Source: a virus
Length of the DNA: 29,888 bases
Reading direction: 5' to 3' (one strand)
Virus record (IMG/VR): IMGVR_UViG_3300049617_000433
Coordinates: 1-29,888 of that record
Shown: piece by piece, positions 1 through 29,888 of the stretch
Layout of the letters: every line of letters begins with the position of its first letter
Numbering within the stretch: position 1 is the stretch's first letter
Program-made: the position numbers and the translations under genes
Notes under the pieces: generated by a model
Told to the model about the DNA's origin: nothing
Database searches by the model: none
Seen by the model: the letters and a program-made list of their open reading frames with translations, nothing else

Positions 1-333
1 CTAACTGCGCGCCAGGCGCCGGGCTGTGAGCAGCAGAATACGCCGGTCTTCGGCCGAGCAAGCCCGATACAGGCGCATGAGCGCGAGTTCATCCCCGAGC
101 AGGGACCCTGCCTCTCCCGAAACCAGATAGCCAAGGGAGGTATTAAGGACCTTGGCGATACGTTCCATGTTATCGCGGACTTGACCGGCACGGTCGGTTT
201 CCCACTGCGCAATTGCCGAGCGCGAAACGTTAAGTTTCGCCGCAAATTCGTCCTGAGTGAGATTGGCGGCCAGGCGGAGGGCCCGGATACGGGCACCGAC
301 CGATTCAGTGGGGGGTTGTTTCTTTGCTGACAT
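1..333 (-). CDS. XRE-family helix-turn-helix transcriptional regulator (probable prophage repressor)
   Basis: A 110-residue protein with a Cro/C1-type helix-turn-helix at about residues 13-70; the core LTQDEFAAKLNVSRSAIAQW (25-44) is typical of the XRE family. There is no S24 peptidase domain, so it is not a LexA/CI-type self-cleaving repressor. The C-terminal 40 residues (ELALMRLYRACSAEDRRILL) look helical and may serve dimerisation. It is the only leftward gene and faces away from the whole structural operon across an AT-rich control region, which is the usual arrangement of a prophage repressor that keeps the rightward genes off. The ATG at 331-333 has no strong ribosome site, so expression may be low. 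The family assignment is firm; the role as lysogeny repressor is inferred from position. Confidence 0.88.
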   Translation of the reverse strand: MSAKKQPPTESVGARIRALRLAANLTQDEFAAKLNVSRSAIAQWETDRAGQVRDNMERIAKVLNTSLGYLVSGEAGSLLGDELALMRLYRACSAEDRRILLLTARRLARS

Positions 334-369
334 GATTTCATTTTAACACAAAGTGGAGCCCGGCACCAC

Positions 370-407
370 GTTAGTATTTGTTGACATAAAATGTTATTTA
401 TACTAAC
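370..407. promoter_or_regulatory. Inverted-repeat candidate operator in the divergent control region
   Basis: GTTAGTAT (370-377) and ATACTAAC (400-407) are perfect 8-bp inverted repeats separated by 22 bp. A second pair, AACACAAA (345-352) and TTTGTGTT (409-416), surrounds them but is not concentric. Both pairs are seen directly. They flank or overlap the rightward promoter, so binding by the neighbouring XRE protein is a natural inference, not shown. Confidence 0.5.
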
Positions 408-409
408 AT
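381..409 (+). promoter_or_regulatory. Rightward sigma70-type promoter
   Basis: TTGACA (381-386) is a consensus -35 box, followed 17 bp later by TAACAT (404-409), a 4/6 match to the -10 box. Transcription would start near 416, about 18 bases before the ATG at 434. The -10 box overlaps the right half of the inverted repeat at 400-407, so a bound repressor would block it. This is probably the promoter of the rightward operon. Confidence 0.55.
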
Positions 410-433
410 TTGTGTTCACCGGGAGTGACCGAA

Positions 434-718
434 ATGCCCCAAGCCTTAAAATGGACCGAGGCCGCGGACGTTACAATTCGAGAGATGCGAAGGAACGGCT
501 GCTGTTGGGCCGAGATCGGCCGCACGCTTGGGTTGTCGCGAAATACGGTGATTGAGCGGGGCCGCCGGCTAAGGGCCGCGGCACCGATTCGCACCCGTGT
601 CACGGCGCCAGGGCCGCAAGTATCCGACGATCCGAACCGGCCCCCACTGCCAGCTGGCCACACGTTGACCTGGGGCTTATTAACGGACGCCGATTTTCCT
701 GGACTGGGCGAGCCATGA
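434..718 (+). CDS. Small helix-turn-helix protein, GcrA-like
   Basis: A 94-residue protein. Residues 6-48 (WTEAADVTIREMRRNGCCWAEIGRTLGLSRNTVIERGRRL, quoted here as two blocks: WTEAADVTIREMRRNG and CWAEIGRTLGLSRNTVIERG) resemble the N-terminal DNA-binding domain of GcrA-type regulators: a tryptophan-led first helix, then a helix-turn-helix with N-T-V-I. The tail is proline-rich. GcrA proteins of Alphaproteobacteria are sigma70 cofactors sensitive to CcrM methylation; whether this phage copy works that way is unknown. The ATG at 434 is preferred because GGAG at 422-425 lies 8 bases upstream; an in-frame ATG at 410 sits inside the promoter. Its stop overlaps the next start (ATGA at 715-718), so the two genes are translationally coupled. 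It could also be a small-terminase-like DNA-binding protein. Confidence 0.72.
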   Translation: MPQALKWTEAADVTIREMRRNGCCWAEIGRTLGLSRNTVIERGRRLRAAAPIRTRVTAPGPQVSDDPNRPPLPAGHTLTWGLLTDADFPGLGEP

Positions 719-1218
719 ATGCGATCATCCGCGTCATTCCGGCAGGACAAACTCTGAGTTCCGGCATCAAGGCGCGTCCGAAGCCGGCTCTTGCCGGGGA
801 CGCTGCATCAGCGCTTTCTGAGGACCAGGTTCTGGCGCGGCTGGAGGAGGCGGGAGCAACGCTTTTGGCGCTTCCGGCGCACGGTTATTCAACCTCAATG
901 CGGCAGATGCGATTTGACATCGTACACACGGCGCTGGAGGCTTACGGGTGGGACGTGTCCGTCATGCGGCCGCCCGCCCCTACCGCCGCGGCAATTTCGG
1001 CGATGGATGAAGCGTTCGAATGGCTGGGTTTGATCCCGGAACAGTCTTACTTATTGCGCCGCATTTTGGGCGCGCGGGCCTTGGTCCATCCACTAACCGG
1101 GCGGCATTTGTTTCCCTGGCGCCGGTTGGCCACGCTGCTCGGCGCCGACCACAAATCGGTTCAGCGCTGGCACCGTCATGGTCTTAAACTGATTTCGGCA
1201 GCTCTAAGTAAACGCTAG
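715..1218 (+). CDS. DUF6362-like protein, candidate small terminase subunit
   Basis: A 167-residue protein. The middle and C-terminus follow the pattern I associate with DUF6362 proteins of alphaproteobacterial prophages: AATLLALPAHG early on, a central AMDEAFEWLGLIP stretch, then a helix-turn-helix-like end FPWRRLATLLGADHKSVQRW (about residues 133-152). The family has no established function that I know of. The position directly ahead of the packaging genes and a DNA-binding-like C-terminus make a small terminase subunit (recognition of phage DNA) a reasonable inference. It overlaps the upstream gene by 4 bases. Downstream, the expected immediate large-terminase gene is displaced by 0.7 kb of decayed sequence. 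Confidence 0.65.
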   Translation: MNAIIRVIPAGQTLSSGIKARPKPALAGDAASALSEDQVLARLEEAGATLLALPAHGYSTSMRQMRFDIVHTALEAYGWDVSVMRPPAPTAAAISAMDEAFEWLGLIPEQSYLLRRILGARALVHPLTGRHLFPWRRLATLLGADHKSVQRWHRHGLKLISAALSKR

Positions 1219-1883
1219 TTTAAGATATGGGCCCTGCGGGCAGCGACTGGTTGGCGCCGAGGTAAGCGCCAGTACCGCGACGCCATCGGTTTTTGGTGGA
1301 ATTGGGCTGCCGGATTTTATGCACCGACGCTGGCTATGATTTTTCGGCTGGCTTTCAGCCTTATCGTGGGGCTGCCGGCATCGCCCCATAATCGTTCCAG
1401 CGTTTCCCCGAATGACTATTATAATACTGCAATTGCCCGCCTTTGCCTGGGCCGGCCGATTGCGGGGGGTGAGGAAGTCATCCCATATCTGATGGGTGGC
1501 TATCAGAATTGGCGCCCTGAGGTAGGCGGACATAATAATCTGGGCGCGTTCTACCACGGCGGTCTGGTTGGCACAGGGCTAAAATTCGATGTCACCGCTG
1601 GTCCGATGCTGGTGGTTAGCGCGTCGGCCTAAGGGATGGCGGTGATCGGCGCACCCATTTCCGCGCCATCCGAAAATTTTACCGGGAATTTTGGAACCAG
1701 CGCGGAGGAATGGTGTGGTCTGGACGCCGATTATCGGTTGGAGCAATCTTGGTGGGCCTTCGCCGGCTTGGGCGTTACACACGACGACTATACTGGATCA
1801 AAGCCGGGTTTTGGTGTGCGTACGAGCCGTTTAGCTCGACTCTACAGGTGAGTTCGACGTTCGGCGCGGCTTATGGGTTCTGA
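1219..1883 (+). pseudogene. Degraded outer-membrane beta-barrel protein gene
   Basis: No intact gene fits here, but conceptual fragments in three frames line up in order as an outer-membrane barrel. They are GAEVSASTATPSVFGGIGLP (about 1253-1312), then DAGYDFSAGFQPYRGAAGIA (about 1326-1385), then NDYYNTAIARLCLGRP followed by VIPYLMGGYQNWRPEVGG (about 1411-1530). An in-frame TAA at 1630-1632 interrupts it, after which the same frame resumes (APSENFTGNFGTSAEE, GLDADYRL, WWAFAGLGVTHDDYTG). A final frameshift near 1825 leads into AYEPFSSTLQVSSTFGAAYG and a terminal Phe before TGA at 1881. Alternating beta-strand patterns and the C-terminal Phe are marks of Bam-assembled barrels. At least three frameshifts plus one nonsense codon show loss of function. 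The N-terminus is missing. Probably an old lysogenic-conversion (moron) gene. Confidence 0.72.
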
Positions 1884-1935
1884 TCTCACTAAAATTTCTA
1901 ACATCACATTATTTTTCTTGCCCACATGCCCCGCT

Positions 1936-1977
1936 TTGACATATAGAACTTGACATACTGGTTCTTTACGCGATCAT
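1936..1977 (+). promoter_or_regulatory. Tandem TTGACATA boxes, candidate promoter ahead of the large terminase
   Basis: TTGACATA occurs at 1936-1943 and again at 1950-1957. The second TTGACA (1950-1955) is followed after 16 bp by GATCAT (1972-1977), a 4/6 match to a -10 box, which would place the transcript start about 14 bases before the ATG at 1998. The same 8-mer forms the -35 region of the promoter at 381. This may be a late promoter, or the repeat may bind a regulator. Confidence 0.35.
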
Positions 1978-1997
1978 TCGGGACCCCATTCTACTTC

Positions 1998-3359
1998 ATG
2001 GCTGGCGATGCCGGGTTTCTGGATTTTGCGATCCAGGTTCTGGGTGAGAGCGCGAGGCAGCCGGCGAGGCACCATCGGCTTCTCATAACGCATCTGGAGG
2101 ATGTGGCCGGCGGCAGATGCGACCGCTTGATGGTTCACATGCCTCCGGGATCGGCAAAATCAACCTACGGATCGGTCCTCTTTCCAGCATATTTTTTTAG
2201 CCGGCATCCGGGCCGACAGATTATTGCAACGGCGCATACCGCATCGCTGGCCAACTACTTTGGCCGTTATGTTCGCAATACGGTAGTCGAGCATGGAGAC
2301 CTTCTTGGCCTGAGCATTGCGAAAGAGAGCCGCGCATCCGCGCAGTTTTCGTTGCGTGATGGTGGCGAATATTTCGCCTCTGGCGTTCGTGGCCCGATCA
2401 CCGGTCGCCGCGCCGATCTGATATTGATCGATGATCCGATCAAATCATGGGCCGAGGCGGAGAGTCAGGTTTCAAGGGACGCTCTATACGATTGGTATCG
2501 AGCGGAACTTTCCGCGCGTTTGAAACCCAACGGCTCAATCGTCCTGATCATGACGCGTTGGCATCAAGACGATCTTTCGGGACGCCTGATGCGGTCTGAG
2601 GCCGCCTGGCGCTGCCTGACATTACCAGCTTTGGCCATGGCGGACGATCCGTTGGGACGCACGCTCGGCGAAGCGCTTTGGCCGGAGTTGCAGGATGAAG
2701 ACGCAATTTTCAGGCGGCGCCAAGAGGTGGGCGAACGAGCCTTCACTGCCATGTATCAGCAGGATCCGCGGCCGACAGATTCCACATTATTCAATACTAA
2801 CAAAGTGAAAATTGTCGCCGAGATTCCGGCTTTGGCTCGGACGATCAGGGCCTGGGATCTGGCCGCGACGGCAGCGGCGACAGGGAACAACCCCGATTAT
2901 ACGGTAGGGTTGAAGCTTGGCGTCACCGACGATTCTGTGATGTTCGTGCTGGATATCATCAGATTTCGGGCGTCGCCGGCCGAGGTCGAGGCGAAAATCT
3001 TGGCAACCGCGAGAGTAGACGGGACCGGTACGATAATTGCGCTGGCGCAGGATCCTGGCCAAGCCGGGAAGGCACAAATCGCCATGTTGTCCATCAAGCT
3101 CGACGGTTTTAAGGTTGCGACTTCCCCGGAGACGGGTGGCAAGATCACGCGCGCGATGCCGGCCGCGACGCGGATGGATAGTGGAAATATCATGCTCCTG
3201 GCGGCGCCATGGAATGAAAATTTCCTGGCTGAACTATCTGCGTTCCCAGAGTCTTCCAAAGACGATCAAGTTGATGCCCTGTCACGCGCCGTAAATACGC
3301 TAGTGACAACCAACGCTGCGATGACCCGGCGATTCAGCATTCCCCTTATAGGACGCTGA
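1998..3359 (+). CDS. terL: Terminase large subunit (ATPase and nuclease)
   Basis: A 453-residue packaging motor that pumps DNA into the prohead and cuts it. From the ATG at 1998: Walker A MPPGSAKST (48-56), Walker B LILIDD (141-146), a coupling motif MTRWHQDDL (185-193), then an RNase H-like nuclease domain with RAWDLAAT (Asp 287), QDPGQAGK (Asp 352) and KDDQVDAL (Asp 426 region). All motifs are intact, so the motor should be active. A TTG at 1950 would add 16 residues, but it lies inside the second TTGACA box and has no ribosome site; the ATG puts PARHHRLLI near the start, as expected for the family. The portal gene follows 22 bases later. Confidence 0.95.
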   Translation: MAGDAGFLDFAIQVLGESARQPARHHRLLITHLEDVAGGRCDRLMVHMPPGSAKSTYGSVLFPAYFFSRHPGRQIIATAHTASLANYFGRYVRNTVVEHGDLLGLSIAKESRASAQFSLRDGGEYFASGVRGPITGRRADLILIDDPIKSWAEAESQVSRDALYDWYRAELSARLKPNGSIVLIMTRWHQDDLSGRLMRSEAAWRCLTLPALAMADDPLGRTLGEALWPELQDEDAIFRRRQEVGERAFTAMYQQDPRPTDSTLFNTNKVKIVAEIPALARTIRAWDLAATAAATGNNPDYTVGLKLGVTDDSVMFVLDIIRFRASPAEVEAKILATARVDGTGTIIALAQDPGQAGKAQIAMLSIKLDGFKVATSPETGGKITRAMPAATRMDSGNIMLLAAPWNENFLAELSAFPESSKDDQVDALSRAVNTLVTTNAAMTRRFSIPLIGR

Positions 3360-3381
3360 AGCTATAGCTCTGCGAGGCGGA

Positions 3382-4776
3382 ATGTTCGAGACGATATGCG
3401 ATACGGTACCCGCCGATGGTACGATGCCGGCCCGGACGAGGCGGCTGGATCTATTGCGCCGGGTTCTGGAGGGCACCATCTATGATGGGCTGCCATACCA
3501 GTTTCATGAAGAGCGTAACAGCGCCGGCGAATACGTGCCGCTGCGGATGCGACGACCGTCGGTGCGCTACGGGTTATGCCGTGTTGTGGTTGAGGATTCG
3601 GTCGCACTTCTATTCAGTGCGGCGCATTTCCCAAGTGTCGAATGTGCCGATCCGGAGATGATGGCAGCGCTGGCAGATATCATCCATGAGACTCGTTTGA
3701 ATGAGGTGATGATCGATGCGGCGATCCGAGGCTCGGTGGGTTCGGTTGCGGTGCTCATGCGCGTTCTGCGCGGCCGGGTTTTTTTCTGCGTTCTGGAGAG
3801 CTTGTATTTAACCCCCGAATGGGACGTTTTGGCGCCGGATACGCTGAGCCGCGTGACCGAAACCTACAAGGTGAGTGGGGCGGACCTGGTTGCTCAGGGT
3901 TATGAAAATGTCGATGTAGGTAAGATTTATTGGTTTCGGCGTGTTTGGGATGCCAATGCGGAAAGCTGGTATCTGCCATGGGCTGTCGATGAGCCGTCAT
4001 CTGAACCTGTGAAGGACTCAAAACGCAGCGTCGTCCACGGTCTGGGATTCGTCCCTCTGGTGTGGATACGCAATCTCCCGGGTGGCGATACCGTAGATGG
4101 CGCCTGTACATTTCGCGCTGCAATCGAGACTGGCATCGAGATTGACTACCAGTTGAGCCAAGCTGGGCGGGGCTTGAAGTACAGCTCGGACCCGACGCTG
4201 TTGATTAAGGAGCCCGCCACCAGTGATTCCGAGATCGTAAAAGGTGCTGGCAACGCATTGGTGGTGTCGGAGAAGGGTGATGCCAAGCTCCTTGAGATCG
4301 GCGGAACGGCCAGCGAAGCGGTGATCTCTTACGTGCGGACATTGCGTGAGTTTGCGCTGGAGGCGGTTCACGGCAATCGGGCCAGCGCCGACCGTTTGAC
4401 CGCAGCGCAATCCGGGCGGGCGCTCGAGCTCATGAACCAGGGATTGATCTGGCTTGCCGATAATTTACGAATTTCTTACGGAAATGGGGGCGTTTTGGCA
4501 CTCTTGAAGATGGTCATTCGCGCGTCCCAGGTTTTTCCGTTGGTGGTAATGGGTGAGACGTTGCCGCTCCTGGATCTGACCCAGCGTCTGACATTGCGTT
4601 GGCCGCGTTGGTACCCGCTATCAGCGGATGACCGGTTGAAGGAAGCGCAGGCGATCGCAACCCTGACTGGAGCGGGCCAACTCTCCCAGGAAAGTGGCGT
4701 TAAAGCGCTGGCTGCGACGAACGGAATTGCGGATGTACAGGCTGAGCTGAACGCCATCGACCAGGACACGCCATGA
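3382..4776 (+). CDS. Phage portal protein (SPP1 gp6-like)
   Basis: A 464-residue protein directly after the large terminase and before a scaffold-like gene, the canonical portal position and length. Portals form the dodecameric ring at one head vertex through which DNA passes. Supporting sequence: an N-terminal helical region (RRLDLLRRVLEG), RVVVEDSVALLFS, a central beta-rich wing region (KIYWFRRVW, VPLVWIRNLP), then the long helical stem/clip region ending in ETGIEIDYQLSQAG and NRASADRLTAAQSGRALELM, which is very typical of SPP1/gp6-type portals. GAGGCGG lies just upstream of the ATG. The stop overlaps the next start (ATGA at 4773). Confidence 0.88.
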   Translation: MFETICDTVPADGTMPARTRRLDLLRRVLEGTIYDGLPYQFHEERNSAGEYVPLRMRRPSVRYGLCRVVVEDSVALLFSAAHFPSVECADPEMMAALADIIHETRLNEVMIDAAIRGSVGSVAVLMRVLRGRVFFCVLESLYLTPEWDVLAPDTLSRVTETYKVSGADLVAQGYENVDVGKIYWFRRVWDANAESWYLPWAVDEPSSEPVKDSKRSVVHGLGFVPLVWIRNLPGGDTVDGACTFRAAIETGIEIDYQLSQAGRGLKYSSDPTLLIKEPATSDSEIVKGAGNALVVSEKGDAKLLEIGGTASEAVISYVRTLREFALEAVHGNRASADRLTAAQSGRALELMNQGLIWLADNLRISYGNGGVLALLKMVIRASQVFPLVVMGETLPLLDLTQRLTLRWPRWYPLSADDRLKEAQAIATLTGAGQLSQESGVKALAATNGIADVQAELNAIDQDTP

Positions 4777-5165
4777 CAGACGAATCAAATGAGCCGCCAG
4801 AGAATTGGCAAATTCGCGCGGAGACGGCGGAAGCCGCGTTGACGCGGGTGCAAGCGGAAACCGAGGCTCGACTGATCCGTGCCGAACTGAAGGCTGAAGC
4901 GATCCGCGCCGGCATGGTGGACCTGGATGGATTGAAGCTTTTGGATCTCGCCGAGATCAGGTTGAACGGCACCGGCGAGGTCGCCGATGCATCCGGCATT
5001 TTCACAAAATTGAAGCGGCAAAAGCCGTGGCTATTCGGTAGCCCAGCGTCTTCCTCGGCGGCCGCAAATCCGCCACGGCCGGACCCGCCTCGCATGCGGC
5101 ACGCGAATGAGCTGAGTCACGAGGAATGGCTGGCGGCCAAGGCGGCGTTGCTGCGACGGCGCTAG
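4773..5165 (+). CDS. Probable capsid scaffolding protein
   Basis: A 130-residue, highly charged, helical protein. Residues 14-50 form a coiled coil rich in Ala, Glu and Arg (RAETAEAALTRVQAETEARL); then comes a DLDGLKLLDLAEI segment and LKRQKPWLFG (about 82-91). A short coiled coil followed by a KPWLFG-like end is what I associate with internal scaffolds of alphaproteobacterial prophages. The C-terminal basic tail (AKAALLRRR) could contact the capsid subunit. Its place between portal and major capsid, with 4-base coupling to the portal, supports a scaffold role. No protease motif is seen. Function is inferred from position and composition. Confidence 0.68.
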   Translation: MTDESNEPPENWQIRAETAEAALTRVQAETEARLIRAELKAEAIRAGMVDLDGLKLLDLAEIRLNGTGEVADASGIFTKLKRQKPWLFGSPASSSAAANPPRPDPPRMRHANELSHEEWLAAKAALLRRR

Positions 5166-5231
5166 GTCCAGTCAAGACGGTGGAATGCGCTGGCGATTCC
5201 GCTCTACCACTAAATATTGGAGAATCTGACG

Positions 5232-6554
5232 ATGGGTATACAAAATTTTCCGGCCGCTCTGCAGCCGATTATTCAACAGGGTTTTCTGGAGCGCGAGTTC
5301 GAAACGGCGCTGAAATCGCGGCTGGGCTATCGGCTGATCGCTGATCGCGAGGAATTTGCCGTTGGCATCGGTGAAACGTTGACGAAGACGAGGGCCGGAT
5401 TGAAGCCGAGCGTGACGGTGCCGCTGCCGGCCGCCACCAATACGAACCTTGACAATGGATTGACATCGACGAACTGGGGTGTCGAACAATACACGATATC
5501 CCTCAACTTTTACGCGGCGACTCAGGACCTCAACATGGTGACGAGCCGTGTTGGCATCGCCAGTCAGTTTTTGCAAAATGCGGCGACCAATGGTGAGCAA
5601 GCAGCGCGCAGCCTGGATGAATTGGCGCGCAATGCGTTATTTGCGCCCTATTTCGGCGGCAACACGCGGGTGCTCACAACTTTGAGCGGCGCCGGGCCGA
5701 GCCTGGAGGTGGATGATGTTCGGGGTTTCCAAAGCGTCTTCGTCAACGGTGTTCAGCAGGCGGTCTCGTCCACGTACCCGATGACCGTGACGGTGGGATC
5801 CGACGCGTATAGTCTTGTCGGGGTAACACCGGATGCCAATAATTTATCGACGGCCCCTGGCGGGATTTCTGGACAATTGGTGTTTGCCAGCAACGTGACG
5901 GTGGTCGACGGTACCGCCGGAAGCGCGGTGCAGGCGGCGACGGCGAGTGCAATTGTGCGGCCCGCGAACCGCGCGACGACCGCAGCGCTACAGGCGACAG
6001 ATACGCTGACGATGGGTAATCTGCTGGATGCGGTGGCTCTGCTTCGCCGCAATGCGGTGCCTCTGGTGGACGGCGTGTATAATTGCTATCTCGATCCGGT
6101 TTCTGCCCGGCAACTGTTCGCTGATCCGGACTTCAAACAGCTTTTCACCGGAGCCACGTCCAGCAATCCGGTGTTCCGGCAGGGAATGGTCAGCGACTTT
6201 CTTGGTCTGCGCTTCATCACGACAACCGAAGCCTATGTTCAATCGTCACCGAGCATTGCCGGACTCTACGTCCGGCGGCCAATCGTCTGCGGACAAGGCG
6301 CGCTGATTGAGGGCGATTTTGCCGGCATGGCGGCGGACGACGTGGCGCCCAAGGACAGCCTGGTCAACGTGATCGACAATGTCGCGATGGTGACACGCGA
6401 ACCGATCGACCGGCTGCAACAGATCATCGCGCAAAGCTGGTACTGGATCGGTGGGTTTTGCGCACCCTCTGATACCACCACGACGCCGACGACGGTGCCG
6501 ACCGCCACCAATGCGAACTACAAGCGCGCGGTGATGCTCGAGCATATCGGGTAA
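5232..6554 (+). CDS. Major capsid protein
   Basis: A 440-residue protein that should form the icosahedral shell. The ATG at 5232 is chosen because GGAGA at 5219-5223 lies 8 bases upstream; a TTG at 5217 is in frame but lacks a site. An N-terminal arm with FLEREFETALKSRLGYRLIA is followed by a beta-rich region (LTKTRAGLKPSVTVPLPAAT) and AATQDLNMV. Then an Ala/Thr/Val-rich insertion of about 130 residues (roughly 145-275) interrupts it. The HK97-like core resumes with LLDAVALLRRNAVPLVDGVY, a PVSARQLFADPDF stretch and DFLGLRFITTTEAY. The last pattern resembles P22 gp5 / N4 gp56-type capsids. The fold assignment is by pattern and by gene order. Confidence 0.85.
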   Translation: MGIQNFPAALQPIIQQGFLEREFETALKSRLGYRLIADREEFAVGIGETLTKTRAGLKPSVTVPLPAATNTNLDNGLTSTNWGVEQYTISLNFYAATQDLNMVTSRVGIASQFLQNAATNGEQAARSLDELARNALFAPYFGGNTRVLTTLSGAGPSLEVDDVRGFQSVFVNGVQQAVSSTYPMTVTVGSDAYSLVGVTPDANNLSTAPGGISGQLVFASNVTVVDGTAGSAVQAATASAIVRPANRATTAALQATDTLTMGNLLDAVALLRRNAVPLVDGVYNCYLDPVSARQLFADPDFKQLFTGATSSNPVFRQGMVSDFLGLRFITTTEAYVQSSPSIAGLYVRRPIVCGQGALIEGDFAGMAADDVAPKDSLVNVIDNVAMVTREPIDRLQQIIAQSWYWIGGFCAPSDTTTTPTTVPTATNANYKRAVMLEHIG

Positions 6555-6565
6555 GGGGGCGAGAC

Positions 6566-6874
6566 ATGTCAACGGGTTCAATCCAGCCGTTCCGCCCTGC
6601 GGGCACAGCCAGCGTCGCAGCGTCGGCGACGTCCGGTAGCGTGCCGTTGGCCGGCGGTGGTCACGCGGTGCTGGTCTATAATGCGTCCAGCGCGACTGCG
6701 TTTTTTCGCCTTGGCGCCGGTGCGGGATTGACGGCTTTGCTGTCAGATACCCCTGTACCGGCGGGGGCCCGCATGCTGGTTGATGGTGGACCTTTCGTCA
6801 AATACGCGGCGGCAGTTCTCGCGGCTGGAACCGGAACGGTTTATTTCACGCTCGGTGACGGGGACACCTACTAG
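6566..6874 (+). CDS. Small beta-rich structural protein, possible head decoration protein
   Basis: A 102-residue protein made almost entirely of Ala, Gly, Ser, Thr and Val in alternating patterns (GGHAVLVYNASSATAFFRLG, then GTGTVYFTLGDGDTY), which suggests an all-beta sandwich. It lies 11 bases after the major capsid gene and 2 bases before a probable connector gene, and has a GGGGCGAGA ribosome site. Small beta proteins directly after the capsid gene are often outer-shell decoration or stabilising proteins. I do not recognise a named family, so the role rests on position and composition only. Confidence 0.6.
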   Translation: MSTGSIQPFRPAGTASVAASATSGSVPLAGGGHAVLVYNASSATAFFRLGAGAGLTALLSDTPVPAGARMLVDGGPFVKYAAAVLAAGTGTVYFTLGDGDTY

Positions 6875-6876
6875 CT

Positions 6877-7272
6877 ATGTCCGGCACGGTGCCAACCGCT
6901 TTCACCGATGCGCAGAAGACCGATGTGCGGCGCTTCTGCGGCTATCCTGCGTATGGCGCCGGCGCCACGGGTTTTGAGTCATGGCGGTTTTTCCAGGCCT
7001 ACGGCACGCTGGAATATCGCATGAACAACCTGTCGCCGGCCGAGATCGCGGTGACGCTGCAGTATTTGATCACGCTGAATATGCTGGAGGCGGCGATTCC
7101 TCCCGCTTCCGGTAATTTGGACACCGAAAGTGCGGCAGCTTGGACGCACAACCCGAATGAGACACGGGATCGGATGAATTTGTTTGATAGCTGGCGCCGC
7201 CGGTTGTGCGGATTCATGGGTATTCCGCCCGGTCCGGCCTTGGCGGATACCGGCATAACGCTGGTGGTATAG
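6877..7272 (+). CDS. Putative head-completion / connector protein
   Basis: A 131-residue, mostly helical protein with aromatic-rich segments (TDAQKTDVRRFCGYPAYG, then FESWRFFQAYGTLEYRM) and a helical core SPAEIAVTLQYLITLNMLEA. It sits two bases downstream of the previous gene and 4 bases before the next. In contractile-tailed phages the genes between capsid and tail terminator usually encode adaptor and stopper proteins that join the portal to the tail. The helical nature would suit an adaptor (gp6/gp15-like). I do not recognise a specific family. Confidence 0.58.
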   Translation: MSGTVPTAFTDAQKTDVRRFCGYPAYGAGATGFESWRFFQAYGTLEYRMNNLSPAEIAVTLQYLITLNMLEAAIPPASGNLDTESAAAWTHNPNETRDRMNLFDSWRRRLCGFMGIPPGPALADTGITLVV

Positions 7273-7276
7273 TGTT

Positions 7277-7921
7277 ATGGATGGTTTGAAACTGGCGGAC
7301 CGGTTGGCCTATGGCGCCGGTTGCGCGGCGCGGCGCGTCGGGTTTCTTCATGACGCCTACCGGCCAAACGGGCCAGTGCCGCCGATCGACCTTGCCAACC
7401 GCTTCCTGCGCTTGTGTGTCGGCTATGTTCTGCCGGGAGGCAGCGTGGGCGCACCTGCCGGCTTTGGTGTGCCGTTTCGGCAGGCCTGGGCGGATTGGAG
7501 CTACTTGCAGGTCGGCGACTATCTTTCAGGTCCTGAGGGTGTGGTTTTTGTCGCTGCTATTGAACCGCCAAAGCCGATGTTAGTGGTGATGACCAATTCC
7601 GTGGTCAGCCTGGCAAGGCCGGCACCGCCGGTTCTGGCGGGGCTGAACCCGTATGGCGCGGTGCTGCCTGCGAGCGAGACGGTCTTGCTCAGCTGTTTTC
7701 CGGCAAGTCTTCTGGTTGGCGGGATTGATGACAGGACCAGAGCCGGGCTGCCAGACGACACAAAAGTCCCCGGCTTCACGGCGTTGTTGCCGGCGATCGA
7801 TAGCGTGCAGCCGCATGTGGCTGATATTTTGAGCAATGACTGCGGCGAGCGGTTCGTAACGACCGCGGTGGAACGATTGAATGGCGTTTGGCGATTGTCC
7901 GCAGTGCAGGCCGTGAGCTGA
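7277..7921 (+). CDS. Putative head-tail joining (neck) protein
   Basis: A 214-residue protein with an N-terminal helix (MDGLKLADRLAYGAGCAARR), an early segment FLHDAYRPNGPVPP, and then a beta-rich body (QVGDYLSGPEGVVFVAAIEP, LVVMTNSVVSLARP). The words YLSGPEGVVFVA and the length suit a neck or minor head protein that must be tested or sensed during head completion, but no known domain is clear to me. Its TGA overlaps the next ATG (TGATG at 7919-7923), so it is coupled to the tail-terminator-like gene. Real coding is well supported by codon use and packing; function is positional. Confidence 0.6.
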   Translation: MDGLKLADRLAYGAGCAARRVGFLHDAYRPNGPVPPIDLANRFLRLCVGYVLPGGSVGAPAGFGVPFRQAWADWSYLQVGDYLSGPEGVVFVAAIEPPKPMLVVMTNSVVSLARPAPPVLAGLNPYGAVLPASETVLLSCFPASLLVGGIDDRTRAGLPDDTKVPGFTALLPAIDSVQPHVADILSNDCGERFVTTAVERLNGVWRLSAVQAVS

Positions 7922-8748
7922 TGGCCGACCAGGCGGATGTGGAGACGGCAATAGCGTCGTTGATCGCGAACGCGCTGTACCCGAACGGGACCGCAGCGCC
8001 CGGCGCGGTGCCAAATGTTTGTCGCGTCTATCGAGGCTATCCGACCGCGCCAGCGCTGGATTCGGACTTGGCGGCAGGCGTTGTTCATGTTTCGATCGTA
8101 GGCGGCAGCAACGTGAAGAACGTCACTCGGTATCCACGCGTTTGGCGAACGGTAGCGCCGGTGTCGCCCACGTTGACGGTGACATTAAGTTCCGATTCGG
8201 CGTGTTTTGCGGGCAGTTGCGCGGTGGGCCAACTGGCTGGTGTCGTGGTGAACGGCGCGCTGTTTCCCTACGCCGTGCAGGCGAATGACACGCCGCCCAC
8301 GGTTGCCAGCAATTTGGCGACATTGCTGCGGACGGCAGGCTGGATTGTGAATTATAGCGGTGTCACGATTAGCGTACCCGGAGCGGAGCTATTTACGGCG
8401 CGGGTGGTTTACGGCGCTGGTGCGCTGCAAGAGATCAAACGCCAAGTTCAGGATTTCAAGATTGCGATGTGGTGCCCCGACCCGGTGTCGCGCGACGCCG
8501 TGGCGCCAGTGGTAGACCAGGCGTTGGCGGCGGAAAAATTCCTGGCCTTGGCTGATGGCTCATTCGCGCGGCTGATTTTTGCCGGAGGCGAAGTTCTGGA
8601 CAGCGCCGCAGACGCAACGCTGTACCGGCGTGACATTACCTACAGCGCAGAATACCCAACGACGTTAGCACAGATGACGCCTGCCATGCTGTTCGGGTCC
8701 GCCAGCCTGCACGCCGATGCGGCGTTTGTTGAAACTCTTCAAGGTTAA
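7921..8748 (+). CDS. Putative tail terminator / tail completion protein
   Basis: A 275-residue protein that begins ADQADVETAIASLIANALYP, a pattern I associate with tail-completion proteins of alphaproteobacterial Mu-like phages (binding of the last sheath/tube ring to the neck). It continues with RVYRGYPTAPALDSDL and GVVHVSIV, a mid-region beta domain (TLTVTLSSDSA), and ends with EIKRQVQDFKIAMWCPDP and YRRDITYSAEYPTT, which look like the core of a terminator fold with an inserted beta domain. The ATG at 7921 overlaps the upstream stop; a TTG at 7888 is in frame but lies within the upstream gene. It precedes the sheath gene, the usual place for a terminator. Confidence 0.62.
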   Translation: MADQADVETAIASLIANALYPNGTAAPGAVPNVCRVYRGYPTAPALDSDLAAGVVHVSIVGGSNVKNVTRYPRVWRTVAPVSPTLTVTLSSDSACFAGSCAVGQLAGVVVNGALFPYAVQANDTPPTVASNLATLLRTAGWIVNYSGVTISVPGAELFTARVVYGAGALQEIKRQVQDFKIAMWCPDPVSRDAVAPVVDQALAAEKFLALADGSFARLIFAGGEVLDSAADATLYRRDITYSAEYPTTLAQMTPAMLFGSASLHADAAFVETLQG

Positions 8749-8758
8749 AGGAAAACCA

Positions 8759-8899
8759 ATGACATTCCATCTGGTTGTGCTGCGGCCCTTCAGCGCGTTC
8801 AAACGCGGCGACGTGATTACCGAAAGCGCCGTGGTCGCCAGGGTTTTGGCAGGACCGGAAGCGAGCTTCGTTGTCCGCGTCAGCGCAAAGGGAGACTGA
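8759..8899 (+). CDS. Small conserved-position protein upstream of the sheath gene
   Basis: A 46-residue protein with the start MTFHLVVLRPFSAFKRGDVI and end FVVRVSAKGD. AAGGA stands about 8 bases before the ATG at 8759; the upstream in-frame ATG at 8717 would overlap the previous gene and lacks a site. The composition (beta strands with basic residues, a KRGDVI turn) suggests a tiny SH3-like or minor-tail fold. Small genes of this size commonly stand just before Mu-type sheath genes (compare Mu gp38, gene between gp37 and the sheath). That comparison is positional, not by detected similarity. Confidence 0.6.
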   Translation: MTFHLVVLRPFSAFKRGDVITESAVVARVLAGPEASFVVRVSAKGD

Positions 8900-8902
8900 G
8901 CC

Positions 8903-10456
8903 ATGCCGGTTTTCGCCCAGGGTAGTATTAACACCACGGCGCTGATTGTGCCGGATCTATACGTACAGATTGTTTCGCCCCAGACGCTATTGCTGAACGG
9001 CGTGCCGACCGACACGCTCGGCGTGGTCGGCTCCGCGACGTGGGGGCCAGTTGGAGAACCGACAATCTGCGGCAGCATGGGAGACTATGCCGCGGCCTTC
9101 GGGCCGGTGATGCCGCGCAAATACGATATGGGGACGCAGGTGGCGACCGCGGTCCAACAGGGGGCGGCGAATTTTCGCTGCGTCCGGGTAACCGACGGCA
9201 CGGACACCGCAGCCGCGCTCTCGGTGTTTGGCGCGATCACATTCACGGCGCTGCATACCGGAACGCTTGGCAATCAATTGACACTGACATTTTCCGCCGG
9301 ATCGGCGGCGAATTCGTGGCGCGTCACGATCGCGCTGCCAGGCATCAATCCCGAAGTTTTCGATAACATTCTCGGCAGCGGCGCGGTATTCTGGGCGAAT
9401 CTTGCCAATGCCGTGAACTCCGGTAATGGGGTCCTGCGCGGGCCCTCCCAACTGGTTGCCGCCACCAACCTGTCCACCACCGCGAACCCGGTGGTGGGGG
9501 TGTTTCCATTCAGCGCCGGCACGCCCGGCAGTGACGGTGCCGCCGGGCTGAACGCGGCGGCGCTTGTGGGGTCAGACAGTTTGCCGCGGCAGGGGATGTA
9601 CGCGCTGCGTGGTCAGGGTTGCGCGATGGCGCTGCTGGCTGACGCGGATGACGCCAGCCATTGGAGCGCGCAGGTGGCGTTCGGCCTTTCCGAGAGCGTC
9701 TACATGATCTGCACCGGGCCGGCAGGTGACAATATCACCAATGCAGTCGCAACCAAAGCCGGCGCCGGCATCGACAGCTACGCCGCGAAACTGATGTTCG
9801 GCGACTGGATTTACTGGTACGATCAGGCAAATGCTTTGACGCGGCTGGTCTCACCGCAGGGGTTCGTGGCAGGCCGGCTGGCGAATCTGTCGCCCGAGCA
9901 GTCATCTCTGAACAAACCGCTCTATGGCGTGATCGGAAGCCAGAAATCCGGCCAACCCGGTGTCGGCACTGCCACCACTTACGCGACCGCGGATCTGTCC
10001 GCGCTGCTCTCCGCCGGCATCGATGTGATCGCAAACCCGCAGCCGGGCGGCGCCTATTGGGGTGTGCGCGGCGGCTTCAATACCTCGTCCAACGCTGCAA
10101 TTAACGGTGATAACTATACCAGGCTGACCAACTACATCGCCGCGACCCTCTCCAGCGGAATGGGAATTTATGTCGGCCAATTGGTCAATGCGACGTTGTT
10201 CCAGAACATCCGCGCCACGCTGTTGGCGTTTTTGAATGGGTTGCTGGGGCAAGGGCTGCTCGGCAGTACGGATGGGTCGCTGCCCTTCGCGGTGGTCTGT
10301 GACATCACCAACAATCCGGTTTCGCGCACCAGCCTGGGCTATGTGCAGGCTGACGTGCAGGTGCAGTACCAGGCGATCAACGAGAAATTCATCGTCAACG
10401 TTCAGGGCGGCCAGACCGTACAGGTCAGCGTGCAGTCCGTCGCGGCGAGCAGTTAG
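8903..10456 (+). CDS. Tail sheath protein
   Basis: A 517-residue contractile sheath subunit, which surrounds the tail tube and shortens to drive it through the cell envelope. Signs: the start FAQGSINTTALIVPDLYVQI, a GVVGSATWGPVGEPTICGSM stretch typical of sheath N-termini, an inserted domain (about residues 110-200), and a conserved C-terminal region with NYIAATLSSGMGIYVGQLVN, FLNGLLGQGLLG and LGYVQADVQVQYQAINEKFI. The last block is the classic C-terminal arm that links neighbouring subunits. AAAGGGAGA lies upstream of the ATG. The sheath fixes the particle as a myovirus type and the tube gene follows 15 bases later. Confidence 0.93.
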   Translation: MPVFAQGSINTTALIVPDLYVQIVSPQTLLLNGVPTDTLGVVGSATWGPVGEPTICGSMGDYAAAFGPVMPRKYDMGTQVATAVQQGAANFRCVRVTDGTDTAAALSVFGAITFTALHTGTLGNQLTLTFSAGSAANSWRVTIALPGINPEVFDNILGSGAVFWANLANAVNSGNGVLRGPSQLVAATNLSTTANPVVGVFPFSAGTPGSDGAAGLNAAALVGSDSLPRQGMYALRGQGCAMALLADADDASHWSAQVAFGLSESVYMICTGPAGDNITNAVATKAGAGIDSYAAKLMFGDWIYWYDQANALTRLVSPQGFVAGRLANLSPEQSSLNKPLYGVIGSQKSGQPGVGTATTYATADLSALLSAGIDVIANPQPGGAYWGVRGGFNTSSNAAINGDNYTRLTNYIAATLSSGMGIYVGQLVNATLFQNIRATLLAFLNGLLGQGLLGSTDGSLPFAVVCDITNNPVSRTSLGYVQADVQVQYQAINEKFIVNVQGGQTVQVSVQSVAASS

Positions 10457-10471
10457 CGGAGGATAACCGAA

Positions 10472-10900
10472 ATGCCTTACAATACGTTTTCCATCGGCAG
10501 CGACTGCCAACTTGTCGTGATGGGGCCGTTCGGGCGGGTCGACCTTGCCCATGTCACCGGGTTTGAGGCGAACCAGGTGACAATGGCAATCCGCGTCGAC
10601 CGGCTGGACGGTGTGCAACTGGGGGCGGAGCTGCCGAAAGGGTGGTCGGGCAATTTTACCCTGGATCGCGGCTCGCCGATGGCTGATGATTTTATTGCGG
10701 CGATCGAGCAGGCCTATCTGGCCGGGCAGTCAATCCCGGCGGGAACGCTGTACCAGTACGTGAATGAACCGGATGGCTCGACCTCGACCTATCAGTTCAG
10801 CGGCGTGGTGTTCAAACTCACCTCCGCGGGCGTGTATCGCGGGGATGCGCCGGTGGCGCAGCGGTTGGAATTTTATGCGTCCAGCCGGGCCAGCATTTAA
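10472..10900 (+). CDS. Tail tube protein
   Basis: A 142-residue protein immediately after the sheath gene with a strong GGAGG site. It begins PYNTFSIGSDCQLVVMGPFG and has GFEANQVTMAIRVDRLDGVQ, a pattern of long beta strands with an intervening loop, then WSGNFTLDRGSP and YQFSGVVFKLTSAGVYRGDA. Size, all-beta character and order (sheath, tube, chaperone) fit the inner tube of contractile tails, a stack of hexameric rings through which DNA passes. The TAA overlaps the next ATG (TAATG at 10898-10902), coupling it to the assembly chaperone gene. Confidence 0.87.
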   Translation: MPYNTFSIGSDCQLVVMGPFGRVDLAHVTGFEANQVTMAIRVDRLDGVQLGAELPKGWSGNFTLDRGSPMADDFIAAIEQAYLAGQSIPAGTLYQYVNEPDGSTSTYQFSGVVFKLTSAGVYRGDAPVAQRLEFYASSRASI

Positions 10901-11202
10901 TGTCGAGGGTCATTACGGACCGAGCCGGCCGGCGGTTGGCACTGCGCAAGATCGGCGTGCTCGAAACGCTGCGCCTGTATAAGGCGTTGGGCGCCGTATT
11001 GTCCGGCAATGCGGCCTATGTTGATCTGGCCGAGCTTGCCGCATCGGTTTCTATGATTGATGACGTGCCGCTGCCGTTTCCGGTGAATGAGGCCGGCGTT
11101 GAGTCGCTGGTCGAAAGGTTGGGCGACGATGGCATCGCGGCGGTCGCGGCGGCCGATGACCGGCCGGCGTTTGAGCAGGTGGTGGCAGACGCGGGAAACT
11201 GA
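10900..11202 (+). CDS. Tail assembly chaperone, short (G-type) product
   Basis: A 100-residue helical protein (ITDRAGRRLALRKIGVLETL, then YKALGAVLSGNAAYVDLAEL) ending ADAGN before TGA at 11200. It lies between tube and tape-measure genes, where nearly all long-tailed phages carry a two-product chaperone that coats the tape measure during tail assembly. The zero-frame product corresponds to lambda gpG or P2 gpE. It ends exactly on a canonical slippery heptamer, and a longer product is expected from -1 frameshifting (next entries). Its start overlaps the tube stop by one base. Confidence 0.85.
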   Translation: MSRVITDRAGRRLALRKIGVLETLRLYKALGAVLSGNAAYVDLAELAASVSMIDDVPLPFPVNEAGVESLVERLGDDGIAAVAAADDRPAFEQVVADAGN

Positions 11203-11254
11203 CACGGCACCCGGCACTCGTGGATTGCCTGTATCTGGTCCGGTGCGGGGTGCC
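11193..11254 (+). promoter_or_regulatory. Programmed -1 ribosomal frameshift signal
   Basis: GGGAAAC at 11193-11199 lies in the phase G GGA AAC, the X XXY YYZ arrangement for -1 slippage, and is followed directly by TGA (11200-11202). Six bases after the heptamer starts a hairpin: GGCACCC (11206-11212) pairs with GGGTGCC (11248-11254). After one G/G mismatch the stem continues with GCAC (11214-11217) pairing GTGC (11243-11246). A -1 slip enters an open frame of 56 codons. All elements are seen directly; efficiency is unknown. Confidence 0.9.
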
Positions 11255-11369
11255 CTATGATGTTGTATTTGGTCTGGATGACGTAGACCGCGCAGCCTAT
11301 ATCGTGATTCTTGGAACGTTGGACGGGCTCAAATTCGATTGGCGGCGGTTGAGCTGGCAAGAGGTTTGA
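11199..11369 (+). CDS. Tail assembly chaperone, -1 frame extension (T-type part of the fusion)
   Basis: After slippage the ribosome reads CTG from 11199 and adds 56 residues, starting LTRHPALVDCLYLVRCGVPY and ending DWRRLSWQEV at TGA 11367-11369, giving a fusion of about 156 residues. There is no ATG at its start; it is expressed only as the second half of the chaperone. The extension has Cys, Tyr and Trp patterns like those of P2 gpE+E' and lambda gpGT extensions: a short hydrophobic helix, then DDVDRAAYIVILGTLDGL and a tryptophan-rich end. The T-type part is known to contact the tape measure or tube subunits. It is missed by ordinary gene callers because it has no own start codon. Confidence 0.85.
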   Translation: MTRHPALVDCLYLVRCGVPYDVVFGLDDVDRAAYIVILGTLDGLKFDWRRLSWQEV

Positions 11370-11447
11370 AATCCATTGCCAATCACACGCAAGGGTTGTA
11401 TTCTGTTAACCCTCCGACGCTATCTTGGGTGTCCGGGAGTTTGCAAC

Positions 11448-11729
11448 ATGGGTTTCGGCGTATGGAGGAGGATCGTAGCGCGGTTAACGCTTGCCGCGAT
11501 CGCGGTTCATGGCGGTGCCGGGACCGCTCAGGCATCGGCAGATGATTTTGCGTTCAATAGTTGTTTGCAGACATCGATATCAGAACTCGATGTATTAGAG
11601 GGACAGGTTTGGCATACAAGAGGGCCTGATCCAAAAATCCAACGAATTGAATCGGGGCGCTTCTACAAAGCTGAAATTGCTCGTTGGGTAGATCGTAAAA
11701 ACCCGAACGGAACCATAACCACTATATAA
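11448..11729 (+). CDS. Secreted small protein, probably the N-terminal fragment of a broken cargo gene
   Basis: A 93-residue frame from the ATG at 11448 (GGGAG 9 bases upstream; a TTG at 11376 is also in frame). Residues 1-30 form a clear Sec signal peptide: basic GVWRRIVARL, hydrophobic TLAAIAVHGGAG, then AQASA with cleavage likely before DD. The mature part (SCLQTSISELDVLEGQVWHT, then KIQRIESGRFYKAEIARWVD) looks like a small folded periplasmic or secreted domain. It ends GTITTI at TAA 11727-11729, apparently too early (see the next entry). It lies between the chaperone and the tape-measure-position gene, is AT-richer than its surroundings and has no known structural role, which suggests a foreign insertion. 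I do not recognise the family. Confidence 0.5.
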   Translation: MGFGVWRRIVARLTLAAIAVHGGAGTAQASADDFAFNSCLQTSISELDVLEGQVWHTRGPDPKIQRIESGRFYKAEIARWVDRKNPNGTITTI

Positions 11730-11898
11730 TGGCCAGAATCGATCTGCCGCAGAATGAAGATGATACCGATATTTTTAGCGTCTATCTTTCTCGAACAATT
11801 CTAATGAGGGTGTTTCGGGATTGTTCTGGTGTCAGTGGAATAGCATATATAATGAATGGATCTGGTTCGAAAAGGACTGGGTTTTGATCACGCAGTGA
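11730..11898 (+). pseudogene. Frameshifted continuation of the secreted-protein gene
   Basis: Reading past the TAA in other frames gives plausible protein. First MARIDLPQNEDDTDIFSVYL (ATG at 11729, overlapping the stop as TAATG), then in a third frame SNNSNEGVSGLFWCQWNS and NEWIWFEKDWVLITQ, ending at TGA 11896-11898. Joined, this reads as one beta-rich C-terminal half. Each frame change could be explained by a 2-bp expansion in a dinucleotide run: TATATA before ATGG at 11723-11730, and TCTC at 11789-11792. Alternatively the 52-codon frame 11729-11887 is a small coupled gene. I favour the pseudogene because the third-frame segment, rich in Trp, looks more like protein than the frame it replaces. 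Confidence 0.5.
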
Positions 11899-11908
11899 CA
11901 GGATTTTG

Positions 11909-13366
11909 ATGAGCAATACGCCATTTCCGAGCCAGCATTTTGCAGCCTTTGCCGCTGCGGTTCGCGCGAGTGAACCCGGCGACGATTACACCAGCCATCC
12001 ATTGGACGTTCAAGCAGGAAAAGGGATAAATCGCTTTTTTGGTGCTTATCAAATGAGCTATGTTGCTCTGGCGGATGCCGGTTTCATAGAAAAGAGCACT
12101 GATCTCACGAGTCCGACATGGACGCCATTCGCAAGATCCCTCGGTATAAATTCAATGGATGCTTTTCTCGCCAGTCAGAAGGCGCAGGATATTGCGTTCC
12201 AGCGGAATGCCGAGGCCAACGATCATTATCTCCGCAACTATAAAGCCCATATCGGTAAGCTGATCACCAGCAAGGTCACAGGCATTCCGGTTTATGTCAC
12301 GCAATCCGGTTTACTGGCTGCGGCGCATTTGCGCGGATATCCGGCGGTCGAGGAATTTCTGTCGTCAAACGGTGCGATTGATCGGGAAGATGGATATGAC
12401 GTCCATGTCTCCGAATATGCGGCAGGTTTTGCTGGTCACGGCTTCACGTTCGACCATTCCGGATCCCTTGTCGATACGCCGGACACGCCGGCGGTGCTGA
12501 CCGCGCCGGGTATAACGGCTGCGGCGCGGTTCGAGGCGCGGCGGGATGCGGAGCAGAAAGCAATCAAGCGTGAACAATCCGGCGGCGGCAAAACCCGGCA
12601 GACGGCCCCGTTGGCACCGGTCCGGCACCAGCCAGGCGCCAAAAAAAGCTTGCAAGCCGCGCTGCGATCCGGTGGTGTTGGCGCGGCGGAGCGCCCGGCA
12701 CATCGCGTCGGGGGAGCAAGCTCCGGCCAAATTTTTGCATCCCTTATGCGGGAAGTCCGCCTGGCGGCGCGGCGTTTAAATCGTGCCATGGCTATAACCC
12801 GCAAGGTCCTGGAGGTAAGAGCTACCGGGCGGCCGGATGATCGGCGGATCGCGAAGACGAGCGCTTTATCCAGGGGAAGACTCGCTGCCTTGCGCGCCGG
12901 GACGTTGCCGCTGCGGCGCTTCGTGTCTGCGTCAAGCTTGCGACCGACGTGGAAATCATTCGATCAGCGAGCTCCGCTGCGGACCGTCGCCGGGTCCGGT
13001 TGGAAAAGGGCTTCAAGGGGGCAGCCAGCAGACTCGCTGGCTTTCGCTCGCCCGCCGGGGGACGCCATCCATTCGGCACGTGCAGACAAAGCGGCGTTGC
13101 CGAGTTTTGCGCCACCCGGCCTCGCCTTGAGGCTCGGGACCAATCCCGCGGGTCAAGTTGCACCACGTGTGGCTGATGCCAATTCCATAGTCAGCCAAGC
13201 GTCCACAAAGCCGAAGGTTGCAGCGTATGGCACGGTCGACCAACGGCAACTCGGCCGGGCGCTGGCGGAACTGTTGGACCAGCAGGGGCGGCTGCCACCA
13301 TCCGGCGCCACCGGATTTGATACGCGGCTGACGCCGGCCTGGGCGGGACAAAAACTGCCCGCCTAG
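11909..13366 (+). CDS. Lysozyme-like tail protein in the tape-measure position
   Basis: A 485-residue protein (ATG at 11909 with AGGA 5 bases upstream). Residues 8-180 look like a muralytic domain of the lysozyme/transglycosylase superfamily: FAAAVRASEPGDDY with Glu 22 as candidate catalytic residue, FFGAYQMSYVALADAGF (43-59), and TQSGLLAAAHLRGYPAVEEF (131-150). From about 200 the chain becomes very basic and low in complexity (many Arg, Ala, Ser, Pro) and closes with LLDQQGRLPPSGATGFDTRL. There are no long heptad coiled coils and no clear membrane segment, both common in tape measures. By order (chaperone, then this, then baseplate) it should be the tape measure, perhaps a short one that carries the wall-degrading domain. 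Confidence 0.62.
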   Translation: MSNTPFPSQHFAAFAAAVRASEPGDDYTSHPLDVQAGKGINRFFGAYQMSYVALADAGFIEKSTDLTSPTWTPFARSLGINSMDAFLASQKAQDIAFQRNAEANDHYLRNYKAHIGKLITSKVTGIPVYVTQSGLLAAAHLRGYPAVEEFLSSNGAIDREDGYDVHVSEYAAGFAGHGFTFDHSGSLVDTPDTPAVLTAPGITAAARFEARRDAEQKAIKREQSGGGKTRQTAPLAPVRHQPGAKKSLQAALRSGGVGAAERPAHRVGGASSGQIFASLMREVRLAARRLNRAMAITRKVLEVRATGRPDDRRIAKTSALSRGRLAALRAGTLPLRRFVSASSLRPTWKSFDQRAPLRTVAGSGWKRASRGQPADSLAFARPPGDAIHSARADKAALPSFAPPGLALRLGTNPAGQVAPRVADANSIVSQASTKPKVAAYGTVDQRQLGRALAELLDQQGRLPPSGATGFDTRLTPAWAGQKLPA

Positions 13367-13443
13367 CCGCGCGCCCTGATCGCCAAGCCGATGATGAAAA
13401 TGACGTTGATCCCGCCGAATGAAGCGCGGGACCGGAGGCATTT

Positions 13444-14565
13444 ATGATGACGCCAGGACTCGTTCTCGGCCAAGTCTACAACGTTAGGGCCTATGGGGCG
13501 TTTGGCAATGGCCTGACCGATGATACCGCGGCCTTCACGGCCGCATTCGCCGCCGCGGGAGCAAATGTGGGGGTGGTCTACGTGCCTGATGGTCACTACG
13601 TAATATCCGGCCCGCTGGCTTCCAACGCGCCCCTGTCCTTGATCGGCGAAAGCGCGAATGCAATCCTGATTCGGACGAATTTCACCGGTGTTTTGGTCAA
13701 CCTCGCCGGTCCCGGAAGCTATGTCCACGGGCTGACCATTAACGGCAACGGGCTAAACATCGCCAGTATTTTCGCAGAGGTGGAAATATCCGGTACGAAC
13801 AGTGTGATCGATACAGTGCAGGTGGTGGCGACGCTCCACATCGGCATCGCCGTCGCGGGTGACCATTGCGAGGTCCGCGGCTGCAACGTCACAGGCTTGG
13901 GAACCGCGCCGGTTCTACAGCAGGGTTACGGTATTTGGGCGTGCGCCGACAACACCGGCATTGTGGTCGCGGACAACACGGTCAGCGGCACCGGCATTGA
14001 CGGAATCGGCATCAGCGGGATCGGCTTCCGGGTCACCGGCAACAACGTGTCCAACTGCCATTGCTTCACCGGCGAAGGCGGTGGCCAGATTGTTGTCTAC
14101 AACGATGGTGGCGTCACACGTGACGGTCTGGTGGAAAGCAATGTCGTTGGGCGGGGAAACGCGCCCGTCGCCGGCGGCTTGGAGCTGAACGGAACCGATA
14201 TTTCGGTGATCGCGAATGTGGTCTCCAACCAGCAATATTTTGGGATGGTTGTCGATTCCGGCAATGGCTGGAATTTCAGCGGCAACACAGTGAGGAACAG
14301 CGGCCAGGCCGTGCCGGGCAGCCAGTATGCCTGGCAATGCGCCGCGCTGGCGCTACCGGCGGGATCAACCGGCTTTTCGGTCACCGGCAACCGCTTCGTG
14401 GACGACCAGACGACGCCGACACAGACCTGCGGCGTCTATATTTGGCCAGGTGCATCAGACCAGTATCTGATCACCGGTAATATGGTCATTGGCAACACGC
14501 TGATGGCAATTGCCGATTACGGCACCGGCTACAACAAGCTCATTACAAATAACCTGGGCGCGTAG
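13444..14565 (+). CDS. Right-handed beta-helix protein, pectate-lyase superfamily (tailspike-like)
   Basis: A 373-residue protein (or 372 from the second ATG at 13447; GGAGG at 13434-13438). Residues 13-35, with NVRAYGAFGNG and LTDDTAAF, are the signature start of pectate-lyase-superfamily beta-helices. The body is a run of 20-25-residue coils with repeated G-N-N/V-x-G patterns (VADNTVSGTGIDGIGISGIG, FRVTGNNVSNC, WNFSGNTVRNSG, FSVTGNRFVDD, YLITGNMVIGNT). These fold as the shaft of phage depolymerases that cut polysaccharide. It has no obvious N-terminal attachment module or chaperone domain, and it lies inside the tail-core genes rather than with the other fibers. Catalytic residues cannot be picked from sequence alone. 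Confidence 0.82.
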   Translation: MMTPGLVLGQVYNVRAYGAFGNGLTDDTAAFTAAFAAAGANVGVVYVPDGHYVISGPLASNAPLSLIGESANAILIRTNFTGVLVNLAGPGSYVHGLTINGNGLNIASIFAEVEISGTNSVIDTVQVVATLHIGIAVAGDHCEVRGCNVTGLGTAPVLQQGYGIWACADNTGIVVADNTVSGTGIDGIGISGIGFRVTGNNVSNCHCFTGEGGGQIVVYNDGGVTRDGLVESNVVGRGNAPVAGGLELNGTDISVIANVVSNQQYFGMVVDSGNGWNFSGNTVRNSGQAVPGSQYAWQCAALALPAGSTGFSVTGNRFVDDQTTPTQTCGVYIWPGASDQYLITGNMVIGNTLMAIADYGTGYNKLITNNLGA

Positions 14566-14589
14566 CCTAAATCCGGCTGGGGAGATGGT

Positions 14590-15282
14590 ATGACGAATGT
14601 GGTTCTTACCCTGGGCACGGTCGCTTTTCAGAACTTTGAGGTGCCAGAGAAAATCGTTTTCGGCGGCACGCAACGTCTCGCCGTTCAGCCGTTAATCGGC
14701 GGCGGCCGGGTTGTGAATGTGCTCGGCTATGACGATGGTGCGATCAGTTTTGCCGGGATTTTTGCCGGTAGTGAGGCGGCGCAACGAGCCCAGACGTTAG
14801 ACGTCGCGCGCGCCGCTGGCGCGGTCCTGCCGCTGATCTGGGACCAGTTCTACTACAACGTCATCATTGCCTCGTTCGCGGCTGACTATCAAAAACCGTG
14901 GTGGATTCCTTTCGCGCTCAGTTGCGTCGTTACTCGCGATCCAGTGACTGAAAGTGAAATCACCCCCGCGTCTTATCTAATCGGCGACGACCTCGCGGTA
15001 GTGACAGCACTGCTTGGACAGGCCGGCATCCCGCTTGCCGGATTGAGCAACCCAACGGCCTCTGGTCTCGCCGTAGCGCAAGGTATGATTGCGGGTGCCA
15101 TCGTCAGCGCAGGAACGACGCTGAACGGCAGTGCAAATGCGGTGGCAAACGCCGCCGACGCGACAACCGGGATTGCGGCGGTCAACCAGTTGGCCGCGAC
15201 ATCTGGCGCGCTGGCGGCGGCGGCGGCCATGAGCGGCTATGTCAACCGTGCCGCCACGAATTTGGTGGGGCAGTTGTCATGA
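14590..15282 (+). CDS. Baseplate/hub protein, gpN or XkdP-type
   Basis: A 230-residue protein. The N-terminal 125 residues match the pattern of tail proteins that link tape measure to hub: NFEVPEKIVFGGTQRLAVQP, GGGRVVNVLGYDDGAISFAG, GSEAAQRAQTLDVARA, and LIWDQFYYNVIIASFAADYQ. The C-terminus is a low-complexity Ala/Gly/Asn helix (ALAAAAAMSGYVNRAATNLV). GGAG stands upstream of the ATG. In Mu- and PBSX-type phages this gene precedes the LysM-like X protein and the gpD hub, and the order here is the same. Its TGA overlaps the next ATG (ATGA at 15279). Confidence 0.72.
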   Translation: MTNVVLTLGTVAFQNFEVPEKIVFGGTQRLAVQPLIGGGRVVNVLGYDDGAISFAGIFAGSEAAQRAQTLDVARAAGAVLPLIWDQFYYNVIIASFAADYQKPWWIPFALSCVVTRDPVTESEITPASYLIGDDLAVVTALLGQAGIPLAGLSNPTASGLAVAQGMIAGAIVSAGTTLNGSANAVANAADATTGIAAVNQLAATSGALAAAAAMSGYVNRAATNLVGQLS

Positions 15283-15467
15283 GCGTCCAGATCGTCACTG
15301 TCGCCGGCGGAAACCTGTTCGCACTGGCCGCTCAGTATCTGAACGATGCCACGCAATGGATACGGATCGCGCAAGCCAATAGCCTCCGCGACCCGGTGCT
15401 AACCGGCGTAAACTCGCTAACGATTCCGCCAGTCAACACAGCGGCGGGGGGTGGCATTGCAAATTGA
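15279..15467 (+). CDS. LysM-like tail protein X
   Basis: A 62-residue protein with a single LysM-like fold: VTVAGGNLFALAAQYLNDAT, then WIRIAQANSLRDPVLTG and an end SLTIPP. In P2 (gpX) and Mu-type phages this tiny LysM protein helps mount the hub on the tube; LysM here is a structural adaptor rather than a wall anchor. It overlaps the upstream gene by 4 bases and the downstream one by 17, so the three are translated together. Confidence 0.82.
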   Translation: MSVQIVTVAGGNLFALAAQYLNDATQWIRIAQANSLRDPVLTGVNSLTIPPVNTAAGGGIAN

Positions 15468-16440
15468 CCAGCCCCAGGTTTTGGTAATGGTGGATGGGTT
15501 ACAGATCCAAGGCGTGGTTGCGCTGGAGGTGGAAAGTCTCGGCTATTTTTGCGCCGATCGGTTCCGGATCGACTTCGCGATCGGGGCTGGCTTGACGCCG
15601 GTGGCGGATTTTGCCGCATTGACCGCGCAGACGATCACGATTGATGTCGCCGTGACTGGCGCCGGCTTCGCCACCCTACTGACGGGACAGATCGATAATG
15701 TCCGAATCTGCCTGAGCGAAAATCTCGTGACGCTGAGCGGACGGGACCTTGCAGCGCAACTGATCGATACCGAAATTTCCGAAACTTTTGCGAACCAGAC
15801 CTCCAGTCAGATCGCGTTGACGATTGCGGGGCGGCACGGGTTGACCCCGAACGTTACGGGTACCGGCACGCCGGTCGGACAGTATTACGAGCTGGATCAC
15901 GCGCGCAGCGCCTTAGGGGCTCATGCGCGTGCCACGACCGAATGGAATCTGCTGACTTGGCTTGCGGAAATCGAGAATTTTACGCTCTCCGTTACGGGAA
16001 CCGTACTGAATTTCGGACCGCCCGCGGTCGGAATACCCACGTTTCTCACGCCGCAAAATTTCACGACGCTGTGTTGCGATATCGCAACGACAATTCCAAC
16101 GATGGTGAGAGTAGTATCGTGGGACAGCCGGAACAAGGCGGTGAACACGCGGAGCGCCGGTACCGCGGTGGGCTTGTCCACAACACTGGTCCGCCCCAAC
16201 CTGACGGCGGCCCAGGCCGAGGACATGGCGGAAAACCATCTGGCGGCGCTGGGACAGCATATCACGATTCTAACCGGCACGATGCCAGGTGACCTGGTGC
16301 TATCGCCAGCGGCACAATTCCTGCTTGCGGGAACAGACTCGCCGCTGGATCAGCTCTACGCGGTAACCGCGGTGACACGATCCCTGGATTCACGGACCGG
16401 GTTCATCCAATCGGTCCGGGCGTACGCCGTCGCTGTGTAG
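15451..16440 (+). CDS. Baseplate hub protein, phage late control gene D family
   Basis: A 329-residue protein of the gpD/gp27/Mu gp44 hub family, a trimer that joins tube to spike. The GTG at 15451 is preferred because GGCGGGGG lies just upstream, although the start overlaps the previous gene by 17 bases. Signs: VLVMVDGLQIQGVVALEVES, a beta-domain with FRIDFAIGAG and TGQIDNVRI, GRDLAAQLIDTEISETFANQ (typical of gpD proteins), then WNLLTWLAEIENFTLSVTGT and a C-terminal VTRSLDSRTGFIQSVRAYAV, the usual end of gpD. A 109-base gap precedes the spike gene, the longest break between genes in the baseplate module. Confidence 0.85.
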   Translation: MALQIDQPQVLVMVDGLQIQGVVALEVESLGYFCADRFRIDFAIGAGLTPVADFAALTAQTITIDVAVTGAGFATLLTGQIDNVRICLSENLVTLSGRDLAAQLIDTEISETFANQTSSQIALTIAGRHGLTPNVTGTGTPVGQYYELDHARSALGAHARATTEWNLLTWLAEIENFTLSVTGTVLNFGPPAVGIPTFLTPQNFTTLCCDIATTIPTMVRVVSWDSRNKAVNTRSAGTAVGLSTTLVRPNLTAAQAEDMAENHLAALGQHITILTGTMPGDLVLSPAAQFLLAGTDSPLDQLYAVTAVTRSLDSRTGFIQSVRAYAVAV

Positions 16441-16549
16441 ATTTCGATGATATTTGGTCGAACTGCCACGGCGCTCCGAACAACCTGAATCGGGATCTCA
16501 ATTACCGATACGGATACCGTTTCAACATCATCCGGCTCCAAGGAGCGAA

Positions 16550-17095
16550 ATGGACCGTTTTTGGAATGCTGTAAAGGCCCGTGCCGGCGGGCTGGACGGA
16601 ATCTCCGGAGCCGCCCGGTTCGGGCTGGTCGCGAGTTTCGACCCGGCGAACTACGCGGCGAAAGTGCTGATCCAGCCAGAAAATGTGTTGAGCGGTTGGT
16701 TGCCGATTCTCTCCGCATGGGTCGGGGCTGGCTGGGGCTTGGGTGCGCCGCTGACACCCGGTGATCAGGTTCTGGTCGTTGCGCAGGAAGGCGATGCCGA
16801 ACAGGGGGTCATCATCGGCTGCGTTTGGTCGGCCGTGGACAAGCCGATGAACGTGCCGGCCGGAGAGCTGTGGCTGCGGCACGCAAGCGGGTGTTTTCTG
16901 AAATTGCATAATGACGGGACCATCGCCGTGCAGGCTTCCACCGTGAACATCGCCGGCAACCTGGTCGTGACAGGGGATATCTCGGATCAGAGCGGGACCC
17001 ATGGAACAGTCGCGGCGTTACGAAACGCGCACGACGCGCATACCCATAGCGACCCGCAGGGCGGTGCGACCGGTCTGCCCTCGGTGACCGTGTGA
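16550..17095 (+). CDS. Baseplate assembly protein V, central spike
   Basis: A 181-residue protein (ATG 16550; AAGGAG at 16540-16545). An N-terminal OB-fold with FGLVASFDPANYAAKVLIQP, APLTPGDQVLVVAQEGDAEQ and GVIIGCVWSA matches gpV/Mu gp45. It is followed by a short beta-prism (GELWLRHASGCFLKLHNDGT, VNIAGNLVVTGDIS) that forms the trimeric needle. The tip carries H164-T-H166 in DAHTHSDPQGGATGLP; in P2 gpV and phi92 such an H-x-H pair binds an iron ion at the spike apex. The motif is seen here, the metal is inferred. It overlaps the next start as TGATG. Confidence 0.9.
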   Translation: MDRFWNAVKARAGGLDGISGAARFGLVASFDPANYAAKVLIQPENVLSGWLPILSAWVGAGWGLGAPLTPGDQVLVVAQEGDAEQGVIIGCVWSAVDKPMNVPAGELWLRHASGCFLKLHNDGTIAVQASTVNIAGNLVVTGDISDQSGTHGTVAALRNAHDAHTHSDPQGGATGLPSVTV

Positions 17096-17457
17096 TGGCC
17101 GATCTGGAATTGCAATTCAGCGGGGATTTGTCGCTTGCTCCCACGGGGGATTTGGCGGTCGTGGATGGGTCGGCGCTGACCGAACAGCGCATCCTGCGCC
17201 GCTTGCTGACGAATGCAGGTGACTATATCTGGCAACTGACTTACGGGGCCGGACTCGGGCAGTTTGTCGGCCAGCCCGGCGCCGCGGCGGCCATCGCCGG
17301 CGTCGCTCGCCAGCAGATGCTGCTGGAAGCCGCGGTGGCCGGGACACCGGCGCCATCCATCGCTGCCACCGTCGCGAGCGATGGAACAGTGACATTGACG
17401 GTCCGTTACGCGGACGCCGCGACCGGCGAGACCAACCTGCTCTCCTTTCCGGTATAG
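17095..17457 (+). CDS. Baseplate wedge protein, gpW/gp25 or Mu gp46-like
   Basis: A 120-residue protein with ADLELQFSGDLSLAPTGDLA, then ALTEQRILRRLLTNAGDYIW, the hallmark start of Mu gp46-type wedge proteins, and QLTYGAGLGQFVGQPG, ending with a beta stretch VTLTVRYADAATGETNLLSF. These proteins bind sheath to the wedge of the baseplate. The ATG at 17095 overlaps the upstream stop, and a GTG at 17092 is an alternative. The gpJ-like gene starts 4 bases after its stop, the standard order. Confidence 0.83.
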   Translation: MADLELQFSGDLSLAPTGDLAVVDGSALTEQRILRRLLTNAGDYIWQLTYGAGLGQFVGQPGAAAAIAGVARQQMLLEAAVAGTPAPSIAATVASDGTVTLTVRYADAATGETNLLSFPV

Positions 17458-17461
17458 AAAA

Positions 17462-18586
17462 ATGCAGTTGTCATTACAGAATTTCGCGGCGCTGGTTGAG
17501 AATATGGCGGCGGCCGTGCAGGGTGCCGCGCAAACTCTGCTGGATCTGACGGTTGGTTCCGTCCTGCGTGCGATTCTTGAGGCCAACGCCTCGCTCGCTT
17601 TGTGGCTGCAATGGCTGATTGTGCAGGTTCTGGCGACCACGCGGCTGGCCACCAGCACCGGCAACGACTGTGATACGTTCGGCGCTGACTTTGGCTTCAC
17701 CCGGTTGCCAGCCGTTGCCGCAACGGGGGCCGTCACGGTCTCTCGCTTTACGCCGAGTGCCGCGGCCTTCATCCCGGTTGGCACCAGCGTTTCGGCAGTG
17801 GATAACTCACAGAGTTTTTTGGTTGTTGCAGATCCAAGCAATGTCGCCTTCAGTACCGTTGCGGATGGCTATAATCTGGCGGCCGGTGTTGCCAGCCTGA
17901 CCATCGCGGTGGTCGCCAGCGTCGCCGGCACCGCCGGAAATGTGCAGCCTGGCGCGATCGCGGTTCTCAGCAGCGCCATCGCCGGGGTTGATACGGTAAC
18001 CAACGCGCTGGCCCTTACCGGCGGATTGGACGCGGAAACCGATACCGCCTTCCGGGCCAGGTTTGGCAATTACCTGGCCAGCCTTTCGCAGGCGACGACG
18101 CTCGCGATCGGTGCAGCGATCGCCGGAATCCAGCAAGGTTTGACCTATGAAATAACGGAGAATGTCGATCAGACGGGCGCTGTCCAGATGGGGCATTTTG
18201 TCGTTACCGTGGATGACGGCTCGGGCCACCCGCCCGCCAGCCTGCTAAGCCTTGTGCATCAGACAGTGAACAATGTGCGGCCGGTCGGATCAAGTTTTGC
18301 GGTGCAAGGCCCGGTGGTGACGGCAGCCGACGTTTCGATGATCCTGACCACGGTGTCGGGCGCCTTGCATCAAACCTCGGTCGCGGCGGTCGCAACCGCG
18401 ATCGAGGCTTACATTGCCTCGCTCGGCGTTGGGGCGTCCTTGAATTACACCCGGCTAGCGCAACTCGCCTACGCGGCTTCCGGGTCCGTGACCAACGTGT
18501 CCGCCGTGCTGCTGAACGGCGGGACGGCGGATCTGGCCCCTCCGCCTTTCGGCGCCATCATCGCCGGCACCGTGACGGTGTCGTAG
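17462..18586 (+). CDS. Baseplate J-like protein
   Basis: A 374-residue baseplate wedge protein of the gpJ/Mu gp47 family. The N-terminus LSLQNFAALVENMAAAVQGA is followed by LLDLTVGSVLRAILEANASL, a typical motif of this family, then WLIVQVLATTRLATSTGNDC and GFTRLPAVAATGAVTVSRFT. A large beta domain (GTSVSAVDN, GTAGNVQPGAIAVLSS), TGGLDAETDTAFRARFGNYL, and the C-terminal QVFVPGVPDL-like region replaced here by VGASLNYTRLAQLAYAASGS complete it. The last part (TNVSAVLLNGGTADLAPPPF) is very typical of gpJ ends. It packs 4 bases after the gp46-like gene and 4 bases before a gpI-like gene. Confidence 0.9.
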   Translation: MQLSLQNFAALVENMAAAVQGAAQTLLDLTVGSVLRAILEANASLALWLQWLIVQVLATTRLATSTGNDCDTFGADFGFTRLPAVAATGAVTVSRFTPSAAAFIPVGTSVSAVDNSQSFLVVADPSNVAFSTVADGYNLAAGVASLTIAVVASVAGTAGNVQPGAIAVLSSAIAGVDTVTNALALTGGLDAETDTAFRARFGNYLASLSQATTLAIGAAIAGIQQGLTYEITENVDQTGAVQMGHFVVTVDDGSGHPPASLLSLVHQTVNNVRPVGSSFAVQGPVVTAADVSMILTTVSGALHQTSVAAVATAIEAYIASLGVGASLNYTRLAQLAYAASGSVTNVSAVLLNGGTADLAPPPFGAIIAGTVTVS

Positions 18587-18590
18587 CGTC

Positions 18591-19250
18591 ATGACCGGCG
18601 ATATGAATGACATGCTGTCCCGGCTGAAACTGGTGCTGCCGGCACGCTGGTTTGCTGACGTGACGCCGGTTTTGGACGCGGTGCTGACCGGCCTGGCCGC
18701 CGCATGGAGCAGTCTGTACAGCCTGCTGACCACGGTCGCCGCTCAGGCGCGGATCGTGACCGCCAGCGGCGTCTTTTTGGACATCGCCTCGGTGGATTAT
18801 TTCGGTACCGCACTACCACGCCGCGCGGGTGAGGCGGATGCCGCGTTCAGCGCCCGCATCCGCGCCAATCTTTTGATCCCGCGCGCAACCCGCGCCGGGC
18901 TGGTGGCGGCGTTGACGAACCTCACGGGCCGCGCGCCCGCGGTGTTCGAGCCTTTGAACGCGGCCGATACCGGCGGCTACAACACCGGCACGCTTGGGTA
19001 TCATGCCGTAGGCGGCTACGGTTCCATGAATGTTCCATTCGCGGTGTTCGTCACCGGCTATCGCCCGAATGCAACGCCCGTCAGCAATGCCGGGGGCTAT
19101 AGCACCGGCCCTGGCGGCTATAACCAGGCGCCGATGTTCTATTCAAACGTCAGCGATTTTCCTGGTGCGATCAGCGATGCGGATATCTACGCCGCTGCCG
19201 CCGCGGTGCTGCCCGCCGCCACCATCGCCTGGATGAACATCTCGAACTGA
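18591..19250 (+). CDS. Baseplate tail protein, gpI or Mu gp48-like
   Basis: A 219-residue protein that follows gpJ, as in P2 and Mu. MLSRLKLVLPARWFADVTPV, then SSLYSLLTTVAAQARIVTAS and FLDIASVDYFGTALPRRAGE are features of the proteins that cap the baseplate and connect it with fibers. Residues 120-190 contain a Gly-Tyr-rich repeat (GGYNTGTLGYHAVGGYGSMN, then GGYSTGPGGYNQAPMFY), a possible fiber-docking surface. The start at 18591 has no strong site; the ATG at 18603 is an alternative. The gene ends 9 bases before the first fiber gene. Confidence 0.75.
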   Translation: MTGDMNDMLSRLKLVLPARWFADVTPVLDAVLTGLAAAWSSLYSLLTTVAAQARIVTASGVFLDIASVDYFGTALPRRAGEADAAFSARIRANLLIPRATRAGLVAALTNLTGRAPAVFEPLNAADTGGYNTGTLGYHAVGGYGSMNVPFAVFVTGYRPNATPVSNAGGYSTGPGGYNQAPMFYSNVSDFPGAISDADIYAAAAAVLPAATIAWMNISN

Positions 19251-19259
19251 GGATCAGTC

Positions 19260-20513
19260 ATGGATCGTAACATCGTCTATCCTGGGAGTATCCCCCTGGA
19301 TACGGATATTCTGGGCCTGAATCGCAGCGCGATGGTCGGAATCGCGGCGCTCAGCGGCGCCGTGCTCGGCGCCAGCGTGGTGGTGGACGGCCTGGCCTGC
19401 ACGCCGGCCACGCCGGCGTCGATGACGGTGTATGTCGGGCCCGGCAGCATCACCCAGTTTGCGCCGCTTGATGCGAATGCCTATGGCTCGCTGGCCGCGG
19501 ACACCACGGACCAGATCGTGAAGACCGGGATCAATCTGCAGGCGACCAGTTTCACGCTGACCGCGCCTGTCACGTCCGGTCAGTCTGTGAACTACCTGAT
19601 CGAGGCGGCGTTCTCGGAATCGGATACCGAGCCGGTGGTGCTGCCCTATGTCAACGCCGCGAACCCGACTCAGCCCTATTCAGGGCCCGATAACTCGGGA
19701 ACGGCGCAGAATACCCAACGTATCCAACGCGTGCAGTTGCAGTTGAAACCGGGGGCCGCCGCCGCCGCCGGGACGCAGACGACGCCGCCTGTGGATAGCG
19801 GCTGGGTTGGTCTTTACGTCATCACCGTGAATTTTGGCCAGGTGGCGGTGACCGCCGCCAATATCGTGGTCGCAACCGGAGCGCCGTTCATCAACTTCAA
19901 ACTGCCGAGCCTGCGGCCCGGCTTTGCGGCGATGCAGGTATTCAACGCCTCCGGCAATTTCACGGTGCCGAACGGTGTCAGCGCGGTAAAAGTCTCGATG
20001 ATCGGCGGCGGCGGCGCGGCCGGCTATCACAGCACCCTGCCCGGTGCCGGGGGCGGCGCCGGCGGCCAGGCCTGCGGCATTGTCGGTGGGCTAACCGCTG
20101 GGCAGAGCATTGCGGTGACGGTGGGCGAGGGCGGTGCCGCGCCGGCCACGCCGGCCAATGGCAATAATGGCGGCACCTCAAGCTTTGGCGCTTATATGCT
20201 GGCAACCGGCGGATCCGGCGGCGAGGGCGGCACGACCGTGCAGTTTGCGATGGCCGGGGGTGGCGGCGGTGCCGGTGTCGGCGGCCAGATCAATCGCGGT
20301 GGCTCGATGGGCAGTGACTGCATCGTCGTGGCCAGTCGCGGTGGTGACGGCGGCGGCCCTGGCAATGGCCGTGGCGCAAGTGGCCCACAGCCAGGCCTTT
20401 CGGCCGTCGGCCATGGCGGCGGTGGCGGCGGTGGCGGTGCCGCAACGGGATCTAGCCCCGTTGGTTATCCCGGTGGCGCCGGTGCCGCGGGCGTCGTGAT
20501 CGTTGAATATTGA
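19260..20513 (+). CDS. Tail fiber with a glycine-rich C-terminal domain
   Basis: A 417-residue structural protein. Residues 1-220 form an N-terminal region with LDTDILGLNRSAMVGIAALS and a beta-rich middle (TVYVGPGSITQFAPLDANAY, QSVNYLIEAAFSESDTEP) that probably trimerises and docks to the baseplate. From about 225, FNASGNFTVPNGVSAVKVSM starts a glycine-rich domain up to the end, with poly-Gly runs (PGAGGGAGGQACG, AMAGGGGGAGVGG, HGGGGGGGGAATG) and the end AGVVIVEY. Similar Gly-rich domains occur in phage adhesins where polyglycine helices pack into a sandwich with exposed receptor loops. It is the first of five receptor-binding genes in a row. Confidence 0.82.
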   Translation: MDRNIVYPGSIPLDTDILGLNRSAMVGIAALSGAVLGASVVVDGLACTPATPASMTVYVGPGSITQFAPLDANAYGSLAADTTDQIVKTGINLQATSFTLTAPVTSGQSVNYLIEAAFSESDTEPVVLPYVNAANPTQPYSGPDNSGTAQNTQRIQRVQLQLKPGAAAAAGTQTTPPVDSGWVGLYVITVNFGQVAVTAANIVVATGAPFINFKLPSLRPGFAAMQVFNASGNFTVPNGVSAVKVSMIGGGGAAGYHSTLPGAGGGAGGQACGIVGGLTAGQSIAVTVGEGGAAPATPANGNNGGTSSFGAYMLATGGSGGEGGTTVQFAMAGGGGGAGVGGQINRGGSMGSDCIVVASRGGDGGGPGNGRGASGPQPGLSAVGHGGGGGGGGAATGSSPVGYPGGAGAAGVVIVEY

Positions 20514-20524
20514 GGAACGCACCC

Positions 20525-21007
20525 ATGAGTACGCCCGCCAGCCATACCTGGTTGCCGTCTAACGCCCGCTACGCGCAGATCGATGGCTTTGTCGCGACGC
20601 CCCGAGGGCCGCAAATTCCGCCAGCGTTGCCGTTGCAGTGGCCGGCCAAGGATCCCGGCGACACGCTCGACTATGTTTTCGATGTCTCGCCGGCATTGAC
20701 CGCCAATCCTGGCGATACGATCAGCACGTTGGACGTGTTGATCAGTCCGGATAATCCCGGCGACCTGATACTGGCCAGTGCGACTGCCGACGGTCCCCGC
20801 GCGGTCTTGTGGCTCTCAGGCGGGCAGGCGCAGACCACCTACACCGTGACGATCACCGTTGGCACCACGGCGGGCCGGACGCTGGCGCGCAGCGTTGCTT
20901 TGCCGGTGACGACGCTGGCGACAATTCCCGCGCCAGCCGCCGCGCTGACCACTCCGGCCGGCCAGCCGCTGACCGACCCGACCGGCACGCCTTTGACAAC
21001 GTTCTGA
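20525..21007 (+). CDS. Phage fiber-tail adaptor protein (Ig-like beta sandwich)
   Basis: A 160-residue protein with one immunoglobulin-like domain: GDTLDYVFDVSPALTANPGD, ISTLDVLISPDNPGDLILAS, VLWLSGGQAQTTYTVTITVG and AGRTLARSVALPV. This strand order is the pattern I know as a fiber-tail adaptor. An N-terminal segment TWLPSNARYAQIDGF precedes it and a Pro/Thr-rich tail (LTDPTGTPLTTF) follows. The ATG at 20525 follows AGGAACG; the upstream ATG at 20510 overlaps the previous gene. Its likely job is to join the baseplate to the following tailspike. Confidence 0.75.
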   Translation: MSTPASHTWLPSNARYAQIDGFVATPRGPQIPPALPLQWPAKDPGDTLDYVFDVSPALTANPGDTISTLDVLISPDNPGDLILASATADGPRAVLWLSGGQAQTTYTVTITVGTTAGRTLARSVALPVTTLATIPAPAAALTTPAGQPLTDPTGTPLTTF

Positions 21008-21017
21008 GGGGCCAAGG

Positions 21018-23573
21018 ATGCCGACAATCGGACAATTGCCGCCGGCGAGCTCGGTGGCCGATACGGATGAACTGCCGATCTATCAGAACGGGCAGACGCT
21101 GGCGGCGACGCGCGCGCAGGTATTGGCGGGGGTGCAGCCTGCCCTCAGCCTGCCGCAGAACACGCTGCTCGGCGGCGTGGGGCCCGGCAACGCCGCGCCG
21201 GTGCCCATCACCATCGGCGCCAATCTGGCGATCGCCGGGAGCACCTTGTCCGCCACCGCGACGCCCTTCCAGATACCGACCCTCGCGACGGGAACGCCGC
21301 CCGGCGCCAACGATATCGTTCCGCTTGGCCAAAGCGGCAACAATGTCGGCGTGTCCTACGCCAATTTCCTCGGCGCGATGGGAAACGTCGCGGGCGTGCC
21401 CGGCGGCGCGCTAATCGCGACCGCCGCCGGCGCGATGACGGCGCGGACCTTGGATGCGCTTGCCGCCAACGCGGTCGCCATCGAAGATTTTGGCGCCAAG
21501 GGTGATGGCGTCACCGATGACGGCCCGGCATTGCTGGCCGCGATCGCGTCCGGAAATCCGGTGCGCTTTCGCCCGGTGACCTATGCGATCGCCGGCGAAT
21601 GCGACATCACCGGAAGTCGCGTGACGATGATTGGCGTGCCCGGTCAGACCGTGCTGCTCAGATCCGCGCAATCCAAGCTGGGTAACGCTCCCGCAGCGAC
21701 CTGGCTGAGCTTCGGAACGGCCACCGTCTTTCTGGATGGCGTGATCTTCGACGCCAATACCACGATCACGGCGAACACGTCGGCTGTCTTGATCGAGGCG
21801 AATTGCACGCGCTCGGTGATCACCCGCTGCGTGTTCCGCAATGCCCAGAATGCCAATGGCAGTTCTGGCCTCACCTACGTCGCCAGCGATCCCGCCATCA
21901 CCGAGCATGATATCGACCATTGCGAGTTTACTGGGAACTCGTCCAATGGTCTTTATGTCCAGGCGCTGGACTATATCAGCATCACCAATTGCCGCGCGCA
22001 TGACAATTCGGGAAACGGTATCCAGATCGATAGCCAGGATCCCACATTTACGTTGAAGATACGTGGCCCGGTGGTCGCCAATAATACCTGTTGGAACAAC
22101 ATTTGCGGCATCATCGTCGGCAATTTCAATGCGACCAATACGGCGCCGGTCGTCTACGGCAACGCCAATCCAGACGTGCTGGGGGCGCTGGTTGCATCAA
22201 ATAATTGCTTCAGCAATCGCGAATACGGCATTTATATTTCCGGCCGTAATATTTTGGTCACTGGCAATCTATGCACGAATAACAGCGCCGTAACAGGCAG
22301 CGGCGCCGGCATTCTGTGCGATACTGGCTATTGCAAGATCATCGGTAACATGGTGAACGGCGCCTCGGCCTTCGGAATCGATTGCGGCGGGTCGGTTTTC
22401 ACCGAAGTCGGCAACAATTATGTGAACGGATCGCTGGTTGGAATCAACATCGGTGGCGGGTCGAACTGCACCGCGCGCGACAATTTTCTTCAAGACTGCA
22501 CCGGCGTCGGCTTCTCGGTCCAGAACGTCGAATCCGATGGGTTTGGAAACAATTTCGGCATCGCCTGCAATAACCTATCGATCATCGGCAACTGGATCTA
22601 TTACAGCGGCAACGTGATTCCGATTCTGATCCGGGATGCGCCGCAGAACCTGCTGGTCGCGGAGAACGTGATCGTCGGCAATTCAAACGCCAACCTGACC
22701 GACGCGATTTCGCCTTACACCAACAGCATGATCATGCGCGGCAACCTCTTGAACATGTCGTCGAGCTGGCCCGCCAATCCGGTCAGCGTCAACGGCGTGT
22801 ATACGTTGACGGTTCCGGACATCGTCGATCGCGTCAGCATTTCGCAATCCTCGGCGCCGATCGAGAGCATCATTACCTTGCAGATGGCACAGGCGGAGGG
22901 GCAAATCTGTTTTGCCCGCGTGACCAATGGCGGCAGCGGCTATACCAGCGCGACCGTCAGCTTCTCCGGCGCGGGCAATGGCGCCACCGCCATCGTCTGG
23001 TGCTCCGCAGGCAAGGTCATCGGCATCCAGATGTCGAGCTTCGGCTCCGGCTACGCCGCCGGCACCACCGCGACCATCAGCGGTAACGGGACCGGTGCCA
23101 CCGCGACCGTGCAGGTTGGCTTGCCCGTCTTGCAGAACCGCGAATTGAGCATTGACTGTCTGACGGCGGTGAATTTCGCGGCCGCCGGCAGCGCGCCGGC
23201 GCAAAGCAACTGGACCGGCGCGCCGATCACGATCCCGGCAGGCGCGACCATCGACTGGGTGGGCAATGCCGGCGGCTGGCGCGCGGCGCGGTTTTCCCAA
23301 AGCGACTACGTCTCGCCGAACGGCGATGGCAGCCTGACGCTGCGCACGCAATCCGGCGATATTTCCATGCACCCCGCGGGGACCGGCGTGCTGCGGATTC
23401 TCTCGGACACGGAATCGGTCGGCGCGGTCGAATTGATCGGCCGCGGTTCACCGCTAAATACGGTTTCCGCCCCCGCCGGCTCGACCTTTCGCAATCTGAA
23501 CGGCGGCGTCGGCAGCACGTTCTGGGTCAAGCAATCGGGCACCAACAGCGCCAACTGGGTCGCGGTCGCGTAG
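21018..23573 (+). CDS. Tailspike with pectate-lyase-type beta-helix
   Basis: An 851-residue tailspike. Residues 1-45 and again 85-122 are copies of a short attachment module (TIGQLPPASSVADTDELPIY; IPTLATGTPPGANDIVPLGQ). At 154-175, AIEDFGAKGDGVTDDGPAL is the hallmark start of a right-handed beta-helix, which runs through residues about 180-590 as coils of the type ITNCRAHDNSGNGI, ILVTGNLCTNNSAVTG and LSIIGNWIYYSGNV. A C-terminal part repeats a beta motif twice (TNGGSGYTSATVSFSGAGNG; FGSGYAAGTTATISGNGTGA) and ends with a fiber-tip-like GTFRNLNGG and WVAVA. The enzyme probably trims host exopolysaccharide or lipopolysaccharide. Active-site residues cannot be fixed from sequence. Confidence 0.88.
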   Translation: MPTIGQLPPASSVADTDELPIYQNGQTLAATRAQVLAGVQPALSLPQNTLLGGVGPGNAAPVPITIGANLAIAGSTLSATATPFQIPTLATGTPPGANDIVPLGQSGNNVGVSYANFLGAMGNVAGVPGGALIATAAGAMTARTLDALAANAVAIEDFGAKGDGVTDDGPALLAAIASGNPVRFRPVTYAIAGECDITGSRVTMIGVPGQTVLLRSAQSKLGNAPAATWLSFGTATVFLDGVIFDANTTITANTSAVLIEANCTRSVITRCVFRNAQNANGSSGLTYVASDPAITEHDIDHCEFTGNSSNGLYVQALDYISITNCRAHDNSGNGIQIDSQDPTFTLKIRGPVVANNTCWNNICGIIVGNFNATNTAPVVYGNANPDVLGALVASNNCFSNREYGIYISGRNILVTGNLCTNNSAVTGSGAGILCDTGYCKIIGNMVNGASAFGIDCGGSVFTEVGNNYVNGSLVGINIGGGSNCTARDNFLQDCTGVGFSVQNVESDGFGNNFGIACNNLSIIGNWIYYSGNVIPILIRDAPQNLLVAENVIVGNSNANLTDAISPYTNSMIMRGNLLNMSSSWPANPVSVNGVYTLTVPDIVDRVSISQSSAPIESIITLQMAQAEGQICFARVTNGGSGYTSATVSFSGAGNGATAIVWCSAGKVIGIQMSSFGSGYAAGTTATISGNGTGATATVQVGLPVLQNRELSIDCLTAVNFAAAGSAPAQSNWTGAPITIPAGATIDWVGNAGGWRAARFSQSDYVSPNGDGSLTLRTQSGDISMHPAGTGVLRILSDTESVGAVELIGRGSPLNTVSAPAGSTFRNLNGGVGSTFWVKQSGTNSANWVAVA

Positions 23574-23586
23574 CAGGAGCGCAAAC

Positions 23587-25746
23587 ATGACAACCATTGC
23601 CCAACTGCCGCCGGTAGCCACCGTCGGAAGCGGTGACCTGCTGCCGCTCAGCCAGGCGGGCTTGCTGTATTCGGTCACCGTCGCTCAGCTCAACGCCACC
23701 TTGCAGCCGCTGATCATCGTGCCGACTGGCGATCTTCTGGGCCGGATGAGCGCCGGCGCGGGCGGCCCGGAAGCGATCACCGTTGGCGCCGGTCTTGCGA
23801 TGACCGCCGGCAATCTGTTTGCCAACGGCGCGGATCACGCCGGCTTTCCGGTCCAGGCCAGTTTCTCGCTGACGGACGAGCTGGTGATCAACGCGGCGAA
23901 CGCTCCCGGATTACTGCCGGTGGCGTCCCTGCGCGCCTTATTCAGTGCCGGGTCCGGTGTGTCGATTGACGGCAACGGCGTGATCACGGTGACGGCGTCA
24001 TCCATTGCCGGTCCCGCCGGGCCGCAAGGCCCCGCCGGTCCCATCGGCGGGATCGGGCCGGCGGGTCCAACCGGCGCCACCGGTTCCGGCCTAACGGCGC
24101 CAGAAGCGGGCAATTCGGCCAGTTCCATCGGTGCCTCGGATTATGTCGCGATCTGGCAGAACGGCGCCAATGCCTGGATGCCCTACGGGCAGTTTCTCGG
24201 CGGCCAGACCATCGACCAGTTGCCGGCCGCAGGTCCCGCTGCGGATAGTGACGAACTGCTGGTGGCCCAGGGCAGCAGCTCGCTCAGCGTGCAGGGCTTT
24301 GGCGCCATCTGGACTTATCTTCAGGACAAGCTGCCGCTGTATCAGCCGGCGGTGGTGGAACTGGCGACCAATACGGTGCTGGACGCGACCAGCCATAACG
24401 GCCGCATCCTGGTGGTCAGTTCGCCGCTCACCCTGACCGCGAATTTCGCCAATACCGGCGCGGGTTTCTCCTGCACCCTGATCAATCTTGCGGCAGGCTC
24501 GGTAACCATGGGCACCGGCATTTCGTCGGGCTCCGGCAGCACCGTGCTGCCGCCAGGCGCTTCCGCGAACCTCTTTGGCCTGGCCTATTCCGGCGGCTCT
24601 TTGGTGTGGTGGAGCGGCATCGTCCAGAACGCGCCGACGCTGACCGTGGCGACGATCACGCCGCCGGCCCCAGGTGCCGCGTTCGCCGTCAGCGGCGGCA
24701 TTTTTAACGACGCGCCGATTGCGCTCGACTATTCCACCAATGGCGGCACCACCTGGACGCCAGCCACCACCCCGGTGATCTCAGCCAATGCGTTCAGCTT
24801 CACTGTTCCGGGTCTCGTCGCGGGGACCTACACGGTCCGGGTTCGCGATCACGGCAACATCGCGGTCATCGGCATCTCCAACAGTTTCACCATCATACCG
24901 CCCAGCATCAGCCTCAACGCGGTGCCGGCGATATCCACCGTCGACACCGCCATCGCGCTGTCCGGCGCGGTGTCCCCGGGCAATGCGGCGGTGCGTGTCG
25001 GCTTGTCCAGCAGCGCAACCAGCGCGCCCACCGTCTGGCAGAGTGCCACCGTCAGCAATGGCGCTTGGACCGGAAGTCTCACTCCAACGGCGGCGGGCAC
25101 GGTTTATGTCTGGGCACAGCAGAGTGCTGCCATCAGTGTGGAGACGATTTCCAGCGCCATCAGCATCGTCACCGCCAGCCTCGCGGTCTCCGCGCCGCCG
25201 ACCGGAACCGCCGCGGCGGCCTTGACCGTCACCGGTACGGTCAGCCCGGCGGCGGACGCCGTCAACGTCCAACTATCGAGCCAGAACGCGACGGCGCCAA
25301 CCGCGGGCTGGACCGCCGCGACCAACAATGCCGGCAGCTTCACAGGGTCGCTCACGCCATCCGCCGCCGGGACCTATTATGCCTGGGCGCAAGATCCCAG
25401 CACCGGCCTGACCGCGGTTTCCGGCGCGATTACGGTGTCCGCCGGAGCCTCGGTCACTTACAGCTTCAACAATCCCGGTGGCACCTATGCGCATGGCGTT
25501 GGGACGATCGAACTGACCGGCGGCATCTCGCCCGCCAACGCCGCGCCGTTGCAGGTGGCGCTCGCAACCTCCAACGCGGCGCCCCCGACCAGCGGCTGGT
25601 CCACCAATGTCGCGGTTCTGCAGAGTAACACGTTTTGGGGGGCATATTGCCCGGCGCCGGCGACAGCGGGCGCCTACTACGTCTGGATCGAGACGACCTC
25701 GGGCGGCGATCCGACCGTGAGCAGCTTCACCGTCACCGTCACCTGA
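23587..25746 (+). CDS. Tail fiber with attachment modules, collagen-like stalk and Ig-like repeats
   Basis: A 719-residue fiber. The start TIAQLPPVATVGSGDLLPLS is a copy of the attachment module of the preceding tailspike; related copies follow at about 88-120, 180-205 and 207-240 (TIDQLPAAGPAADSDELLVA). Residues 142-166 hold eight Gly-X-Y triplets (GPAGPQGPAGPIGGIGPAGP), a short collagen-like triple helix that fixes a trimer. After a beta domain (250-345), about four domains of roughly 90 residues follow with shared patterns such as VSPGNAAVRVGLSSSATSAP and GTYYAWAQDPSTG, consistent with bacterial Ig-like folds. It ends at 25746 with TVSSFTVTVT. Likely a long adhesive fiber; no enzyme motif is seen. 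Confidence 0.82.
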   Translation: MTTIAQLPPVATVGSGDLLPLSQAGLLYSVTVAQLNATLQPLIIVPTGDLLGRMSAGAGGPEAITVGAGLAMTAGNLFANGADHAGFPVQASFSLTDELVINAANAPGLLPVASLRALFSAGSGVSIDGNGVITVTASSIAGPAGPQGPAGPIGGIGPAGPTGATGSGLTAPEAGNSASSIGASDYVAIWQNGANAWMPYGQFLGGQTIDQLPAAGPAADSDELLVAQGSSSLSVQGFGAIWTYLQDKLPLYQPAVVELATNTVLDATSHNGRILVVSSPLTLTANFANTGAGFSCTLINLAAGSVTMGTGISSGSGSTVLPPGASANLFGLAYSGGSLVWWSGIVQNAPTLTVATITPPAPGAAFAVSGGIFNDAPIALDYSTNGGTTWTPATTPVISANAFSFTVPGLVAGTYTVRVRDHGNIAVIGISNSFTIIPPSISLNAVPAISTVDTAIALSGAVSPGNAAVRVGLSSSATSAPTVWQSATVSNGAWTGSLTPTAAGTVYVWAQQSAAISVETISSAISIVTASLAVSAPPTGTAAAALTVTGTVSPAADAVNVQLSSQNATAPTAGWTAATNNAGSFTGSLTPSAAGTYYAWAQDPSTGLTAVSGAITVSAGASVTYSFNNPGGTYAHGVGTIELTGGISPANAAPLQVALATSNAAPPTSGWSTNVAVLQSNTFWGAYCPAPATAGAYYVWIETTSGGDPTVSSFTVTVT

Positions 25747-25758
25747 ACACGCTTTACG

Positions 25759-27900
25759 ATGACCCTGTTATACATCACGCCCGGCGGACCGCTGCTGACC
25801 GGTCCGTATTCTCGCGCGCTGATTGCGGCGCTACCGGCGGGCAGCACGCCGCCTTCGGGCGTTTTCAGTGGACCATACCCGTCCGCGATCGCCGGCCTTT
25901 CCGGCTGGTGGGACGCCGGCTTGCTCAGCGGTTTGCTGGACATTAACGGTGCGCCACTTACCGTTAGCAATGCCGTGGTAGGATTGTTGGCCGACAAGTC
26001 GGGCAACAATCTGCCGCTGACGCCGTATCACATCGCTGTCGATACCACCCCGGCGGCGACGCTGGCGACGCCGCGGGTCAACGGCTTTCTAGGCGCGGTC
26101 GGCGCGCCGGATCCCGCCATCGTAAATTACGGCCCCAGCTTGGACCCGGATTGGGGCCTGTCCCATCCTGGTTTTGACCTTGGCGCCGCCGCCGCTTGGA
26201 CGGTTTATCTGGTCTGGACCCGGCCGAACTGGCGCCAGGGCACGTATTATGTGAATAACAGCCCGATACCGCTGCTGCACACCACCGCGTCCGGCACCAC
26301 CATCCTGCAGGCCGACAGTGAAGGAGGCGGCAACCTGACGCTGTTTCCCGGCATCGCCAGCCAGACCGTGTTGACCAGCACCCTGGCGCGCCGGCACACC
26401 CACGCAATTATTCTGCGCAACACGCCGGGAGCGGGCGTTGATGCCTGGATGGACGGCGTGCCGGTCGCAACGCATGTTACGAACCCGCTGCCGGCCGCCG
26501 CCAATGCCCAGGTGTTGCTGCTTCATGACGGCACCATCCAGGGCTCGGCCCAATGTTGGTTTCATGAGGCGGCAACTTGGCAACATGCCTTGGCCACGGC
26601 TGACATCACCACGTTGATCGCCTGCCAGGCGCGTTGGGTGCTGGGCGCCCGCAAGGGCGTCAATCTGCTGGTCATGGGCCAGTCGAACGCCGCCTGGTTC
26701 ATTAATGCCGGCGGCCCCCTCGCTTTGGCGCAGGGTGTTGCCTGGTACCTGGGCGCCGCGTCTTACGCGTTCACCGCGGTGATCGCCGGAGGCACCCTTT
26801 CTCCGCCGCGCTATTCGGTGATCTCCGGCCATCCGATCTCCAATTCCTCGCCGCCTCTATTTCCGCCGGGCGCCGGCGATGGCACGTTTCTGACCAATCC
26901 GGGGGACGGTTCGGACCCATCCAGTTGGGCCGGCGGACCGGATTTCACCGCGCTGACCGACATGCTGACCGGCAGCACCGCCTTGGTTCCGGCATTCGAT
27001 GAAACCGACTTAGCGTTTCTGATCTGGCCCTGGTCCGAGCAGGACAGCACCATGCCTTACGCCAACAAATCGCTCTACGCGGGCAGCGTGTTGCGCCTGC
27101 TCGCGTTGACCCGGGGTCTGCTTGGCCGCGCCCCGGCTGCGTTGCCGTTGCTGGCCTGGAACGCGATCCCGTATCAGACCAATGACGGCGTGCAGATGGT
27201 ACGAGAGTCGATCGCGGATCTTGCCGCCGTGACGGCGAACAACATCGTTGTCTTCGTGGCGCAGACGGCCGATTCAAATCCACTGAACGCCGCTTACGAT
27301 CCCGCCACCGGCGTTTTTTCCGGCGGCGACCCCGAGCATCGCGACCAGCCGGACCTGCTGCGCTATGGCCGTATCGGCGCGCACGCCGCCGCCCGCGCCG
27401 CTTTCGCCATGGGGCTCGCGGATACGATCGCCGCGACCGCCTTGCCGGCCAACGGCCTGCCAATCAAGGGTGGGCCGCAGATCTCCCATGTCTACCGCCA
27501 ATCAAACACCGAAATCATCCTCACCATCGTCCATGATTCCGGCAACGATCTGATCGTACCGCTACAGGCGGCGAACGGTGCCGGCTTGGCGGTGATGGAT
27601 GGCGGCAGCGTCGCGGCACCCGGCAATATCATCACGGCCACCGCCGCGGCACGCATTGATTCCACGCATGTTGCGGTATCCCTTGCGGCCGCCATCACCA
27701 ATCCCTCCGCCAGCGTGCTGTTCTTTTATCCGTATGGTAGCACGCAGATCGGGCGCGGTGACGCTGTTACCGATAACGCATCCCTGCTGCCTCCGCCAGT
27801 GAACTGGAATATTGGCAACGATCTCGGCGCCGCCTGGAGTCTGAACCTGCCGCTGCAGGCGACTTTCTATCCGATCACCCTCTCCGACACGCCTGTCTGA
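25759..27900 (+). CDS. Tailspike with LamG-like and SGNH-hydrolase (esterase) domains
   Basis: A 713-residue protein. Residues 35-295 resemble a concanavalin/LamG jelly-roll seen in viral surface proteins (LSGWWDAGLLSGLLDINGAP, NGFLGAVGAPDPAIVNYGPS, RRHTHAIILRNTPGAGVDAW, FHEAATWQHALATADITTLI). Residues 300-555 match the SGNH/sialate O-acetylesterase fold: GQSN at 307-310 with nucleophile Ser 309, WPWSEQDS around Glu 427, and D524-x-x-H527 in DPEHRDQPDLLRYG, the usual Asp/His pair near the end. The C-terminal 150 residues form another beta domain. All three catalytic elements are present, so activity is likely, probably removing O-acetyl groups from surface polysaccharide. The start lacks a strong ribosome site. 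Confidence 0.83.
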   Translation: MTLLYITPGGPLLTGPYSRALIAALPAGSTPPSGVFSGPYPSAIAGLSGWWDAGLLSGLLDINGAPLTVSNAVVGLLADKSGNNLPLTPYHIAVDTTPAATLATPRVNGFLGAVGAPDPAIVNYGPSLDPDWGLSHPGFDLGAAAAWTVYLVWTRPNWRQGTYYVNNSPIPLLHTTASGTTILQADSEGGGNLTLFPGIASQTVLTSTLARRHTHAIILRNTPGAGVDAWMDGVPVATHVTNPLPAAANAQVLLLHDGTIQGSAQCWFHEAATWQHALATADITTLIACQARWVLGARKGVNLLVMGQSNAAWFINAGGPLALAQGVAWYLGAASYAFTAVIAGGTLSPPRYSVISGHPISNSSPPLFPPGAGDGTFLTNPGDGSDPSSWAGGPDFTALTDMLTGSTALVPAFDETDLAFLIWPWSEQDSTMPYANKSLYAGSVLRLLALTRGLLGRAPAALPLLAWNAIPYQTNDGVQMVRESIADLAAVTANNIVVFVAQTADSNPLNAAYDPATGVFSGGDPEHRDQPDLLRYGRIGAHAAARAAFAMGLADTIAATALPANGLPIKGGPQISHVYRQSNTEIILTIVHDSGNDLIVPLQAANGAGLAVMDGGSVAAPGNIITATAAARIDSTHVAVSLAAAITNPSASVLFFYPYGSTQIGRGDAVTDNASLLPPPVNWNIGNDLGAAWSLNLPLQATFYPITLSDTPV

Positions 27901-27911
27901 AAGCAGTTCGC

Positions 27912-28238
27912 ATGGACCCTGATGCCGTCGCCGCTTTGCGTGCCGACGTTGCCGCATTGCGCGGCGAAGTGACCGATATGCGCCAGGACATTGGTGCCTT
28001 GGAAGCGAAGGCGGACTCGTTCGAGGCCTGGCGGGTGCGCTATCTGGTTCAGGAGGACCAGTTGATCGATAAGTTGTTCCTGAAAATCGATGAGCTGGTC
28101 GCGTCCTTGGGCGATATGCGCGCCGATATCTCCCGCATCCGTGGTGAGCGCGACGCCGAGCGGCGCGCCAGCATGATGTTGATCAGCGTTCTGTCCGCGG
28201 CGTGCGGCGGTCTGTTCGCGCATCTTCTCCAAGGCTGA
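27912..28238 (+). CDS. Coiled-coil membrane protein, XhlA-like
   Basis: A 108-residue protein, mostly one long charged coiled coil (DAVAALRADVAALRGEVTDM, then LVASLGDMRADISRIRGERD) followed by a C-terminal membrane segment of about 18 residues (SMMLISVLSAACGGLFAHLL). This topology matches XhlA-type proteins that act with a holin in PBSX-like lysis systems. No signal peptide is present. The gene stands 11 bases after the last tailspike and before a holin-like gene, which supports a lysis role. It could also be a structural coiled-coil protein. Confidence 0.66.
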   Translation: MDPDAVAALRADVAALRGEVTDMRQDIGALEAKADSFEAWRVRYLVQEDQLIDKLFLKIDELVASLGDMRADISRIRGERDAERRASMMLISVLSAACGGLFAHLLQG

Positions 28239-28282
28239 TTTTTCATTTCGATAAAATAACTTTCAACCACACTCTCTAACCC

Positions 28283-28299
28283 GCGCGGCGCGACCGCGC
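28283..28299 (+). promoter_or_regulatory. GC-only hairpin ahead of the holin-like gene
   Basis: GCGCGG (28283-28288) and CCGCGC (28294-28299) pair around a 5-base loop, about 16 bases before the ATG at 28315. The upstream stretch 28239-28280 is AT-rich. There is no U-run, so it is not a standard terminator; it may limit read-through or translation of the holin. Confidence 0.35.
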
Positions 28300-28314
28300 T
28301 GAAATGGAGCTCCG

Positions 28315-28722
28315 ATGACCCACCTCAACATTGCGACATTCTGGACCATCTTCCTGCCGATGGCGCTGGCCATGATCGGCGCCATCGGCAGTTGGGCGAC
28401 CAACGTGCTCGCCGGTAAGCTGAAATTTGATAAGGGAAGCCAGGCTCTTGATGATTTTGATCAGGCGATGGCACATGGTGTGGCATTGCTCGAAGACACG
28501 CTGCAGAGCATTGCCGCCCACAACAATGTTATTTCGATTCCCGCCGCGCTCGCGAGCGCGGCCGAACTGGTTCTGACCTTGGCCCCGGGTGCAACCAGCG
28601 TGCTCGGCATCACGCCGCAATCCGTCGCGGCGCTGATCACGGCCAAATTGTCACCGGCCGCCGCCGCCGTGTTGTCCGGGCCGGCCATGCCGAATGCCAC
28701 CGCCGCAAATCCTGCAAAATAA
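28315..28722 (+). CDS. Holin-like membrane protein (LLH type)
   Basis: A 135-residue protein with one N-terminal membrane segment (about residues 8-33: FWTIFLPMALAMIGAIGSWA) and then a soluble helical region with DKGSQALDDFDQAMAHGVAL, close to the pattern of the phage LL-H holin family. The C-terminus is Ala-rich (AELVLTLAPGATSVLGITPQ). GGAG lies upstream of the ATG at 28315. Holins time the release of phage by opening the inner membrane. The classification comes from topology and gene neighbourhood. Confidence 0.65.
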   Translation: MTHLNIATFWTIFLPMALAMIGAIGSWATNVLAGKLKFDKGSQALDDFDQAMAHGVALLEDTLQSIAAHNNVISIPAALASAAELVLTLAPGATSVLGITPQSVAALITAKLSPAAAAVLSGPAMPNATAANPAK

Positions 28723-28732
28723 GGAGTTTATC

Positions 28733-29224
28733 ATGAACCGCCGTAAACTCATCCTGACCAGCGCCATCGCAGCCCCCGCTTTGGCTTTGTCCGCTTGCAT
28801 CTCGTCCGCAACGGCGGGCAGCATCGCCGTCACCCTCGCGTCGGCCCAGGCCCAGGCCAACGCGATCCTCGCGGCGATCGAAACATTATATCCTTCCCTG
28901 CAGTCAAAAATTCCGACGGCCATTATCGGCGCGGTCAATACCGATCTGACCATGCTCGAGGGCGATGTCTCCAAATTCGTTTTGCTGACGCCAGGCGAAT
29001 CCTATGTCGCAGACGCGCAGGCGGTGATCAAGGACGTCAACCTGATTCTGCCGATGCTGCCGCTACCGCCGGCGACCTCGTTCGCGGTGACGATGGGTCT
29101 GGGGCTGATCAGCGCCCTGCTCGCCGGCATTTCCTCCGTCTCGGCCCCGCTTGCGGCACCGGCCGCATCCGGCGTCGCCGCGCCACGTGTCATCCCGGCG
29201 CCGATTCCGATTCCGCTGGGCTAA
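28733..29224 (+). CDS. Lipoprotein with a second membrane segment, candidate unimolecular spanin
   Basis: A 163-residue protein (AAGGAG ahead of the ATG at 28733). Residues 1-22 are a lipoprotein signal: MNRRK, a hydrophobic core LILTSAIAAPALA, then the lipobox LSAC with Cys 22. After a helical periplasmic part (QANAILAAIETLYPSL, VISKFVLL-like segments around 80-90), a strongly hydrophobic stretch TSFAVTMGLGLISALLAGIS (115-134) may cross the inner membrane. Outer-membrane lipid anchor plus inner-membrane segment is the layout of u-spanins such as T1 gp11, which fuse the two membranes in the last step of lysis. The tail is proline-rich (VIPAPIPIPLG). It may instead be an ordinary lipoprotein. 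Confidence 0.6.
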   Translation: MNRRKLILTSAIAAPALALSACISSATAGSIAVTLASAQAQANAILAAIETLYPSLQSKIPTAIIGAVNTDLTMLEGDVSKFVLLTPGESYVADAQAVIKDVNLILPMLPLPPATSFAVTMGLGLISALLAGISSVSAPLAAPAASGVAAPRVIPAPIPIPLG

Positions 29225-29228
29225 CGCA

Positions 29229-29888
29229 ATGTTATTACCTCCCCAACTCGCGGCAATGCGGCTCGGGATCGCGGCCGGGTGGCAACCGCCGCCGGCCGCG
29301 GCCCGGGTTGCCGCTGCGGCGCCGCCACCGCCGGCCTATGGCCGGATCGTCGCCGCGCCGCGCGTCTCCGGCGATAACGCCACCGCCGGCGATTGCGTGG
29401 AGACCGGCTGCTACAACGCCGTGCAAACCGCGTTGGCCCGCGCGGGAGATCTGGTGCCGTTGCCCAACTGCGCGGTGCTGCGGCTGTACAGCCAGCTCAC
29501 CGGCTATGTGTCCGGCAACCCGGCCACCGATAACGGCACCGACCCGGCGGCGATGTTCGCGTGGTGGCAAACCAACCAGATCGCCGGTTACCGGCTGGTG
29601 CAAGCCATACCGTTGCCGGCGAGCGATCAGGCGACCCTTCGGGCAACCATCGCGCGCGCGGGCGGCATCGCCTGCGTGCTGAATCTCTCGACCGCGAACC
29701 AGAACCAGCGCGTGCTGACACCGGATGGCGTGCCCGGTAGCTGGGGCAAGCACTTTGTCTGGCTGGACGGCTATGACGGGCGGATCATCTCCGGCACCTC
29801 CTGGGGCGAGGCGTTCTATCTCGACGAGTCCTATTTTGACCAAAACTTCGTCATCAGCGTGACCGAACTCGCCCTCGTCGCCGAATGA
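29229..29888 (+). CDS. Papain-like-fold protein, candidate peptidase or endolysin
   Basis: A 219-residue protein, the last of the lysis group. An N-terminal Pro/Ala-rich linker (to about 45) leads to a domain with Cys 56 and Cys 61 in GDCVETGCYNAVQTALARAG, then FAWWQTNQIAGYRLVQAIPL, VLNLSTANQNQRVLTPDG, and GSWGKHFVWLDGYDGRIISG with His 175 followed by TSWGEAFYLDESYF. Cys early, His near the end and a (N/T)SWG turn is the papain-like order; here Thr 190 replaces the usual Asn of NSWG. The position after holin and lipoprotein suggests the endolysin, but no known amidase or muramidase motif is present. A processing protease or structural protein are alternatives. ATG 29229 follows the previous stop by 4 bases. 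Confidence 0.55.
   Translation: MLLPPQLAAMRLGIAAGWQPPPAAARVAAAAPPPPAYGRIVAAPRVSGDNATAGDCVETGCYNAVQTALARAGDLVPLPNCAVLRLYSQLTGYVSGNPATDNGTDPAAMFAWWQTNQIAGYRLVQAIPLPASDQATLRATIARAGGIACVLNLSTANQNQRVLTPDGVPGSWGKHFVWLDGYDGRIISGTSWGEAFYLDESYFDQNFVISVTELALVAE

Follow-up and report, generated by a model that had tools for sequence, protein, structure and literature searches.

A contractile-tailed phage of Acetobacteraceae with predicted programmed −1 ribosomal frameshifting in its tail assembly chaperone

Frameshifting in the tail chaperones of phages is well established and hundreds of such cassettes are known. They include those of contractile-tail phages such as P2 (E/E') and Mu (gp41/FS-gp41), as well as the G/G-T pair of the flexible-tailed phage lambda. 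The lambda layout, which is used here for comparison, involves a −1 frameshift at GGGAAAG, the product of which binds the tape measure through its G part and the tube protein through its T part (PMC5009743). Haloarchaeal viruses also have g-t frameshifts, which occur at GGGAAAC in HCTV-1 and at AAAAAAC in HCTV-2 (PMC5009743). How closely does the locus described here follow these precedents, and what kind of client does its chaperone serve? From the comparison of related sequences the locus very probably specifies a programmed −1 ribosomal frameshift within the gene for the tail assembly chaperone of an Acetobacteraceae phage with a contractile tail. As such it represents a further case of the lambda G/GT and P2 E/E' type, not a new mechanism, and its novelty in this respect is modest.

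The locus lies in a window of 29,888 nucleotides, the whole stretch of viral DNA that was analysed and a viral record of IMG/VR, and its features are the following.

8903..10456, plus strand: tail sheath gene of a contractile tail (phrog_23, E 8e-45)
10472..10900, plus strand: tail tube gene, whose end overlaps the start of the chaperone gene (from position, phrog_12993 and tblastn to phage phiKX1)
10900..11202, plus strand: frame-0 chaperone gene, G-like, 100 aa (phrog_20383, E 6e-15; phrog_508 in relatives)
11193..11199, plus strand: slippery heptamer G GGA AAC, in slip phase in the frame of ORF 10900-11202 (GGGAAAC or AAAAAAC in relatives)
11200..11202, plus strand: frame-0 stop TGA, the next codon after the heptamer
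11200..11205, plus strand: spacer of 6 nt, the heptamer-to-stem distance, invariant in length in relatives
11199..11369, plus strand: T-like extension in the −1 frame, of 56 codons and a stop
11206..11254, plus strand: predicted stimulatory hairpin, made up of a 7-bp lower stem, in which 11206-11212 pairs to 11248-11254, and an upper part
11906..13366, plus strand: tape-measure-slot gene, 486 aa, with a possibly lysozyme-like N-terminus and a conserved C-terminal motif at about residues 443-482
14590..15282, plus strand: baseplate/tube-initiator-like gene that follows the slot (phrog_21362, E 1e-36)

The order of the operon is sheath, tube and chaperone, with baseplate genes further downstream. 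By tblastn the tube gene matches the gene directly 3' of the sheath gene in Komagataeibacter phage phiKX1 (LC644975), the nearest isolated relative, the two tube proteins being 37% identical. The family matched by the 100-aa product, phrog_20383, is one of unknown function, and 9 of 58 members of the chaperone family match phrog_508 (tail assembly chaperone), with a best E of 1.6e-4. Neither a TAC family nor any other Pfam family is matched by the chaperone, a tblastn search of phages with the G protein gave no match at E 0.01, and searches of PDB sequences with the G and T profiles returned nothing meaningful. The top Foldseek match in the PDB for an AlphaFold2 model of G (pLDDT 91) is the HK97 TAC (2ob9), with a low probability of 0.44. 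Together with B. subtilis YqbN (3klu) it provides the best structural match to the model (Z 4.7 and 4.9, respectively), yet with identities of only 13% and 6% these matches are weak and may reflect a shared small fold only. Among viral models the Foldseek matches include the Gemini TAC and Mu FS-gp41, the predicted fold of G appearing similar to that of the latter (prob 0.82). A preliminary description, made from the sequence of the window, had taken the gene for the tail chaperone of an alphaproteobacterial contractile-tail phage. This identification is supported through the position after the tube gene, the phrog_508 matches and the weak HK97 TAC fold match, through the phrog_23 sheath gene in the operon, and through the hosts of the relatives (Acidocella, Acidisphaera and Rhodopila).

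The likeness to lambda G/G-T lies in a short chaperone gene that comes next to the tube gene on its 3' side, an in-phase heptamer near its end and a −1 extension; the tape-measure position downstream is occupied in the window by a 486-aa gene with only a tape-measure-like C-terminal motif. Unlike lambda, the window phage has a contractile tail, has AAC in place of AAG as the second slip codon, places a stop directly after the heptamer and a strong, invariant hairpin downstream of it, and encodes proteins that do not clearly resemble lambda G or T in sequence. Sequence similarity of the window chaperone to its counterparts in P2 and Mu is likewise not detectable, and the P2 slip heptamer differs from that of the window. 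The same two heptamers as in the window family are found in HCTV-1 and HCTV-2, which, in contrast, are archaeal siphoviruses. The layout recurs in phiKX1, which shares the TGA stop, the 6-nt spacer and the GGCACCCC/GGGGTGCC stem and uses the heptamer AAAAAAC. Unlike the window, it carries a conventional 742-aa tape measure (phrog_28) behind the cassette. Particles from a phiKX1 lysogen have been seen by electron microscopy to bear a 99-nm contractile tail (PMC8566455).

The 100-codon plus-strand ORF at 10900-11202 ends gcG GGA AAC TGA, so that the exact slip phase and adjacent stop noted in the preliminary description are as stated (11193-11199 and 11200-11202, respectively). GGGAAAC is frequent in the window, with 9 copies against 3.7 expected, which means that the heptamer alone is no evidence and that inspecting the sequence alone would leave the matter unsettled. 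The other plus-strand copies that were checked, at 14154, 21380 and 22010, are all three in slip phase inside tail-spike-like genes, where they are probably Gly-Asn codons.

The weight of the frameshift case rests on conservation. Relatives were gathered by scans of viral contigs, host genomes and MAGs with the 100-aa protein and its alignment, and gave 116 distinct loci from Acetobacteraceae prophages and metagenomic phages, the genomes concerned being those of Acidocella, Acidisphaera, Rhodopila and Limobrevibacterium and Acetobacteraceae or Rhodospirillales MAGs. The in-phase heptamer is kept in 114 of the 116, as GGGAAAC in 100 and AAAAAAC in 14, the two exceptions being L110, which has GGGAAAT, and L062, which is without a recognisable heptamer; this conservation reaches relatives at about 30% protein identity. 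The X triplet of the heptamer is thereby swapped as a block, GGG or AAA, an exchange that is predicted by the tandem-slippage model. The frame-0 stop that follows is TGA, TAA or TAG, and is located 0, 1 or 6 codons 3' of the heptamer.

The −1 frame starts at CTG 11199 and runs to a TGA at 11367-11369, confirming the 56 open codons first described. Its product begins LTRHPALVDCLYLV and ends RLSWQEV (whole translation LTRHPALVDCLYLVRCGVPYDVVFGLDDVDRAAYIVILGTLDGLKFDWRRLSWQEV), and the predicted fusion has 156 aa with the joint ADAGN-LTRHPALV. The frame is open in 114 of 114 relatives, and the two remaining frames are open in 20 and 24 of the 114, respectively. With a pN/pS of 0.195 (21 pairs), next to 0.174 for the first gene, the −1 frame is, on the evidence of these alignments, under purifying selection.

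The hairpin has a predicted energy of −28.2 kcal/mol in the window (z −2.2 versus dinucleotide shuffles), and among synonymous recodings of the −1 frame only 7 in 1000 fold as well as the native sequence. An ungapped alignment of 107 distinct sequences places the beginning of the stem 6 nt after the heptamer in all 107, the spacer of six bases already given in the preliminary description. Standard pairs fill 97.5% of the cells in a 9-bp stem across this alignment, pairing falls to 33-54% when the stem partner is shifted by 1-3 columns, and the mean stem probability across relatives is 0.99 (RNAfold); the window stem has a G.G mismatch at its eighth pair. Codons of the −1 frame that lie in the stem are frozen, such that Val20 is GTG in 114 of 114 relatives and Gly19 is GGG in 111 of 114; for Gly and Val outside the stem, in the same frame, all four codons are in use. 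The two-part hairpin (7 + 4 bp) originally drawn is conserved in its lower stem of 7-9 bp but not in its upper 4 bp. The covariation that had been suggested as a check is similarly partial, in that the stem is highly paired but compensatory support comes from one pair only, a change of C-G to G-C in L076 and L079 (L077 is of the same type), covariation being limited to this one pair in one small group because the stem is nearly invariant. Both the −1 frame and the hairpin, whose loss in close relatives had been named as evidence against frameshifting, are retained in close and distant relatives.

A pattern scan of IMG/VR for GGGAAACTRANNNGGCACC, a gap of 30-48 nt and GGTGCC matched at least 119 contigs. 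The gap between the stem arms is exactly 37 nt in all 117 copies read among the matches listed, and all 117 belong to this G/T chaperone family; a single gap length within one gene family marks the hairpin as a rigid, family-specific element. No Rfam family is matched by this RNA element.

Could the same anatomy exist without a slipping ribosome? A chance meeting of heptamer and hairpin over a frame broken by ordinary mutation might seem plausible from the nine copies of GGGAAAC in the window, but this is refuted by the conservation of the site in 114 of 116 relatives, as far as about 30% protein identity, and by the selection on both frames. It is also improbable that, without any frameshift, the second frame constitutes an independent small gene read by re-initiation from a GTG or TTG. 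The second half was initially thought to be invisible to gene callers, which is not always so, as the phiKX1 annotation gives it as a small ORF of its own that starts at an ATG, and a GTG is present at −1 codon 20 in all relatives, a universality that is explained by the position of this codon in the stem. Yet no start codon for the −1 frame is conserved among the 114 relatives and none is fixed upstream of the LSRHPxLxD block; 106 of the 114 are without an ATG in the first 30 codons. Moreover, the heptamer is conserved, phase included, at a position 5' of any start, and the conserved protein begins right at the slip site.

Transcriptional slippage on an A or G run as the source of the fusion is less probable still. 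While the 14 relatives with A6 at the site would suit such a process, the run in the window and in 100 relatives is no more than GGGAAA, which is shorter than known slippage needs, and the frozen stem and fixed hairpin spacing suggest that it is the ribosome that responds to the element.

Programmed −1 ribosomal frameshifting, the preferred reading, can be set out as follows. On reaching G GGA AAC, ribosomes translating 10900-11202 would find the hairpin at the side where the mRNA enters. The majority would read AAC and use the adjacent stop, giving the 100-aa G-like chaperone, and a minority would slip backward by one base, take CUG next and add 56 residues to generate the GT-like fusion. By analogy with lambda, G would coat the tape-measure protein and the T part would recruit tube subunits. 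It is from the sequence anatomy and the selection acting upon it, both directly observed in the alignments, that we infer the slippage, the ratio of the products and their binding partners. What is it about AAC that might suit it as a slip codon here? The slipperiness of AAG has been discussed, for E. coli, alongside a single tRNA-Lys that serves AAA and AAG (PMC5009743). In both Acidocella hosts where tRNA-Lys was found a tRNA-Lys(CUU) is present, which fits AAC and not the E. coli-type AAG; AAC as slip codon in Acetobacteraceae phages is thus a reasonable proposal. The cassette brings to this field a set of more than 100 distinct sequences from Acetobacteraceae phages that fix its rules, namely the 6-nt spacer, the frozen stem, the two heptamers and AAC in place of AAG.

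The slot behind the cassette, measured from the −1 stop to the baseplate gene, is less conventional. Across the relatives it spans 0.7-3.7 kb (5.3 kb in one) and holds a protein of 244-512 aa, or it is empty. Many slot proteins have DAYTIGIxLALxxGVS at the start and GDVYLDGxxLGRWM...FDPRLxPxWPG at the end and are Pro/Ala-rich in between; proteins of this type were found at about 75 loci, none of them exceeding 511 aa. The slot proteins do not have the character of a conventional long helical tape measure, being 244-512 aa in length with Pro/Ala- or Arg-rich middles, and a 19-residue hydrophobic stretch reaches 1.6 in only 1 of 16 tested. The ends of the short slot proteins align weakly to both ends of the phiKX1 tape measure (P 0.0095 and 0.11). 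In the window, the product of 11906-13366 matches a C-terminal profile of short tape-measure-like proteins (hhalign E 4e-10), and its N-terminus matches phrog_27932 (E 3e-4) and is possibly lysozyme-like; the model of this N-terminus, with a pLDDT of 69, is too poor to confirm a lysozyme fold. Tagged slot proteins in which the C-terminal tag is kept and the N-terminal parts are interchangeable or disordered were observed in the window and in L004, L009, L012, L078, L080, L137 and L057.

At least three changes, two of them forced, are needed to explain the empty slots across a tree of 88 loci. About 20 relatives, in which the −1 frame runs straight into the baseplate gene and the motif is missing from the flanking sequence, could suggest that the tape-measure gene has been lost. 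Relocation replaces this reading, since in seven slot-empty host genomes (L018, L027, L031, L036, L033, L053 and L016) whole-genome searches place the tagged gene 15.8-16.0 kb further 3' than the chaperone. At those of the loci whose surroundings were read, it adjoins a RecX-like gene and rplT, as named from the translations, and looks to be at the right end of the prophage. In one lineage, then, the slot gene is relocated while the frameshift cassette stays in place. For the subclade of L106, L110 and L129 no tagged gene was found in the single long-enough record, which is possibly incomplete.

The slot protein probably represents either a tape measure in reduced form or a cargo that derives from one. 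In actinobacterial injection systems tape-measure-related effectors with interchangeable domains have been described (PMC13277306), to which the slot protein bears a resemblance only, and the open-access literature gave no clear precedent for contractile phages without a tape measure. It is possible, although we put it forward tentatively and at somewhat under even chances, that the tape measure has been reduced to a short tagged protein, the body of which is largely disordered or interchangeable, moved by about 16 kb in one lineage, while G/GT is still fully selected, which would imply either a non-helical or very short ruler or a chaperone serving a tail cargo. Herein lies the stronger interest of the system, as a natural experiment in which the frameshift is retained while its supposed client has been shrunken, rebuilt or moved. 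With Acidocella lysogens it becomes possible to ask whether GT requires a conventional tape measure, and the unusual tape-measure neighbour merits a study of its own.

Several further features are found around the cassette. A secreted-protein gene persists at 11376-11890 only as remnants disrupted by frame changes, while complete homologues occupy the same slot in L004, L006 and L012, duplicated in the latter two; the neighbouring contig L002 has a one-base difference at 11371. In L028, L038, L057, L128 and L146 the chaperone is separated from the slot protein by a tail-completion/Neck1-like gene (phrog_5), for which this is an unusual location. A pectate-lyase-like gene (PF12708) is inserted at 13444-14565, where it separates the slot gene from the baseplate gene; of the loci compared, the window and contig L003, which is nearly identical to it, are the only ones seen to carry this gene. 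Finally, the large gene at 23587-25746 is tail-fibre-like and includes a collagen-like GPAGPQGPAGPIGG segment, and beside it the gene at 25759-27900 reads like an esterase-bearing fibre.
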